Assembly (NCBI GenBank): GCA_001023575.1
Contig: CP011489.1
Coordinates: forward strand, 1,301,001-1,365,000
Reading direction: 5' to 3'
From: Actinobacteria bacterium IMCC26256
GTDB lineage: Bacteria; Actinomycetota; Acidimicrobiia; IMCC26256
Length of the DNA stretch: 64,000 nt
Below the pieces are notes generated by a model. The model did no database searches and was not told the origin of the DNA. It saw only the letters and a list, made by a program, of their open reading frames with translations. Below are positions 1 through 64,000 of this stretch, piece by piece. Position numbers and translations under genes: made by a program. Position 1 is the stretch's first letter. The number at the start of each line of letters is the position of its first letter.

Positions 1-1
1 T

Positions 2-1339
2 CCCACGGCAGAACCACGCCTAGTAGCGCAGCGTCGCCACGGAATCGAGTACGAGGTAGATCATCTTCGCGCGGCGAGCAGTACCTCAGTTGTGGACATT
101 CGTGGGGATTCGGCGAGCGATCAATGGGCCATCCTCACAAATGACAATGCACTTGATTTTCGCGTCGCCATAGCAACCATTGGAGACTCGGAGCCCGAGA
201 CTTGGAGAGACTTAGCCCCGCATCGTCTCGGCACGCGGATTGCGGAGATGGATGTCTTTGCTGAGCACGTCGTAATTTCTGAGAGACATGATGGCTTGGA
301 GCACCTACGAGTTATTCGAGTCTCCGATGGCAGCGAACGACACATCGACATGGCGGATCCTGTGTACACCGTCGCTACCGGGGCTAACCCGGAGTATGCG
401 TCTGAGGCACTTAGATATAACTACGCATCCCCTACGCAGCCATTGCAAGATCTTGATTACAACTTCGAATCAGGCTCCTCTTTAATAGTTAAGGAGGCCG
501 AGATTCCGGGCTTCGATAAAGAGCAGTACACCTGCAAGCGATCGTGGGCTACAGCCACTGATGGCACCCAGATTCCGATCTCAATTGTCTACAAAAATAC
601 GACCCCCATTGATGGAACCGCTCCATGTCTTCTCTATGGCTACGGCTCCTACGAGATTTGTATCGAACCTTCGTTCTCTAGCGCACGCCTTAGCCTTCTT
701 GACCGTGGTTTTGTATACGCGATCGCCCATATTCGAGGCGGCGGGGAGATGGGGCGCTCCTGGTACGAGCAAGGCAGGCTTCTCCAGAAGCGAAATACCT
801 TCACAGATTTTATTACATGCGCCGAGTATCTCTGTGCAGAGAAGTACACCTCAGCTCAACGCCTAGGTGCGCGCGGTCGCAGCGCCGGCGGTTTACTCAT
901 GGGTGCAGTCTCGAATCTTGCCCCGCAGGCTTTTAGTGCCATCTCTGCGGAGGTGCCCTTCGTGGACTGCGTCTCCACGATGAGCGACCCTGCACTCCCT
1001 CTCACGATCGGGGAATGGGAGGAGTGGGGAAACCCAATTGAGAGCAAAGAAGACTACGAATACATGCTCTCGTACTCGCCTTATGACAATGTAGAGAGCC
1101 ATCCTTACCCGGCGATGTTTGTAGCGGCTGGCCTCAATGATCCTCGTGTCATGTACTGGGAACCAGCAAAATGGGTTGCCAAACATCGGGCAATGCGCAA
1201 CGACAGCAACCTCTTAATTCTGCGCACAGAGATGGGATCGGGTCACGGCGGCCCATCTGGGCGCCAAGATGCTTGGAGGGATGAAGCGGTGGTTCTAGCC
1301 TTCTTCGTTCACGCTCTAACTACACCGAAGAGCGATTAG
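2..1339 (+). CDS. ptrB: Oligopeptidase B (prolyl oligopeptidase family S9A), 5' end outside window
   Basis: This is a serine peptidase of the prolyl oligopeptidase family that cuts short peptides after basic residues; location is probably cytoplasmic. The reading frame is open to the window edge and the translated edge sequence (PRLVAQRRHGIEYEVDH) matches the propeller part of oligopeptidase B, so the GTG at 92 is internal and the gene is truncated by the window. The alpha/beta-hydrolase domain is complete: the nucleophile Ser lies in GRSAGG (codon 881-883), the acid Asp in NDPRVMYWEP, and the His in GSGHGG near the C-terminus. The stop overlaps the convergent thioesterase gene by four bases. 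Oligopeptidase B is favoured over prolyl endopeptidase because of the NDPRVxYWEPAKW segment, but specificity is not proven. Confidence 0.9.
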   Translation, partial: PTAEPRLVAQRRHGIEYEVDHLRAASSTSVVDIRGDSASDQWAILTNDNALDFRVAIATIGDSEPETWRDLAPHRLGTRIAEMDVFAEHVVISERHDGLEHLRVIRVSDGSERHIDMADPVYTVATGANPEYASEALRYNYASPTQPLQDLDYNFESGSSLIVKEAEIPGFDKEQYTCKRSWATATDGTQIPISIVYKNTTPIDGTAPCLLYGYGSYEICIEPSFSSARLSLLDRGFVYAIAHIRGGGEMGRSWYEQGRLLQKRNTFTDFITCAEYLCAEKYTSAQRLGARGRSAGGLLMGAVSNLAPQAFSAISAEVPFVDCVSTMSDPALPLTIGEWEEWGNPIESKEDYEYMLSYSPYDNVESHPYPAMFVAAGLNDPRVMYWEPAKWVAKHRAMRNDSNLLILRTEMGSGHGGPSGRQDAWRDEAVVLAFFVHALTTPKSD

Positions 1340-2148
1340 TTGAGCGGAAGCACGACCGCTAATTGTCGACTCTGAGCTATGAGTGTCCCGTCAGGTGCCC
1401 ATATCTCTCCGTCCTCCTCCAAGAAGCCATCTGCAATGACATTCGTACGGAAAACAGCTAGGACAAAGTCGTCATCTTTTAAACCTGGATGAGGCAGAGA
1501 TGATCTGAAATGGATTGTTAGGTCAACCGTCGGAACTGCTAGCGCAGTATCTACCTTTGAGAAAATTGGGGGCAACCATCCATCGGTGATCGCCGCAGCA
1601 ACTACAGCATCAATTGGTTGACACTCAGGGAGACGTATCCAACCCCCTGCTACCGCTTTGGAAGACGCTGAATCCCCCTGCATCGGTGGACGCCCAATCG
1701 CCCAGCGCGTGTCCCATCTTCGACCAATTGGGATTGCATGCTCTGGAATCTTTGGGACCGCATAATGCGACGGCCCCGGGACCTGTGGCATGACCAGATC
1801 GCAGAAGTCATTACCCGGCCTTGCGAGAGAGAAGGCGCCAATCGCTAAAGCAATTAGGCGATCGCCCTGCATTAAACGCGCCGATAGCGTTGTTAGCGAC
1901 CTCCCCGATCTCTCTATTGTCACCTCAACGACTGCCTCACCCTCAACAGCTGGGCGCAGGTAATGCAGTGTCAAGGACCTCGGTGTACGCGCCTCGTCAT
2001 CTACGGCTGCTGTAAATGCACGAAGAACAATTGCCGCTATGTAACCGCCGTTGGGCCCCTGCTGCACCCACCATCGCGGGGAGAGATTCGCTAAATATTT
2101 TCCGTCTCCGATCGGGAGTGCTCCGGTCTCAATATCGAATGGAGTCAT
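1336..2148 (-). CDS. Acyl-CoA thioesterase-like protein (double hotdog, TesB type)
   Basis: The 270-residue product resembles TesB-like thioesterases of the Acyl-CoA_thio_N/4HBT_3 kind that hydrolyse acyl-CoA. The N-terminal half has the hotdog features WWVQQGPNGGYIAA and the segment RSLTLHYLRPAVEGE; the C-terminal half ends with the second-hotdog pattern LTIHFRSSLP followed by WAPDGTLIAQSRQLAVV. The ATG at 2148 overlaps the hisA stop codon by four bases, so it is translated with the histidine operon although its activity has no obvious link to histidine synthesis. It converges on and slightly overlaps the oligopeptidase gene. The acyl substrate cannot be read from the sequence. Confidence 0.8.
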   Translation of the reverse strand: MTPFDIETGALPIGDGKYLANLSPRWWVQQGPNGGYIAAIVLRAFTAAVDDEARTPRSLTLHYLRPAVEGEAVVEVTIERSGRSLTTLSARLMQGDRLIALAIGAFSLARPGNDFCDLVMPQVPGPSHYAVPKIPEHAIPIGRRWDTRWAIGRPPMQGDSASSKAVAGGWIRLPECQPIDAVVAAAITDGWLPPIFSKVDTALAVPTVDLTIHFRSSLPHPGLKDDDFVLAVFRTNVIADGFLEEDGEIWAPDGTLIAQSRQLAVVLPLN

Positions 2149-2882
2149 TGGGCTTTATCCAAGAGATTGAGGGCCTCTGATACATCGAATCTTGCTTCGT
2201 AGATTGCGCGCCCAACAATTGCTCCTGCGAGGCGACGTCCGTTCGATTCGAGACCGAGCAACGCAGTGAGGTCGCCTAGGGTCCCGACACCTCCACTTGC
2301 TATGAGCGGAATCTCGGACTCCGCTAGGACATCTAAAAGTTGCGCTAAGTCCGGGCCCTCAAGAGTTCCATCGCGTTGAATCTCAGTGACCACTAAGGCC
2401 GAAACGCCCTGCTCAGAGAATCTCTTCGCTAACTCAATTAGGTCGTAGCCACTTCCCTCTACCCAACCCTTTACAGCTACCTCACGCCCCCGAGCATCGA
2501 GCCCTACTGCGACTCCATCCGGATGATGCGCCGCAAGGGAGGCGACCATTTCAGGGTTCTCGACCGCAGCAGTACCAATCACAACGCGACTCACGCCAGC
2601 TGCCAGGAGATTCTCGGCCGCTTCTCGTGTGCGCACTCCCCCGCCCGACTGCACGCGCGACTTTACTGAGGCGCATATGTCTCTAATGACATCGAGATGA
2701 GCGGCGGTGCCAGTGCGAGCAGCATCCAGATCTACGACATGAATCCAGTTCGCTCCAGCCTCAGCAAACCCAACTGCTACGGCAACAGGATCGTCGTCAT
2801 AAACAGTCTCCAACGCGAAATCTCCCCGCATCAACCTCACAGCATGGCCATCGCGCAGGTCAATGGCCGGATAGAGGTCTAC
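2145..2882 (-). CDS. hisA: HisA/PriA isomerase with an apparent GTA start codon
   Basis: The product is the (beta/alpha)8 isomerase converting ProFAR to PRFAR in histidine synthesis; in many actinobacteria the same enzyme (PriA) also serves tryptophan synthesis, and the sequence does not decide between them. The conserved opening DLYPAIDLRDG, including the catalytic Asp of strand 1, lies upstream of the first GTG (2840) and ATG (2831) and is bounded upstream by a TAA at 2894-2892. The codon where Met is expected is GTA (2882-2880), four-base overlapping the hisB stop TAG, with AAGGGG five bases upstream. Later motifs VAVGLDARG and IQRDGTLEGP are intact. Starting at GTG 2840 gives 231 residues without the catalytic Asp. 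Product identity is firm, the start is unusual. Confidence 0.88.
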   Translation of the reverse strand, partial: VDLYPAIDLRDGHAVRLMRGDFALETVYDDDPVAVAVGFAEAGANWIHVVDLDAARTGTAAHLDVIRDICASVKSRVQSGGGVRTREAAENLLAAGVSRVVIGTAAVENPEMVASLAAHHPDGVAVGLDARGREVAVKGWVEGSGYDLIELAKRFSEQGVSALVVTEIQRDGTLEGPDLAQLLDVLAESEIPLIASGGVGTLGDLTALLGLESNGRRLAGAIVGRAIYEARFDVSEALNLLDKAQ

Positions 2883-3463
2883 AGGGACCCCTTAGTAGAA
2901 GGAACGCCAGAGCCCTCGATACGCACTGCATCTCGTAGGGCCCGCGCAATACCTTTAAATGAAGCCTCAATTACGTGATGCCCATTCTTTCCGGAGAGAG
3001 AACGAACGTGGAGCGTTATACCGGCAGCGAAGGCAAACGCTCGCCAGAACTCCTCTGCCAACTGCGGGTCGAAGGTTCCGATCCACTCAGAGATTGGATC
3101 TACCTCGTAAACAATAAAAGGTCGGCCACTTAGATCGAGCGCAACTTGAACCAATGCCTCATCGAGGGGCACAAGATTTGATGCAAATCGCCGAACGCCG
3201 GCCTTATCCCCAAGAGCCTCTGCAAGGCATCCGCCTACAACAATTCCGACATCCTCGATTGTGTGATGAGTATCAACCTCGAGATCACCCGTAGCAACAA
3301 TCTTGAGATCGAACCCGGCATGCTTCCCGAGCTGCTCGAGCATGTGATCGAAGAACGGAATTCCAGTACTTGCCGAGGCGGTACCAGAACCGTCGACAAG
3401 AAGCTCGACCTCGATAGAGGTCTCTGCTGTTTTTCTCTGGCGTGATGCTTGTCTTGTTGTCAT
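2879..3463 (-). CDS. hisB: Imidazoleglycerol-phosphate dehydratase
   Basis: This monofunctional HisB dehydrates imidazole glycerol phosphate to imidazole acetol phosphate using manganese. The 194 residues are the usual length for the actinobacterial enzyme without a phosphatase domain. Metal-binding signatures are present: FFDHMLEQLGKHAGFD near residues 37-52, DTHHTIEDVGI near residues 65-75, and the second His-rich motif GHHVIEASFKG near the C-terminus. ATG 3463 overlaps the hisC stop as ATGA, and its own TAG overlaps the presumed GTA start of hisA. In many actinobacteria hisH follows hisB; here hisA follows directly. Confidence 0.96.
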   Translation of the reverse strand: MTTRQASRQRKTAETSIEVELLVDGSGTASASTGIPFFDHMLEQLGKHAGFDLKIVATGDLEVDTHHTIEDVGIVVGGCLAEALGDKAGVRRFASNLVPLDEALVQVALDLSGRPFIVYEVDPISEWIGTFDPQLAEEFWRAFAFAAGITLHVRSLSGKNGHHVIEASFKGIARALRDAVRIEGSGVPSTKGSL

Positions 3464-4551
3464 GAGTCTCCACTCTCGCGCAATATGGACCCTAAAGCCG
3501 TTAGGAAGGCGTCGTTATCTCCACGGCTACCGACTGTTACCCGCAGGCACCCCTCAACGCCTGGCCAGGCCGAGAAATCTCGAATGAGTACTCCGTGTTT
3601 TACTAGGCCGGCCCAGAGGCGTGATGATGCCTCTACGTCGCCAGGCTTACCGACTCTAAAAAGAATGAAATTGGCTCCAGAAGGCAGGGGTTCAAGCGCT
3701 TCGAAGCCACTAAGCCCCTCCATAAGGCGCTCGCGTTCTGAGACCAGTTCTCTAACTCGAGCATCCATCTCGGCGCGATATTTCAAGGCTGCGATCCCTG
3801 CAGATTGCGTTGCAGCAGCGAGGTGGTAAGGAAGCACGACCTTCTCTAGTTCCTCAACTACCCATGCCGGGGCGATGCAGTATCCGAGACGAAGGGCTGC
3901 CATGGACCAGACCTTTGAGTAGGTCTTCACCACAACCAATGCCGAATCTTCATTGACGCGCCCAATAGCGCTGTTAGGAGAGAACTCTCCATAGGCCTCA
4001 TCAACAATCACAAGTCCACGAGCGGACTGCAATGCGGCGTCAAGAACCTCGGCTGCATCAACGGTGCCCGAGGGATTATTTGGGCTACATAGAAATACTA
4101 AATCCGGATCATTGCTCTTGATTGTGGACTCGAGTGCATCCGGATCGATCGTAAAATCAGCGCTGCGTGCGCTGCTTACAATCTCGGTTCCGGTGATCCT
4201 CGCGATGTGCGAGTGGAGTGCGTAGGTCGGCTCAATTATTAAGGCCTTCCTACCCGGGCCTCCGTAGGTAAGCATGAGTGTCTGCAGCACCTCATTTGAA
4301 CCATTCGCACAGAAAATGCGCTCTGTTGGCTGCCCTAGCGACTCGCCTAGGGACTCGCGCAGAATTCGAGCGCTTCGGTCTGGGTAGCGATTCAATGGAA
4401 CTGCTCGGACAGCCTCGAGCCAATCATCTACAAATGCGGCCGGTGGAGGTAGCGGACTTTCATTTGCATTAAGGCGAACTGAGACATTGAGGTTCGGAGA
4501 GTGATAACCCGACAAAGAACGAAGGTCATCTCTCGGTTGAATCGGATTCAT
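3460..4551 (-). CDS. hisC: Histidinol-phosphate aminotransferase
   Basis: This PLP enzyme transfers an amino group from glutamate to imidazole acetol phosphate. The 363-residue protein is typical in length for fold-type I HisC. Visible signatures are the SPNNPSGT loop, VIVDEAYGEF with the cofactor-contacting Asp and Tyr, and KTYSKVWSMAALRLGY with the Schiff-base lysine followed by the phosphate-binding Arg. A C-terminal FRVGKPGD and LRVTVG segment fits the small domain. Both ends overlap neighbours by four bases (hisD upstream, hisB downstream), implying one polycistronic message. Confidence 0.95.
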   Translation of the reverse strand: MNPIQPRDDLRSLSGYHSPNLNVSVRLNANESPLPPPAAFVDDWLEAVRAVPLNRYPDRSARILRESLGESLGQPTERIFCANGSNEVLQTLMLTYGGPGRKALIIEPTYALHSHIARITGTEIVSSARSADFTIDPDALESTIKSNDPDLVFLCSPNNPSGTVDAAEVLDAALQSARGLVIVDEAYGEFSPNSAIGRVNEDSALVVVKTYSKVWSMAALRLGYCIAPAWVVEELEKVVLPYHLAAATQSAGIAALKYRAEMDARVRELVSERERLMEGLSGFEALEPLPSGANFILFRVGKPGDVEASSRLWAGLVKHGVLIRDFSAWPGVEGCLRVTVGSRGDNDAFLTALGSILRESGDS

Positions 4552-5840
4552 TGCTCCACCCTGCGCGCTACAGCCTCACCGTGAGCGAAGAGTCCCTCTG
4601 CCTGCGTTAACGCTGCGACATAAGGAGCGACTCGTTCGAGCCCAGACCGCTCCACTCGCACGACATGGATGTGCTTGCGAAAGGTATCGACCCGCAATGC
4701 GCTGGCGAAGCGCGCACTGCGCCCCGTGGGCAGAACGTGATTTGCGCCGGATATGTAGTCGCCAACAACTGCAGGTGCCCAGGGTCCACAGAAGACTGCT
4801 CCAGCACAATTGACTGAGTCGAGGAGTCGGTCTGGGTTAGCGACAGCAAGTTCAAGGTGCTCGGGGGCAATGAAGTTGGAGACCTCAACTGCCTGCTCCC
4901 AGTTGCGAACAAGAACAGATCCCCCACCACTCGCGAAGTTCGACTCAATATCGGATCGCCGCGCAGCATCCTTTACTAAGAGCGATAGTGCAGAGTTAAC
5001 AGCCTCCAACACATCTTCGCTCCAAGAAATCACTACAGCGGTCCCATTAGGGCCGTGCTCAGCTTGAGCCATTAGATCAAGCGCAATGAACTCGGGCGGA
5101 GTGGAGTCATCAGCAATAACTACCAACTCGGATGGTCCAGCCATCGAGTCGATACCTACATCGCCCGAGACCTCACCCTTAGCGAGGCTCACGTATTGAT
5201 TGCCAGGGCCGACGATTACATCTACTGCCTTAATGCTCTCGGTGCCGTAGGCCATCGCCGCAATCGCCTGCGCTCCCCCAACACTGTAAATCTCATCAAT
5301 CTCACACAATGCCGCTGCGGCCAATGTTGCTTGCGGGAGTGAACCATCGCTATCGGGCGGAACGCAGAGGGCAATTTGTTGGACCCCAGCGACTCGCGCA
5401 GGGATCGCAGTCATAAGAACCGTTGAGGGATATGCGCCACGCCCACCAGGTACATACAAGCCGGCACGTGATACGGGGCGAATTATTTCAGAGACTGAGA
5501 TTCCGTCAGCGCCCCACTCAGCATGCTCAAGATCGCTAACTTGCGCCTCGTGATATCCGCGAATGCGATCCGCAGCGAATGAGAGCGCATCCTGTAGCTC
5601 TTGTGATGTCGCCTCCCATGCCGCCTTTGCTAAATCGGGAGAGACTGCAACCGAGCCGAGCGAAATACCATCAAACCGCTGGGTATATTCAAGGAGTGCC
5701 TCATCCCCACGCTCACGCACATCGGCGATGATGGAACGAACTGATTCGAGAACCTCAGGAGCGGCGCCGCTACTCACCGAACTGGGGAGAGCGCTCACGA
5801 GGTCTACGTCGTCGCCTCTGATGTCTATTCGTCGCAGCAT
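4548..5840 (-). CDS. hisD: Histidinol dehydrogenase
   Basis: HisD carries out the last two steps, oxidising histidinol to histidine with two NAD+ and a bound zinc. The 430-residue length is normal. The family signature spans VIVGPGNQYVSLAKGEV to GIDSMAGPSELVVIAD, and the catalytic Glu-His pair sits in NFIAPEHLELAV; AEHGPNGTAV is also conserved. It is the first gene of the minus-strand histidine operon, beginning at ATG 5840, so the operon promoter should lie in the 80-base gap shared with the divergent small gene at 5921. No attenuator-like run of histidine codons or T-box is evident there. Confidence 0.96.
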   Translation of the reverse strand: MLRRIDIRGDDVDLVSALPSSVSSGAAPEVLESVRSIIADVRERGDEALLEYTQRFDGISLGSVAVSPDLAKAAWEATSQELQDALSFAADRIRGYHEAQVSDLEHAEWGADGISVSEIIRPVSRAGLYVPGGRGAYPSTVLMTAIPARVAGVQQIALCVPPDSDGSLPQATLAAAALCEIDEIYSVGGAQAIAAMAYGTESIKAVDVIVGPGNQYVSLAKGEVSGDVGIDSMAGPSELVVIADDSTPPEFIALDLMAQAEHGPNGTAVVISWSEDVLEAVNSALSLLVKDAARRSDIESNFASGGGSVLVRNWEQAVEVSNFIAPEHLELAVANPDRLLDSVNCAGAVFCGPWAPAVVGDYISGANHVLPTGRSARFASALRVDTFRKHIHVVRVERSGLERVAPYVAALTQAEGLFAHGEAVARRVEQ

Positions 5841-5920
5841 GGATTGACAGCGTACCCGCCGCTCGCTCTACATCTAGGAGGATTACTGAGGGAACGCGCT
5901 TGCGCCCATAAGGTAGGGCT

Positions 5921-6127
5921 ATGTCCTCCTCCTCTGACCATGCCGAACTCTCAGCGCTTCGATCGGTATTAGACGACCTTCTATCGAGAGTAGTGACAAT
6001 TGGAGATCGATATCGAGGCTCAGACGACTCGGCTGTCGCAGTAGATATCGATAGCGCCGAGCGCACCCTTACAGCGACTCGACGGGCAATGGATAGAGCT
6101 GTCGACGGTCTAGAGAAGATGCTTTAA
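5921..6127 (+). CDS. Small conserved-looking protein of unknown function
   Basis: A 68-residue open frame starts at ATG 5921, divergent from hisD and convergent with nth. The product has no Cys, no membrane segment and no signal peptide. It reads as mostly helical with heptad-like Leu/Val spacing (ALRSVLDDLLSRVV and AERTLTATRRAMDRAVDGLEKML), so a small coiled-coil or dimerising protein is plausible. The upstream sequence holds only a weak AAGG-like ribosome site. It is accepted because it fills the gap between two firm genes and its composition looks protein-like; no function is recognised. Confidence 0.6.
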   Translation: MSSSSDHAELSALRSVLDDLLSRVVTIGDRYRGSDDSAVAVDIDSAERTLTATRRAMDRAVDGLEKML

Positions 6128-6161
6128 AGCTCTTCTTATATTTGGTTAGTTCTAAATCTAG

Positions 6162-6827
6162 TTACTTGCGCGTGAACCGCGGTTCACCTGTTCCAGCGGC
6201 AGGGCAGATATCTGAGAGCACGCAATCAGCGCAGCGTGGTTTGCGCGATGGGCATACGCGCCTTCCGTGGAGAATTAGGAAGAGAGAGAAGTCGCCCCGC
6301 AGATCTGGCGGTATCAATCTGTTGAGCTCTAGCTCTACCTTCACTGGGTCTTCCTCGCGCGTGAGATCTAGGCGACGAGCGAGCCGCCCAACATGAGTAT
6401 CAACTGGCAACCCTGGGAGTTTGAAAACCACACTCCTAACAACATTTCCAGTCTTGCGCCCAACCCCTGGAAGCTTTACAAGATCAGCTAGTTCGGTAGG
6501 CACCTCCCCAGCATGATGCTCAACTAGATCCTGTGCCATCCCCACGATGTTCTTAGCCTTCTGACGATAAAAACCCGTTGAGTGCACAAGACGCTCAACC
6601 TCCTCGGGGTCAGCGGCTGCGAGGTCCTCTGCGGTAGGGAATCTGGCAAAGAGTGCAGGTGTAACTGAGTTGACCATTACGTCGGTACATTGCGCCGAGA
6701 GAATGGTGGCCGTGAGCAGCTGGAAGGCCGAGTCATGGAGAAGTTCGCACTCGGCTCCGAGGTACTCCTGCCCAAGTCTTTCAAGCACAATTGATGCTCG
6801 ATTCTGTGCGCCTCGGGGAAGTGCCAT
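6162..6827 (-). CDS. nth: Endonuclease III (DNA glycosylase/AP lyase)
   Basis: This base-excision repair enzyme removes oxidised pyrimidines and nicks abasic sites. The 221-residue protein carries LLTATILSAQCTD, the helix-hairpin-helix LPGVGRKTGNVV holding the catalytic Lys, the catalytic Asp in LPVDTHVGRLARRL, and the C-terminal iron-sulfur ligands spaced C-X6-C-X2-C-X5-C (from RVCPSRKPRC to SDIC). The ATG at 6827 places its 5' end almost back to back with mshD on the other strand, leaving little or no room for a conventional shared promoter. Confidence 0.95.
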   Translation of the reverse strand: MALPRGAQNRASIVLERLGQEYLGAECELLHDSAFQLLTATILSAQCTDVMVNSVTPALFARFPTAEDLAAADPEEVERLVHSTGFYRQKAKNIVGMAQDLVEHHAGEVPTELADLVKLPGVGRKTGNVVRSVVFKLPGLPVDTHVGRLARRLDLTREEDPVKVELELNRLIPPDLRGDFSLFLILHGRRVCPSRKPRCADCVLSDICPAAGTGEPRFTRK

Positions 6828-6850
6828 GCCCGCACGCTACCCTCGGCCCT

Positions 6851-7744
6851 GTGCCAACCACACTCTTGCCCGATACGGTCGACTCCGGCGTCCGCGATGC
6901 GCTGATGCAGCTTGATGCTGCTGTGTGTGCGGCCACCGCTTGGGCTCCATTCGGCGAGGGAGTATGGCGCGACCTTGTCTCTCCCGGAAGAGGCTCCTTC
7001 GCTGCCCTTACCCTCGAGCAGAACATGCCTCTATCTGCGGTATACGCGTCTGAGAGCGAGCAGGATTGGAGTCTCGGCCTAGGCGCTCTCCCAGGGCACC
7101 TGCCCCCGCTCGCTGAGGCCTTGGGGAAAATCGCTGGTCTCGGAGCAGAGCTGATAACTGCATGGGTATTGAACTCTGACGACACCACATCTTTGGCTAT
7201 CTCTCAATTGCTCTCAACCAATGGCTTTGTTGAGGCGAGACGCCTGCTTCGGCTTGAGGTGGCGCTACCCGTCGAGGTACTGAGTCTGGCGAGCGGCGTT
7301 TCTTTGAGATCGTTCGATGAGGAGCGTGACACGCAAGCGTGGTTAGAGACGAATAATCGCTGCTTCGTTGGTCACCCGGAGCAAGGAGATTGGAGCATTG
7401 AGAAATTTGCGGATCGGCGCGCGGAGGCTTGGTTCCGTAGCGAAGATTTACTGGTGGCTCATCTTGATGATGTCTTCGTTGGATTCTGCTGGACCAAAAC
7501 AAGCATTGAGACAGCGAGGCCTCCGATTGGCGAGATCTACGTAATCGGAGTTACCCCTGAGCTCGGCGGCCAAGGAATTGGTTCTGCCCTCTGCTCGCAG
7601 GGCCTCGCACATTTGGAGAAGAAACACCACTCCGAGATTGGAATGCTCTACGTTGATGCATCCAACGAGACCGCAATGAAAACCTATGGAAAACTTGGAT
7701 TTAATCAAGTGAGAGAAGATCAAGCCTGGACTCGGAGTCTCTAA
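6851..7744 (+). CDS. mshD: Mycothiol synthase (two GNAT domains)
   Basis: MshD acetylates Cys-GlcN-Ins in the last step of mycothiol synthesis, the main actinobacterial thiol buffer. The protein has a degenerate N-terminal GNAT domain and an active C-terminal one. The MshD hallmark NNRCFVGHPEQGDW is present, followed by IGEIYVIGVTPELGGQGIGSALC (the acetyl-CoA loop) and the C-terminal NETAMKTYGKLGF. Length is close to the roughly 315 residues of the mycobacterial enzyme. The frame is open further upstream with TTG 6791, ATG 6794, GTG 6806 and GTG 6821 as alternatives that would overlap nth; GTG 6851 is chosen because it fits the family N-terminus. No clear ribosome site precedes any of them. 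The stop shares one base with the rlmN start. Confidence 0.85.
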   Translation: MPTTLLPDTVDSGVRDALMQLDAAVCAATAWAPFGEGVWRDLVSPGRGSFAALTLEQNMPLSAVYASESEQDWSLGLGALPGHLPPLAEALGKIAGLGAELITAWVLNSDDTTSLAISQLLSTNGFVEARRLLRLEVALPVEVLSLASGVSLRSFDEERDTQAWLETNNRCFVGHPEQGDWSIEKFADRRAEAWFRSEDLLVAHLDDVFVGFCWTKTSIETARPPIGEIYVIGVTPELGGQGIGSALCSQGLAHLEKKHHSEIGMLYVDASNETAMKTYGKLGFNQVREDQAWTRSL

Positions 7745-8805
7745 TGAGCGTGTATCCCCGTTATAGCGCCACAGAGAAAGACCTCTCGAACCTCATTGAG
7801 AAATTGAGACTCCCTGGATATAGAGCAAAGCAAATCTACGAAGCCCTTTGGAGCACCCGAATTGCGCTCGAGGCCGCAACAAACCTTCCACAATCTCTTA
7901 AAGAAATCCTAGAAGAGAGGCTCCCACTTTCTCTAGATATGACAACGGAGGAAGTAAGCGCTGACGGACTTACTCGGAAGTGGCTCTGGCAGTCTCGTAA
8001 AGATGCTGCACAGGTTGAGACTGTGCTGATGGAGTATCCGAGTCGTGCAACGGTATGCGTCTCATCTCAGGCAGGTTGCGCGATGGGGTGCACATTCTGT
8101 GCAACGGGGCAGGCTGGTTTCGAGCGACACCTAACCCGCGCCGAGATTCTTGAGCAGGTACTGCGCGCTGCACAATCATCTAACCGTCGAGTCTCGAACG
8201 TGGTCTTTATGGGCATGGGTGAGCCTCTCGCAAATTACGACGAAACATGGGGAGCGGTGGAGCGCCTCCATCGCGATCTAGGGCTCTCAGCGCGCCACAT
8301 CACCGTCTCTACAGTCGGGGTTGTGCCTGGCATCCGCAGACTCGCCGCAGAGGAGATTCCCGTGACTCTTGCGGTGTCACTACACGCACCTGACGACGAT
8401 CTGCGCTCGACGATGGTTCCACTAAACAATCGCTACCCGATAGCGGAGATTCTCGACGCCGCCGCTGAATTTGCGGCTAGCAAAGGAAGGCGAGTCACCT
8501 TCGAATACGCCTGTATCGCGGACGTAAACGACACCGACTACCACGCGAACGCACTCGCTAAACGCCTGATACCCCTTGGGTCGCTTGGGGCGCACGTAAA
8601 TTTGATCCCGCTCAACCCAACTGAGGGATTTTCGACTAGAGGATCCTCCACGGTTCGGATTCTCGATTTTGCCGCCCGCCTAAGAATGCTTGGCATCACA
8701 GCCACGATTCGCCGCAACAGGGGAACTGACATCGACGGCGCATGCGGACAACTGCGCTCCCGTGTAGCGATCGGACCCCGACCGGAGTCAGACTCCACAC
8801 CCTAG
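7744..8805 (+). CDS. rlmN: Dual-specificity RNA methyltransferase RlmN (radical SAM)
   Basis: RlmN methylates C2 of A2503 in 23S rRNA and A37 in some tRNAs, a fidelity modification. The 353-residue protein carries the radical SAM cluster motif C112-X3-C116-X2-C119 inside CAMGCTFCATG, the GMGEPLANY SAM-binding region, and the C-terminal cysteine C334 in DIDGACGQL that forms the protein-RNA intermediate. PLNPTEGF is also conserved. Its ATG overlaps the mshD stop by one base (TAATG), so the two are probably cotranslated. Confidence 0.95.
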   Translation: MSVYPRYSATEKDLSNLIEKLRLPGYRAKQIYEALWSTRIALEAATNLPQSLKEILEERLPLSLDMTTEEVSADGLTRKWLWQSRKDAAQVETVLMEYPSRATVCVSSQAGCAMGCTFCATGQAGFERHLTRAEILEQVLRAAQSSNRRVSNVVFMGMGEPLANYDETWGAVERLHRDLGLSARHITVSTVGVVPGIRRLAAEEIPVTLAVSLHAPDDDLRSTMVPLNNRYPIAEILDAAAEFAASKGRRVTFEYACIADVNDTDYHANALAKRLIPLGSLGAHVNLIPLNPTEGFSTRGSSTVRILDFAARLRMLGITATIRRNRGTDIDGACGQLRSRVAIGPRPESDSTP

Positions 8806-8842
8806 ATAGAGATTTTTAGCAAAGCACAATGAACGGAGAGCT

Positions 8843-9193
8843 ATGAACGGTAACCGCTTCCTAAATCAATCACAGCCGCAGACTCTCTACGGAGCAACGA
8901 TGCTCTGTTACATCGATGGCGCTTTTGGCCTTCTATATGGAGCCGGGGCTGGCCTACTTATGCTCATAGCCATCGGACTTCTAGCCGGCGGATACGGGAT
9001 AGCCAACGAAAAGCGATGGGGTTATGTAGCAGCGGTTGTTGCGGCGATCCTTCAAGTAGGACTATTGGTGTTCTTTTACAGGCTCAGAGTCTTTGGATTT
9101 CCACAGGTCATGAACTTCATGTTCGATGCCCTATTAGTTGGACTTCTAGTTCATCCAATGAGTCGCGATTACCAGCGCCTCTGGTTTCGTTGA
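8843..9193 (+). CDS. Small integral membrane protein, function unknown
   Basis: The 116-residue product has three probable membrane segments: residues about 25-50 (Gly/Leu-rich), 58-76 (VAAVVAAILQVGLLVFFYR) and 88-102, with a short polar N-terminus and a basic C-terminal tail. The start ATG 8843 is preceded by GGAGAG, and an upstream ATG at 8829 would give only a five-codon peptide ending in the real start (ATGA). It lies between rlmN and an acyl-CoA synthetase in the same direction. No family is recognised. Confidence 0.7.
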   Translation: MNGNRFLNQSQPQTLYGATMLCYIDGAFGLLYGAGAGLLMLIAIGLLAGGYGIANEKRWGYVAAVVAAILQVGLLVFFYRLRVFGFPQVMNFMFDALLVGLLVHPMSRDYQRLWFR

Positions 9194-9243
9194 GTCGAAA
9201 CACGCCTCCGCTTAAAATCAACTAGAGATAGCTGACACCCAAA

Positions 9244-10866
9244 ATGGAATACAACCTCGCCGATCTCTGGGAATGTGTCGCTGACACAGTCCCCGAACGA
9301 GAAGCCTTCATATTTGGAGCCCTTCGACTCACCTATAGCGATGCCGAGAAGCGCATCAACCGCCTAGCCCATTACCTACTAGAGAGCGGGGTGCAACCGG
9401 GAGACCGCGTCGCTCTCTACTTATTCAATGGCAATGAATACCTTGAAGCGATGCTCGCAGCCTTCAAAATCAGAGCAGTCCCTGTAAATGTGAACTATCG
9501 CTACGTCGAGGAAGAACTCTCCTACCTTCTAAATGACTCCAGCGCTGTGGCACTAATTTTTCATGCCAGCTTCGCCTCGAAGATTCACTCCATCAAAGAC
9601 CGCATTCCACCAACCTCCTTCATCCTTGTAGAGGATGAATCTCCTGATGACGGGCTACTCGAGAAACTTGGCGCCATCGAATACGAATCGGCACTAATCA
9701 AGTCCTCGCCAGTGAGGGATTTTGCTCCTCGCACCGCAGATGATCTCTATATTCTCTACACAGGTGGCACAACCGGAATGCCGAAGGGAGTTATGTGGAG
9801 GCACGAAGACATTTTCTTCGGTGCCTTCGGCGGCGGTGATTTCGATGGGCGCAGTGTCACAACCCCAGAGGAGATCGCAGAAAAGGCTAAGAGCGGTCGA
9901 CTGCGCTGCCTTCCAGCCTGCCCATTTATGCATGGAACTGCACACTGGATCGCCTTCACAACACTCTTCTCGGGAGGCACCGTCGTAATCTCGAGGGATC
10001 GAGCATTTCACCCAACAAGTCTCTGGAGTCTGGTTGCAGAAGAGAGAGTAAATCTTCTAGTAATTGTCGGAGACGCATTTGCACGCCCTCTCGTTGAAGC
10101 GCTGAATAACGACATAGAGGCAGATGCAGTCTCTTGCTGCACCGTCATACTCTCAGGTGGTGCCATCCTCTCGCCCTCAGTTAAGACGGCACTCACTGAC
10201 AGGCTCCCAGGAACGATGATCATCGACGGCTATGGAGCATCAGAGACCGGAGGCCAAGGCCGTTCAGTTACGGTCGCCGGTAGCGAGCCGAGCGCGCGAC
10301 CGAAATTTAAAGTGAATTCCCAAACGATGGTGCTCACGGAGAACTTCTTGCCTGCAGAGGTAGGCGTTATTGGCTTGCTGGCGCGCAGAGGTCATGTTCC
10401 GATCGGATACTTGGGTGATCCTGTAAAATCGGCGGCAACTTTTCCGATCATTGACGGGGTCAGGTGGTCGGTTCCCGGTGACCACGCAGTTGTAGAGGCG
10501 GACGGTCTCATCACACTTTTAGGTCGTGGATCGGTCTCCATCAACACTGGCGGAGAGAAGGTTTACCCAGAAGAGGTCGAGTCAGCACTAAAGGCCCATG
10601 CAGGTATCTTTGATGCAATTGTTCTCGGAGTACCAGACGAAAAATGGGGAGAGCGTGTTGTTGCAGTCCTTCACCTGCGCGCTGGAGTAAGTCTCGACAT
10701 CGCTCAAATCAATGCGCATCTGCGCAGCCACGTAGCCGGTTACAAAATACCGAGAAGCGTCTTTCTGGCGCCATCGATCCATCGTTCTCCATCTGGAAAG
10801 CCCGATTACCGATGGGCCAAAGAATTTGCACTTGTTGCACTCTCCGCTAACGAAGGCCTGACATGA
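9244..10866 (+). CDS. Acyl-CoA synthetase (AMP-binding, FadD-like)
   Basis: This ANL-superfamily enzyme should activate a carboxylic acid to its CoA thioester through an acyl-adenylate. The 540-residue protein has the ATP-binding loop [11 protein letters not shown] (residues about 172-182), the adenine-contacting motif GYGASETGG (about 328-336), the hinge region [21 protein letters not shown], and the C-terminal catalytic lysine in [10 protein letters not shown]. The [11 protein letters not shown] ending is common in actinobacterial FadD proteins acting on fatty or steroid side-chain acids, but the substrate is unknown. Its TGA overlaps the next start codon as ATGA. Confidence 0.88.
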
Positions 10867-12896
10867 ACCGACTAGCCCAGGAAACCTCTCCGTATCTTCG
10901 CCAGCATGCCGATAATCCAGTCGATTGGTATCCATGGGGCGAGGAAGCGTTTACTGCGGCGCGCGAACTTGATCGCCCGATACTGCTTTCAGTTGGATAC
11001 TCGGCATGCCACTGGTGCCATGTGATGGCGCATGAATCCTTCGAGGATTCTGAGACAGCAGCAATAATGAATGACCTCTTTATCAACGTCAAGGTCGATC
11101 GCGAAGAACGCCCGGATGTTGATGCTGTGTACATGACAGCAGTGCAAGCGATGACCGGGCGGGGCGGCTGGCCTATGACTGTATTCATGACTGCAGAAGG
11201 TGTGCCTTTCTACGGCGGAACATATTTTCCCCCAGACGATCGACATGGCATGGCTTCATTCACGAGAGTTATGCAAGCAATTAGTGAAGCATGGATGACC
11301 GATCGCGAGCATGTTGCCGAACAAGGAGAACAGCTACGCGAACTAATTCAGCGTGCCGCAACTCCGCCGGAGGGAGGAGTCTCGCTCTCCGAGCGCTCGC
11401 CACATGAGGTGCTCGCCCCAATCGCAGAATTATTCGACCCAAGGCTTGGCGGATTCGGACGCGCTCCAAAATTTCCTCAGGCCATGACCATCGATCTACT
11501 GCTTCGACTCCACGCCAATACAAAGAACGAATCCGCTCTCCACATGGCGACTACCTCGCTCGATTGCATGGCAGATGGTGGAATCTACGATCACCTAGGT
11601 GGTGGTTTCGCTCGCTACTCCACCGACGACAAATGGCTCGTTCCGCACTTTGAGAAGATGCTCTACGATCAGGCTCTACTCCTCGGTGCCTATCTGCGCG
11701 CATTCTGCGCGACGGGTAATGCCTCTTATCGCAGTGTCATCGAAGAGACAATCGCTTACGTTCTGCGCGACCTCGCGACTCCTGATGCAGGTTGGGCATC
11801 TGCTGAGGATGCTGACTCCGAGGGAATCGAAGGAAAGTTCTACCTATGGAGCCCCAACGAGATTCACGAAGCCTGCAGCGACAGCGCCATCGCTAAAGCA
11901 GTCATCGAGTGGTTCGAAGTTACCGATGCTGGGAATTTTACTGATCCACACACTTACTATTCAGGCACGATTCTCGCTAATTCTCGACCGAGAGCAGAGC
12001 GCCCGGAGGCAGTGACTGCTGCTCTCCCACTGCTCCTCAAGTATCGCAGTAGGCGCGTAAGGCCCGGACTCGACGACAAGGTTCTTTTGGCCTGGAATGC
12101 ATGGTTTCTTCGGTCTCTTGTTGAGGCGGCCGCTGCATTAGGTCGCCAAGACTGGATGGATGCGGCGAGAGCTAATGCCCGATTTCTTCTCAGTGAGATG
12201 CGGAGCACTGAAGGTCGCCTACTTAGGTCTTGGCAGAATGGGCGTGCCCACCTTCCGGCATACGCAGAGGACTACGCAGCTCTGTTAGGAGCCCTCATTT
12301 CACTCGCAGAGCTCGACGACGCCAACTGGCTTACCGAGGCGATCTCGGTAGCAGACGATTTGATCGAATTATTCGGGCGCGAAGAAGGCGGCTTCTACAC
12401 CACAGGCACAGATCAAGAACGACTAGTTGCTCGCACATTGGATCTCCAAGACAATGCGACACCGGCAGCAAATTCACTAGCAGCTGATGCGCTCCTCCGC
12501 CTCGCTGACCTAACAGGCGTGGAGGAGTATCGCGAGACCGCGATAAGAACTCTGCGGCTCGTTGTTGGTGACGCCTATGAGCACCCAACTGCCTTTGCGT
12601 TTGCATTGGGAGCCATCGAGAGGGCGATTACACCGGCAGTTGAGATTGCATTCATCGGTGATGCTGCGCAGTTAGTAAAAGCAGTCGCTAACAGAGTCAT
12701 TCCATCAAGCGTATTTCTCTGGGCACGAAGCACATCAGATACGCACCTATCACCGCTCTTAGAGGGTCGTGGCGAGATCGATTCTCAAGGAACCGCATTT
12801 GTCTGCGAATCAAATACATGTCGATTGCCAGTGACTGATAGCGAGTCTTTAAATCAAGAGATTGATTTAGCGCTATCCAACCGCAGAGGCGATTAA
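10863..12896 (+). CDS. DUF255 thioredoxin-fold / six-hairpin glycosidase-like protein (YyaL/SSP411 family)
   Basis: The 677-residue protein belongs to the YyaL/spermatogenesis-associated protein 20 family. The N-terminal thioredoxin-like DUF255 domain begins with the signature [21 protein letters not shown] and has C49-H-W-C52 at the expected redox position. The rest is an alpha/alpha toroid typical of N-acylglucosamine 2-epimerase-like folds, with [25 protein letters not shown] and KVLLAWNAW segments. The biochemical role is not settled. Four-base overlap with the upstream acyl-CoA synthetase suggests cotranscription. It has no signal peptide, so it is likely cytoplasmic. Confidence 0.9.
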
Positions 12897-12912
12897 GGGA
12901 CTCTTAGCAACC

Positions 12913-13578
12913 TCAGACGAGGAGACCGAATCCTCCGGCAAGTGCGTCTGCTGAGACCCAACCAAATGCAATGATTGCCTCGCCGCCGCTTGGACTGCAC
13001 TCACCGACTAGCTCAACTGCGGCTTTGCCCCCACCCTTAACGGTGCTTGCATCTAGAACCGGCTCCGGCACTTTGCCAGGCTTGACTCGAAAGGCATGCT
13101 CGTCATAACGAGTGTCGCAGGAGAAACGTTTCGCTAGGCGGCGTCCCCATGCTCGCTCCTCACCAGTTGCCTTGTAATTGGGGCGAGGAACTACGTCGTC
13201 CAATTGGGCGAAGAGGTTGTAGGTGGCGGGGTGAGCGATGCGGCCTGCGATGAGGACATCCTCATCCGGGAACGAGATCGCTGCACGACGATAGAGCTCT
13301 GCGACCAAAGCCTTGAGTGTGGTTCCACTTGTCTTGCCTTTGCGAATCGCACCTAGCCCCCAGAGAATGCAGGGGGTTCCACCAACGCGCTCGAGTGAGC
13401 CAAATAGGAATCCGTGGGTCTCGTCATCTACTTCCGCAATCACGATAAGTGGAAATTTCTCCACTTGAGACTCAAGGTGTTCGTCCATTCCAGCAAGTCC
13501 AACCGCTACAAGCAGTTGACTGAACTCATCGAGTTCAACCGGCTTGAGGGAGACTGAGTCACGCGATTCAATCTGCAT
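12913..13578 (-). CDS. Protein of unknown function, possible GNAT-like fold
   Basis: A 221-residue minus-strand gene starts at ATG 13578 and converges on the DUF255 gene 17 bases away. No family is recognised. The middle region has an order reminiscent of acetyltransferases: a beta-strand (HGFLFGSLERVGG), another strand with WGLGAI, then a basic Gly/Thr loop RKGKTSGTTLKALVAELYRRA resembling a pyrophosphate-binding loop and helix, then ATYNLFAQLDDVVPRPNY. The C-terminal 60 residues are Gly-rich and would be extra. The fold is an inference from pattern only. It has no membrane segment or signal peptide. Confidence 0.75.
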   Translation of the reverse strand: MQIESRDSVSLKPVELDEFSQLLVAVGLAGMDEHLESQVEKFPLIVIAEVDDETHGFLFGSLERVGGTPCILWGLGAIRKGKTSGTTLKALVAELYRRAAISFPDEDVLIAGRIAHPATYNLFAQLDDVVPRPNYKATGEERAWGRRLAKRFSCDTRYDEHAFRVKPGKVPEPVLDASTVKGGGKAAVELVGECSPSGGEAIIAFGWVSADALAGGFGLLV

Positions 13579-13799
13579 AGGTCCCTATTCTGACCGCATA
13601 AATGGGAGACCGCCAATCGCCTCTCTCTTGGGAGCGATGGGCGATACGACAAAAGTCTCGCCTGCTGCTACTCAAAGAGCCTCGAGAGAGCCGATTTAGA
13701 CCCAATAATAAATATGAATTCTCCCTGTTTTGCGACACATTTGCCCCTCCGTACGAAACGCCTTCTTTAAGTCCGTCGCCACAATGTAAGCATGGGAAG

Positions 13800-13825
13800 C
13801 TTAAATCGCCTTAAAGTCTCTTAAA
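13800..13825 (+). promoter_or_regulatory. Three CTTAAA boxes on a 10-bp period before the P450 start
   Basis: CTTAAA occurs at 13800, 13810 and 13820, exactly one helical turn apart, with the last copy running into the A of the P450 ATG. There is no Shine-Dalgarno sequence here, so the region may hold the core promoter of a leaderless transcript, a phased operator, or both. Confidence 0.4.
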
Positions 13826-15057
13826 TGACACAGAATTTGGATGCCCTCAAATGGAGCCCTCGAGATCCATCTTTTCGTGCCGATCCCTACCCTTGGTATA
13901 AGGCACTCCGGGAGCAGACGCCTGTACTTGCCCATCACGAAGTGGGATTTGTCGTATCGCGATACGCAGATATTGAGGCTCTCCTGCGTGACCCTCGACT
14001 CGGCGTATCAACGCCCTCACCCTGGCGCGAAGTAATGGCCGAAGCAGCATCCCCCGCCCTGCGACGTTTAGCCGAACTAACACTGCTCTTTATCGACCCA
14101 CCAGAGCATTCGAGGGTTCGTGCGACATTTGCAAAAGCGTTTACTCCTAGGCGCATTGCAGCGCTCCAACCTCACCTCGAAAAAACGATTGACTCAATTC
14201 TTGATCGCCTCGACCCTCAAGACGAGTTTGATCTCATGACCGAAATAGCCGAACCATTTCCAATTCTCAGCATCACCCATCTCCTTGGAGTGCCCGAGTC
14301 CGACTGGACAGAGTTGCACCGTTGGACAACAGAAATTACAGCTTTCAACGAATTACCGATTGATCTATCTGCACTACCAGCGGCTAACGAGGCTGCAACA
14401 GATTTTGACGCGTACTGTCGAACAATCATTGATGAGCGGCGTTCGAATCCAGGCGAAGACCTAATCTCTGCGCTCCTAACCGCAGAGGAAGATGGCACAG
14501 GTTTAAGTGTCGATGAGATCGTTGCGATGCTCATACTTCTATTGATGGCCGGGCACGACACTACAAAGAGCCTCATCTCAAGCGGCCTTCGCGAACTCTT
14601 GCGTCACCCGGATCAAGCAGAGTTGCTGCGCAACGACCCATCTCTGATTTCGAGTGCAATCGAAGAACTACTGCGATTCGAGAGCCCTCTGCACGTTGCC
14701 TCCGGTGGAGGGCGTTGGGCAAGCGAACCCTTCGAACTCCACGGAGTAACCATCACCCCTGGTGCCGCGGTTCGCCTACTCCTAGGTTCCGGTAACCGCG
14801 ATCCAGATGCCTTTGAGAATCCGGACAGACTCGATATTCAGCGTGCACCTAAGCCACATTTGGCATTCGGCAAAGGAATTCACTTCTGTATTGGCGCCGC
14901 ACTTGGGCGGCAAGAATCACAGATCGTGATTTCGCGAGTTCTAACTCGATTCCCAGACCTTGAGGTCACGAAAGACGAACTCACTTGGCGCTCGAACTTC
15001 GTTACGCGCCAGTTAACCGAACTCCCCGTAAGACGCGCAGCAAGATCCGCTTCTTAG
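13825..15057 (+). CDS. Cytochrome P450
   Basis: This 410-residue soluble bacterial P450 should insert one oxygen atom into an organic substrate using electrons from separate redox partners. The I-helix oxygen-activation motif is GHDTT (residues 243-247), the ExxR pair lies in EELLRF (E281 and R284), and the heme-ligand Cys355 is in FGKGIHFCIGAALGRQE. Length and the HLAFGKGIHFCIGA form match class I actinobacterial P450s. The ATG at 13825 is directly preceded by repeated CTTAAA boxes and has no ribosome site, so the message may be leaderless. No ferredoxin or reductase gene is adjacent and the substrate is unknown. Confidence 0.93.
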   Translation: MTQNLDALKWSPRDPSFRADPYPWYKALREQTPVLAHHEVGFVVSRYADIEALLRDPRLGVSTPSPWREVMAEAASPALRRLAELTLLFIDPPEHSRVRATFAKAFTPRRIAALQPHLEKTIDSILDRLDPQDEFDLMTEIAEPFPILSITHLLGVPESDWTELHRWTTEITAFNELPIDLSALPAANEAATDFDAYCRTIIDERRSNPGEDLISALLTAEEDGTGLSVDEIVAMLILLLMAGHDTTKSLISSGLRELLRHPDQAELLRNDPSLISSAIEELLRFESPLHVASGGGRWASEPFELHGVTITPGAAVRLLLGSGNRDPDAFENPDRLDIQRAPKPHLAFGKGIHFCIGAALGRQESQIVISRVLTRFPDLEVTKDELTWRSNFVTRQLTELPVRRAARSAS

Positions 15058-15058
15058 G

Positions 15059-15081
15059 CTCGAATAGTTGAACTAATCGAG
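15059..15081. promoter_or_regulatory. 23-bp near-perfect palindrome after the P450 gene
   Basis: One base after the P450 stop codon, CTCGA-A-TAGTT-G-AACTA-A-TCGAG forms a dyad with 10 of 11 pairs complementary around a single central base. With almost no loop and no following T-run it looks more like a protein-binding site than an intrinsic terminator. Confidence 0.35.
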
Positions 15082-15196
15082 ATTGCTCAGGTTGTGCATT
15101 CGCCGCTAATGGGTCTGCACTCAACTGACTGCGGGTCGTCATCTATGCAATTACGATTACAAAATTCTTAAGTTGAGAAGGTGTTAGTTTCCACGA

Positions 15197-16477
15197 ATGG
15201 ACTCTATGGGGGACGGGGCAAGCAGCAAGGCACGGTCAGATGACGACGACACGGTAGGCGCATCTAAAGGATCTCGCAATCGGCGTAGGCGTCGCCGAGT
15301 CGCCACCGGCGTTTTTGCCTGCATAGTTGTCGCTTCAGCAGTTGTTGGCGTTGCAGTCCGGGTCAGTAAATCTTCGACGGCAGGCACTTTGGTAACTGGG
15401 CCGAGTGGTGCAATCTGCGATTTTAAAGTTAGCGGCGATTGTCAAAACATGAACTTGAATGGCGTTGTCGTGCGAGGCGTCGATCTGACGGGGATGAAAT
15501 TTAATGGTTCGTCCCTTAACGGCGCCGACTTCACTGGTTCGACGTTCACAAATACCGACTTAACCGGCGCAACGTTTATTGGAGCGATACTTGACGGAGT
15601 GAAATCTGGCGGAGTGATCGGCAAGAAGTCACTCAAAACATCATGCGACAGTCAGATCGACTACGGAGACATAGGCTGCGAATTGTGGTTGCAGTCGGTT
15701 CAATTCAACGCCCCGATCTATTGCTACCCCATCGAATGGTGGATGGCCTGCCTCGGACTCGCACCGGATGGGGACATTGCCACCGTGCCGCAGAGCGATG
15801 GAAGAAAACAATGGCTTCCAGCACAGTGGCAATTCGTTGACGGTTACCTTGTCGGACCACGCGCAAATTTGGGCGGGGCGAGTCTCGGAGCCTCTGATTT
15901 GTCCTACATAAACCTTTCGTCCGCAATCCTCAACAAAGCGGAATTACAAAACGCAACACTCAAAGGCTCCGTGGTTGATTATGCCGATCTTCAAGGTGCA
16001 GCGCTTCGCGGTAGTTGGGAGAAAGAGGTTGGAAGCTTCAACGGTGTGATTGTCTCTTACGGCACACAATTGCGAGTCGAAGACTGCGTGTGGGGTTCAG
16101 CGGTTGCTGTTAGCCGTGGCATCTGGGGCGGCGGCTATATCGAACACGGTTTTTGGGACGTCTTAACAAACGCAATCGTATTAGGTAGGTTTCCTGGTTG
16201 CAGTGACAATTCGCCAAATCCTGGCCCTCGAACTGCCCCGACCAACACCTGCACCACTCGCTTGATTACTTGGAGTTCCAGTCTGGGTTTTGACACTGCT
16301 GCGCAGAAGGCTAATCCCGGACAAGTAGACCCCTCAATCGGGGACCCGGCAGGAAGCAGATTACCCGACGATACTGGTCCGTGGAAGTACAACACCTACA
16401 CCGGGCATCTGACGCAGTGTCCGAATCCAGCCGAACAAACGACAACGACAACGACCACTACGAGACCCTTGAATTGA
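15197..16477 (+). CDS. Membrane-anchored pentapeptide-repeat protein
   Basis: The 426-residue protein begins with an acidic then very basic cytoplasmic stretch (RNRRRRRR, about residues 27-34), one membrane segment (about 36-55), and a large outside part. Two blocks of A(D/N)LxG-type pentapeptides build a right-handed beta-helix: roughly residues 80-136 and 215-275. The insert between them is rich in Cys, Trp and Tyr. The C-terminal 150 residues are non-repetitive with several Cys and end in an eight-residue Thr run. ATG 15206 is an alternative start. It stands alone between a P450 gene and a convergent SDR gene. Pentapeptide helices mostly act as scaffolds; no specific function can be given. 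Confidence 0.8.
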   Translation: MDSMGDGASSKARSDDDDTVGASKGSRNRRRRRRVATGVFACIVVASAVVGVAVRVSKSSTAGTLVTGPSGAICDFKVSGDCQNMNLNGVVVRGVDLTGMKFNGSSLNGADFTGSTFTNTDLTGATFIGAILDGVKSGGVIGKKSLKTSCDSQIDYGDIGCELWLQSVQFNAPIYCYPIEWWMACLGLAPDGDIATVPQSDGRKQWLPAQWQFVDGYLVGPRANLGGASLGASDLSYINLSSAILNKAELQNATLKGSVVDYADLQGAALRGSWEKEVGSFNGVIVSYGTQLRVEDCVWGSAVAVSRGIWGGGYIEHGFWDVLTNAIVLGRFPGCSDNSPNPGPRTAPTNTCTTRLITWSSSLGFDTAAQKANPGQVDPSIGDPAGSRLPDDTGPWKYNTYTGHLTQCPNPAEQTTTTTTTTRPLN

Positions 16478-16577
16478 TTAGCTGCAGGGTTTTACCAGCA
16501 CCAAGGATAAAGCTGAGCAACGCTTTGCCAAAGTAATCGCAAGACAGTGAACTGCTTCTGTCTCAGCGACGCGCGGG

Positions 16578-17579
16578 CTACCCGGCTACAGGCTCTCCGT
16601 CCGGCAAGGTCGGTTCGTTGCCGCAGGTTTCACTGACCCAGTCCCAGAGACGTTGGCGACGGTCAGGCGTCTCGGCATTCTTTGTTCCGCGTAACTTGTG
16701 CGTACTGCGGGGTCGCCGGTCGAGCCAGAAGCCGCCGTTCAATTGCAGTGGGAGCTCATCGGCCGCTAGCCACACCAACGTGTCGGCTCCCTGCTCAGGC
16801 GAGCGCAAGAGCGGACCCATGATCTTCGAGAACGTCGGCAACGATGCGTCGACGCCTGGGGTCGAGGCCCATCCAGGGTGCATTGCGTGGAAGTGGATCC
16901 CGAGACCCCCGAATCGCTCGGCCCACATCTCGTTGAGCACAACTTGGGCTCGCTTTGCACGCGCGTACTGCTCGGTACCGCGGTACTCCGCTTCGGACAT
17001 CTGGAGCCCTGAGACGGTTAGGCCGGATGAGTACATTCCTCCAGACGACATCGTCAGCACCCGAGACTGTGGCGTGGTTGCGAGCCGATCAAGGAGCAGA
17101 CTCGTCAACAGGAATGGCCCGACCACCTGACTCGCTACCGTGGCCTCGGTGCCGTCTGGCGCGGTGCGTCGATCCGCGGTTAGGGCACCGGCATTGTGAA
17201 TCAGCACGTCGAGTCGATCGTGATCCGCGAGCACTCGTTTGGCCAACGCCTTAACTTGCTCGTAGTCGCCCATGTCGGCCGCAACTTGGGTCACATTGGA
17301 ATTGCCAGACGATTCGATGATCGCTGCGACGGCCTGATCATTACGATCGGCATCGCGCCCGACGAGCACGAGCGTTGCACCGCAATCGGCGAGTTGCATA
17401 GCCGCAGCCTTTCCGAGTCCGGAGGTCGCGCCAGTGAGGACGATCACCCGTCCAGAGAGGTCATACCCTTGGAGGGGTCGCCAACCATCGAGCCGAGACC
17501 GCACCACATAACCAATCCGGGTGAAACTCGTGACTACCGGCGCTTCGACGAGAGCATCGACGATGTCGCGACCGTTCAT
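16578..17579 (-). CDS. Short-chain dehydrogenase/reductase
   Basis: This 333-residue SDR should be an NAD(P)-dependent oxidoreductase of the retinol-dehydrogenase/DHRS12-like kind. The nucleotide-binding motif is VLTGATSGLGKAAA (about residues 47-60), followed by LVGRD, the NAG structural motif in IHNAGAL, the catalytic Ser in LTMSSGG, and the catalytic Tyr-X3-Lys in YARAK. The N-terminal 45 residues before the Rossmann fold are longer than usual. It overlaps the upstream SRPBCC gene by four bases. Both genes are visibly richer in G+C (60% in the 17221 line) than neighbours, suggesting a different history. Substrate unknown. Confidence 0.9.
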   Translation of the reverse strand: MNGRDIVDALVEAPVVTSFTRIGYVVRSRLDGWRPLQGYDLSGRVIVLTGATSGLGKAAAMQLADCGATLVLVGRDADRNDQAVAAIIESSGNSNVTQVAADMGDYEQVKALAKRVLADHDRLDVLIHNAGALTADRRTAPDGTEATVASQVVGPFLLTSLLLDRLATTPQSRVLTMSSGGMYSSGLTVSGLQMSEAEYRGTEQYARAKRAQVVLNEMWAERFGGLGIHFHAMHPGWASTPGVDASLPTFSKIMGPLLRSPEQGADTLVWLAADELPLQLNGGFWLDRRPRSTHKLRGTKNAETPDRRQRLWDWVSETCGNEPTLPDGEPVAG

Positions 17580-18025
17580 CGAGATCGGTCCGGGAGCCGT
17601 TCGCCGTCGAGTACTCGAATCAGTCCTGCGGCTGCTCTATCTCCGATGCGGCCGAATGTGAGTCGAAGGATCGGATCGGCGAGACCTAGCGGCCCCTTGA
17701 GCGTGAGCTCGGCGTCATAGGTCACGATCGACCCTGTACCATCAGCCTCGACGGTAATCGTGTCAAGCGAAGTGAGAATTAATGTTTCGGCGCGCGCGAC
17801 GATTGAATTCGGGGAATCGAATTGGGTTGTGCGATAACGAAGCGGCGCGGGGAGTCCCTTTACCGTCACGTCGTAGACCGCATTCAGCCCGGGACCCTCA
17901 CCCTCCGACTGCTTGACACGGGTCACGCCCGGATCCCATTCGGCAAAGTTTGAGAGGTTCGCCATGTAGGCGAAGGCCTCGGCTGGAGACTTCGGTGAAC
18001 GAAGACGAACGAGATATCGAGCCAT
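17576..18025 (-). CDS. SRPBCC-family lipid/polyketide-binding-type protein
   Basis: The 149-residue product matches the START/Bet v1-like fold of polyketide cyclase/dehydrase family proteins. It opens with the typical pattern RSPKSPAEAFAYMANLSNFAEWDPG and continues with alternating strands (YDVTVKGLPAPLRYRTTQFD, GSIVTYDAELTLKGP) and a long C-terminal helix. Such proteins bind hydrophobic ligands and some are enzymes. It is first in a two-gene operon with the SDR at 16578 (ATGA overlap), suggesting they act on the same hydrophobic molecule. G+C is about 60%. The start ATG 18025 is about 120 bases from tRNA-Val. Confidence 0.85.
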   Translation of the reverse strand: MARYLVRLRSPKSPAEAFAYMANLSNFAEWDPGVTRVKQSEGEGPGLNAVYDVTVKGLPAPLRYRTTQFDSPNSIVARAETLILTSLDTITVEADGTGSIVTYDAELTLKGPLGLADPILRLTFGRIGDRAAAGLIRVLDGERLPDRSR

Positions 18026-18145
18026 AGAGAATGTCTACCCCGTGGCGGACCGAAGTATTGAACGCGGGTGCCGACCTTAGGAAGCGAGAAGGGCCAGCTG
18101 AGCAGCCCAAACTACCTATTTCTGACAAATATTCCTGACAACGAG

Positions 18146-18219
18146 TGGGCGATGCGGGACTCGAACCCACGACCTCTGCCGTGTGAAGGCAGCGCTCTAA
18201 CCAACTGAGCCAATCGCCC
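18146..18219 (-). tRNA. tRNA-Val(CAC)
   Basis: A complete 74-nt cloverleaf is read on the minus strand: acceptor GGGCGAT/ATCGCCC, D-arm GCTC/GAGC, anticodon stem CTGCC/GGCAG with loop TTCACAC (anticodon CAC), T-arm GTGGG/CCCGC with TTCGAGT loop, discriminator A. CCA is not encoded. Confidence 0.96.
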
Positions 18220-18318
18220 GAGAGGTGCAGACTACAACGCACCACACGGTCTCCAATCTTGACACTACGCTTCACCCTTCGGCAGAGACCGAACGCGAGC
18301 CGCATCTTGGAGGCGCAC

Positions 18319-18984
18319 ATGTCAGTATTCGAAGAAGTTCAGCATGGATTTTCAATGCCCCTAAGTGAGGCTATGGAGACTCAACGTGCAGTTCGGCGCC
18401 TCAAACAGGATCCGGTGGACGATGAGACCCTGCTGGCCATTCTCCGCCTAGCCACCAAAGCCCCAACCGGAGGGAACGCTCAGGGCTGGGAGTTCATAGC
18501 AGTACGAGACCCCGACGTAAAACACGCCATTGCTCGCCTAAACCGAATGTCCTGGTCGCTTGCCCGCAGGATGTACGCAAAGAAGGTCAACGGGGACCAA
18601 AAGGCTGCCCGGATGCTCGAGGCAGTCCAATGGCAGGCAGACCATTTAGAGGACTCCCCTGTCATCATCGTTGCTTGCCTTCACGGGCGAGGATTCCTAA
18701 CCCCAATGGCCAGAAGTTCGTTCTACGGTTCGATCTACCCAGCGGTTCAGAACCTGCTCCTGGCCGCTAGGTCAATTGGGCTAGGAGCGGCGCTGACAAC
18801 GCTCCCCCTTTGGTCCCAGACCCTCGCTCGGCGAACTCTCAATCTGCCCCGCGGAATCACGCCAGTTGCGGTCATTCCTTTAGGTTGGCCTGTCCGAGGG
18901 GGGTATGGCCCGAATACCCGAAAGCCTCTCGAGGAGGTCCTACACCTTGACCACTATGGGAACCGAGTATTCTTAGAGGCGTAG
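18319..18984 (+). CDS. Nitroreductase-family FMN oxidoreductase
   Basis: The 221-residue protein belongs to the nitroreductase-like flavoproteins that use FMN and NAD(P)H. The N-terminal FMN phosphate-binding segment is METQRAVRRLKQDPVDDE, followed by LRLATKAPTGGNAQGWEF and the conserved C-terminal VAVIPLGWPV. SIYPAVQNLLLAARSIGLGAALTT fits the central helix. ATG 18319 is chosen over the in-frame start at 18259 because GGAGG lies about six bases upstream. The natural electron acceptor is unknown; the fold also includes dehalogenases and desaturase-like members. Confidence 0.88.
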   Translation: MSVFEEVQHGFSMPLSEAMETQRAVRRLKQDPVDDETLLAILRLATKAPTGGNAQGWEFIAVRDPDVKHAIARLNRMSWSLARRMYAKKVNGDQKAARMLEAVQWQADHLEDSPVIIVACLHGRGFLTPMARSSFYGSIYPAVQNLLLAARSIGLGAALTTLPLWSQTLARRTLNLPRGITPVAVIPLGWPVRGGYGPNTRKPLEEVLHLDHYGNRVFLEA

Positions 18985-19140
18985 TTCTCAGAAGGGCCCC
19001 TACTCAGATTCACAGGAGCGAGGACACAAGCGAAGCGATCTCCAAACAAGTCTGGGATCTATTCGGCACGACCCCTCTTCATGAGGGATAATCCAAAGCT
19101 TGCGGCCCACTGATTGGGCCCGACGAGGTCAGGTGAACGA

Positions 19141-19344
19141 ATGGCCAGAAAAGGGCGAGCGCGCAGATTTAGAGAAGCGCGCGAGATGAAGCAAGGTTTT
19201 GATGACGGGCTCTTTCGCGACGATGGGCGAACTCTCGCCGATGTCGGGGATGAAGACGCCGGCATTGTCTATCTTGAGGACGAAGATGATCGCGGAGAGC
19301 CCGAGCCTTGGGACCCGGACGAGATCAACGCTCTTCGCGACTGA
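19141..19344 (+). CDS. Small charged protein of unknown function
   Basis: A 67-residue frame starts at ATG 19141 after an AGGTGAA ribosome site; the in-frame TTG at 19114 is rejected. The first 20 residues are strongly basic (ARKGRARRFREAREMK) and the remainder strongly acidic (DVGDEDAG, EDEDDRGEPEPWDPDE). There are no Cys, membrane segments or known domains. It ends six bases from the convergent aceE stop. The polarised charge and clear ribosome site support a real gene, possibly a nucleic-acid or protein-interaction factor, but no function is assigned. Confidence 0.65.
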   Translation: MARKGRARRFREAREMKQGFDDGLFRDDGRTLADVGDEDAGIVYLEDEDDRGEPEPWDPDEINALRD

Positions 19345-19350
19345 TTCGTT

Positions 19351-22038
19351 TTAAGCGAGGCGTGGATCAGCCGAGTCTGGGTTGACCCCAAAATCCTCAA
19401 TTGCATTCACAACGATGTTTGGTGCCAGACCAAACCCATCGGCAAGCGCTGAGAGTACGGCTACAACTTGATGCTCGGCGTCTACCTCGAAGTGTCTGCG
19501 CAACTCGTCTCGCGTATCTGAGTGCCCAAAACCGTCAGTACCCAACGAGATGAAATGCCTTGGAATCCAGCGCGCAATTTGGTCCGAGACGCTGTGCATC
19601 CAGTCCGAGACAGCCAAGACCGGCCCCTCGCCACCCGCTAGGCACTGAGCGACGAAAGAACTCCTGCGAGGCTCGCCCGGATGGAGTCGGTTCCAACGCT
19701 CAATCTCGAGAGCATCGTCGCGAAGCGCCTTCCATGAAGTCGCACTCCAAACATCAACCTCAACGCCATACTTATCGCGGAGCATCTCGCTAGCTAGGAG
19801 TGCGTTTGGTACCGCAGACCCGCTCGCAATGATTGTTGCACGATTTGCCGCACTCGAAGTAACTGGGGCGAGACAGTAGAGGCCTTTGATGATGCCTTCC
19901 TCTACGCCTTCGGGTTGTGCTGGCATGAGAATGTTCTCGTTGTACAGGGTCAAATAATAGAAACAATCCTCCTGGGACTCTCCATACATACGACTTATTC
20001 CGTCGCGCACAATTACAGCAGTCTCATAAGCAAATGCGGGGTCGTATGCCCTGCAGTTTGGAAAAGCAGATGCTAAAAGCTGGCTCTGCCCATCGCAGTG
20101 CTGCAGACCTTCACCCTCGAGTGTCGTGCGCCCAGCGGTTGCACCGAGCATGAAACCTCTCCCGAGTTGATCACTAAATGCCCAGACCAGATCGGCAACA
20201 CGCTGGAAACCAAACATCGAATAAAAACTGAAGAATGGAATCATCGGCGTGTCATGAGTTGAGTAGGAGGTTCCGGCGGCGGTGAACATGGCGATCGCTC
20301 CCGCTTCGTTTATCCCCTCCTCAAGTATCTGCCCATCGGCAGCTTCGCGATAAGAGAGGAGCAGGCTCGCATCAACAGGTTCATACTTCTGACCAAATGG
20401 TGCATGAATCTTGAACTCGCGAAAGAGCGCATCCATCCCAAAGGTGCGTGCCTCATCTGGGATAACCGGAACTATCCGCTCTCCAATCTCGGGGTCAGAT
20501 AGGAGACGCCTGAGCAGACGAGTAAACGCAGTCGTGGTACTCGCCGTTGATCCTTCTGGAGAGCCCTGCCTGAACTCTTCGAAAACTTCATCATTGGGCA
20601 TTGGAAGGGGTTGCGAAGTTAATCGTCGCTGAGGAATCCAACCCCCGAGCGCATTGCGTTTCTCGGCAAGGTATTCAAACTCCTCACTCCCCTTCTCAAA
20701 GCGAAAATATGGAGCTAAGCCGTCAACGAAGTCGTTATCCGATACTGGGATAGCGAGGCGATCGCGTAGTGCTAAGAGATCAACCTTGGAGAGTTTCTTA
20801 ATCTGATGCGTTGCGTTGCGACCTTCTACATTGTCTCCAAGCGCCCAACCTTTAACTGTTTTTGCAAGCACAACCGTGGGCTTGCCACTTAGTTCAATCG
20901 CTCGCGAATACGCATTGAAGATCTTGTCAAAATCATGCCCACCACGTGGCAGGCGCTCCAACTCTTCGTCGCTAAGGTGCTCAACTAGAGCTAGTAATCG
21001 AAGATCAGAGCCAAAGAAATGCTCGCGAATATATGAGCCGGCCTCTACCGAATAGCGCTGAAACTCACCATCAGGCACTTCGTTCATTCGGTTTAATAGC
21101 GCTCCATCAGAGTCGGCTGCGAGCAACGGGTCCCAACCAGATCCCCAGATTGCCTTTACGACACTCCAACCAGCCCCTGAGTAGAGAGACTCGAACTCCT
21201 GTATGACTTTCGCATTCCCCCTTACTGGCCCGTCGAGGCGCTGGAGGTTGCAGTTCACAACAAAAATCAGATTCTCTAAATTCTCACGCCCTGCAATTGC
21301 TACCGCCGCCAATGACTCAGGTTCGTCCATCTCGCCATCGCCTACGAAGCACCAGACTCGCGAATCAGATACGTCGATGATTCCGCGCTGAGATAGGTAA
21401 CGATTAAAGCGCGCTTGAGCAACAGCATTCAGCGGACCTAACCCCATTGAGACGGTTGGAAACTGCCAGAAATCTGGCATGCGACGCGGATGCGGATAAG
21501 AAGGGAGCCCCGCTCCCGAGACCTGCCTCCTAAAACCATCTAGTCGCTCGGCAGAGAGTCTGTGCTCTAAGAATGCCCTCGCATAGATCCCTGGAGAAGC
21601 ATGACCCTGAAAAAATACCTGGTCACCACCCCCAATTGCATCTGGCCCGCGGAAGAAATGGTTAAAACCAACCTCGTAGAGCGATGCCGCTGAGGCGTAA
21701 GTGCTGAGGTGGCCACCGAGGCCATCGAACCTGTGGTTAGCGCGATCAACCATTGCCACTGCGTTCCATCGCACTGCGGCGCGAATACTGCGCTCGGTAA
21801 CAAGGTCCCCCGGATACGCCGTCTGAGACTCAACGGGGATCGTATTGACGTAGGGAGTAGTTAAAGAACCGCCGATTCCGACCCCTAAATTGCGTGCACG
21901 CTCAAGTAGGCGTAGCAGCACATATCGTGCACGTTCTATGCCCTGCGCACTGATCACACTGTCTAGGGACTCGAGCCACTCAAGCGTCTCTAGCGGATCG
22001 TTGTCAGGTAACTGATGAATAAATCCTTCGTGTGCCAT
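19351..22038 (-). CDS. aceE: Pyruvate dehydrogenase E1 component, homodimeric type
   Basis: AceE decarboxylates pyruvate with thiamine diphosphate and passes the acetyl group to the lipoyl E2 subunit. The protein is about 895 residues, normal for this family. The thiamine diphosphate motif starts at GDGEMDEPESLAAVAIAG and ends at the Asn of FVVNCNLQRLDG. Family landmarks include NTIPVESQ, FFQGHASPGIYARAFLEHRL, GATAGRTTLEGEGLQHCDGQ and the C-terminal LGTDGFGHSDTR. ATG 22038 is chosen because GGGGGTGA precedes it; the in-frame start at 22074 adds 12 atypical residues. No E2 or E3 gene is adjacent. Confidence 0.95.
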   Translation of the reverse strand: MAHEGFIHQLPDNDPLETLEWLESLDSVISAQGIERARYVLLRLLERARNLGVGIGGSLTTPYVNTIPVESQTAYPGDLVTERSIRAAVRWNAVAMVDRANHRFDGLGGHLSTYASAASLYEVGFNHFFRGPDAIGGGDQVFFQGHASPGIYARAFLEHRLSAERLDGFRRQVSGAGLPSYPHPRRMPDFWQFPTVSMGLGPLNAVAQARFNRYLSQRGIIDVSDSRVWCFVGDGEMDEPESLAAVAIAGRENLENLIFVVNCNLQRLDGPVRGNAKVIQEFESLYSGAGWSVVKAIWGSGWDPLLAADSDGALLNRMNEVPDGEFQRYSVEAGSYIREHFFGSDLRLLALVEHLSDEELERLPRGGHDFDKIFNAYSRAIELSGKPTVVLAKTVKGWALGDNVEGRNATHQIKKLSKVDLLALRDRLAIPVSDNDFVDGLAPYFRFEKGSEEFEYLAEKRNALGGWIPQRRLTSQPLPMPNDEVFEEFRQGSPEGSTASTTTAFTRLLRRLLSDPEIGERIVPVIPDEARTFGMDALFREFKIHAPFGQKYEPVDASLLLSYREAADGQILEEGINEAGAIAMFTAAGTSYSTHDTPMIPFFSFYSMFGFQRVADLVWAFSDQLGRGFMLGATAGRTTLEGEGLQHCDGQSQLLASAFPNCRAYDPAFAYETAVIVRDGISRMYGESQEDCFYYLTLYNENILMPAQPEGVEEGIIKGLYCLAPVTSSAANRATIIASGSAVPNALLASEMLRDKYGVEVDVWSATSWKALRDDALEIERWNRLHPGEPRRSSFVAQCLAGGEGPVLAVSDWMHSVSDQIARWIPRHFISLGTDGFGHSDTRDELRRHFEVDAEHQVVAVLSALADGFGLAPNIVVNAIEDFGVNPDSADPRLA

Positions 22039-22178
22039 GGTCACCCCCAGCCCTGAGCTCGGCCTTAACCTCAATTTAAATAGAGAAAGGGTCTAAGCCT
22101 TCTCGGCTAGGACCCCAACTCGTAGCAAAATCCCTATGTATGGCGCTTTGGTAAATAGTGCTTTGGGACCAATGCAGG

Positions 22179-22251
22179 TGGGCGATAGAGGACTCGAACC
22201 TCCGACCCCTTCCGTGTCGAGGAAGTGCTCTAACCACTGAGCTAATCGCCC
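22179..22251 (-). tRNA. tRNA-Val(GAC) with C at position 33
   Basis: A complete 73-nt minus-strand cloverleaf shares the GGGCGAT/ATCGCCC acceptor with the other tRNA-Val. The anticodon stem is CTTCC/GGAAG and the loop TCGACAC places GAC at 34-36, leaving C rather than the near-universal U at position 33. T-arm GGAGG/CCTCT with one G-T pair, discriminator A, no encoded CCA. Confidence 0.93.
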
Positions 22252-22471
22252 GCAATATTCACACGATAGCGCAGGCTGCCCCGAGTCTTGGGGCTGTGCC
22301 AAACCATGAAACCTTCGAGAAGAGGGCACTTAGCCCCATTAATCTCTAAACCTTGGCGGAATAGACGCCGATAGAGACGGGGTCAGATACAAATAGATGG
22401 CTAGGCACAGAGCACTACACAGTTGCGAACACTCTTATTAGGAAAAATCTCGCTCAGCGGAGAGTCCAAAC

Positions 22472-24046
22472 ATGCCGTACTCCGAACACTTCTCCAAGAA
22501 ACATGACGGCTCCTACCGGGGCCCGGATCGGCGCAACTCAATGGCGGATTTCCCTGATTTCGATATCCGACCATCCTTACTCGTAATCGCTCTCATAGGC
22601 GCTCTCTCCGCAGCAATCAACGTTTACTCTCAAGGCTTTCTCTACAAAACCCTTCAACGTGAAACGCTCTTCGTCCTCTCAATCATTGCCTTAGCCGTTG
22701 CTGGCATGCTCTCCATTATTCGCTGGCGCTTAGACGGCATGGCGCGCTCCTTCTGGTACGGGCTGGCTTCGATCGTCGGCATGGTGCCGCTGCTGGGAAT
22801 CGGGGCCAACGAGCGAACCTCACTATCCCTGCTCTTAGGGACCGTTGCAGCAACCGCCGTACTCTCAATCTGGGCCTTGAGAAGCCCCGCCGTTGATGTT
22901 GCGCCAAATTATCGATGGAGGCTTCTGGCCGCCACTGCAGCAGGCCTAACGGGGCTGATGGTCGGAGCGTCGGAGAGAGGACCACGCCATGAGTACACCT
23001 TCGCAGTAGTTGGGCTCTCTGTGCTCTTACTCGGCGCCGTTAGCTACCGGCGATACAACGCAGAGAGCTCGATCAACGGAATGTGGTTTGTGCCTACGCT
23101 GTTCGCAATCGGAATCGCTCCATTAGTAGCGCTCAGCGAAGGCGTCGACGTTCTTGGATCCGAGTACGGTGGCGTCATGCGGTTCGCAGCCGCTGGCGTT
23201 GCAATTGCCGGATCCTCACTAGAGCTGCACTTCGCAGCATCTCGCGAAAAATTCGACGCGATTACCCATGCTGCGGAGTTACGCGACCAAGTTGAGACGC
23301 TGCAGAACAGCGAAGCTGCGAGTATGGCCCAAATACACGAAGTGCGCTCCCGAGTGCTCTCAATCGAGGGCGGCGTTGCTGTCGCGTCAGTTGGAGATGA
23401 AAGCGAACTCACTAGAGCGATTAGAGACGAGATAGAGCGCCTAAGAAACCTTGTAGCTGCACCTACACCTCCTTCTTACGGACCCTTTCAAATTCTCGAA
23501 TCGCTCCGTTCCACTCTGCTGGTTGCGGCATCGTCACTCCCAGTCGTATTCGATATCGACGAGGACCTTGTAGCTGTGGGGTCACCGGAGGACCTTGCCC
23601 AGGTCGTGCACGGCTTAGTCAGCAACGCCAGCAAATACGCGCCAGGTTCCCCCATCGAAGTGAGTGCCACGCGAGATGCAGACTACATCCTGGTCCTTGT
23701 TGAAGACCGAGGACCAGGCGTCGCAAGAGGAAAGAGGGACCTCATTTTCGAACGAGGTTGGAGAGCAAGCCTTGAGGACGCTGAAGGCTACGGGCTTGGC
23801 CTTGCTATCGGCAGAGAACTCATCACCAAAGCGGGTGGAGATCTATGGGTCACGCCACGCACCGGAGGAGGTGCAAAGTTTGTAGTGAGCCTCCCCAGAT
23901 GGCAAGGACTCACTTCGATTGATGCTTCCGTAACTCACGGAGCAACGACTGACCTGTCTTATAATGCACCAGAGCGCGCCAATACCGCTGCCCTTAAAGA
24001 GGAGGAGAGACGGGAAGGCATCAAGCGATTAGGCGGAGCAACATGA
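22472..24046 (+). CDS. Membrane histidine kinase next to the Tad locus
   Basis: The 524-residue sensor has a short N-terminus with a YRGPDRR motif, a membrane region of about seven or eight helices (residues about 32-260), a coiled-coil linker (about 262-285), and a kinase core. The likely phospho-acceptor is His289 in QIHEVRSRV, an H-box-like sequence. The ATPase domain has an N-box (H380 to N385 in HGLVSNASKY), a G1 box DRGPGV and a G2 box GYGLGLAI. The integral-membrane sensor lacks a recognised periplasmic domain, so the stimulus may be membrane-borne. Its stop overlaps the response-regulator start by four bases, so the two form one system. Confidence 0.88.
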   Translation: MPYSEHFSKKHDGSYRGPDRRNSMADFPDFDIRPSLLVIALIGALSAAINVYSQGFLYKTLQRETLFVLSIIALAVAGMLSIIRWRLDGMARSFWYGLASIVGMVPLLGIGANERTSLSLLLGTVAATAVLSIWALRSPAVDVAPNYRWRLLAATAAGLTGLMVGASERGPRHEYTFAVVGLSVLLLGAVSYRRYNAESSINGMWFVPTLFAIGIAPLVALSEGVDVLGSEYGGVMRFAAAGVAIAGSSLELHFAASREKFDAITHAAELRDQVETLQNSEAASMAQIHEVRSRVLSIEGGVAVASVGDESELTRAIRDEIERLRNLVAAPTPPSYGPFQILESLRSTLLVAASSLPVVFDIDEDLVAVGSPEDLAQVVHGLVSNASKYAPGSPIEVSATRDADYILVLVEDRGPGVARGKRDLIFERGWRASLEDAEGYGLGLAIGRELITKAGGDLWVTPRTGGGAKFVVSLPRWQGLTSIDASVTHGATTDLSYNAPERANTAALKEEERREGIKRLGGAT

Positions 24047-24759
24047 CAACCCAAAGCATCACCGAGCAACCAAGCGAGAACATTGGGCTAGCAATAGTGG
24101 ATGACCACGAACTTCTAGCTCAGGCGCTTGGTTTGGCATTCTCGAGAGAAGGCATTACTCCAAATATCATTGCGCCATCGACAGAGGAGCACATTCTCGA
24201 GTCTCTTACGGAGCAGCGTCCAGCGATAGTTCTTCTTGATCTGATGCTCGGTCCGATCGGCTCCTCACTACCGTTAATCGAGCCCATACTTGGGCTAGGG
24301 GCGGCGGTACTCATAATGACCGGCGAACAGGACCCCATTTTTTGGGCTGAGTGTTTCGAGGCCGGTGCAGCGGATGTTCTGAGTAAATCCATCGCCTTTG
24401 AAGATCTAATTGATCGGGTAACGGCAATCGCCGCGGGAAACTTCTCGAATGCGATCCAGAAGCGAAGCGAGCTTTTAGCGCTACTGCGGGAGCATCGACG
24501 GGCCCAGACTGTCCGCTTGGAGGCCTTCGAACGCTTAACAAACCGAGAATCAGAGGTCCTAGGCCTACTCATAGAAGGGCATTCACCGGAGGTCATCTCG
24601 AATGAAACATTCGTTGCGGTAGCCACTGTGAGGAGTCACATAAGGTCGATACTCACAAAACTAGGGGTAAATTCACAGTTAGCCGCTGTAGCAAAGGCCA
24701 ATTCTGCTGGCTGGAATAACCCCAATATTGGGTTAGAGGACCAAATCAAAGCGCCTTAA
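24043..24759 (+). CDS. LuxR/NarL-family response regulator
   Basis: The 238-residue regulator has a receiver domain (acidic pair D20/D21, phospho-acceptor D66 in VLLDLMLG, T93, K115) and a C-terminal LuxR helix-turn-helix beginning LTNRESEVLGLLIEGHS with recognition region ATVRSHIRSILTKLGVNSQ. It is cotranslated with the upstream kinase and lies 162 bases before the Flp pilin gene, with an inverted repeat between. Control of pilus expression is the natural inference from this layout but is not demonstrated. Confidence 0.92.
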   Translation: MTTQSITEQPSENIGLAIVDDHELLAQALGLAFSREGITPNIIAPSTEEHILESLTEQRPAIVLLDLMLGPIGSSLPLIEPILGLGAAVLIMTGEQDPIFWAECFEAGAADVLSKSIAFEDLIDRVTAIAAGNFSNAIQKRSELLALLREHRRAQTVRLEAFERLTNRESEVLGLLIEGHSPEVISNETFVAVATVRSHIRSILTKLGVNSQLAAVAKANSAGWNNPNIGLEDQIKAP

Positions 24760-24842
24760 TATGAGCGCAGTGTTAGCGTCAGGAAAAGTGTGTCCCTCAA
24801 TAGGTCCACTACTAATGCCTCCAGCACTAGTACTTTGAGTAA

Positions 24843-24863
24843 ATCTTGAGTTTCTCTCAAGAT
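24843..24863. promoter_or_regulatory. Perfect inverted repeat ahead of the pilin gene
   Basis: ATCTTGAG and CTCAAGAT form a perfect 8-bp inverted repeat with a 5-base spacer, about 60-80 bases before the pilin start. LuxR/NarL regulators bind such dyads, so this is a candidate site for the adjacent regulator. A weak terminator for the regulator mRNA is the alternative, since CTAAAAA rather than a T-run follows. Confidence 0.45.
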
Positions 24864-24921
24864 CTAAAAACCACCCACCGAAATAGCTAATCCTTACTTA
24901 ATAGAGCACAGGAGACCCACC

Positions 24922-25107
24922 GTGGAAACACTTACCCGCCTTTACATTTCCCTCACCAACCTGTCGGTTCGATCCAAAGACGAAACCGGAGCAACCGCTG
25001 TTGAGTACGCACTGCTTGTAGCCCTTATTGCAGCAGTCATCACAATTGCCGTCATTGGCCTGCAGGAGCGGATCTCTGATGCGCTTGACAGCGTGAATAT
25101 CCCGTAA
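24922..25107 (+). CDS. Flp-family type IVb pilin
   Basis: This 61-residue prepilin is the presumed structural subunit of a Tad/Flp pilus. It has a 23-residue charged leader ending in Gly23, then ATAVEYALLVALIAAVITIAVIG: cleavage after Gly23 leaves Glu at mature position +5 and a hydrophobic assembly helix, followed by a short tail. The start is GTG 24922, with AGGAG seven bases upstream. It is followed by a strong hairpin and then the rest of the Tad genes. A prepilin peptidase should process it in the membrane, but none is encoded in the locus. Confidence 0.93.
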   Translation: METLTRLYISLTNLSVRSKDETGATAVEYALLVALIAAVITIAVIGLQERISDALDSVNIP

Positions 25108-25150
25108 ACCCGAGAGACCCGGTTTATCCTTATTGGGGGGTAGCATTGAA

Positions 25151-25187
25151 GGACGCCAGCGACTTAATTTTTAAGGCGCTGGCGTCC
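25151..25187 (+). terminator. Strong hairpin after the pilin gene (partial terminator or mRNA-stabilising stem)
   Basis: An 11-bp perfect stem (GGACGCCAGCG with CGCTGGCGTCC) encloses an inner CTTAA/TTAAG stem and a TTT loop. The downstream TATTTGCTT is only moderately T-rich. Sitting between the pilin gene and tadE, it would allow many pilin transcripts and fewer transcripts of the assembly machinery. Confidence 0.75.
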
Positions 25188-25237
25188 TATTTGCTTCCCG
25201 GCAGCCTTCTACGCAGCCCTTTACGTTCGGAAACGAA

Positions 25238-25678
25238 ATGATCTCCCCTAAAGCCAAAGAGAGACAATGCGGCGCAGCGGCAGTCGAATTCGCTCTAGTT
25301 GTGCCGATGCTTCTGCTTATCCTCTTCGCAATTATTTACTTCTCCATATATTTCAACGCCAAGCAGGGTGTGCAGGCAGCTGCCCGAGAGGGCGCAAGGG
25401 TGGCCTCGCTTCGCGGGAGCAGCTCAGCTAATGCGTGCTTCCAGGCAACCGGCTCACTTGGGGGAATCGCAATCGATAACACCTTTGTACAGGTTGGATC
25501 GGCAGCACCCACAGGCACTGCAACATCCAATTCGTGTTCCTCGAGTGCATACACCTGCTCTAGAAGTGGCTCCAACGTATATGTACGTGTCTCTGGACAG
25601 GTAACTATCTCCATTCCCTTCTGGCCCAATAGCGGAGTAAAGAACGTGTCCTCCACCGCTATGTTTCTCTGCGAGTAG
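25238..25678 (+). CDS. tadE: TadE-like pseudopilin
   Basis: The 146-residue protein has a short basic leader ending in Gly12, then AAAVEFALVVPMLLLILFAII with Glu at position +5 after the predicted cleavage, as in TadE minor pilins. After the membrane helix it shows AKQGVQAAAREGARVAS, typical of the family, and a Cys-containing C-terminal domain rich in Ser. It is probably processed by a prepilin peptidase and acts in pilus assembly. The gene follows the hairpin at 25151-25187 and is separated from the TadG-like gene by five bases. Confidence 0.88.
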   Translation: MISPKAKERQCGAAAVEFALVVPMLLLILFAIIYFSIYFNAKQGVQAAAREGARVASLRGSSSANACFQATGSLGGIAIDNTFVQVGSAAPTGTATSNSCSSSAYTCSRSGSNVYVRVSGQVTISIPFWPNSGVKNVSSTAMFLCE

Positions 25679-25683
25679 GCAGC

Positions 25684-27582
25684 ATGAAGAAAATCTCCTC
25701 TACGCCCTATAGGAAATCCAAAGACGAGGGTGGCGCTGTAGCCGTGATGGTGGCAGTTGTAGCCACTCTCCTTATTGTCTGCTTAGCTTTTGCTATCGAC
25801 ATGGGTTACGCCTGGCAGGTAAAGCGCTCAATGGTGAAATCTACCGATGCGGCTGCTCTGGCTGCAGCCCAGAAAGCCACTGATATCAACAATTTATCTG
25901 TGCGCGGAGCCTGCCCGACCAGCATTAAAGACCAAGCGGTTAGCTACCTGAATGCAAATACATCGGCACCAACGATCGATTTCTGCCAAATGGCTGGCAT
26001 AAGCATAACCCCCTCCAACGCTTCCCAGAGTTCGGGGATAGTAACGGTGCGGGCCAAGCAGACAGCGACGTTCTCCTTCTCCAAACTCTTTGGACTCAAC
26101 TCTAAAGACGTTTATTCCTCGACGACAGCGCGTTGGAACGACGCACCGTTGCTCCCCATAGTCGGGTGTGCAAATAAAGGGGACTCTTCGGATACAAACA
26201 ACAAGGGAGTCTCCGATTGGGTCGCCAACAACTCCGCAACTAGGTCCCCGCTTAAAGTGACCTCAGATTGGAGCGGCAGCGCGAATGCAACACTCTGCTC
26301 TGGAGGGGCTTCCGGAGGGTACGGCATTATCGACCTTGCCAGCAGCCCAAAGGGAACTGGATCGTCTGAGTTCAGTAAGTGCAACTCCTCCAACGCTACC
26401 TATCAAGCGGCGCTAAAAACCAATATTGCTAATTGGCTGGCCTCCGGTTACCCGGCAACCGTCAAGGATGGCGATTACAAGTGCGCTGCAGTTGGGCAGC
26501 TTTATGGAGCGGCAATCGATAAGGCGATCTGTCAAGCGCGAGGAAAAGAAGTGGCAATCCCAATTGTTGATGACTTAAAGGCCAAGAACGATAGTTCCTC
26601 AGGCAAAGATTGGATCGTCCACATCTCGCGTTTTGCCCTTGTAACGATTGACAATTACACGACGGGCACAAACGTAGATAAGTGTTCAACCCTCGCAGCC
26701 GGTAAGCCCGCTAACAAGGAAGGGCAATTTAGGCTTACATCGACACGCAAAACGGCCACGGTCGGCGACCTCTCAATCTCCACTACCCCAACTTGGCCTT
26801 CATCGGTCGTCATTAACACTCCAACCGTACTGACCATTGAGGCCTATAACGGCTCATCGATTACAGTCACGGACGCAAAATTTAGGATAACGCTCTCCAC
26901 TAATAATGGAGCGCCGACAGTACCGCTCCCAAGCACCCCATCAGATTGTAAGTCCGCCGCAAGCGGCGCGAACTCCGTGGTATTCACTTGCAATGTAGTT
27001 CCCAAGAGTTGGGCTAGCAATACAACTGCAACTCAGTCGTTTACATTTACTGCGCTATCCACCAACAATGTTTCCGTTGCGGTGCGTCTGAGCGCAGGTC
27101 AGATTAACGAAAGTTTTCCCGAGAATAACGACCGTGCGGCGACGATAACGGTGACCTCGCAACCGACTACTACAACCTCTTCGACAACCACAACGACCAC
27201 AACCACGACCGTGCCGCCGACTACCACCACAGTCGCTCCCGTCGGCGACTTCTCACGTCTGGTGATGACCTACTTGCGTACAGCGAGTGACAAGAGTTCG
27301 TGCTGCATCGGACTAAACGAACTCTACAGTTATCGAATATGCGCTGTGAATATTGCTACGACTGCGGCAGCTCTCTCCCCATCTGGATGCCTCGATGAAA
27401 ATGACGACGATGACGACGATGACGACGATCGCGATGACTCGATGGGTTCTCAGCAAGCGAGAACAGAGAAACTTCGCCTAATCGGGCATCGGAGTGCGAA
27501 ACGGTCTAGCGCGAAGAGTTCTACCGGTAGGATTACGAAGAGTAGAACCCCAAATAATCGAGTCGAGAGGATTCTCCCGTGA
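25684..27582 (+). CDS. TadG-like pilus-associated protein with Thr stalk and poly-Asp tract
   Basis: The 632-residue protein starts with a basic tail and one membrane helix (about residues 18-40), then the TadG-like pattern VKRSMVKSTDAAALAAAQKA. A long extracellular region contains a CARDB/DUF11-like immunoglobulin domain (about 360-490, from LSISTTPTWPSS to AATITV). A Thr/Pro stalk follows (about 494-519), then a short Cys-containing domain, then nine consecutive Asp residues (about 575-583), and a basic C-terminal tail of about 50 residues. TadG proteins anchor or tip the pilus; the poly-Asp stretch is a possible cation- or surface-binding addition. The stop overlaps the cpaB start. Confidence 0.82.
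   Translation: MKKISSTPYRKSKDEGGAVAVMVAVVATLLIVCLAFAIDMGYAWQVKRSMVKSTDAAALAAAQKATDINNLSVRGACPTSIKDQAVSYLNANTSAPTIDFCQMAGISITPSNASQSSGIVTVRAKQTATFSFSKLFGLNSKDVYSSTTARWNDAPLLPIVGCANKGDSSDTNNKGVSDWVANNSATRSPLKVTSDWSGSANATLCSGGASGGYGIIDLASSPKGTGSSEFSKCNSSNATYQAALKTNIANWLASGYPATVKDGDYKCAAVGQLYGAAIDKAICQARGKEVAIPIVDDLKAKNDSSSGKDWIVHISRFALVTIDNYTTGTNVDKCSTLAAGKPANKEGQFRLTSTRKTATVGDLSISTTPTWPSSVVINTPTVLTIEAYNGSSITVTDAKFRITLSTNNGAPTVPLPSTPSDCKSAASGANSVVFTCNVVPKSWASNTTATQSFTFTALSTNNVSVAVRLSAGQINESFPENNDRAATITVTSQPTTTTSSTTTTTTTTTVPPTTTTVAPVGDFSRLVMTYLRTASDKSSCCIGLNELYSYRICAVNIATTAAALSPSGCLDENDDDDDDDDDRDDSMGSQQARTEKLRLIGHRSAKRSSAKSSTGRITKSRTPNNRVERILP
27163..27240 (+). repeat. Thr-codon repeat region (stalk) in the TadG-like gene
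   Basis: A run dominated by ACN codons with a few Ser, Val and Pro codons encodes a Thr/Pro-rich stalk. Such low-complexity DNA is prone to slippage, and the encoded stalk is typical of extended cell-surface linkers. Confidence 0.8.
27403..27429 (+). repeat. Three perfect GACGACGAT repeats encoding nine Asp
   Basis: Three identical tandem 9-base units encode nine aspartates inside the TadG-like protein. Gain or loss of one unit keeps the frame, so the tract could vary in length between strains. Confidence 0.9.
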
Positions 27583-28328
27583 ATCGCAGAGTAGGCGGAA
27601 TCATTGCCGCTGTAGTTTTGGCACTTTTCGGAGCCGTATTGGTACTCGCCTATGCGGGGAATGCCGATTCGCGCGCTCAGGAAGGACAGAAACTCGTTTC
27701 GGTATTCGTTGTGCAGAGCGAGATACCTGCTGGTACCTCCGTGAACGAGTTAGGTGATCGAGTTGCGAAGAAACCGCTCCCAAAGACCGCCGTTGCGGAA
27801 GGCGCAATCACAGACCTTGAACAGGTTAAGGGCTTGGTCTCAGGTGCGGTACTCGTTACAGGGGAACAATTAATACGAGCCCGTTTTACGACGCCCTCAG
27901 CATTCCAATCAACAGGCTCATCATTATCAATTCCCCCCGGGCTTGTGACCACGACGATCTCTCTCAGCGCCGATCGCGCCGTGGGTGGTGTTCTTACACC
28001 TGGTTCGACTGTTCTAGTCACTGCTTCCTTCCCCTCCGATGGCTCCATACCAACGCAGACAGGTGTAATTCTTCAGAGAATTCTTGTAACCAATGTTCAG
28101 GTGGCAGACCCATCTGCAGTAGCTGCAGATGGAGCGGCGACTCCGGATGCAAATCTCCCTGGGGTATCGCCACAGGGAGAGATTCTTGTGACGCTCGCTA
28201 TCGAACCAGCGAGCCTTACGAAACTTATTTACGCAGCAGAGCACGGAACAATTTGGCTCTCCGCTGATCCCAAGACTGCACCGAACGCACCAGGCGGAGC
28301 AGCAACACGTAGCTCGGTATATCAGTGA
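27579..28328 (+). CDS. cpaB: CpaB/RcpC-like pilus assembly protein
   Basis: The 249-residue protein has an N-terminal membrane anchor (about residues 7-26) and an SAF domain: VFVVQSEIPAGTSVNELGDRVAKKPLP, then VLVTGEQLIRARF and the C-terminal Flp pilus assembly region with VSADRAVGG-like ISLSADRAVGGVLTPGSTVLV. CpaB/RcpC proteins sit at the outer face of the membrane in Tad systems. The start is GTG 27579, overlapping the previous stop as GTGA. Its own stop overlaps the next GTG the same way. Confidence 0.88.
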   Translation: MNRRVGGIIAAVVLALFGAVLVLAYAGNADSRAQEGQKLVSVFVVQSEIPAGTSVNELGDRVAKKPLPKTAVAEGAITDLEQVKGLVSGAVLVTGEQLIRARFTTPSAFQSTGSSLSIPPGLVTTTISLSADRAVGGVLTPGSTVLVTASFPSDGSIPTQTGVILQRILVTNVQVADPSAVAADGAATPDANLPGVSPQGEILVTLAIEPASLTKLIYAAEHGTIWLSADPKTAPNAPGGAATRSSVYQ

Positions 28329-29548
28329 GCGGAATTTTTCTAGCTGGGTCAGATGACTCATGGGAGGAGTCCGTCCGCAAGGCGTTCGGCGGAACTATTA
28401 GTGGCGAACTCAGAGCATGGAACGAAAGCAGCGAAGACGACACGAGCAAAACGCTCGGGGATATCAGATCAATCGAGCCTCTAGTCGTCACCGTAGGCCC
28501 GGCACTAGGCACTGAATCGGCCCTCAAACTCTGCAGCGAGATTGATGAGAGTTTCCCTGAGATATGCGTCGTACTGGTCTCAGAACCCGGCGACGGAGTA
28601 TTCGAACGCGCTCTACGCTCAGGAGTAAGAGATGTTGTCTCCCCACTTGCTGATGGCTCCGAGATTCGCGAGACCCTTGATAGAGCCAAGGATACAGCGC
28701 TCAAACGCAGATCTAACCTCTCCTCTGGGACTCTAAACACGGAGACCCAATCACGCGTGATCGCGGTCGTCTCTCCAAAAGGCGGAGCTGGCAAGACTGC
28801 AATCTCGACGAACCTAGCTGTGGGGCTTGCTCAGCAACTCCCAGGACAAGTCGTGGTCATGGACCTTGACGTGCAGTTCGGCGATGTCGGACACGCACTG
28901 CGGCTACTACCCGAGCGAACATTAAGTGATGTGGTCGCTCAAGGGTCACGCCTCGATGCGACAGTCGTGAAGGCCTGCCTAACTCCACACCCAAGTGGAT
29001 TATTCGTTCTCTCCGCGCCTGATACCCCTGCCGAGGCAGACGATGTCTCTCCTGAGCAGATTACAAAGATCATTGAGATTCTTGCGAAGGACTTCAAGTA
29101 CGTAATTCTCGATACCGCCGCTGGTCTAGATGAATTCACATTGACCGCTATGGAGAGCGCAACCGACCTTCTTCTTGTCTGCGCAACTGATGTGGCTAGC
29201 ACTCGGAGCATGCGCAAAGAGATCGAGGCTTTCGATCAGATTGGCCTCACAACTCAGCGGCGGCACTTTGCGCTTAACCGTGCAGATGCCCGAGTTGGTC
29301 TAGAGATACGAGACATCGAGGGAACAATCGGAATGGAGGTCAATGTTGCGATTCCTTCGTCGCGCAACGTTCCCCTATCCATGAACCAAGGAACTCCAAT
29401 TCTCGAGTCGTCTCCAAGAACCCCGGTTGCACGCGCATACGGTGAACTCGTAAATCATTTCCTCGCACCGCCCAACGACTCGCCGACCTTAACAACATCT
29501 ACAGAAGCCGCTGTGTCCCGCTTCAGGCGCAAGCGCGAAGTTCGATGA
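28325..29548 (+). CDS. cpaE: CpaE/TadZ-like MinD-family ATPase
   Basis: The 407-residue protein has an N-terminal receiver-like domain (about residues 1-125) whose phospho-acceptor Asp is not evident (VVTVGPALG occupies that strand), and a MinD/ParA-type ATPase domain. The deviant Walker A is SPKGGAGKTAIS (about 151-162), followed by VMDLDVQFGD and YVILDTAAGLDE. TadZ/CpaE proteins place the pilus machine at a cell pole or other site. Start GTG 28325 overlaps the cpaB stop; the stop overlaps cpaF as ATGA. Confidence 0.9.
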   Translation: MSGIFLAGSDDSWEESVRKAFGGTISGELRAWNESSEDDTSKTLGDIRSIEPLVVTVGPALGTESALKLCSEIDESFPEICVVLVSEPGDGVFERALRSGVRDVVSPLADGSEIRETLDRAKDTALKRRSNLSSGTLNTETQSRVIAVVSPKGGAGKTAISTNLAVGLAQQLPGQVVVMDLDVQFGDVGHALRLLPERTLSDVVAQGSRLDATVVKACLTPHPSGLFVLSAPDTPAEADDVSPEQITKIIEILAKDFKYVILDTAAGLDEFTLTAMESATDLLLVCATDVASTRSMRKEIEAFDQIGLTTQRRHFALNRADARVGLEIRDIEGTIGMEVNVAIPSSRNVPLSMNQGTPILESSPRTPVARAYGELVNHFLAPPNDSPTLTTSTEAAVSRFRRKREVR

Positions 29549-30951
29549 GCCTAAAGGATCGACTCGTAGGGGCGAATGACAATGCCCTTCCACCGCAGCA
29601 CCATTCGGTGACATCTACGGCTAGTGAAACAACGTTCGATCCTTCTGCGGCACCTGTTGCCGATCCTTTTGTTCTCATCAAGCGCAGGGCCCAGGATGCG
29701 TTGTTTGCTCGCCTCGGTTCACGCCTTTACGACTCATCTCTCGGAGAGGACCAACTCGACTCATATGTAGTGCAGGAACTCTCTCGAGTGATCGATGCTG
29801 AGCGCGTGCCCTTGACTCCCGCAGAGAGGGCACGCATAGTCGCCGAAATCTGTGACGATGTGCTCGGCTACGGAGCGATTGAACGGTTCCTATCCGATCC
29901 TGAGATCACAGAGGTTATGGTGAACTCGCTTGATTCGATCTACGTAGAGCGCGCAGGGCGCCTAGTTAGAACAAATGCTCGGTACGTCTCAGAGGAGCAC
30001 CTCAGGCAGGTTATTGAGCGCATCGTCTCAAAGGTGGGGCGTCGCATCGACGAGTCTTCTCCAATGGTCGACGCCCGCTTGCCCGACGGAAGCCGCGTAA
30101 ACGCAGTCATCCCTCCCCTCTCTATCGATGGGCCAGTTTTAACCATTCGAAAATTCTCGGAGAAGGCCTACTCACTCCACGATCTTGCTGGTATGCGGGC
30201 CCTCACGGAGCAGATGATCGACCTCTTAAGAGCCTGCGTCGAGGGGCGCCTGAACATCTTGGTCTCTGGTGGTACTGGCACCGGAAAAACAACGATGCTG
30301 AATGCTCTCTCACAGTTCATACCTAATGGTGATCGTGTTGTAACTATTGAGGACGCCGCAGAGCTTCGTTTGGTGCAGAACCATGTAGTGCGTATGGAGA
30401 GCCGGCCACCCAACATCGAAGGCAAAGGGGAGGTCTCGATTCGTGATCTAGTGCGTAATGCGCTGCGCATGCGCCCCGACCGCATCATCGTGGGAGAAGT
30501 TCGCGGTGCGGAGGCTCTTGACATGCTCCAGGCAATGAACACCGGGCACGAGGGTTCTCTCTCTACCCTGCACGCTAACTCTCCAAGAGATGCTCTCTCT
30601 AGGCTCGAGACAATGGTGCTTATGGGTGGAGTCGATCTGCCGGTCCGAGCTATCCGAGAGCAGGCAGCCTCGGCTATCGATCTTGTAATTCACGTGAGTC
30701 GATTGCGAGATGGAACACGCCGGATTACTCAGGTCGCAGAGGTCAATGGCATGGAGGGAGACCGCCTCCTCCTCACTGACCTATTCGGTTTCGACTATGA
30801 AGCAGGGATTGATGAAAACGGCTTCTTTATTGGGGATCCGTTTAGCACTGGCCTGCGGCCTAACTTCTTAAACAAACTCCGCGACCAAGGGGTCGAGGTC
30901 CCCGATTCAGTCTTTGTTCTCTCAGAGCGAACCAAGAATCAGGGTCGATGA
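29545..30951 (+). CDS. cpaF: CpaF/TadA secretion ATPase
   Basis: This 468-residue hexameric ATPase of the type II/IV secretion superfamily powers Flp pilus assembly from the cytoplasmic face. It has the N-terminal three-helix region, the SSMVDARLPDGSRVNAVIPP segment, Walker A SGGTGTGKTTMLN (about residues 241-253), the Asp box TIEDAAEL, Walker B RIIVGEVRGAEA, and the His box GSLSTLHANSPRDAL. All expected catalytic elements are intact. It is flanked by overlapping cpaE and VWA-tadB genes. Confidence 0.95.
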   Translation: MSLKDRLVGANDNALPPQHHSVTSTASETTFDPSAAPVADPFVLIKRRAQDALFARLGSRLYDSSLGEDQLDSYVVQELSRVIDAERVPLTPAERARIVAEICDDVLGYGAIERFLSDPEITEVMVNSLDSIYVERAGRLVRTNARYVSEEHLRQVIERIVSKVGRRIDESSPMVDARLPDGSRVNAVIPPLSIDGPVLTIRKFSEKAYSLHDLAGMRALTEQMIDLLRACVEGRLNILVSGGTGTGKTTMLNALSQFIPNGDRVVTIEDAAELRLVQNHVVRMESRPPNIEGKGEVSIRDLVRNALRMRPDRIIVGEVRGAEALDMLQAMNTGHEGSLSTLHANSPRDALSRLETMVLMGGVDLPVRAIREQAASAIDLVIHVSRLRDGTRRITQVAEVNGMEGDRLLLTDLFGFDYEAGIDENGFFIGDPFSTGLRPNFLNKLRDQGVEVPDSVFVLSERTKNQGR

Positions 30952-32849
30952 TCTCGCGCAAGGGATCACTCTTCTCGCTAGCCGCTGCTGCGATTTTTAC
31001 AGCAGCCCTCTTCCCCGCTGTCGCCGATGCCGCAGACTCTGTAGTTGTGAGCGGCGCAGACCTGAGTGCTGCACCAAAAGTAACGCTTACAGTCGCTGTC
31101 ACCGCCGCATCAGGGTCGCCAACTCTCAACTCCTCCGCCTTTACAGTCCTCGAGACCACATCTAAGCGAAGCGCCAAAGTAGTCGGTCTCCCTGGGGACG
31201 CGTCACAGGTTGCTCTAGTCATCGACACATCCGGAAGCATGTCTGGGGCTGGGCTTAGCGGAGCAAAGGCTGCAGCGGTCGCTCTTCTAGGGCAACTCCC
31301 CCCCGCCGCATCGGTCTCAGTCACTGGCTTTGGAAATACGCCTTACGTGGCCAGCAGTTTCACAACCGATCGCGCTGCTACAACCTCGGCAATCAACAAT
31401 TTGAAGGCGAATGGAGAGACTGCTCTCAACGACGCCGTCTCAATGGGCGCTAAAAGCTTCACCTCAGCGCGTCGCACTCTTGTAGTACTCACCGATGGTC
31501 GCGACACTGTAAGCACCAACTCAACGCAGCAGGCCACAAAAGATGTCAAGGACTCGAACTCAGTTGTCTACGGAGTTGTGCTCGATACCGCAGACTCTGA
31601 TGTAGTGGCTCCAACCGCCTACGCCGCTGCGTCGGGTGGCCAGGTCGCACGAGCCACCGACCCAAGTGGTCTTCGAGGAATCTTCACTAAAATTGGGAGC
31701 GAGTTGGCCTCTCAGTACCAGATCAGTTTTATCTCCACCGGTAAAGGCTCTACCGGTTTCACTGTCCGGGTTGCTACCCCTGAGGGGAATAAATCCGGGG
31801 CCATCCGAGTGAACCTCCCGGCATCGCCTACAGATGCAGGCGCCGAGGAGGCGTTGCCGAATCCAACCACCCCATCGGGTAACACCAGCGGCTCTAAAGG
31901 CGCAGGATCATCTCCCTTGCTTCTCATCCTTGGCCTTGTAGCGATAATGGGGGCTGTCGGGGTTGGGGCATTCGCTTTTCTCTCAAATAGCGCCCCTAAG
32001 AGCCAACTTGCTGGGGGCAAAAATCCAAACAGTTCCTCACCAACGATGCTTAGCGAAATCAAACGTGGGGCTACTGCTCTGGCCGAGCAGTCACTGCGTG
32101 CTGCAGAGGGTGGAGATGCTCTAAATAAGGCTCTGGAACGCGCAGGTATCGACATGCGCCCCGCCGAGTACATACTCGCTGTTGGTCTGTCAATTCTCGT
32201 ATCTGGAGTTGTTGGGCTTCTGCTAGGTCAACTAGTGATGGCGATCATCTTCGCACTGATCGCATTCTTCGTAGCGCGATTGATCCTTACGAGAAAGATC
32301 GCTAAACGACAATTGGCATTCGCAGACCAGTTAGAGCAGACATTACCTTTGTTAGCAGGAAGCCTTCGCGCTGGGTTCAGCGTTACACAGGCAATTGATG
32401 CAGTAGCCCGTGAATCTGAGTCTCCGACAGCAGATGAATTTGGCAGAGTGGTGACAGAGACAAGACTCGGCAAAGATTTAAATGATGCGCTTGCAGCGCT
32501 CGCCGAACGCACAGAGAACCCAGACTTTAAATGGGTTGTACAGGCAATGGAGATCCATAGAGCAGTCGGCGGAGACCTAGCAGAGGTGCTTGATAATGTC
32601 TTCTCAACGATTCGTGACCGCAACTCTGTTCGCAGACAGATTCAAGCACTAGGCGCTGAGGGTCGTCTCTCAGCTGCGGTTTTAATTGCACTCCCCTTTG
32701 GTGCAGCGATGTTCATTCAATTGATTAACCCTGGATACCTAGGGTTGCTCTTTCAATCGGCCCTTGGATGGACACTACTGATTACAGCACTTATATCTAT
32801 AGGAATTGGGTCGCTATGGATTAAGCGGCTTCTAAAGGTCGAGTACTAG
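30948..32849 (+). CDS. tadB: VWA domain fused to TadB (type II secretion F) protein
   Basis: The 633-residue polypeptide has an N-terminal signal-like segment (about residues 1-29), a von Willebrand factor A domain with an intact metal site (D93, S95, S97 in DTSGSMS; T159; D183 in LTDGRD), a Ser/Gly/Pro linker, a membrane helix (about 323-345), then a complete TadB/T2SSF module (about 370-633) with ALERAGIDMRPAEY, LEQTLPLLAGSLRAGFS and WVVQAMEIHRAVGGDLAEVL. The VWA part should face outside and the T2SSF part the cytoplasm and membrane. The ATG overlaps the cpaF stop and there is no internal stop or frameshift, so the fusion is genuine in this sequence. Confidence 0.9.
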   Translation: MISRKGSLFSLAAAAIFTAALFPAVADAADSVVVSGADLSAAPKVTLTVAVTAASGSPTLNSSAFTVLETTSKRSAKVVGLPGDASQVALVIDTSGSMSGAGLSGAKAAAVALLGQLPPAASVSVTGFGNTPYVASSFTTDRAATTSAINNLKANGETALNDAVSMGAKSFTSARRTLVVLTDGRDTVSTNSTQQATKDVKDSNSVVYGVVLDTADSDVVAPTAYAAASGGQVARATDPSGLRGIFTKIGSELASQYQISFISTGKGSTGFTVRVATPEGNKSGAIRVNLPASPTDAGAEEALPNPTTPSGNTSGSKGAGSSPLLLILGLVAIMGAVGVGAFAFLSNSAPKSQLAGGKNPNSSSPTMLSEIKRGATALAEQSLRAAEGGDALNKALERAGIDMRPAEYILAVGLSILVSGVVGLLLGQLVMAIIFALIAFFVARLILTRKIAKRQLAFADQLEQTLPLLAGSLRAGFSVTQAIDAVARESESPTADEFGRVVTETRLGKDLNDALAALAERTENPDFKWVVQAMEIHRAVGGDLAEVLDNVFSTIRDRNSVRRQIQALGAEGRLSAAVLIALPFGAAMFIQLINPGYLGLLFQSALGWTLLITALISIGIGSLWIKRLLKVEY

Positions 32850-32857
32850 GAGCGATT

Positions 32858-33769
32858 ATGTCGATAACTTTGATACTCGGAGCGTTATGCGTTGGGGCCG
32901 CTATACCCATAACTTGGTGGGCGCTAAGTGGACCCCCAACGCAGAGGCAGTTCGCCAAGAGCAACCTGCAATCTGGTGGATCCATAGAGGTTGACCTTCG
33001 GAGGCAACTCTTGGAGAAGTCTGCCTCTGAGCGCATGCTCTCACCGATGATGCAGCGCTTCGCCGAGCGAGGCAAACGAATTACACCAACCGGTGCTAAC
33101 GAAAACCTGCAACAGAGGATTCAACTTGCTGGGCTAACCGATACTTGGACAGTCGAGAAAGCATTCGCTTTTAAAGCTATTTTCGGATTGGCGGGTGGAG
33201 TTTTAGCGCTTGTTTTGATTCTCTCTAATCCAACGGGGCTCATGATTGTCACCTCGCTAGTTATTGCAGCATTGCTGTATTTCGCTCCGGATCTATACCT
33301 GCGCTCAAAGGCGACAGAGCGACAAAAACGCATTGAACAGCAATTGGCAGACACGCTTGACCAGATAACAATCTGTGTCGAGGCAGGGCTCTCATTTGAT
33401 AATGCAGTGCTTCGTATTGCTAACGGAGCGGGCCCTCTTCCCGAAGAGTTAGGTCGCACGCTCCAAGACGTACAGTTAGGGGTACCCCGATCACAGGCCC
33501 TCGAGCGGTTAACTGAAAGAACTAATGTGCCAGACCTACGTGGCTTCATTCATGCATTTAATCAAGCCGAAAAATACGGCATTCCAGTTGCGCAGATTCT
33601 TAGGGTTCAGTCTTCTGAGATTCGACTGAAGCGCCGACAACGCGCTGAAGAGATGGCGATGAAGTTGCCTGTGAAACTCGTCTTCCCCGTGATCCTGTTC
33701 ATACTCCCAGCTCTCTTTGTAGTTGTCGCTGGCCCTGCGGTGATCAGACTCTCCCAGACGTCGTTCTAG
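32858..33769 (+). CDS. tadC: TadC-like platform protein (type II secretion F)
   Basis: The 303-residue inner-membrane protein has an N-terminal helix (about residues 2-20), a pair of helices around 98-142, and a C-terminal helix pair (about 270-298). The T2SSF domain is marked by RIEQQLADTLDQITICVEAGLSFDNAVLRIA and RAEEMAMKLPVKLVFPVILFILPA. It should pair with TadB as the platform on which the pilus is built. ATG 32858 is preceded by AGGAG, eight bases after tadB. Confidence 0.93.
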   Translation: MSITLILGALCVGAAIPITWWALSGPPTQRQFAKSNLQSGGSIEVDLRRQLLEKSASERMLSPMMQRFAERGKRITPTGANENLQQRIQLAGLTDTWTVEKAFAFKAIFGLAGGVLALVLILSNPTGLMIVTSLVIAALLYFAPDLYLRSKATERQKRIEQQLADTLDQITICVEAGLSFDNAVLRIANGAGPLPEELGRTLQDVQLGVPRSQALERLTERTNVPDLRGFIHAFNQAEKYGIPVAQILRVQSSEIRLKRRQRAEEMAMKLPVKLVFPVILFILPALFVVVAGPAVIRLSQTSF

Positions 33770-33777
33770 GAAGCGTT

Positions 33778-34740
33778 GTGACAGCCTTCAAAGCGACTAC
33801 CGCAGCGGATCTCCTGAACACCCCCACAGCTAATCTCCACATCGGTGCGGCCCCAGTTGCTACGGGGCTTGCACCACTCGATGATGCACTCCATGGAGGC
33901 CTTCGCATCGGAGACCTTTCTGTCCTAGCGGGTCGCCCAGGTATCGGCAAGACGGTGACCGCTCTCCAGATTGCCCGTAATGCTGCCCTAGATGGGAGGG
34001 CGGTGACATTTGTCTGTAGTGAACACTCAAATAGCGCACTATTAGAGAGACTTCTTGTTCTCGAGGCGCGCTCAATCGCTAGAGAAGATGAATCCCACTT
34101 AATCGACTCTGCAATTCATGAAGTCATCGACTCCGCTCGAGGCGGCTCACGACATGGCTCTCTATCTCCATTAGGCGAAGAGGTATTGTCAAGAGTCTCA
34201 CAGTATGGATCGAGATTCGTCATCACTGGAATCGACTCCTCCAATTTTAGTTTCCATCAACTAGAAGCCTTATCGCCACCTGCTGAAGGCCTGCTTATAG
34301 TGGATCGACTCGATGCAAGGAGTTCAAGCCAGGACGGCATCGAGTCCATTACCACCGCAGATTTTGCCTCAGCTTTAAAGTCAATCGCAACGAGATTAGG
34401 TATTTCTGTCCTTGCGACTTGTGGCACGAATCAAGGAGGCATGGATGCACGTCGGCTTGCAATCTCAGGTATCAAGGATGCTGCATCGCTAGATCCATTC
34501 TGCGACTTAATCTTGATACTTAACGAGAAGGCGCGAGCGGTTGCCGATGTCGCTATCGCCTTCAATCCTGCAAAAAGCGATGAGTTCTCTCGTCAAGTGT
34601 TGATCACTGTCGAGAAGAACCGTGCAGGTAGGGGCAGCGTCAACATTGAGTTCGATAAGGACTTTGAGTTCTATCGACTAAATCCCCAAGGATCCTTCCT
34701 CATTGAGAAACTCCTTAGTGATGTGAGATCCGAAGGATGA
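33778..34740 (+). CDS. DnaB/RecA-like ATPase at the end of the Tad operon
   Basis: The 320-residue protein resembles the C-terminal ATPase domain of DnaB helicase without its N-terminal domain. It has LDDALHGGLRIGDLSVLAGRPGIGKTVTA (Walker A at residues 52-59), a Walker B-like LLIVD (172-176), a sensor-like stretch GISVLATCG, and the DnaB-style ending VEKNRAGRGSVNIEFDKDFEF. The usual DYLQLM after Walker B is replaced by DRLDARSS. GTG 33778 follows an AGGAAG site, nine bases after tadC, so it looks cotranscribed with the pilus genes. It is too divergent to call the replicative helicase; a regulatory or motor role is an inference. Confidence 0.82.
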   Translation: MTAFKATTAADLLNTPTANLHIGAAPVATGLAPLDDALHGGLRIGDLSVLAGRPGIGKTVTALQIARNAALDGRAVTFVCSEHSNSALLERLLVLEARSIAREDESHLIDSAIHEVIDSARGGSRHGSLSPLGEEVLSRVSQYGSRFVITGIDSSNFSFHQLEALSPPAEGLLIVDRLDARSSSQDGIESITTADFASALKSIATRLGISVLATCGTNQGGMDARRLAISGIKDAASLDPFCDLILILNEKARAVADVAIAFNPAKSDEFSRQVLITVEKNRAGRGSVNIEFDKDFEFYRLNPQGSFLIEKLLSDVRSEG

Positions 34741-34744
34741 CGAA

Positions 34745-35707
34745 CTAGCTGCCTGAGAATTCTTTCATCGGCTCTGCGTAGAACTGCGAATACCACTTCC
34801 GGAACTTCAATATTGGTCCGTCGGTATCAGCAAGTGCAGGTACCGGTAGGAATGTTTTATTCTCCCAAATCGGCGTGTCTTCGACAACCTGCTTGTTGAT
34901 CTCCTTCACAAATGCCGATGCAACGCTTGAAGTAAGTGCCGCATCTTCAAATTTGCGAACCGTGAAGTTGAAACGAACGATGCAGGTCTCATCATCGATC
35001 GGAGTGGTTGTAGCGATGTTGATCGCATCAACGATGCCCGAGAACCAGACCTTGGAGAAGCCAGGGCCGTAGTTATAGACATCGATTCGTCCCCAGGTTG
35101 TTCCCCGAGGGGTTACATATGACTGCTTTGAGAGCATCACAGAGCACGGGCCATCGGTGTCGTATTTCTCGACCTCTGCAACCGTCTCAGTACCATGCAC
35201 AAAGAGGAAATGGGCGGGGTCCGCACTGTTCTCCATCATTTCCTGTGGGACAGTCTTGATCACGTACTCAGAGCTGTAGTACTCACTCCAGCCGTCGTCG
35301 CCGATCTCGGATATCTCCTCGACCTCCCACATTGGAGCGATCTCTGGATCTGGGTGGCGCCACGCAAGAACAAAACCATTGCGCACTACTACCGGATAGG
35401 TACGCAGGCGCGCTTTGCGATTGACCTTCTCTGAGTATGGAATCTCTAGGCACGTGCCACTGCCGTCAAAACGCCACCCGTGGAACGGACATGTAATGGC
35501 ACCATCAGAGACCTGGCCGCCCTTACCTAAATGCGCCCCGAGGTGCGGGCAGAAGGCATCCTGTAGGTGATACTCCCCTGCTTGATCGCGCCAGAGAACT
35601 AGTTCAGAACTCCAATATTGAAGTGCTTTTACGCCTCCGGGCTCCAGATCATCTGGGTATGCAACCTGAAACCAGCCGTAAGGGTGTGGAAACGGGAATC
35701 TGCTCAT
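34745..35707 (-). CDS. Rieske non-heme iron oxygenase (KshA/Neverland-like)
   Basis: The 320-residue protein has a Rieske domain with C53-X-H55 and C73-X2-H76 (CPHLGAH, CPFHGW) and a catalytic domain with the mononuclear iron ligands in ENSADPAHFLFVH (D163, H166, H171). The opening FPHPYGWFQVAYPDDLEPGGVKALQYW and IPYSEKVNRKARLRTYPVV resemble the sterol/3-ketosteroid 9-hydroxylase and Neverland group more than the aromatic-ring dioxygenases. It would need a separate reductase, none of which is adjacent. ATG 35707 has GGAG six bases upstream. Substrate unassigned. Confidence 0.88.
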   Translation of the reverse strand: MSRFPFPHPYGWFQVAYPDDLEPGGVKALQYWSSELVLWRDQAGEYHLQDAFCPHLGAHLGKGGQVSDGAITCPFHGWRFDGSGTCLEIPYSEKVNRKARLRTYPVVVRNGFVLAWRHPDPEIAPMWEVEEISEIGDDGWSEYYSSEYVIKTVPQEMMENSADPAHFLFVHGTETVAEVEKYDTDGPCSVMLSKQSYVTPRGTTWGRIDVYNYGPGFSKVWFSGIVDAINIATTTPIDDETCIVRFNFTVRKFEDAALTSSVASAFVKEINKQVVEDTPIWENKTFLPVPALADTDGPILKFRKWYSQFYAEPMKEFSGS

Positions 35708-35882
35708 CTACTACTCCATGTTTGCATAGCTAAATGGTCTCTGAACTAAATGAAACGACTCTCTATTCTCACACTTTTTCGCAACCCATGTAGAACAGTG
35801 ACTCAATTCTTCAGATATCACTGTCTAATCGCCAAGACAGGCAAGGCTAGATAAGTAGATCTATCTCGAGTTGGGCTACTTA

Positions 35883-37280
35883 TTAGCGCGGATCGCAAGC
35901 ATAAAGAGTTCGTCGCCCCGAGGGAAGTTTTAGGCTTGAGGTGACCTCAAAACGAAGAGCGAGGAGACGCTCAAATTCCTCGATTCTGTAATCAGGGAAC
36001 ATTCCCGCCTCCTTGTTTCCTAGAAGTCGCTCAGCCATCGGATCGTGTGGCTCTACGAACTCCACGATGAGCCTACCCCCGAGATCAGCAAACCAATCAA
36101 CGATTTGAACTAGTGGAACATTTGCAGCCAGCGCCATGTGATGCACCAGTGCTAATGCAAGAACAAGATCGGGCTTGCCGCGATCGGTAAACGCTTTACG
36201 TTCGGTGCCTCGCCATCCGCGCGCCGGAGACGGGTCTACAAGATTCATAACGATTGGAAGAATATTGGTAATTCCATCTGCTTTGAAGGACCGGTACATT
36301 GCATCGACGGTCACATCGTCGTAATCAACTGCGATTACTTGCGTCGCGTGTTTAGCTATTAGGCGTGAATAGGCTCCGTCGTTAGCACCAAGATCCCAGG
36401 CGACCCCAATCTCTCCGGAACTCGCTGCATCAGATACAAAGCGCTCCTTAGCCTCTCGATCTTCTTCAGAGTAGGAGCATGTAGAGCGGTAGGCGCTCCA
36501 TCCAGAATCAGCGCGGTCGCTCGTAAGGCCGCTCACCGTTTTAAGAAGCTTCTTAGCTAAGGCCTTATTGAGCTCTGCACCGAATCCAGATTTCCCTAGA
36601 TCTTCCTGAGTTTTACGACCACCACGATCAAACCTCTTATCTGTGGCGGCCTGCAGCGTGACGTTTCGCATCACTCCTTTTCGGTACTTCCTGGTACCTC
36701 TAAGAAGATGATTCATCTCCCCTGGAGTTATGCCATCGAGGTGCCCCATCAGAGTCCTTTGAAACGGAATATCTAGGTAGGCCTCGAGCATCAAAGGGTA
36801 GAGAATCGTCTGGCAGAACTGTCGGTAACCAATCCATGGCCCTGCTCGGACAGGTTCAAACGAACCTATGTCAATAAAAACTGGTTTCACTCCCTGAAAT
36901 TGTAGGTTGAAGGAATATCCGTCCTTCATGGAGACCCCATTCTCCAAACATGTCAGCAGAATTTCTAGGTGAAGCGCCCCAGCATCCTGGAGCATTGAGA
37001 ATGACCATTCATATGGGTAGGAGATGAAGGGGACCCGTTGGTGCTCTAAAACAGCGGAGAACCTTCCTGCAATCTCAGCGGGTACCTCACCATCGCTTAA
37101 TTGACGCGTTCCTATAATTTTGCCGGAATTGCTAAGGCTCTCGAAAGATTCAGTCGCAGAGAATACGGAGAAATCCTCCGCAGCACTGGCATCAAGCCCG
37201 CGCAACACGCGCCCATTCAAGTAAATGACTGCATTTGCTGGATCTCGGAAAGAACCTGATTCATTTATTAACAAACCCAT
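35883..37280 (-). CDS. NoeA-like SAM-dependent methyltransferase
   Basis: The 465-residue protein resembles nodulation-protein NoeA-like methyltransferases found in polysaccharide loci. The N-terminal half (VPFISYPYEWSFSMLQDAGALH, GVKPVFIDIGSFEP) is family-specific and of unknown role. The C-terminal Rossmann methyltransferase domain has motif I AWDLGANDGAYS and VIAVDYDD, then VLALALVHHMALA. No signal peptide is seen. A 48-residue membrane protein gene lies 66 bases upstream in the same direction and is probably cotranscribed. The acceptor, perhaps a surface glycan, is inferred from family context only. Confidence 0.82.
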   Translation of the reverse strand: MGLLINESGSFRDPANAVIYLNGRVLRGLDASAAEDFSVFSATESFESLSNSGKIIGTRQLSDGEVPAEIAGRFSAVLEHQRVPFISYPYEWSFSMLQDAGALHLEILLTCLENGVSMKDGYSFNLQFQGVKPVFIDIGSFEPVRAGPWIGYRQFCQTILYPLMLEAYLDIPFQRTLMGHLDGITPGEMNHLLRGTRKYRKGVMRNVTLQAATDKRFDRGGRKTQEDLGKSGFGAELNKALAKKLLKTVSGLTSDRADSGWSAYRSTCSYSEEDREAKERFVSDAASSGEIGVAWDLGANDGAYSRLIAKHATQVIAVDYDDVTVDAMYRSFKADGITNILPIVMNLVDPSPARGWRGTERKAFTDRGKPDLVLALALVHHMALAANVPLVQIVDWFADLGGRLIVEFVEPHDPMAERLLGNKEAGMFPDYRIEEFERLLALRFEVTSSLKLPSGRRTLYACDPR

Positions 37281-37346
37281 TTCACTCCACCATGCGAAAA
37301 AGGAGGGCAGCTGTCAATTAACCGCAGCAGCACAGAATAATCATCC

Positions 37347-37493
37347 TCAGGAAGCTTTGTCGTTGCTCTTTTTAGATCCCTTTATACGAGCGATCTGCAT
37401 CTTCAAAAAGACCACCACACCAGTAAATCCAGCGGCGATTGCGCCACCAATCATTCCTGCACTCGTTCCGTCTAGATACGCAAGGTTTCTCAA
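37347..37493 (-). CDS. Small single-pass membrane protein upstream of the NoeA-like gene
   Basis: This 48-residue product reads from TTG 37493, chosen because GAGGAG lies five bases upstream. It has the pattern LAYLDGTSAGMIGGAIAAGF followed by a hydrophobic helix (TGVVVFLKM) and a basic C-terminus ending in Lys/Ser. Short proteins of the type YLDPGTGS plus one helix plus basic tail are, from memory, often found beside NoeA-like methyltransferases. A longer in-frame version back to ATG 37574 has no ribosome site. Function unknown. Confidence 0.6.
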   Translation of the reverse strand: MRNLAYLDGTSAGMIGGAIAAGFTGVVVFLKMQIARIKGSKKSNDKAS

Positions 37494-37690
37494 GACTTCT
37501 CCTCTGTAGTGGAGCCCCACCCTGTTTTCTGTTAGGCGTAATCCCCAAACCGTACTAAGAGATCCAACGCCCAAATACCATTCCTAGCAAAAGGTTCAGA
37601 GGCCTCTAGATCACGCATTCAACGAATGCCAGTTCAATAGACGTCATCTCTGCTCGCTTGGATTAGCCAGGTCCTGCCTTAAAAAATGAG

Positions 37691-37762
37691 AGCGGACGAC
37701 GGGATTCGAACCCGCGACCCTCACCTTGGCAAGGTGATGCTCTACCGCTGAGCCACGTCCGC
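37691..37762 (-). tRNA. tRNA-Gly(GCC)
   Basis: A complete 72-nt minus-strand cloverleaf has acceptor GCGGACG/CGTCCGC, D-arm GCTC/GAGC, anticodon stem TCACC/GGTGA with loop TTGCCAA (anticodon GCC), T-arm GCGGG/CCCGT, and discriminator T. CCA is not encoded. Confidence 0.96.
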
Positions 37763-37874
37763 GTAACGAGGCAACTCTAGCAAGCACAGACCTGCCTCTG
37801 GTCACCGCAACCATGAGTTTCTACGCGTAGTCTCTTAAGGCGGCCGATCGCCGGCCCACCTGATAGGAGTGAAT

Positions 37875-38780
37875 ATGAAAATCGGTATCTTTGGCGGAGC
37901 GGCAGTAGACCAAGGACTCGCTGCGGTAAGGCGTGCTGCAGCCACGGCAGAGTCTGACGGTTTTGCTGCCTTCTGGCTACCGCAGATTTTCGGCCTTGAC
38001 GCCCTAGCAGCCCTCACGCTCGTAGGGGCTGAGACGCCGCGGATCGAACTAGGCACTGCTGTAGTACCTACCTACCCGCGTCATCCCATTACTCTCGCCG
38101 CTCAGGCCCTCACTGTTCAGGCAGCATCAGGGAATCGCTTAACCCTGGGCATTGGACTATCCCACCAGTTCGTCATCGAAGAAATGTTTGGTTACTCATT
38201 TGAGAAACCAGCGCGCCACATGGACGAGTATCTAAAAGCTCTCGTACCGTTACTCAATGGCCAGCCGGCGGATATAGATGGTGAGACACTTAAGGTCCAC
38301 GCCTCTATAGGTGTCCCCGACGCAACTCCTCCATCGCTGCTCGTCGCAGCTCTCGGGCCAATCATGCTTCGGCTAGCAGGCGAGCAATCCGACGGCACCA
38401 TTACTTGGATGACCGGGCCGAGAACAATCGAGTCCTTTACGGTTCCAACTATCGCTGCAGCTGCGGCATCTGTCGGGCGCGAGGCTCCGCGTATCGCAGT
38501 CGGTCTACCTATCTGTGTTACCGACGACACGCCGGGGGCACGCTCACGCGCCGCGGAGATCTTCTCTGTCTACGGATTTCTGCCTTCCTACAGGGCGATG
38601 CTTGATCGTGAGGGAGCCGAGGGGCCAGCAGATGTTGCGATTGTTGGTAATGAAGCAGAGGTGGCAGCCCAGGTTGGGCGCCTAGCCGATGCAGGGGTCA
38701 CTGATTTTGCAGCCGCTGAGTTCGGTGGCACTGCAGATGAGGTGCGCCGCACTCGCGACACGCTTCGCAGCCTTCTGTAG
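37875..38780 (+). CDS. LLM-class (probably F420-dependent) oxidoreductase
   Basis: The 301-residue TIM-barrel protein belongs to the luciferase-like monooxygenase superfamily, whose actinobacterial members mostly use F420. It begins MKIGIFGG and shows the strand and loop patterns FAAFWLPQIFGLDALAALT, IELGTAVVPTYPRHPITLAAQALT and RLTLGIGLSHQFVIE, with the C-terminal substrate region typical of the TIGR03564-like group. ATG 37875 is chosen over GTG 37869 because GGAG lies at the correct distance. It converges on a second LLM gene. Substrate unknown. Confidence 0.88.
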   Translation: MKIGIFGGAAVDQGLAAVRRAAATAESDGFAAFWLPQIFGLDALAALTLVGAETPRIELGTAVVPTYPRHPITLAAQALTVQAASGNRLTLGIGLSHQFVIEEMFGYSFEKPARHMDEYLKALVPLLNGQPADIDGETLKVHASIGVPDATPPSLLVAALGPIMLRLAGEQSDGTITWMTGPRTIESFTVPTIAAAAASVGREAPRIAVGLPICVTDDTPGARSRAAEIFSVYGFLPSYRAMLDREGAEGPADVAIVGNEAEVAAQVGRLADAGVTDFAAAEFGGTADEVRRTRDTLRSLL

Positions 38781-38792
38781 CTCCGGCTGCAG

Positions 38793-39728
38793 TTATGACC
38801 CTGCGAGTCGCTCCACGACTGGTGCAAGCAACTCAAAGTTGTCGTTCCCGAATACAACATTCGAGACGCCCCATACTTCTCGTCGCTCAATAAGGGTCTC
38901 GCAGATCTCATCAATGGTTCCCGCAAGAACTACGCCGGCCCCAAGTGCCTCTTCGGCATCGATGCCGAACATCGGAGCCATCGCCTCTGCGTAGGACTGG
39001 CGATCGTCAGTAACAGCAGCAACGAAGTATCGAATCTGCAGCTCTAACGAATCGAACCTCTCCCCTGCTCCTTCTTTGATCCACTCAATCTTCTGAGCAG
39101 TCATTGAAGCGATCGAATCCTGCGCTGCATCTTGAGTAATCGCACCTGCTCGCAGATTGGGATTAATGCCGATGATGTCTGCATGACGCCCAGCAAGGCG
39201 CAGCACTCTGGGCCCTCCACCTCCAATGAGTATGGGCGGACCAGGCCGCTGAATTGGGGGTGGCGTCGCAGTGTGATTGGTAACCGTGTAGTGGTCACCA
39301 GAGAAGGAGAACTCCTCGCCACTCCAGCATCCTTTGATCACCTGAAGCGCCTCCTCAAGGCGCTCGATGCGAAGCCCAGGACGATCATAGGGAATTCCGA
39401 GTTGCTCATAATCAACCTGCATCCAACCAGCACCGATTCCGAGATCAACACGGCCATCTGAGAGAACATCGAGGGTGGCAATTTCTTTTGCAAGAATTGC
39501 CGGGTGCTTGTAGTCATTTGCAAAGACAAGCGCACTGACACGGAGATCGGTAGTGACGGCTGCGGCCATGCTGAGCACAACCATCGGGGCAAGGTCAGTA
39601 TCTACAAAGTGGTCTGGAGCGTAGAGAGTCGTGTACCCGAGCGACTCAATTTTGAGGGCTAATTCCTTGAACTCGCTAGACGAGAGATTGCCGCCTATTT
39701 GAACGCCGAACTTAAAGGGATGGTTCAT
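38793..39728 (-). CDS. LLM-class (probably F420-dependent) oxidoreductase, second family
   Basis: The 311-residue protein is a luciferase-like oxidoreductase of the TIGR03621-like group. It shows FGVQIGG, YTTLYAPDHFVDTDLAPMV, HPAILAKEIATLDVLSDGRVDLGIGAGW and the cofactor-phosphate region PPILIGGGGPRVLRLAGRHADI. It is only distantly similar to its convergent neighbour at 37875, so they are not a recent duplication. ATG 39728 is preceded by AAGGAG. It may be cotranscribed with dut, 46 bases upstream. Substrate unknown. Confidence 0.9.
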   Translation of the reverse strand: MNHPFKFGVQIGGNLSSSEFKELALKIESLGYTTLYAPDHFVDTDLAPMVVLSMAAAVTTDLRVSALVFANDYKHPAILAKEIATLDVLSDGRVDLGIGAGWMQVDYEQLGIPYDRPGLRIERLEEALQVIKGCWSGEEFSFSGDHYTVTNHTATPPPIQRPGPPILIGGGGPRVLRLAGRHADIIGINPNLRAGAITQDAAQDSIASMTAQKIEWIKEGAGERFDSLELQIRYFVAAVTDDRQSYAEAMAPMFGIDAEEALGAGVVLAGTIDEICETLIERREVWGVSNVVFGNDNFELLAPVVERLAGS

Positions 39729-39774
39729 TACCTGCTCCTTGTTAAAATATTTCTCGACCTATTCTCGTCATCAC

Positions 39775-40209
39775 TCATCGCCCGGTTGATCCCCATCCTT
39801 CGAGACTTCGTTCGCTCTCGTCAAGGTTTAAGACCTCGTTCCATTCGATCCGCTCAAAGCGTTGAATCACTAACTGGGCGATCCTGTCCCCGACCTCAAC
39901 TAGATAATCAGCAGTTGGGTCGGTATTTACTAGCAGCACTTTGATTTCATCTCTGTAGCCAGAATCAATCAAACCGGGAGTATTGAGACAAGTCACTCCA
40001 TGACGCAGAGCCAGGCCTGACCGAGGCTGAATAAAGCCTGCGAAGCCATCAGGGATACCAATCGCTATGCCGGTCCCAATCAGCGCACGACCGCCTCCAG
40101 CAGCAAGTGAGACCCTCTCGCGAGAGCAGAGGTCATACCCTGCATCTCCAATGTGCTGAGCGGCAGGCAGCGAAGACTCGAGGCTGAGGCGTTGAATATT
40201 TATCTGCAC
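39775..40209 (-). CDS. dut: Deoxyuridine triphosphate nucleotidohydrolase (dUTPase)
   Basis: Dut hydrolyses dUTP to dUMP and pyrophosphate, keeping uracil out of DNA and feeding dTMP synthesis. The 144-residue trimeric-type enzyme has motif 1 DAGYDL, motif 2 PRSGLA, motif 3 LNTPGLIDSGYRDEIKV with the catalytic Asp, motif 4 GDRIAQLVI, and a C-terminal motif 5 that reads RSLEGWGSTG instead of the common RGxGGFGSTG. The GTG at 40209 fits the family N-terminus; no strong ribosome site is present, and the frame continues upstream. Confidence 0.93.
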   Translation of the reverse strand: MQINIQRLSLESSLPAAQHIGDAGYDLCSRERVSLAAGGGRALIGTGIAIGIPDGFAGFIQPRSGLALRHGVTCLNTPGLIDSGYRDEIKVLLVNTDPTADYLVEVGDRIAQLVIQRFERIEWNEVLNLDESERSLEGWGSTGR

Positions 40210-40321
40210 ATCTTGAACATTATTCCAAAAGGGGGGCGTAATCCCGGAGCCCAGCCAGATGTAGGAGGATTGCGCTGAGATAGATCAGCATGAAGGTGAC
40301 TAGGGGGTCCGCCACCACTGC

Positions 40322-41221
40322 CTACCGAACAGGTTCTAATTTCTCTAATTCGACTCGCTCTGCAATTGCACCGCGCCGCGACATACTTATGACTGCAATG
40401 ACTGAGATCACGACTCCAGCAAGCAGAACGCCATTGGATCCCCCGACCAGTTTGATGCCGGATAGGAGCAGCACCGACATCAGTGCTGGACGCACAAATG
40501 AGTTTGCTGCTTTAGACGACAAGTGGGCACCGAACCAAACCGCTGGTATACCTCCGATTAGCAGAGCAAAGGTAAGCCCAAACTCAACACTCCCGAATAG
40601 TAAATGCCCAAGCGCAGCGGCACCTACTAGTGGAATTGCCTGCACAAGGTCAGTGCCCACAAGCTCCGAGGTAGTTAGGCCCGGATACAGGAGCATGAGA
40701 CCGACGATCATCAGCGATCCAGACCCAACACTCGTTAGGCCAACTATGAGCCCCCCAAATACCCCAATGCAGAGAGTCAGGAGCGGTCGCACCCGAGCAC
40801 GCTGAGCCATAGGAATTGAAGTATCGATTACATTCTGCTCTCGACGCCGACCGAGTAATGCTCGAAGCGCCATAGCCGAACTTGCGACAATGAGCGTTGC
40901 ACCTAAGAAAATCTTCATTCGTTCAGCAAAATCTGGCCCAGCCATGACGTCGAGAATCACTGCTCCAAGGAATGCTGAAGGAACAGATCCGATTACTAGC
41001 CACCTGACCACAGGTGTATGGACCGTACCCTTGCGGATATGCACTCCACCGCCGATCGGCTTCATCACAAGGGCTGCGAGGAGGTCGCTTGAAACCGCCG
41101 TCAGAGGGGTAACTCCAAAGACCAAAACAAGAATTGGGGTCATCAAGGCGCCTCCCCCCATTCCTGTGAGACCGACTACAAAACCAACTAACGCCCCTGC
41201 CACAACGACCCAAATATCCAT
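40322..41221 (-). CDS. TauE/SafE-family sulfite/sulfonate exporter-like membrane protein
   Basis: The 299-residue protein has about eight membrane helices in two homologous halves, each opening with a Gly-rich motif: VGLTGMGGGALMTPIL and VGLTSVGSGSLMIVGL. This is the TauE/SafE (DUF81) pattern for export of sulfite or organosulfonates. ATG 41221 is chosen since AGGAG lies eight bases upstream; the in-frame GTG at 41278 adds a polar leader. It is divergent from an Rrf2 regulator and near cysQDN, which supports a role in sulfur balance, likely sulfite efflux (inference). Confidence 0.88.
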   Translation of the reverse strand: MDIWVVVAGALVGFVVGLTGMGGGALMTPILVLVFGVTPLTAVSSDLLAALVMKPIGGGVHIRKGTVHTPVVRWLVIGSVPSAFLGAVILDVMAGPDFAERMKIFLGATLIVASSAMALRALLGRRREQNVIDTSIPMAQRARVRPLLTLCIGVFGGLIVGLTSVGSGSLMIVGLMLLYPGLTTSELVGTDLVQAIPLVGAAALGHLLFGSVEFGLTFALLIGGIPAVWFGAHLSSKAANSFVRPALMSVLLLSGIKLVGGSNGVLLAGVVISVIAVISMSRRGAIAERVELEKLEPVR

Positions 41222-41325
41222 TCTCGGAACTCCTGTTCTCTCGATCTGAGCAATGTGGGCAGACCCCGAGACCGCCAAAGGCCCCCATAAAGCACTTACA
41301 GTTCCGGGGTTGAGGTAATCTCTGG

Positions 41326-41363
41326 ACTAAACCGATAAATTCTATAAATTCTACCGATTTAGT
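41326..41363. promoter_or_regulatory. 38-bp imperfect palindrome between tauE-like and rrf2-like genes
   Basis: Fourteen of nineteen positions pair symmetrically, with outer arms ACTAAA/TTTAGT. The core is a perfect direct duplication of ATAAATTCT flanked by ACCG on both sides, and ACCGAT occurs twice. It lies between divergent start codons and is a strong candidate operator for the adjacent Rrf2 protein, probably overlapping a promoter (TATAAA). Confidence 0.7.
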
Positions 41364-41437
41364 TGGGAATGAGTTCAGTAGACACCGAAATTTCGTCGAT
41401 GTCAACCCCTATCTCTCTAATTTCTCAGGAGCGCAGT

Positions 41438-41896
41438 TTGAAGATCTCAGCAAAAACTGATTACGCCGTTAGGGCTGCGTGCGAACTCGCCGGCGCCGAG
41501 CCTGCAAAGCCGATCAAGGCCGAGACGCTCGCACAGTTGCAAGCCATCCCCGCGAATTTCCTCGAGAATATTTTGAGCGCTCTTAGGAACAGCGGGATAG
41601 TTCGCTCTCAACGTGGTGCCGTCGGTGGTTATTTTCTTGCTCGCCCGGCAGAGACAATCTCCCTCGCCGACATTATCCGAGCAGTCGATGGGCCGCTTGC
41701 AGCCGTACGCGGCGAGGCGCCTGAGGATCAAAATTACTCTGGAGCTGCTAGCAAAGTCGCAGATATTTGGGTCGCAGTGAGGGCATCCCTGCGCGTTGTA
41801 TTGGAAGAGACCACGCTTGCCGATCTAGTTGCTCAGAAATTACCTAAGCACGTTCAGGCACTCATTGACTCCCCCGATGCTTGGAGCCGGAGATGA
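41438..41896 (+). CDS. Rrf2-family transcriptional regulator, CymR-like (no cluster cysteines)
   Basis: The 152-residue winged-helix protein opens with the canonical LKISAKTDYAVRAACELA and has the family segments IPANFLENILSALRNSGIVRSQRGAVGGYFLARP. The start is TTG 41438 with AGGAG six bases upstream; the in-frame start at 41363 gives an atypical leader. Its only Cys is in AACELA, so it lacks the three Cys of IscR/NsrR-type iron-sulfur sensors and resembles apo-type Rrf2 members such as CymR, a cysteine-metabolism repressor. A 38-bp palindrome lies just upstream. Its stop overlaps the cysQ start by four bases. Control of sulfur genes is an inference. Confidence 0.9.
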   Translation: MKISAKTDYAVRAACELAGAEPAKPIKAETLAQLQAIPANFLENILSALRNSGIVRSQRGAVGGYFLARPAETISLADIIRAVDGPLAAVRGEAPEDQNYSGAASKVADIWVAVRASLRVVLEETTLADLVAQKLPKHVQALIDSPDAWSRR

Positions 41897-42633
41897 ATGA
41901 TCAAGAACTAGCTGTCAAGATTGCCGATGAAGCGGGAGCACTTCTTCTTAAGACGCGCGCCATGTTCGCTGGCGATGCTGGTGATAAGGCGCTTGGAGAC
42001 CAGGGAGATCGAGACGCCAATATCTACATTCTCGAGGCCCTGCGTTCTCAACGCCCTGACGACGCTGTGCTCTCCGAAGAGTCTGAGGATGACCACGCAC
42101 GCTTAAGTTCGAGTCGCGTCTGGATCGTCGACCCACTCGATGGAACTAGGGAGTACCGAGAGGGGCGAGACGACTGGGCCGTCCACATTGCACTCAGTAT
42201 CGACGGAGAACCAAGTCTCGGCGCAGTTGCCCTTCCATCTCTTGGCGTTGTCATGTCGACGCTCGAGCCGCCCGTTCTACCCACTCTGACCTCGAATCAG
42301 ATTCGCATGGTTGTGAGCCGAACCCGCCCATCCGCAATGACTCTGCATATCTGCGAAGTTATGGGGGGAGACCTCTTGGAGATGGGGTCTGCTGGGGCTA
42401 AGGCCATGGCAGTAGTGAGAGGCGAGGCAGAGATGTACGCACACTCAGGGGGTCAGTATCAATGGGATAACTGTGCGCCAGTCGCCGTAGCCGCTGCCGC
42501 AGGGCTCCACGTATCGCGCCTTGACGGCTCACCTCTCGTATACAACGGCCCTGATACCAGCCTCCCCGACCTGCTCATCTGCAGGCATGAATTCGCTAAA
42601 GAAGCGATATCTATAGCGAGAGGCGAAATCTGA
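41893..42633 (+). CDS. cysQ: 3'(2'),5'-bisphosphate nucleotidase CysQ
   Basis: CysQ removes the 3'-phosphate from PAP (and PAPS), clearing an inhibitor made during sulfate use. The 246-residue inositol-monophosphatase-fold protein has the metal-binding motifs LSEESEDD and VDPLDGTREYREGRDDWAVH, and the second motif QWDNCAPVAVAAAAG. ATG 41893 overlaps the Rrf2 stop, so regulator and enzyme are cotranslated. cysD follows 191 bases downstream. Confidence 0.92.
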   Translation: MNDQELAVKIADEAGALLLKTRAMFAGDAGDKALGDQGDRDANIYILEALRSQRPDDAVLSEESEDDHARLSSSRVWIVDPLDGTREYREGRDDWAVHIALSIDGEPSLGAVALPSLGVVMSTLEPPVLPTLTSNQIRMVVSRTRPSAMTLHICEVMGGDLLEMGSAGAKAMAVVRGEAEMYAHSGGQYQWDNCAPVAVAAAAGLHVSRLDGSPLVYNGPDTSLPDLLICRHEFAKEAISIARGEI

Positions 42634-42781
42634 TCTCCACCCCAAGGGCAGCGCATTCAATAGCCGCCCACTTGAGCCCCCAAACGTCGTCTGAATTGGA
42701 CCGAAATGCCAGTTCCGGCCGGTACACTCCATCCTTCGGGGGCAGCCATTCATAACTAATAATCTCATTAGCCACACCCAT
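42611..42781 (-). CDS. Possible small protein (56 residues) between cysQ and cysD
   Basis: A minus-strand frame starts at ATG 42781 and ends at TAG 42611, overlapping the cysQ 3' end by 23 bases. It begins MGVANEIISYEWLPPKDG and includes RPELAFRSNSDDVWGLKWAA and AALGVEIRFRLS, a protein-like composition with several Trp and balanced charges. The ribosome site is weak (TAGAG). It is proposed because it explains an otherwise empty 190-base gap; no family is recognised. Confidence 0.4.
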   Translation of the reverse strand: MGVANEIISYEWLPPKDGVYRPELAFRSNSDDVWGLKWAAIECAALGVEIRFRLSL

Positions 42782-42824
42782 GTGACTCTACCGATCAAAG
42801 ACTAAAACGCGAAAGGGTAAAATA

Positions 42825-43733
42825 GTGAAGGCTGTTCAGGTTCCGCATCTCGACGCACTCGAAGCCGAATCAATTCACATTTTTCGCGAGGTCGCTGCTG
42901 AGTTTGAGCGACCGGTGATGCTCTTCTCCGGGGGCAAGGACTCGATTGTCATGCTCAGGCTTGCCGAGAAGGCCTTCTACCCTGCGCGAATTCCATTCCC
43001 AGTAATGCATGTCGATACAGGACACAACTTCGATGAGGTAATTGACTACAGAGACCGCAGGGTCGCTGAACTTGGGGTCAATTTAGTAATCGCATCGGTT
43101 CAAGCAGCGATCGACTCCGGACGCGTCGTTGAAGAGACAGGCCCTCGATCAAGCAGAAACAAGCTCCAGACAGTTGCACTCCTCGATGGCATCTCGGATG
43201 GAAAATACGATGCCGCATTTGGGGGTGGGCGCAGGGACGAAGAGAAGGCGCGCGCCAAGGAGCGCATCTACTCTTTCCGTGACGAGTTCGGTCAGTGGGA
43301 CCCAAAGAATCAGCGACCTGAACTCTGGAACCTCTACAACGGTAGACATAAACGCGGTGAACACATTCGAGTATTCCCCATATCAAACTGGACTGAACTC
43401 GATATCTGGCAGTACATCGAACGCGAGGAGATCGAGATTCCTTCCATCTACTACGCGCACCGTAGGTCTGTAATTAAACGTGATGGGATGCTCCTAGCAA
43501 TCACACCAATCCTCACACTGCTTCCAGACGAAGTCCCCGAAGAAATGCTCGTTCGTTTCCGCACTGTCGGCGACGCAACCTGCACTGGTGCCGTAGAGTC
43601 GCCAGCCTCAAATCCCGCCGAGGTGATAATCGAGGTCGCTGCAGCGCGCATTACCGAGCGTGGAGCAACTCGCGCTGATGATCGAATCAGTGAAGCCGGC
43701 ATGGAGGATCGAAAAAGGGAGGGCTACTTCTAA
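42825..43733 (+). CDS. cysD: Sulfate adenylyltransferase subunit 2
   Basis: CysD forms adenosine 5'-phosphosulfate from ATP and sulfate together with the GTPase CysN. The 302-residue protein has the PP-loop SGGKDSIVMLRLAEKAF, the family segments HVDTGHNFDEVIDYRD and AFGGGRRDEEKARAKER, and FPISNWTELDIWQYI. It starts at GTG 42825 after an AAAGGG ribosome site. TAA and the cysN ATG share one base (TAATG), as expected for subunits made in equal amounts. Confidence 0.95.
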   Translation: MKAVQVPHLDALEAESIHIFREVAAEFERPVMLFSGGKDSIVMLRLAEKAFYPARIPFPVMHVDTGHNFDEVIDYRDRRVAELGVNLVIASVQAAIDSGRVVEETGPRSSRNKLQTVALLDGISDGKYDAAFGGGRRDEEKARAKERIYSFRDEFGQWDPKNQRPELWNLYNGRHKRGEHIRVFPISNWTELDIWQYIEREEIEIPSIYYAHRRSVIKRDGMLLAITPILTLLPDEVPEEMLVRFRTVGDATCTGAVESPASNPAEVIIEVAAARITERGATRADDRISEAGMEDRKREGYF

Positions 43734-44986
43734 TGGAGATGCTTCGTTTTGCTACTGCAGGATCTGTCGATGACGGAAAGTCAACGCTCATTGGGCGTCT
43801 CCTCCTCGATAGTAAGCAGATATTTGAAGACCAACTCGAGGCGGTCGAGAAGACCAGCAGAGAGAAGGGCTTCGACTACACGAACCTTGCACTACTGACA
43901 GATGGGCTTCGCTCGGAGCGAGAGCAAGGCATCACAATCGACGTTGCTTATAGGTATTTTGCAACCCCGAAACGTAAATTTATTATCGCCGATACTCCTG
44001 GCCACGTTCAGTACACCAGAAACATGGTTACCGGAGCCTCGACAGCTGATCTTGCATTGGTCCTGATCGATGCCCGTAAAGGGATTCTTGAGCAGTCACG
44101 TCGCCATGCGGTTATCGCGTCACTACTGCGCGTATCTCACCTCGTTCTCTGCGTTAACAAGATGGACCTTGTTGATTGGGAAGAAGACGTCTTCAACTCC
44201 ATCTGCGAGGAGTTCAGCGAGTTTGCCGCAAAATTGGATATACCTGACCTCACATTCATACCCATCTCAGCACTCAATGGCGACAACGTAACAACCCACT
44301 CCGATCACATGCCTTGGTATGGCGGACCAACCCTGCTTTACCATCTAGAGCATCTCTACATCGCCTCTGACAGAAACCTCATCGATCCCCGATTCCCGGT
44401 TCAGTATGTAATTCGTCCGATGTCCAACGAGCACCACGACTACCGCGGCTACGCAGGGCAAGTCTCAGGGGGGACATTTAGGCCCGGAGACGAAGTCATG
44501 GTTCTGCCCTCTGGGATGACAACCACGATCGCTGGTATTGATTCATTCGATGGACCAATCTCCGAGGCTGTCCCGCCGATGTCAGTAACGATTCGCCTCA
44601 CCGACAATCTCGATGTCAGCCGTGGCGACATGATCTGTCGCCCAAGAAACGCCTCAGTAGCTACCCAAGATGTAGATGCGATGGTCTGCTGGTTTACTGA
44701 GCGCCCCCTATCAGAGCGCACAACCTATGGAATTAAACACACTACAAATAACGCTCGCTGCCAGGTGAGAGACCTTGCCTACAGACTCGATATCAACACG
44801 CTGTCCAGGGACGAATCGGCGACGGTGCTCAACATGAATGAGATCGGCCGAGTTCAACTCCGCGTCACTGCTCCGCTCTTTGTGGATGAATATCGACGAA
44901 ACCGAATGACTGGATCGTTCATTCTCATCGATGAAGGCACCAACGAGACCGTAGGCGCCGGGATGATTATCGGGACAGACGCGTAA
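43733..44986 (+). CDS. cysN: Sulfate adenylyltransferase subunit 1 (GTPase), without APS kinase
   Basis: CysN is the EF-Tu-like GTPase that drives APS formation by CysD. The 417-residue protein has the P-loop GSVDDGKSTLIGRLL, the switch regions REQGITIDVAYRYF and IADTPGHVQYTRNM, NKMD for guanine recognition, and two beta-barrel domains. It ends after the second barrel, so the APS kinase (CysC) domain often fused in actinobacteria is absent. No cysC or cysH gene occurs in the window. Confidence 0.95.
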   Translation: MEMLRFATAGSVDDGKSTLIGRLLLDSKQIFEDQLEAVEKTSREKGFDYTNLALLTDGLRSEREQGITIDVAYRYFATPKRKFIIADTPGHVQYTRNMVTGASTADLALVLIDARKGILEQSRRHAVIASLLRVSHLVLCVNKMDLVDWEEDVFNSICEEFSEFAAKLDIPDLTFIPISALNGDNVTTHSDHMPWYGGPTLLYHLEHLYIASDRNLIDPRFPVQYVIRPMSNEHHDYRGYAGQVSGGTFRPGDEVMVLPSGMTTTIAGIDSFDGPISEAVPPMSVTIRLTDNLDVSRGDMICRPRNASVATQDVDAMVCWFTERPLSERTTYGIKHTTNNARCQVRDLAYRLDINTLSRDESATVLNMNEIGRVQLRVTAPLFVDEYRRNRMTGSFILIDEGTNETVGAGMIIGTDA

Positions 44987-45029
44987 CAGTCTTCTTCTAG
45001 AACCTGCTCTAACGCCAGCGCTCCTCGTT

Positions 45030-48000
45030 TCACGCGTCGGGCGGATCAGTCCCGAAATTTAAGATCGAGTCAGCAACAAGAAACACGACAGCGCCCCAAC
45101 CGAGCAGGTGCACTCTCGTGAAACCGAGCGGCCACTCGAAGGTCGCGGGTACCCCAACTCGCATCTGGCGCCAAGCAATATAGATACCTGCAGCTGCAAG
45201 GCATGCGGATGGCGCTAGCGCTACCAAAGCCCGAAGCCGCGGCCATACGCAGGCAATGAGAACGCAGAGCGCCGCAGATATCCCGACCAGCGGGCCGGCG
45301 ACCAAACTACCGATCAGAAGGACACTAACAACTGAGAATGAAGCCCTTAGAGCCGTTGGGCGTCGTCTCGCGTGCCATGGTGCAACGAGTACCACCACGC
45401 CATCATCCACGGAGTCCCCTGATAGCACTTGACGCCTTCGAGGGTTCCAAATTGCCAAGATGAGACACGCCAGCGCCGCGAGCACGGAGAGCACCAATGC
45501 CTTGTTAACTACACCCTGAGGCTGCCACTTCATCGTGACTACGAACGATTTTGCGGTTGGAGTTACTCTCCAGCCGTTGGCATAGCCATCAACGAGCTTC
45601 GATGCCCCGAGGCTCTCTCCATCTATCGACGCGCTCCAGCCATCACTCTGACTCTGCCCAAGCACGATCCAGAGCGGCTCGCGAGTTGTTGCATTAGTAA
45701 CTCTCACCTTCTCCCAGTAACGCCCGCGAGAAATCACTTGCGTATTCGTAGATTCTCCAATAGTTGGGCCATCTACACGGTCCCCGGCGGTTCGGGCCTC
45801 TACTCCTGGTGAAGGGGTTGACGCCAAGGCACTCGATCCTGATACAAGCGAACGTAGGTCAAGACGGTCGAGGTCAAGAGCGGTTGTACCGCCATTTACC
45901 GCAATAACCGTATGCCTCCCTATTCCGAGGGAAAGTTCGTCACACCCGATGATTCTTAATCCTCCACGTGATAAGGCATCTGAGCGCTCCCCTAAAATTG
46001 AGATCCTTACTGGCTCTCCATCTATTGACAGCAGGTCGTCCCTGCAGGGAGTACTGAACATCTTGTTCTCGCGAGTTGATGCAAGAGAAGGCTCGACAAG
46101 ACTCGCGGCACCAAGTTCGGCGATACCAACTGGCATTACAGATTCGCCTCCGCCGTAGAAGTCCTTCGTTTTAGTCTCTCTCACTTCGTCAATAGTCAGA
46201 CGCAGAGTTCGGCCGCTCATTGTTGACGGAAGATCTAGGTGGACAAGAGAGGTTGCGTTCTCTGACGTCTGATCCTTTATGGGCGGAAGGCTCAACGGAA
46301 CCAACTTGCCATCCACGCTGAGAGTCACCTTCGTCGGAACTGAGTGGCGCCCGTCAGCAACAACCTGCATGTCCAAGCTTGAGAGTCTCACTTGCTTCTG
46401 GGAGTGAAACTCGATCCACTGCCCATTTGTTCCGACGAAAGGAGTATTCCAGGCAGTCAGCGGGTCTCCGTCGATTGCAGACGAGGAGCGGAACCGCGCA
46501 TCTCCGGCTAGGTGTTCGCTCTCGGTTGCAGTGACCGTAGATACCCCTAAGAGAGAATCGATGACATGGGTTGGGGACGCAGGATTAAGTCGAGCAACTC
46601 CTCCAACCGTGAATGTGCGCGGCGTAGGCAGAGCGAAAGATCTTGATAACGCAGGCTCAACATTCCCAGCGCGAGGGGGCACAGGGGTATTGCGTTCGCG
46701 TGTGAGGAGTATTACTAGGTCCTGTCGAGCGGATGCCTCTCCCGCTCGCTCAAGGAGATCAGTCGGGACACGAGTTACCTCAACAACTCGCAATGGCTCT
46801 GCGACCGGGTCGCCGGAGCCGATAGTGAGCTCCGAGATACCTACCCCGCTCAGGCCTTCATAGGAGAACCGCTTCCCGGTGCTATCGCCATCAACAATGA
46901 TTTCGATGGTCCTAAATTTCCTTGAGGGAAAATCGATACGCTGCCCGACAGAGGTTCTAGAAGAGTCGTCCAACACACGCTTTAGCTCTCCTTTGCCATC
47001 AAACCGAATTCTCACGCTTGTTATCCATCTATTGCGTGGACCTGTAAGCGGCTGAACTAGCGAGAAATGATTGGTCGTTATCGGCGCTTTGGGCTCAACG
47101 AGGATTCGCTCACCGATTACTGGCGAGAATGCACCGACGCGCCATGCCGTATCAAGGTTGCCATCAAGGGCCATTGACGCACGGTCTTCTGCCGTATAGG
47201 TAATGGGGTTTCCATAGGCAGATGCAACAACTCTCTTAACGCCCCGCTGCTCAACCACAGTAAAGGAATCATCGCCTGCACCAGGGAAGACATCGAGGCG
47301 CGCATCGGAGAGATCTTGAACGAGAGGCTTCTCCCCTGCCTGCTCTGTATAGCCAAGATTGTCGCGCACTGTGCTCCATCTACGAGCACGCTTCCTATTC
47401 GTATCCGTGATGACCAGCGTTGCACCCTCATTGGCAGCGGCCTGCAACTCTGGGCCGGTCATTGATGCTGCGTACCGAACAAGTTGACGCCCATCGATGA
47501 CTCCACTTGCTGCAGCATCAATAATTCCTTCACCATCACCAGCGACAATGACGGTTCCTTGGACGCTTTTAGTCCGAACGACAGAGAGGGGTGAGGTAAC
47601 CCTAACTACCGCTACTGGAGGAGGATCGCCTTCATTAGATGGGAAGGCGAGTGCTTGCTCATCAACCTGAGGGAAGAAGGCGGATCCAGGAATCTTCGAA
47701 CCAAATGTGCGTGGTGCCTCTAGCCCGCTTTGAGGAGCGTTGAAATCCCTCCAAACTTGTCGCGGCCTAATGAGGTTGTACCTATCTGTCTGCAGGTCAT
47801 TGCGGACAACAATCTCATTGACTCCGAGCAAGCGCGCAAACGGAGCAGTGACGATTGACTCGTAGAGACCCTCCTGAAGGCGGCGATCATAGGCATTTAG
47901 TAGATCAGCGGAGGCTGGGGTTCCGTACGGGATTAGCTCCCGCGCTACGTATGGGCGATCTATTAGCCCGGGAGTTATCGGATCAACGGTGCTACCCCAT

Positions 48001-49457
48001 CGATAAGAACCGAAATCAGATCCGGGGAGCTCCAGCACTCTTGAGTCGAGGGAGCCCTTGTTTACATCCGCTAGTGCATCCGACCAATACTTCGGAATCT
48101 GCTCCGAGCGCTGGAGGTTCTTCCCATAGAAGGTGCCCTGCCAAAGCGCCGGAAGATTGGCAATAACTAATGCTCCGGTCAGCGCGACGCAGATTGCCCC
48201 AAGTTTGCTTCGCCCTCGAGCGCTCAGTGATCGGTATGCACCGGATACTCCAAGAGCCAAAAATACGGAGAAGGCGAGAACAACCAGCGGAGTTGCTCTA
48301 CCCGTGCTGCGCAGTGCAAGCCCAAGTGATGAAGCCGTAGCGAACAACTTCATTACCCCGCCAAGCGGGGAGGGATCGTCAAAGGAATAAGCACCTACTC
48401 CTATCGTCACCCCAACAAATGCAAGCAGAACGAAATAAGAACGGTGCCGCCACCTAATACAAGTAGCGCAGAGGAGAGCAAGCACCGGCACAGCAAAAGA
48501 GACTGCAATATGCGTGACGCTCTGCGTATACGGAAGAGCGGACTCAATCCATGGACCAATCTTGTCTTGCCCGTAGAAGAACCAATACCCCAGTCCGCGC
48601 AGAACTTCGGGGGCCGTAGATGTCTTAGCTACGGTTCGGACAGTCTCAGTAAATTTGAGAATGTCGATCCCATAGTTACCCTGCGCCCAAAGCCCTGAGA
48701 GCCACCAAAGAGAGGCAGTCGTGGTCAGCGCACCAATGCGTGCCAGAGCGGCGAACATGCGCTTTGCTGAGACTTCTTTGCTGCCCCACACAGCCCAAGG
48801 CAGCCATAGCGCTGGAGCCAAGCCAGCAAAAATTAGAGATGTTGCGTTTACCCCCCCAACAATCTGAACTGTGAGTGCGATGAGCGCCGGGTATCTCCAC
48901 CCGCCCTTTCGTAGAGCCAAAATGGTGAATGCCAGCAACCATGGGAGTCCAGCCCACGGCAAGAGAATCACAGATATGCGCGCTGCGTAATCGAGCAAGT
49001 ATGGGCTGAGCATAAAAGCCAAGGCTCCTACTACTGCTCCAGGCCCTGTTACGTCAAGGGTTCGAAAGAGGTAGAGCATGCCTAGGCCGGCTGCGAAAAT
49101 AATCGTGCCGAGCCAAATTCTCTGCGTCAGTGCTCCAGAGGCACCGAGAGCATTTAGCACCCAATAAAAGGGCCCCATCGGGAACAAGTATCCAATGTTT
49201 TGGTGCGTAACCGTTCCAAGCCCGATATTGGGGTCCCACATACTCCATGCGCGCTCTAGGAGTCGACCGACGTCTAGTGACAGATAAGACTTGGTGTCCG
49301 CCGCTACGCGCCCTGGGTCGGAGAGCAAAACTGGGATATAAGAGATAGCCGCAAGTAGCGAGTAGCCAGCAAACCTGTTGCGGGCACTGGGCCTAGGCCG
49401 CTCCGAGTTAGAGCCTCTTCCCATGGGATTTATGGTCGAAATTTCCGGCGATGACAC
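45030..49457 (-). CDS. aftD: AftD-like alpha-(1->3)-arabinofuranosyltransferase (DUF3367)
   Basis: The 1475-residue protein is close in length to mycobacterial AftD (about 1400), a membrane GT-C enzyme that adds arabinofuranose from decaprenyl-phosphate arabinose to cell-wall arabinan. The N-terminal third holds many membrane helices and a GT-C-type acidic loop (RVAADTKSYLSLDVGRLL, about residues 49-66). The long outside region has discoidin-like carbohydrate-binding segments (ALDGNLDTAWR, AIDGDPLTAWNTPF) and the chain ends with further helices. GTG 49457 is the longest start and ATG 49424 an alternative; neither has a clear ribosome site. It heads a glycan gene region. Confidence 0.88.
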   Translation of the reverse strand: MSSPEISTINPMGRGSNSERPRPSARNRFAGYSLLAAISYIPVLLSDPGRVAADTKSYLSLDVGRLLERAWSMWDPNIGLGTVTHQNIGYLFPMGPFYWVLNALGASGALTQRIWLGTIIFAAGLGMLYLFRTLDVTGPGAVVGALAFMLSPYLLDYAARISVILLPWAGLPWLLAFTILALRKGGWRYPALIALTVQIVGGVNATSLIFAGLAPALWLPWAVWGSKEVSAKRMFAALARIGALTTTASLWWLSGLWAQGNYGIDILKFTETVRTVAKTSTAPEVLRGLGYWFFYGQDKIGPWIESALPYTQSVTHIAVSFAVPVLALLCATCIRWRHRSYFVLLAFVGVTIGVGAYSFDDPSPLGGVMKLFATASSLGLALRSTGRATPLVVLAFSVFLALGVSGAYRSLSARGRSKLGAICVALTGALVIANLPALWQGTFYGKNLQRSEQIPKYWSDALADVNKGSLDSRVLELPGSDFGSYRWGSTVDPITPGLIDRPYVARELIPYGTPASADLLNAYDRRLQEGLYESIVTAPFARLLGVNEIVVRNDLQTDRYNLIRPRQVWRDFNAPQSGLEAPRTFGSKIPGSAFFPQVDEQALAFPSNEGDPPPVAVVRVTSPLSVVRTKSVQGTVIVAGDGEGIIDAAASGVIDGRQLVRYAASMTGPELQAAANEGATLVITDTNRKRARRWSTVRDNLGYTEQAGEKPLVQDLSDARLDVFPGAGDDSFTVVEQRGVKRVVASAYGNPITYTAEDRASMALDGNLDTAWRVGAFSPVIGERILVEPKAPITTNHFSLVQPLTGPRNRWITSVRIRFDGKGELKRVLDDSSRTSVGQRIDFPSRKFRTIEIIVDGDSTGKRFSYEGLSGVGISELTIGSGDPVAEPLRVVEVTRVPTDLLERAGEASARQDLVILLTRERNTPVPPRAGNVEPALSRSFALPTPRTFTVGGVARLNPASPTHVIDSLLGVSTVTATESEHLAGDARFRSSSAIDGDPLTAWNTPFVGTNGQWIEFHSQKQVRLSSLDMQVVADGRHSVPTKVTLSVDGKLVPLSLPPIKDQTSENATSLVHLDLPSTMSGRTLRLTIDEVRETKTKDFYGGGESVMPVGIAELGAASLVEPSLASTRENKMFSTPCRDDLLSIDGEPVRISILGERSDALSRGGLRIIGCDELSLGIGRHTVIAVNGGTTALDLDRLDLRSLVSGSSALASTPSPGVEARTAGDRVDGPTIGESTNTQVISRGRYWEKVRVTNATTREPLWIVLGQSQSDGWSASIDGESLGASKLVDGYANGWRVTPTAKSFVVTMKWQPQGVVNKALVLSVLAALACLILAIWNPRRRQVLSGDSVDDGVVVLVAPWHARRRPTALRASFSVVSVLLIGSLVAGPLVGISAALCVLIACVWPRLRALVALAPSACLAAAGIYIAWRQMRVGVPATFEWPLGFTRVHLLGWGAVVFLVADSILNFGTDPPDA

Positions 49458-49535
49458 GGCGTAGAAACTACCCCTGAAAGCGAGTTAAGGAGCGTCAGAG
49501 GAGCGTAAGAGTATGGCCAAAAAAGGGTTATAGAC

Positions 49536-50738
49536 CTAAACCTTCCTCGCAGTGTTTCGCTTAGTTGCCTCATTGGCCAATACCTCAAGAGTGCCAAAGG
49601 CTGTGCGCTCCCACGTAAGCCGTGAAGCATTCTCGAGAGCACCCTTGGATAGACGATCTCGCAGACCATCGTCGATGATCACTTGATCTAGGGCGGCTAC
49701 CAAATCATCACGGGTCCTCCCGAGAAGACCACTAATTCCATCCTTAACTGCATCTGAGTGGCCCGCAATATTCGTGGCCACAGCAGGGGTTCCACATGCT
49801 GCTGCCTCTGTAATGGTCATTCCCCAGCCTTCACGTGCACTAACGCTCGCAAGTACCCATGCACTCCGATAGAGCGAGATCAACGCGTCGTCACTTACGC
49901 GCCCAATTAGGGAGATCCATCCCTCAGCCCCTGCGCTCTTGATCTGGGATTCGAGCGAGTCGCGCTCATAACCCTCCCCTGCAATCACAGCCTCGAGATC
50001 GGGTTGTCGCTCCTTAAGTGCAATCAAAACCTCTACGAGTAGATCGAATCGCTTTACCGGCACAAGTCGACCAACCGCTACGACAAGAGGTCGAATTGAC
50101 TTCACTCCACCGGCAGAGAACTTTGGGTCTACCCCCGGCGGAACAACGTGGACCATTCGATCTTTAAATCCGAGCTCATGAACGAGTTCGCTCTTAGAAG
50201 AATCCGAGAGCGTGATAATCGGAGTCCGCCGATAGAACTTTGGAGCAATGCTCGACTCCAGCGTTCTACCAATACCGGCTATTCGAGGCGGGAGAGTCAT
50301 ATTCCACATGTCAGCGTGAACGTGATGGAACCAAGTCACATTGGGCGTACGCGCCCATACTGGAGAGAAGAAGGGCATCCCGTTCCATATCTCAACCAAA
50401 CCATCGCGCCCTCCATGCCAACCCATCATCTCGCTAAAGGATGCGCGTGGAAATACCATGTAGCGCCCGGCCTTACGGATTACGCGATAACCATCGCGCC
50501 AAGCCACTTGAGGCTTCCCGGCAGCGAAAGATGTGCGCATGTTGACATCAATACCTGCGCTTGCCCAGAGCTCAGCGACCCTCGCAGCATGTACCTCTGA
50601 ACCCCCTGCCTCCGGGTCCTCAAGGTCTCGCCAGGCGAGCAGGCTCACCCGCTCCAAGGAGGCCAAGCGCGCTAATTCGGTCAATGAAGCAATTATTGAA
50701 CCTCTATCGGACTGCTCCATAAATTCAGATTGCTCCAT
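49536..50738 (-). CDS. Glycosyltransferase family 4 protein
   Basis: The 400-residue GT-B enzyme should transfer a sugar from a nucleotide donor at the cytoplasmic membrane face. The N-terminal domain shows DLEDPEAGGSEVHAARVAELW and the C-terminal domain VVAVGRLVPVKRFDLLVEVL, IAGEGYERDSLE and the donor-binding SAREGWGMTITEAAACGTPAVATNIAGHSD with the E-X7-E pattern. ATG 50738 is preceded by GGGGGAGA. The first 12 residues contain MEQS twice because of an 18-base duplication. It is upstream of aftD on the same strand. Donor and acceptor are unknown. Confidence 0.9.
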   Translation of the reverse strand: MEQSEFMEQSDRGSIIASLTELARLASLERVSLLAWRDLEDPEAGGSEVHAARVAELWASAGIDVNMRTSFAAGKPQVAWRDGYRVIRKAGRYMVFPRASFSEMMGWHGGRDGLVEIWNGMPFFSPVWARTPNVTWFHHVHADMWNMTLPPRIAGIGRTLESSIAPKFYRRTPIITLSDSSKSELVHELGFKDRMVHVVPPGVDPKFSAGGVKSIRPLVVAVGRLVPVKRFDLLVEVLIALKERQPDLEAVIAGEGYERDSLESQIKSAGAEGWISLIGRVSDDALISLYRSAWVLASVSAREGWGMTITEAAACGTPAVATNIAGHSDAVKDGISGLLGRTRDDLVAALDQVIIDDGLRDRLSKGALENASRLTWERTAFGTLEVLANEATKRNTARKV

Positions 50739-50747
50739 AAATTCTCC
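50712..50747. repeat. 18-bp tandem duplication over the GT4 start codon
   Basis: TGCTCCATAAATTC occurs at 50713 and 50731, an 18-base period covering the start region of the minus-strand glycosyltransferase gene. The duplication gives two in-frame ATGs (50738 and 50720), of which the first has the better ribosome site. Confidence 0.8.
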
Positions 50748-50807
50748 CCCCTCATCCCTAAATCAATCCCCGGCCATTAGTCTACGAACGCTTGATTGTG
50801 AGGCCCG

Positions 50808-50852
50808 AACTTCACTACACGCAACTTCATCCCCCACAACTTCACTCCCCAC
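50808..50852. repeat. Three 15-bp tandem repeats in a divergent promoter region
   Basis: Three adjacent 15-base units (50808-50822, 50823-50837, 50838-50852) all begin AACTTCA and the last two end CCCCAC. They lie between the divergent GT4 and methyltransferase genes, just before CATAATGG, a possible -10 element. They may bind a regulator or have arisen by slippage. Confidence 0.7.
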
Positions 50853-50909
50853 CCATAATGGATCGCTAAAGACACGGAGCAGGTTCTGAGACTCACTGGA
50901 GAACGACCA

Positions 50910-51701
50910 ATGGAGGGGAGCACACCAGACTCCCTCCTTGCTTTACACGAAGCCGGATATCGCGAGGTGGCTGCTCGACTCAGTGGAGCGCTAGTACTCG
51001 ATGTCGGATGCGGAGTCGGGGACGAGAGCGTCACTTTGGCATCAGAGGGCCGGAGACTCATTGGTATTGACTACAGCGCTGATACCGCAATCCTCGCAGC
51101 CCGTGAGTGGGGTGTTACCTCAACTCATGGCGAAAAAATAACGACCGCATGCATGGATGGGGGAAGCCTCGGGTTCGCAGATGCAAGCTTTGACTCGGTG
51201 TGTTCTTCTCACATAATTGAGCACTTCACTGATCCTGAACGGCATGTAGCCGAGATAGCGCGAGTCTGCTCGGATACGGGTTCTGTCTTCGTGCTCACAC
51301 CGAACAAACCCGCTGATTTTGAGAACCCTTTCCACGTTTATTTGTTCGAGAAGCCACAGTTATTCTCAATGCTTCGGCTGTTCTTCGAAGAAGTCGAGGT
51401 ACTTGGGCTTGTCGGAGACTCTGAGTTTCAGGCTGATTTTGCAACAAGGCGCGCTAGCGGTGACCGCATTCTCAAATTTGATTTTCTAAACCTGCGCAGA
51501 TTTCTACCCCGGAAAGCATACGTTTGGATATACGAACATGCTCTTCCCTTGGTCTATCGAGTTCTAGGTTCAAGAGTTAGCGGTGTCGGTTCTGGTTTAG
51601 ACCACACTCATCTCTCAATCTCTACAGAGATAGATGACAAGACCCCGGTTCTCTTTGCAGTTGCCAAGCGGCCGCGTCGACCCGTGCAGTCTGAGACCTA
51701 G
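50910..51701 (+). CDS. Class I SAM-dependent methyltransferase
   Basis: The 263-residue protein has a Rossmann methyltransferase core: motif I LVLDVGCGVGDESV (about residues 30-43), acidic motif II LIGIDYSAD, DASFDSVCSSHIIEHF as motif III/IV, and the reporter-loop region VFVLTPNKP typical of Methyltransf_11-type small-molecule or glycan enzymes. ATG 50910 has GGAGAA seven bases upstream. It lies 13 bases before a GT-C-like membrane gene and is probably cotranscribed with it, suggesting a role in surface glycan modification (inference). Confidence 0.88.
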   Translation: MEGSTPDSLLALHEAGYREVAARLSGALVLDVGCGVGDESVTLASEGRRLIGIDYSADTAILAAREWGVTSTHGEKITTACMDGGSLGFADASFDSVCSSHIIEHFTDPERHVAEIARVCSDTGSVFVLTPNKPADFENPFHVYLFEKPQLFSMLRLFFEEVEVLGLVGDSEFQADFATRRASGDRILKFDFLNLRRFLPRKAYVWIYEHALPLVYRVLGSRVSGVGSGLDHTHLSISTEIDDKTPVLFAVAKRPRRPVQSET

Positions 51702-51713
51702 AGGCTCTAGAGG

Positions 51714-53450
51714 TTGAGCAACCGCACCGATGAATCATCACCGATGGTGAATACCAGTCGGCAATCGCATACTGGCGCATGGGTTGTTGCTGTCATTCTC
51801 ATTCTCGTCTATGCACTTCCGCTACGCGGACTACTTAGAAGTCAGGGCCCTCCCATGGAGGAGGGGTTCATGCTTGCGTTTCCCGAGTTTGTGTTAAACG
51901 GCCTTAGACCGAACCGCGACTTCCTCCACCTCTACGGCCCCGGGAGCCTCTGGGCCCTTGCGGGCACCTACAAATTATTTGGAGTGTCCCTAGCCACTGA
52001 GAGGTGGTTCGGGGTTATCCAGCAGATAGGGATTATCGCTGGTGTCGCCGGGTTGGCGCGTTACTGGGGACGATTGATGGCCCTCACCGCAGGTTTACTC
52101 GCCATCGCGTTTGTTATACCGCCAATAGGACTCACCGCCCTCGCTTGGGATGGCGCGGTCGCACTTCTTGTATTGGGTTTGCTCTGCGGACTCGAGGGGC
52201 GAAGGCGCGCATTGAATCTTGGCACTGCATTAAAATTCTCATTCGCAGGGGGTCTATTAATAGGGCTTGGACTCACGTTTAGGCCTGATCTGATAATTGC
52301 AGCGACGCTCGGAGGTCTCTGCGCATCATGGGGACTCGGGCACAAATTCTTTAAGAGGATGCTCGCAGGGGCCGCGATCGGAGTCTCGCCTTACATTCTC
52401 CATCTTTTTTTATCTGGCCCGATGAACGTCATACGGGGCATGGTGTTAGATCCGGTCTTCAAACTTCGAGGAGGGCGTCGGCTCCCCATTCCGCCATCTT
52501 GGAGTCAATTCGACAGCGTGCTACAGCGTGTCGGTGCTGAACAGTTACCTCGCTGGCCTTCTCCTATCTCTAGCCCGGCGCAGTTGGCACTTTGGTTCTG
52601 GGTACTTATCTTCTCGGTATTCTTCATACTCGGCGTATCTATCTGGAGCATTCGTAGGGATCCTGCTCGCTTCAACGCTCGCGCTCTGTTGGCAATTGGA
52701 GCAATGTCCCTCGGGATGCTTCCACAGGCCATCCAACGCGCTGACTCTGCTCATCTCTCATGGGTGAGCTGCGTTCCCCTTGCCTTTCTTCCAATTGCAG
52801 TAGTCGAGTTGAACCATGTTCTGCGCCCTAAAAACAACAATCGCAGAGGGCTGCTACTCGGCGTTACTACGGCTGCACTGCTGATATTCGCTGTCACACC
52901 TCACTTCACAGCCCGAATTTATGCTGATTACAGCGCACAATCCTTCGGCTACCGTCGCACCGCTGTACCGATTACTCACCATGGGCGTCTCTTCTATTAC
53001 GGCCGCCCCGAGGTACAAGGAGCCGCAGAGTCCCTCCTCGCTCGCATCGACTCCATCTCAAAACCAGGGGATCGACTCTTCGTAGGAACCGCTGACCTCC
53101 GCAGAACGCCGTACTCAGATGCCTACCTTTATTACTTGCTTCCCTGGCTTACACCCGCGACCTATTTCGTTGAGATGGACCCTGGGATGGCGAATGCCGA
53201 GGATTCACGCATGCCGTCCGACCTCGCATCTGCAGATGTAGTTGTGCTGTCGTCTATCTGGAAAGATTGGTCCGAGCCGAATACTTCTGTTGATTTCGGA
53301 AGCCTTAAATCAACAGAGGTATTAGCGCGAGACTTCTGCCTAGACAACTCATTTGGTGGCGGGATATACGAGCTCTACACTCGTCGCCCCAAAAACGGAG
53401 AGTGCCTACCTGGGACAACAACTCCAAGGCTCCCGCCACTCGAAGGGTAA
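51714..53450 (+). CDS. GT-C-like membrane glycosyltransferase
   Basis: The 578-residue protein has about ten membrane helices and an N-terminal outside loop with PPMEEGFMLAFPEFVLNGLRPNRDFLHLYGPG. The acidic pair plus YGPG context resembles GT-C polyprenyl-phosphate-sugar transferases. A C-terminal soluble region (about 415-578) faces outside. The start is uncertain: TTG 51714 follows GAGG, and ATG 51744 is an alternative. It is downstream of a methyltransferase and converges on the Ppm-like gene. Confidence 0.75.
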   Translation: MSNRTDESSPMVNTSRQSHTGAWVVAVILILVYALPLRGLLRSQGPPMEEGFMLAFPEFVLNGLRPNRDFLHLYGPGSLWALAGTYKLFGVSLATERWFGVIQQIGIIAGVAGLARYWGRLMALTAGLLAIAFVIPPIGLTALAWDGAVALLVLGLLCGLEGRRRALNLGTALKFSFAGGLLIGLGLTFRPDLIIAATLGGLCASWGLGHKFFKRMLAGAAIGVSPYILHLFLSGPMNVIRGMVLDPVFKLRGGRRLPIPPSWSQFDSVLQRVGAEQLPRWPSPISSPAQLALWFWVLIFSVFFILGVSIWSIRRDPARFNARALLAIGAMSLGMLPQAIQRADSAHLSWVSCVPLAFLPIAVVELNHVLRPKNNNRRGLLLGVTTAALLIFAVTPHFTARIYADYSAQSFGYRRTAVPITHHGRLFYYGRPEVQGAAESLLARIDSISKPGDRLFVGTADLRRTPYSDAYLYYLLPWLTPATYFVEMDPGMANAEDSRMPSDLASADVVVLSSIWKDWSEPNTSVDFGSLKSTEVLARDFCLDNSFGGGIYELYTRRPKNGECLPGTTTPRLPPLEG

Positions 53451-53479
53451 GCGCAGCCGTCGTGGAGATTTAGTACTGG

Positions 53480-54217
53480 CTATTCCTGGGATTGGTAACT
53501 TCTACGAAGCATGCGGTCTCGAATCCCCCACCAAGAGACCATGATCATCTCTTCAACCATTACTGCAAGTGACATCTTTGAGTGCCCGCGAACGCGATCT
53601 GTAAAGGCGATTGGAACCTCAACGATTTTGCTCCCAGTCTTTGCGACTCGATACGCAGTCTCAATCTGAAACCCATAGCCTTTGGATCTAGTAGCCGAGT
53701 AATCAATGAGGCGAAGCACCTCTGCCTTATACGCTCTAAACCCAGCAGTCGCATCCGCTACGCCCGTTCGAAGCATCAAGCCCGTGTATGCATTGCCATA
53801 CTTGGAGAGCGCTCGCCTTCGCGCTGGCCAATTTGGTATCGAACCCCCGGGTACGTAACGCGACCCGATTGCAAGATCAGCGCCATTCTCTAGACAAGAG
53901 ATGAGACTGGGGAGGACCGCTGGATCGTGTGATAGGTCCGCATCAATCTGCACAAGCACGTCGTATCCACGAGCGAGTCCAATCGCAAAACCCGCTCTAT
54001 ACGCGTTCCCAAGCCCAGCTTTACCTGGTCTTCTTAGAACCTCAATTTGACCAAGCAAAATTGCTGCCGCATCAGCCACATCTGCAGTTCCGTCTGGGCT
54101 GTTGTCATCGACCACCAAAATATCTGCCGCTGGAAGCCCCTCTCGAGCACGGCGGAGAAACTCCTCAATGTTCTGAGCCTCTTGATATGTAGGGGTAATC
54201 AGTAAAACGCGACTCAT
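53480..54217 (-). CDS. Polyprenol-phosphate mannosyltransferase-like GT2 (DPM1/Ppm1 type)
   Basis: The 245-residue GT-A enzyme matches dolichol/polyprenol-phosphate mannose synthases, which charge the lipid carrier used by GT-C transferases. It has LLITPTYQEAQNIEEFL, ILVVDDNSPDGTADVAD, the metal-binding DAD in VQIDADLSHDP, IGSRYVPGGSIPNW and the C-terminal IVEVPIAFTDRVRGHSKMS. No membrane domain is attached. Its start overlaps the stop of the flavoprotein gene by four bases. A supply role for neighbouring GT-C enzymes is inferred. Glucose rather than mannose as the sugar cannot be excluded. Confidence 0.9.
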   Translation of the reverse strand: MSRVLLITPTYQEAQNIEEFLRRAREGLPAADILVVDDNSPDGTADVADAAAILLGQIEVLRRPGKAGLGNAYRAGFAIGLARGYDVLVQIDADLSHDPAVLPSLISCLENGADLAIGSRYVPGGSIPNWPARRRALSKYGNAYTGLMLRTGVADATAGFRAYKAEVLRLIDYSATRSKGYGFQIETAYRVAKTGSKIVEVPIAFTDRVRGHSKMSLAVMVEEMIMVSWWGIRDRMLRRSYQSQE

Positions 54218-55755
54218 TTCTCTCTTCGCCGCGCCTCTGCCGATGCCTCAATGGCCTCTCGAGACAGCACAGGAGCATCACGACCTGTCCCTAGGTTCGC
54301 CTCACGCTCACCTGATTCCTCGTGGTACTCCTCCTCTACATTTACCGACCAGACATCATGCTCTGCTCCAAAGATATTCTCCACTGAGAGCATCGCGGTA
54401 TACATAGAGTGGTCTTGGTTGTTATACCTATGCATTCCATTTCGGCCAACCGGGAAAACCTTAGGGGCCTCGTTTGCAATCCACTCACGGAGAACATCGA
54501 CATTTGCTTTGTAATGCTCGTCGTATACAGGGTAGGCCTTTGGAATACGCACTACATAGCCAGCCTCGACCTTTGATGAATCTGCGAGTCCGAGTTGCTC
54601 AAGTTCGCGCTTGCCCTGTTCGATCAGGTCTTCATCAGACTTGCTCCACATTGAGTCGCCCTCGTTGACAAAGAACTCAAGGCCTAGGCATGTGCGGCCT
54701 TCCTTTACAAGGTAGGGAGACCACGAGCCGAAGTTCTGTACCCTTCCAACCTTCACACCAGGGTCATGTATGTAGATCCAGTTATCAGGGAACGAATACT
54801 CAAGCGGGACGACAAGAGCAACGGTCATAAAGTCTCGATATGTCAATCCGTTAGCGGCTGCAATTACCTCTGCAGGCGGCGCAGGCTCCATCGCTCGGAG
54901 TAACGAACCCATCGGCATAGTAGAGATCACCTCTGTGCAAGGGTACGAAGTCTCGACGCCGTTAACTATTGCGATCACCTCAACGGGTCGGCCATTCTCG
55001 ATACGAATACGTTTAGCCTTAGCCCCAAAGGTAATTGTGCTTCCAGCGTCGGTAACGATCTCGGCGCACTTCTCCCACATTTGACCGGGGCCATATTTGG
55101 GGTAATTGAACTCTTCAATCAAACTAGTGATCTGGTTCTTCTTATCTTTACGACCGCCAAAGAGGCGGGCACGCAGAGGCTCCCATACTGCAGACCAAAG
55201 CGACATGCCCTTGATGCGTTGCGCACCCCAATCAGCAGAGAGCTCAGAGGCGGGAACCCCCCATACCTTCTCGTTATAAGTCTTAAAAAAGTGCTGGTAG
55301 AGCCGCCATCCGTAGTTGGCAGCGATGTAACCCTCGAGAGAGGACTGATCTTTAGGTGGTCGAACCCTCACCCAGAGATATGAGATTACACAGCGGATGG
55401 CCTCGATCAGCCCTAAGTTACGAAGTGCATTTAGAGGTTTAATCGGGTAGTCATAGAGTTTGTTGCGGTAGAAAATCCGACTCATTCGCGGGCGGCGAAG
55501 AAACTCGTCTGCTCCAAGAATCTCAAACCAAAGATCATCGACCGGGCGCACCTTGGTAAAGAAGCGGTGGCCACCGATATCGAAACGCCAGCCATCGGCA
55601 ACGACAGTCCGACTGATTCCGCCAACTACAGTATCGGCCTCGAGAATTATGGCGGACTGCCCCCGCTTTGTGAGCATATACGCCGCAGTTAAACCTGCGG
55701 GTCCGGCGCCAATAATTACAACTTGGTGCTCGGCACTCTGGGCAGTTTCAGTCAT
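54214..55755 (-). CDS. UGM-like FAD-dependent oxidoreductase/isomerase
   Basis: The 513-residue flavoprotein has the dinucleotide-binding motif VVIIGAGPAGLTAAYML (about residues 12-28) followed by ILEADTVVGGISRTV and FDIGGHRFFTKV, as in protoporphyrinogen oxidase/UDP-galactopyranose mutase-like proteins. YEKVWG-like TYNEKVWGVP, the RFFTK region and AGYVVRIPKAYPVYDEHY also occur in UGM-related enzymes of polysaccharide clusters. A charged tail of about 40 residues ends the chain. Cotranslation with the polyprenol-phosphate sugar synthase suggests a step in lipid-linked sugar metabolism, but the reaction is unknown. Confidence 0.85.
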   Translation of the reverse strand: MTETAQSAEHQVVIIGAGPAGLTAAYMLTKRGQSAIILEADTVVGGISRTVVADGWRFDIGGHRFFTKVRPVDDLWFEILGADEFLRRPRMSRIFYRNKLYDYPIKPLNALRNLGLIEAIRCVISYLWVRVRPPKDQSSLEGYIAANYGWRLYQHFFKTYNEKVWGVPASELSADWGAQRIKGMSLWSAVWEPLRARLFGGRKDKKNQITSLIEEFNYPKYGPGQMWEKCAEIVTDAGSTITFGAKAKRIRIENGRPVEVIAIVNGVETSYPCTEVISTMPMGSLLRAMEPAPPAEVIAAANGLTYRDFMTVALVVPLEYSFPDNWIYIHDPGVKVGRVQNFGSWSPYLVKEGRTCLGLEFFVNEGDSMWSKSDEDLIEQGKRELEQLGLADSSKVEAGYVVRIPKAYPVYDEHYKANVDVLREWIANEAPKVFPVGRNGMHRYNNQDHSMYTAMLSVENIFGAEHDVWSVNVEEEYHEESGEREANLGTGRDAPVLSREAIEASAEARRREK

Positions 55756-55791
55756 TGTTTCCTTTGCGGGTATTTAGCGCCAAGATTTAAG

Positions 55792-55848
55792 TGCGCTGAG
55801 GTATGCGTGCGCTGAAAGAATTTCAGACTCTGTGAGAACTTCAGACTA
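55792..55848. repeat. Paired direct repeats in the promoter region of the flavoprotein gene
   Basis: GTGCGCTGA occurs at 55792 and 55808 and TTCAGACT at 55823 and 55841, giving two short direct-repeat pairs in the 121-base gap between the flavoprotein and the mannosyltransferase-like gene. They could be regulator sites for the minus-strand flavoprotein-ppm operon. Confidence 0.45.
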
Positions 55849-55876
55849 CCCGCATAGGGATACTAAGGACTTGTTC

Positions 55877-57016
55877 CTAGGGCACTAAGCGCCCAAAAAA
55901 GACAAGAATTGATGAGCCGAAAAGCCCGGCAGATGAGATCGCCACTACTCCCCTGAACAGGTCTTTGGGGCGGGAGGTAAGGACCCCAGCACCGATTACG
56001 ACCGGAAATGTGACGAGCGCATATCTCTCAAATGAATCAAGGTTTGGAGCGCAGAGCGCTATCGCGATGCTCGCAGCGGCCCAGAGCGTATAGGGCGCTG
56101 AGAGTCTTCGCGCTGCTGCGATGATACAGATAACAGCCACAAATGCCCAGACTGCATGCAGGCCTGATCCGAGACGGTCGCCGCTAGATAGCGAATCAAT
56201 TGCGCCATTGATACTCGTCCAAGGCCAGACAAAACCGCCGCGGAGGTTCGATGAAGATTGAATCTGTAGCGGCTCCCAGAACCCGTACCCAGCACTCTTT
56301 GACCATGCGAGGTAACTACAGATACCTAACACCGGCGATGCGACCCCAAGAGCGCCTAGGGCGAGTGAGCTCTTCTTGCTGTTGGCCCCCTGTGGCTTTT
56401 CAGCCCGCAAGGATTGCCAAACAAATACTGCAATTGGCAACAGTAGGAGCACTCCCGTGGGGCGAACAACCCCTGCAAAAAATCCTGCAAGTATCACCCA
56501 CCCCCATCTCGCATTTCGAGCGTTTAGAAAAATGAGGACCGCGCAGAGAGCGAGCAGAGCCTCTGCATAACCAAATACGAATACAAGTGCTGGTGGCGCT
56601 AATAGCCCTAACCAAACAGAGCGTGTAGCTAGCCCCAAATCGCCGGTCTCTTCGATCACAAGGCGATTGAGAATTCCTGCATAGAGAAGCGAAGCAATAT
56701 TTACGATGATGATGAGAACGGGCCCAACCTGACCGATCGGTGCTCCTAAGAAGCGCGCCATTAGAGGGAGCCCGGCGAAGAATCGAAGCCCTGAATGGGC
56801 TACGGCGTTGTACCCCCCAGCAGCGATATCTCGGTAGAACGCTGCGTCCCATGCAAACAAGCCCTGCGAAAGAGCTGGGGGGCGAGGAGCGGTGCCAATC
56901 TCGCCAAAAATATATCTAGCAGCAGCGAGCGCGAGCAGAACGATTGCCCTTGAAGCGATCCATGGCGCCAACGCAACTGATAAATCCTCTCGGGCGAAAC
57001 GCCTAAGAGCGATCAA
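55877..57016 (-). CDS. PIG-V-like membrane mannosyltransferase
   Basis: The 379-residue protein has about nine membrane helices and an early outside loop with WDAAFYRDIAAGGYN, the acidic signature of PIG-V/GPI mannosyltransferase-2-like GT-C enzymes found in actinobacteria. Later features are VIEETGDLGLATRSVWLGLLAPPALVFVFGYAEALL and FFAGVVRPTGVLLLLP, also family-typical. It overlaps the upstream GT39-like gene by four bases. It probably uses a polyprenyl-phosphate mannose donor; the acceptor is not known. Confidence 0.85.
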   Translation of the reverse strand: MIALRRFAREDLSVALAPWIASRAIVLLALAAARYIFGEIGTAPRPPALSQGLFAWDAAFYRDIAAGGYNAVAHSGLRFFAGLPLMARFLGAPIGQVGPVLIIIVNIASLLYAGILNRLVIEETGDLGLATRSVWLGLLAPPALVFVFGYAEALLALCAVLIFLNARNARWGWVILAGFFAGVVRPTGVLLLLPIAVFVWQSLRAEKPQGANSKKSSLALGALGVASPVLGICSYLAWSKSAGYGFWEPLQIQSSSNLRGGFVWPWTSINGAIDSLSSGDRLGSGLHAVWAFVAVICIIAAARRLSAPYTLWAAASIAIALCAPNLDSFERYALVTFPVVIGAGVLTSRPKDLFRGVVAISSAGLFGSSILVFFGRLVP

Positions 57017-58605
57017 GGCCTATACCGGTCAAGGCCCATACGTTCATAGAAACTGGGCTTCGCCTTCAGGACAATTTCACGATTTCCACGCAGTCGCGCA
57101 AGCTCATTTACAACCCGTTCGCATTTGATTCCAAAGGTTCGATAACCGCCAGCCCATACAAACCAAACATCATTTTTCCCGGCTCTGGCAAGGAGCGCCC
57201 TCGCATACTTCTCCGGATTTGAGCGGCTATTTCGTAACGCGTAGTCGGTCCAGTCAATTAGTTCCGGAGGCTGGAGGTTAGGGAAGGCGTAGAGCCCGAG
57301 CGATTTAGTAGATGATAGTAAACGGGCGGTAGCCGGACCGAGTTGGTCTGGACAGATTCCCACCACGTCTCCGGGCCTCGAGTCTCTGCTTAGCACCTCT
57401 GCGATCTCTGTCGCCTGAGTACGATCTGTTCGCGCATTGCGAATACCCGAGATAAACCCGATCGTTACAACTACAGCAAGAAGCCCATATCGAATCCGGC
57501 GATCCTTGAGTAGCATCAATCCCATGCCGACCGCAAGGATATAAAAGGGGAAACACATCGCTGCGTAACGAGTTTGAAACGCTGTACCCGAGACGTAGGC
57601 GAGGGATAGGCCTAATCCAAGTGCGATTGTTCCTATCCCCCACTCCCAACGCGCACCACCAACCGTTCCGATATCAATCTCAATTAGCCGCTCATTACGA
57701 GCAGTTCCGAATAGTGCAATTAGCGCTAAGAGAAAGAGCAGTCCTGCAAGGGGCCACCCCTCCGAGACTGAACTCCCACCAAAGTCTAAGACCGTGTAGG
57801 CGAAAGCAACTGTTGGGGCTATCGCAGTCCCCCATGGAGTCCCGGTATGGAGGCGTTGATACTCGAATATCGGCAGCCAAGGCACAAATAAAAAGACACC
57901 GAAAACAATTGATCCGAGAATTCTCCGAGCGGTGCGCAACTCCTCGGCTGGAGCCTTTACAGAGCGCCACAGTGTTGATACTCCCACTACCGCTACTAGG
58001 TAAAGGCACCAATAATTTGTGTAGAGCAATGCACCTGTAACAAGTGAAACTCCAATTAGAGAACCATATGAAGGGCGAAGAAGCGCAGACCTAAAGAATA
58101 TGTAACCAAGTAGCACAAGGTCGATCACAAGCACATACATGCGGTTTTCACTTGAGTATCGAATTGCATATGGAGATGCTGCAACTAGCAGCAGAACCAG
58201 CCATCCCAATTCACGTTCTCTTCGCTCATCGCTAGCAAGCGCCTTCTTGCCCGCAAGATACGCGAGAGGAAACGAAAGGATTCCTAGAAGGGCAGGGAGC
58301 GCGCGTACAGCTGTGTCACTCTCTCCAAATACCTTCATCCATAGGTGCAGAAGCAGGTAATAAAGTGGAGGGGCCCCATCGACCTTCAAGGTCGCCGCGA
58401 GCGACCCAAGCGGAACCCTCGCAATGTTTACAGTCAAAGCCTCATCGAGCCAAAGGCTTGACGTAACAAAGATGCGCATCGCGACGCCAAGCAGTAAGAC
58501 AGCAGAGACTGAAAGAACTATTACTGCTCTTGGCTCTCCAGATGCGCCTGTAGGCCCTGTCTCCTTAGAACTGAGAGTTTGAGGTGAATCAATTTCGGGG
58601 GGCAT
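57013..58605 (-). CDS. GT39/ArnT-like membrane glycosyltransferase
   Basis: The 530-residue protein has about ten membrane helices and a first outside loop SLWLDEALTVNIARVPLG with the Asp-Glu of PMT/ArnT-type GT-C enzymes, followed by DGAPPLYYLLLHLWMKVFGESDTAVRALPALLG, which is very characteristic. A C-terminal soluble part (about 400-530) faces outside and includes a P-loop-free PGDVVGICPDQLG stretch. It is the first gene of a two-gene operon with the PIG-V-like gene. It should use a lipid-linked sugar; the acceptor is unknown. Confidence 0.88.
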   Translation of the reverse strand: MPPEIDSPQTLSSKETGPTGASGEPRAVIVLSVSAVLLLGVAMRIFVTSSLWLDEALTVNIARVPLGSLAATLKVDGAPPLYYLLLHLWMKVFGESDTAVRALPALLGILSFPLAYLAGKKALASDERRERELGWLVLLLVAASPYAIRYSSENRMYVLVIDLVLLGYIFFRSALLRPSYGSLIGVSLVTGALLYTNYWCLYLVAVVGVSTLWRSVKAPAEELRTARRILGSIVFGVFLFVPWLPIFEYQRLHTGTPWGTAIAPTVAFAYTVLDFGGSSVSEGWPLAGLLFLLALIALFGTARNERLIEIDIGTVGGARWEWGIGTIALGLGLSLAYVSGTAFQTRYAAMCFPFYILAVGMGLMLLKDRRIRYGLLAVVVTIGFISGIRNARTDRTQATEIAEVLSRDSRPGDVVGICPDQLGPATARLLSSTKSLGLYAFPNLQPPELIDWTDYALRNSRSNPEKYARALLARAGKNDVWFVWAGGYRTFGIKCERVVNELARLRGNREIVLKAKPSFYERMGLDRYRP

Positions 58606-58661
58606 AGGGGCCAGCGAATCCTACCGACTAGAGACCCCGGCGCAGTGGAGGCTGCGGTGCC

Positions 58662-58687
58662 CAGTATTGCGCAGTATTCCCCAGTAT
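58662..58687. promoter_or_regulatory. Three CAGTAT boxes on a 10-bp period
   Basis: CAGTAT occurs at 58662, 58672 and 58682, each exactly ten bases apart, in the 134-base gap between the divergent GT39-like and amidohydrolase genes. The helical phasing suggests a cooperative binding site, or a slippage product. Confidence 0.45.
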
Positions 58688-58739
58688 GAATTTGGTCTAG
58701 AGGCCGCGCGCTAGCCCGGAGTCGTGATGGAATGGGGAG

Positions 58740-60413
58740 ATGACAGCAGATATTGTGATTCGCGACGGGTTGATTGTTGACGGAACGGGAACCGAGGGGT
58801 ATCAAGCAGACATAGCCGTCTCGGGTGGAATGATCTCCGAGATAGGTAAAGGCCTTAAGGGAAATCGAGAAATTGATGCGAGCGGGCAAGTCGTATCCCC
58901 AGGGTTCATTGATATTCATACTCACTATGACGCCCAAGTTTTCTGGGACCCGGCCCTTACTCCATCGAGTCACCACGGAGTCACCTCTGTCATTGCCGGT
59001 AACTGCGGCTTCTCTATCGCACCATGCTTACCAGAGCACCGATCGCTTCTAGGCCGGACGCTGCAGCATGTCGAAGACATGAACCTAGCGACTCTCGAGG
59101 CGGGAATTCCGTGGGATTTTGAGACCTTCGCGCAGTACCTGGACTCCGTTGAGAGGCGGGGCGTGGGGATTAACTTTGGCTGCTATGTCGGCCACACCGC
59201 TGTTCGCCTAAACGCTATGGGGGATGAAGGCTACGAACGCGAGACGCCAACGGAGCAAGAGCTCAGAGCTATGCAGATTCTTGTTGATGACGCACTCCGA
59301 TCCGGCGCCATGGGCTTTGCATCCTCTTCCTCGGCTACTCACTCCGGAGACGGAGGACGGCCGGTTCCTTCAAGGCTCGCCGATCTAGCGGAGTTCGAGT
59401 CATTACTTGCGCCACTACGCGATCAAAATAAGGGAGTTATTGCAACCCTCCCAGGCGAGCGCGTAAAGCACGCAGATCTATATGCGCTACAACGGCGTAT
59501 TGGTCGGCCCCTAACTTGGACCGCTCTATTGACAGTGAAGGGCTTTCCCTACCACGAGCAAGTAATCGAAGACAACGATGCTGCTCACGCCGCTGGAGGT
59601 GAGGTCTGGCCGCAGATTTCAGTTCGGCCGCTTGTGTTCCAGATGAATCTGCGCGAGCCGTTTACGTTCAACATGGCACCGGCATTTAGGGACCTAATGG
59701 CGCAGCCCGATGCGGTGCGCCTCGATAAGTTCGCGGACCATTCCTGGCGTCGCATGGCTCTTGACGATCTAACCAACCGAACCGCTATCCGTCTGCGTTG
59801 GGAGTCTCTAAGCGTCGCTGAGAGTGCTAGCCGGCCTGAGTTAGCGGGCAAGAGCATCGTTGATGAGGCCGCTGCTGCTGGATGCTCCCCCCTTGATTTT
59901 ATGCTCGATCTCTCCATCGCCGATTCACTAGAGACACGATTCAACAGCGTGCTCGCTAATGACGATGAAGATGCAATTGCGTGGTTACTACAGCGAGATG
60001 GAGTACTCCTCGGCTTGATGGACTCCGGGGCCCACGTGAGCCAACTCTGCGATGCATGTATGCCGACAGACCTACTTGGTAAATGGGTGCGCGATCGTGA
60101 AGTAATTACTCTGGAGCGCGCAATTCATAAACTTACTGGGGAGCCTGCGAGAGTCTTTGGGCTAGATGGCCAAGCTGGGCGAGGATTACTCAAAGTTGGA
60201 ATGGCAGCAGATATAACCGTTTTCAACCCTGACACTGTTGCTCCCGGTCCTCTGCGCAGAGTGAGCGATTTTCCTGCCAATGGAGAACGACTAACGGCAG
60301 ATGCTCCTGTTGGTATGAATCACATTCTGGTAAATGGATCACCCATCCGTAGCGATGGGATGCCCGTCCAAGAAGTTCTCGATGCAATGCCAGGCAAGGT
60401 ACTGCGCTCGTAG
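58740..60413 (+). CDS. D-aminoacylase-like amidohydrolase
   Basis: The 557-residue metal-dependent hydrolase resembles N-acyl-D-amino-acid deacylases (Amidohydro_3). It has the N-terminal beta-sandwich start ADIVIRDGLIVDGTGTEG, the first metal motif GFIDIHTHYDAQVFWDP, the Cys of GNCGFSIAP matching the D-aminoacylase metal Cys, and a later catalytic-type Asp in MDSGAHVSQLCD. No signal peptide is present. ATG 58740 fits the family N-terminus; GGGGAG directly abuts it. A paralogue lies at 61856. The true substrate is unknown; many actinobacterial relatives are annotated only as amidohydrolases. Confidence 0.88.
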   Translation: MTADIVIRDGLIVDGTGTEGYQADIAVSGGMISEIGKGLKGNREIDASGQVVSPGFIDIHTHYDAQVFWDPALTPSSHHGVTSVIAGNCGFSIAPCLPEHRSLLGRTLQHVEDMNLATLEAGIPWDFETFAQYLDSVERRGVGINFGCYVGHTAVRLNAMGDEGYERETPTEQELRAMQILVDDALRSGAMGFASSSSATHSGDGGRPVPSRLADLAEFESLLAPLRDQNKGVIATLPGERVKHADLYALQRRIGRPLTWTALLTVKGFPYHEQVIEDNDAAHAAGGEVWPQISVRPLVFQMNLREPFTFNMAPAFRDLMAQPDAVRLDKFADHSWRRMALDDLTNRTAIRLRWESLSVAESASRPELAGKSIVDEAAAAGCSPLDFMLDLSIADSLETRFNSVLANDDEDAIAWLLQRDGVLLGLMDSGAHVSQLCDACMPTDLLGKWVRDREVITLERAIHKLTGEPARVFGLDGQAGRGLLKVGMAADITVFNPDTVAPGPLRRVSDFPANGERLTADAPVGMNHILVNGSPIRSDGMPVQEVLDAMPGKVLRS

Positions 60414-60442
60414 TCTTGACCCGCATTCGTATCCATTTGGTT

Positions 60443-61831
60443 CTAATTAGTAACTGCTTCACTGACCGATGAAATACGACTCTTGTTCTCTATGGCGCTC
60501 AGAGCAACCGCGCAGAGTATGACAATGAATGGCTCTGCTGGAGCTCGGAATCGAATCTGCCCGTACGCAAAGATCGCACCGAGTGAGACCACTACTCCCG
60601 GAGCCAGCAGCGGCCAGATCCATCTCTTGCGTCTCCAGAGGATGAATGCACCTGCGAAGGCTCCGAGAAGAAGCGGATAGTAAAAGGCGAGACCAAGGGA
60701 GGTAACCCATCGGGGGCGGCCCTCGGCGATGTTCCAACTAAGCATGTCCGCCGGCCGAAAGAGACTCCAGTCTCTACCCAACCGAGCGAGAACAACAACG
60801 GGGACGCGCGATGCATTATCTGACATATACTCAAACGCGACTCGCCGATACTCCTCCGCAACCACGGACTGGTCCCCTCTCGGTGGGGCCGGGAGACACT
60901 CCGCGCTCCGAAGAAAAGTCAGCCCGATCACATCTCCGCTATACGCCTCGTCACAGTTCGAGGCAACCATTGCTAGCCCGTCGTTGGTTGAGAGAATGAC
61001 GCGCGTCTCAAAGCGAGCACTGTTGTAGATAAACCATGGGGCAAGTACAAGCAACAATGCAACTCCGGCTAAAGCTGAAGCCATCAAACGCACCCGAATA
61101 ACTCCGATGTGCCGAGCGAGCAGCACGCCAGCGGCGATAACGGGGACAAGCAGCACAAGCTCAGCACGCCCTAACGCGCTTATTCCCCCTAATGACCCGA
61201 CCAGTAGCCAACGCCACCACTGTTCGGGCGATCGTGCAGCTTTATAGGTAGCTAACACGGTTCCTACAACGGCCACTCCGGTAAATGACTCGCTCATAAT
61301 CAAGCCATCGTTGACCCACAGAAAAGGGTAAACCGCTGCGATGAAAGCAGCGATTAGCCCTGCTCTATCCCCCGCTACCTCTCGGGCAAGCAATGCACTA
61401 AGGAAGACAACTCCAAGCCCAGCAAGCGCACTCGCAAACCGAAGAATTAACTGACCGTCAAACACCTTAACTATTGGAGCTAGTACCAGCACTGTTAGCG
61501 GAGGATGCGAAGCATCGGGGACTATGGCCTGATCAGCACCGGGGAGCAGCCTAAAGGGATCGGCAAAACCGTCACCGTTTGCAACCGTACGGGCCTCTAA
61601 CTCGTAATAGGCAGCGTCATAAAACTTGTCACTGTTAAAGCCATCCGCCACTCCTAAGACGTAGGCGACCCTGACCCCAGTGGCGAGGACCAAGAGGAGC
61701 ATCAGGATGCGCCAAAAACGTCGAGAGGATTCTTGGGCCATACTCCGTGAGGCTACCCGGCCCGAGGCGTAACGCGGCTCCAAGTAAACGCGAAGATGGC
61801 GCTCGGCTAATTCTGCGCGAATAGGCTTCAC
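60443..61831 (-). CDS. GT-C-like membrane glycosyltransferase (ArnT/PMT-related)
   Basis: The 462-residue protein has about ten membrane helices. The first outside loop reads NSDKFYDAAYYELEARTVANGDGFADPF and is followed by DASHPPLTVLVLAPIVKVFDGQLILRFASALAG, the usual order for GT-C enzymes with a PMT_2 domain. The start is uncertain: GTG 61831 gives a basic leader, ATG 61741 gives MAQESSRRFWR directly before the first helix. It sits alone on the minus strand between two plus-strand amidohydrolase genes. Confidence 0.82.
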   Translation of the reverse strand: MKPIRAELAERHLRVYLEPRYASGRVASRSMAQESSRRFWRILMLLLVLATGVRVAYVLGVADGFNSDKFYDAAYYELEARTVANGDGFADPFRLLPGADQAIVPDASHPPLTVLVLAPIVKVFDGQLILRFASALAGLGVVFLSALLAREVAGDRAGLIAAFIAAVYPFLWVNDGLIMSESFTGVAVVGTVLATYKAARSPEQWWRWLLVGSLGGISALGRAELVLLVPVIAAGVLLARHIGVIRVRLMASALAGVALLLVLAPWFIYNSARFETRVILSTNDGLAMVASNCDEAYSGDVIGLTFLRSAECLPAPPRGDQSVVAEEYRRVAFEYMSDNASRVPVVVLARLGRDWSLFRPADMLSWNIAEGRPRWVTSLGLAFYYPLLLGAFAGAFILWRRKRWIWPLLAPGVVVSLGAIFAYGQIRFRAPAEPFIVILCAVALSAIENKSRISSVSEAVTN

Positions 61832-61855
61832 CGATACTCAACAATCGGAGCGAAT

Positions 61856-63571
61856 ATGTCTGATCTTGTTATCACCGGCGGCATCGTCGTAGACGGAACC
61901 GGAGACCCACAGCGTCTAGCGGACATTGCAGTGAGCAATGGAATAATTACCGAGGTTGCGGAGCCGGGGAGCCTTGCTGGGTCGCTTACGGAGACGATTG
62001 ATGCGACAGGGCTACTCGTTACACCAGGCTTCGTAGATATTCACACGCACTTCGACGGCCAGGTCACATGGGACCCCCTCCTAACTCCTACATGTTGGCA
62101 TGGGGTGACCTCTGTGGTGATGGGGAACTGCGGCGTCGGCTTTGCACCTGTATCCCCGGATCGTCGCGACTGGTTGATCGGGCTCATGGAGGGTGTGGAG
62201 GATATTCCAGGTGCCGCTCTTAGCGAAGGCATCCGCTGGGAATGGGAGACTTTTAGTGAGTACCTCGATGCAGTTGATAGAGCACCAAAGATGCTTGATG
62301 TAGCTGCGCAGATACCGCACGGAGCGGTGCGCGCATATGTCATGGGTGAGCGCGGTGCGCGTAATGAGCCGGCGACCTCAGAGGATATTGCAGCAATGGC
62401 CGCTATCGTGAGAGATGCAATAGCGGCTGGAGCACTTGGTTTCTCAACATCGCGCACGATTGCTCATATGGCCATAGACGGTGAACCAGTACCAGGCACG
62501 TTCGCTGCCGAGGACGAGTTATTTGGTCTCGGAAATGCACTCAAAGATGCGGGCGGCGGAGTATTCGAACTCGCACCGGCCGGCGCTCTTGGCGAGGACC
62601 TCGCTGCACCGGAGCGCGAGATGGATTGGATGCGTCGATTGGCAGCGATATGCGGACGACCGGTTTCATTCGCACTCACTCAGAACGATCACGACTCAGA
62701 GTCTTGGAGGCGCATGCTTGATCTATGCGCTGAGGCTGCGAGCAAAGGCTCCAATGTACGACCCCAAGTTGCAGGCCGACCAGTAACACTCCTCCTTGGA
62801 CTCAAGACCTTTCACCCCTTCGCCTACTGTCCATCTTGGGGCCCGGTCGGCATTCTTCCCTTGGATGAACGAGTTGCACGGATGGCAGACCCCGAGATCA
62901 GGCGCCGGCTTCTAGCCGAGGCATCCAACCCCGACCCCACAATGCGTCAGTTCTTTGATCCAGATAAATCGTTCCCACTCGGCGACCCCCCCGATTACGA
63001 ACCGCACCCTTCGACATCAATCGCTCAAATTGCACAGCGCGCCGGAGCTGATGTCTGGAGTGTTTTCTACGATGCATTGATGGCAGATAATGGGCATGCA
63101 TTTGTGATGCGCCCTCTCCTCAACTACACCGATGGAAACCTTGACGCAGTTCGAGAGATGCTCATGCATCCGACGACAGTCTGGGGACTCGGCGATGGCG
63201 GAGCACACTGCGGCACTACCTGTGATGCCTCAACACCCACTTATATGCTCACTCACTGGGCTCGCGACCGCGAGGCCGGAATACCACTTGAGACCGTTAT
63301 CAAGAAGATGACTTCACAGACTGCCGGACTCTTTGGGCTCGGCGATCGCGGCGTGCTTGCTCCAGGGATGCGGGCAGACATAAACCTGATTGACCATGCC
63401 GGGCTAACTCTCCATGCTCCAGTCATGGTCCATGACCTACCCGGCGACGCTCGTCGTTTCATACAGAGATCAACTGGTTATGTAGCCACAATCTTGGCCG
63501 GGCAGGTAACGCTACGTAATGGCGAGGAGACCGGCGCTCGCCCTGGCGCTTTAGTACGTGGAGCTCGATAA
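61856..63571 (+). CDS. D-aminoacylase-like amidohydrolase, paralogue
   Basis: The 571-residue protein is clearly related to the product at 58740: VDGTGDPQRLADIAVSNG, GFVDIHTHFDGQVTWDPLLTP, VMGNCGVGFAP and DGGAHCGTTCDAST occupy the same places. Metal-ligand positions (HTH, the GNCG Cys) and the late Asp are kept. ATG 61856 follows GGAG at six bases. Divergence between the paralogues is large in the middle and C-terminal parts, so different substrates are likely. A sirohydrochlorin chelatase-like gene begins 43 bases after its stop. Confidence 0.88.
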   Translation: MSDLVITGGIVVDGTGDPQRLADIAVSNGIITEVAEPGSLAGSLTETIDATGLLVTPGFVDIHTHFDGQVTWDPLLTPTCWHGVTSVVMGNCGVGFAPVSPDRRDWLIGLMEGVEDIPGAALSEGIRWEWETFSEYLDAVDRAPKMLDVAAQIPHGAVRAYVMGERGARNEPATSEDIAAMAAIVRDAIAAGALGFSTSRTIAHMAIDGEPVPGTFAAEDELFGLGNALKDAGGGVFELAPAGALGEDLAAPEREMDWMRRLAAICGRPVSFALTQNDHDSESWRRMLDLCAEAASKGSNVRPQVAGRPVTLLLGLKTFHPFAYCPSWGPVGILPLDERVARMADPEIRRRLLAEASNPDPTMRQFFDPDKSFPLGDPPDYEPHPSTSIAQIAQRAGADVWSVFYDALMADNGHAFVMRPLLNYTDGNLDAVREMLMHPTTVWGLGDGGAHCGTTCDASTPTYMLTHWARDREAGIPLETVIKKMTSQTAGLFGLGDRGVLAPGMRADINLIDHAGLTLHAPVMVHDLPGDARRFIQRSTGYVATILAGQVTLRNGEETGARPGALVRGAR

Positions 63572-63614
63572 CTTCATTTCGATTATTTAACCTGAACTGG
63601 GAGAGAATGCGCAG

Positions 63615-64000
63615 ATGCCTACAGCACTATTGATTGTTGATCACGGATCTCGTCGCGCTGAATCGAATACGTTCTTAGACGGTTTCGCCGTGAGCTTTGC
63701 TGAACAACATAAATATGAAATAGTCGAGACCGCACATATGGAGTTGGCTGAACCCGGCATCGGCGTTGCATTTGATGCGTGCATCGAGCGTGGTGCAACA
63801 AAGGTCGTAGTCTGCCCATTCTTCCTACTCCCGGGAAACCACTGGCGAGTCGATATCCCAGCCCTAACGCAAGAGGCTGCGACACGCCATCCAGGAATCG
63901 AGTGGCTTGTGACCGCTCCAATCGGCCTACATTCCCTTATGAGCGAGGTTCTTGCCGCAACTGTAGAGGGGTGTATCAAAGCCGCATCGGGCGACGGAGA
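63615..64000 (+). CDS. CbiX/SirB-family sirohydrochlorin chelatase, 3' end outside window
   Basis: The frame opens at ATG 63615 after GGGAGAG and runs to the window edge (at least 128 residues). It begins PTALLIVDHGSRRAESN, the hallmark of CbiX/SirB chelatases with the metal-binding His, and continues with VETAHMELAEPGIGVAFD, VVCPFFLLPGNHWRVDIP and TAPIGLHSLM. These enzymes insert iron or cobalt into sirohydrochlorin; with iron the product is siroheme for sulfite or nitrite reductase, which would fit the sulfur genes 20 kb away, but the metal cannot be told here. Confidence 0.88.
   Translation, partial: MPTALLIVDHGSRRAESNTFLDGFAVSFAEQHKYEIVETAHMELAEPGIGVAFDACIERGATKVVVCPFFLLPGNHWRVDIPALTQEAATRHPGIEWLVTAPIGLHSLMSEVLAATVEGCIKAASGDG

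Follow-up and report, generated by a model that had tools for sequence, protein, structure and literature searches.

What does a stand-alone ATPase of the DnaB C-terminal type do as the last gene of an operon for a Tad pilus? The question is raised by the 64,000-nucleotide stretch of the Actinobacteria bacterium IMCC26256 genome analyzed in this study (contig CP011489.1, positions 1,301,001 to 1,365,000; hereafter the window, in whose numbering positions are given). The open reading frame was confirmed at 33778–34740 on the plus strand, with a GTG start and the stop codon included, and encodes a RecA-fold protein of 320 aa. It directly follows tadC, as had been stated in an earlier note on this DNA; since the TAG stop codon of tadC occupies positions 33767–33769, the gap is 8 nt and not the nine bases given there. 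The AGGAAG sequence assigned to the gene in the same note is present at 33768–33773 (+), overlapping the tadC stop 4 nt before the GTG, and may act as a ribosome-binding-like site. No terminator-like sites were listed between the two genes.

Organization of the tad locus

All genes of the operon lie on the plus strand. A histidine kinase and LuxR-type response regulator pair (22472–24759; Pfam), which is found near tad in several relatives, precedes the tad genes. These encode, in order, a TadE-like pseudopilin (25238–25678), a TadG-like protein with a Tad domain (25684–27582) and CpaB/RcpC (27579–28328), all three recognized with Pfam, a CpaE/TadZ-like MinD-family ATPase (28325–29548) and the motor ATPase TadA/CpaF (29545–30951), both assigned by domain and model searches, a TadB protein with an N-terminal VWA domain (30948–32849; domain searches), the T2SSF platform protein TadC (32858–33769; Pfam) and, finally, the DnaB-C-type ATPase. 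The VWA-TadB fusion serves here as the marker of a Tad type; in the window's TadB (30948–32849) the VWA domain is preceded by an apparent signal sequence.

The gene after the ATPase encodes a Rieske oxygenase on the opposite strand, and among the loci read this neighbour recurs in the same genus only. When the region 25238–34740 was compared with locus L046 of a same-genus genome (G003), the Rieske neighbour was 96% identical and the Tad proteins 40–72%; the low Tad identity hints at a replacement of the tad locus or at its very fast evolution.

Relationship to known ATPases

Pfam searches with the 320-aa protein gave DnaB_C as the best domain (68.5 bits, cut-off 27), followed by KaiC (35.7 bits, above its cut-off of 26.6) and AAA_25. 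The identification as a DnaB C-terminal-type ATPase in the earlier note was therefore sound, and the DnaB N-terminal domain is missing, as was also claimed. An AlphaFold2 model of the window protein, built with 50 family members, reached a pLDDT of 88 and a pTM of 0.87 (pLDDT 91 for the orthologue at locus L061). Its closest structural matches (Foldseek and VIA-align) were DnaB and G40P (Z about 26–27; for DnaB, Foldseek E 2e-15 and Z 26.8), followed by T7 gp4 (Z 24), RadA (Z 22) and KaiC (Z about 21). FlaH structures were absent among the 50 structural matches listed.

No NCBIfam model reached its cut-off for the window protein or its relatives. Against the DnaB equivalog TIGR00665 (cut-off 385 bits) the window protein scored 56.6 bits and its relatives 66–89, and against the RadA/Sms model TIGR00416 (cut-off 403 bits) 22.6 and 30–44 bits, respectively. 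RadA/Sms shares the DnaB-like RecA fold and has extra domains for which 320 aa are too few. The NCBIfam KaiC models gave only 17–38 bits (cut-offs 248–546), and the FlaH model NF004723 (cut-off 194 bits) 16.9 bits (E 0.0034), far from its threshold; within the superfamily the protein stands closer to DnaB. TadA/CpaF (T2SSE) and TadZ/CpaE (MinD), although encoded in the same operon, belong to other families, and the DnaB-C-type protein is thus an additional ATPase; the accessible part of a recent in situ study of the Caulobacter Tad system (PMC13170226) makes no mention of one.

Four other identities were considered and rejected. The genome has its own replicative DnaB elsewhere; viral contigs yielded no nearer relative than common DnaB-like helicases (21–30% identity in full-length matches), which speaks against a phage origin; as to a defence gene, PADLOC gave nothing beyond a weak match to mad8, over the Walker A region; and the window copy is no pseudogene, its reading frame being intact, with a dN of 0.05 and a dS of 0.19 against a short (147-bp) same-genus fragment.

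A distinct actinobacterial family

Membership in the family was defined as more than 200 bits to the family profile. In whole-genome searches the family separated cleanly, members scoring 200–540 bits and true DnaB proteins at most 84; the window protein, itself included in both query alignments, scored 417 and 299 bits against the family profiles, and the next class of matches at most 84. The best 80 matches over the genomes of 84,980 species were all labelled Actinomycetota, bar one metagenome-assembled genome (MAG) labelled Acidobacteria, whose contig (L081) agrees in length and in gene coordinates with a contig (L230) of the window's own class. L081, L060 and L064 come from MAGs labelled Bifidobacterium breve or Acidobacteria, and all three contigs match genomes of the class Acidimicrobiia, so these labels look wrong.

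Phylogenetic analysis placed the family apart from DnaB (support 88/82). With one exception, the operon-type members fell, together with the divergent ones, into one set (100/99), and the window protein grouped with its same-genus orthologues (100/95), at the end of the longest terminal branch of the family tree (1.64). In single genomes, a copy split by an in-frame TAG (G356, locus L206, 3120–4304) and tandem family copies (a Micrococcales MAG, L137, 1600–4913) were observed. A literature search on Tad with DnaB-like or KaiC ATPases found no paper describing the family, which is likewise absent from the curated libraries searched.

Linkage to tad genes

Orthologues do sit beside tadC in other genomes, a check proposed in the earlier note. 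Within the class sample, the family was present in 22 of 296 genomes, and in 19 of these 22 the gene lies directly after tadC; two further copies are at contig ends and one is a truncated orphan. Over all loci, some of whose contigs appear under two names, tadC is followed by the gene on the same strand in 42 cases. The gap was between −20 and +2 nt in 32 of them, including a 4-nt overlap in 11, counts that took whichever start codon lay closest to the tadC stop, favouring short gaps. At 9 further loci the gene is convergent with tadC within 1.3 kb, and at 2 it is divergent from cpaB.

Other members lie away from tad: the Nocardioides copies among ribosomal genes and the Intrasporangiaceae copies between aldehyde dehydrogenase and dxr genes (neighbouring reading frames in high-GC loci being chosen by codon-position GC). 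The earlier note would have abandoned a Tad role if orthologues were found mainly away from Tad loci with a clear other function. This branch is indeed large and unlinked, but no other function is evident: the ribosomal and dxr neighbours serve housekeeping and show no clear connection, and a function read from them was rejected. Moreover, Tad was present in every such genome tested. TadA was found in 12 of 12, and the Tad locus elsewhere in the same genomes encodes a TadB matching the VWA-TadB model in all 12, with a full-length reading frame in 11.

Two copies stand outside these arrangements. The orphan in genome G029 (L057, 629–1342) is missing the half that holds Walker A, and the single tad locus read in this genome has no VWA-TadB; a second copy in G035 (L055, 9563–13084) lies beside a histidine kinase and a LuxR gene with no tad genes.

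Co-occurrence with the VWA-TadB type of Tad

The association was examined further in the bacterial family to which genome G386 belongs, where the examined copies of the gene are not in a tad operon. Among its 120 genomes, full-length VWA-TadB was detected in 28 of 35 carriers and in 13 of 85 non-carriers (Fisher p = 2e-11, uncorrected for kinship); counted by genus, it was present in 14 of 16 against 9 of 37 (p = 3e-5, likewise uncorrected). The phylum sample gave 14 of 19 carriers against about 65 of 396 genomes (p = 2e-8); full-length VWA-TadB fusions came to about 62 in 396 sampled Actinomycetota genomes. In the VWA search a limited set of candidates was scored for each genome. Intact copies without VWA-TadB at the loci read occurred in a few genomes (G686, G767). 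In the other direction, many VWA-TadB loci have no DnaB-C-type gene, so pili of this kind do not all require it; the gene counts as an accessory, not as a core part, of one Tad type.

The association with Tad is a firm result. The earlier proposal of an undescribed Tad component is borne out by the position after tadC in the class sample and by a co-occurrence with VWA-TadB that holds even where the genes are unlinked, and is weakened by the unlinked Nocardioides and Intrasporangiaceae branch. Because many actinobacteria have its relatives within or next to pilus loci of this kind, or in a genome that also has one, the protein is probably an accessory part of the pilus machine and not an enzyme of DNA replication.

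Conserved and lost motifs

The ATP-site residues of the family are invariant or nearly so across 50 members. The window protein has the Walker A motif announced in the earlier note (GRPGIGKT, aa 52–59, 33931–33954), in which G57 and K58 are invariant, and a glutamate at the catalytic position (E82, invariant) followed by H83 (at least 90%) in a RecA-like E-H pair (34021–34026). The Walker B-like strand, likewise named there, is LLIVD (aa 172–176, 34291–34305) and ends in the invariant D176. The NRxGxxG ending of DnaB was also recovered, as KNRAGRG (aa 280–286); K280, N281 and R282 (34615–34623; the first two invariant, R282 at least 90%) occupy the position of the DnaB-type inter-subunit Lys/Arg finger. 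The likeness to DnaB thus covers the fold, Walker A and B, the catalytic glutamate position and the finger, as well as, in most family members, the VDYLQ and L-R loop motifs.

The absence of a DYLQLM-like motif, noted earlier, holds for the window protein, which has VDRLDA, and not for the family, which has VDYLQK; apart from L, which varies, each of its residues reaches at least 90% (Y177, Q179 and K180 among them). The second family signature, LRGS, is also lost: the window copy has a degenerate loop, IKDAASLDPF (aa 232–241, 34471–34500), where the family has LRGSSALAYE, with R233 and G234 at no less than 90%. Both signatures were seen in most members and were not taken as obligatory. As the window copy has kept the ATPase core and lost YLQK and LRGS, its task or partner may have shifted in this lineage.

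In DnaB, the glutamine of motif H3 (LSQL) senses the gamma-phosphate and the L-R loop contacts DNA. In a profile alignment to solved DnaB, LSQLSR stood opposite A-A-A-D of the family, which therefore lacks the H3 glutamine (Ala in about 90–98% of members, Gly in the window protein), and LRESGSIEQD stood opposite LRGSSALAYE. The family thus differs from DnaB in this residue, in the missing N-terminal domain and in its place in a tad operon.

Possible function

The explanation that we favour, though we would put it at a little under an even chance, is that the protein is a dedicated accessory ATPase of the actinobacterial Tad pilus of the VWA-TadB type, docking at the motor. A C-terminal domain of a DnaB-type helicase would be its evolutionary source. 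The protein probably forms a RecA-fold ring, would bind or hydrolyse ATP, and may dock at the cytoplasmic TadA/TadB/TadC motor, where the ring would switch or tune extension and retraction of the pilus much as ArlH/FlaH modulates the ArlI motor. Its place after tadC, the co-occurrence with VWA-TadB, the conserved ATP-site residues and the confident model speak for this reading, and there are archaeal precedents. ArlH/FlaH, a KaiC-like RecA-fold ring, binds to ArlI, a hexameric motor, and stimulates it (PMC8978795); archaeal Epd pili, with a locus organized much like Tad, have FlaH as their secondary ATPase (PMC6668835); and KaiC-family ATPases occur in operons with archaeal VirB11/TadC genes (PMC4858521). 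The ATPase gene shares with arlH/flaH its place as a stand-alone RecA-fold ATPase gene beside those of a TadA-type motor ATPase and a TadC-type platform protein. The G029 orphan, truncated where the tad locus examined has no VWA-TadB, also fits. Less easily reconciled are a sequence nearer to DnaB than to KaiC or FlaH, a loop like the DNA loop of DnaB in most members, which is unexpected in a pure motor regulator, the VWA-TadB loci without the gene, and the intact copies of G686 and G767, where VWA-TadB was not detected. Unlike ArlH/FlaH, the protein also occurs together with a TadZ/CpaE ATPase.

The chief competitor, a weaker one and in our view unlikely, is a ring akin to DnaB and RadA that works at a competence pilus, pulling or unwinding the DNA taken up. 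DNA uptake is conceivable because Flp pili serve transformation in Micrococcus luteus, which needs them (PMC4322843); in that species tad-1 has a gene for an FtsK-like translocase as its neighbour (PMC8467076), and the DnaB-type fold, the LRGSSALAYE loop and a ComEC in the window's own genome agree with such a task. ComEC, however, was not enriched (17 of 21 carriers against 13 of 18, p = 0.7), and three carriers at 92–96% completeness (G217, G485, G523) had none, although draft genomes can miss genes; the near-general replacement of the H3 glutamine and the loss of the LRGS loop in the window copy also argue against it.

We hold it to be still less probable that the protein is a KaiC-like switch that sets tad expression jointly with the histidine kinase and LuxR regulator nearby, as might be suggested by the structural kinship with KaiC, by such pairs beside tad or the ATPase gene in several relatives, and by the second G035 copy. 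LuxR genes lie beside tad also where the ATPase gene sits elsewhere, so these regulators are linked to tad and not to the gene, whose position after tadC suggests a machine part. A passenger helicase paralogue, kept beside tad by common operon descent with no pilus role, would explain the Nocardioides and Intrasporangiaceae copies and is the least probable reading, given the co-occurrence with VWA-TadB where the gene is unlinked, its several orientations beside tad and the truncated G029 orphan.

For the accessory motor ATPase, a more far-reaching proposal, clearly less likely than not, is that actinobacteria took over a DnaB-type helicase ring to serve Tad as a second ring ATPase, acting on the motor and not on DNA, as a counterpart of FlaH/ArlH drawn independently from helicase stock. 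With a candidate function of this kind, the protein would add a previously undescribed accessory part to a machine already known. A single bifunctional motor, the ATPase TadA/CpaF, is described as driving both the extension and the retraction of Tad pili (PMC13170226). If one Tad subtype is inherited together with an extra ATPase, that enzyme would offer a way of testing how the switch between the two movements is controlled. It would also be a case of helicase stock put to new use in a pilus, much as KaiC-like ATPases serve the pili and archaella of archaea.
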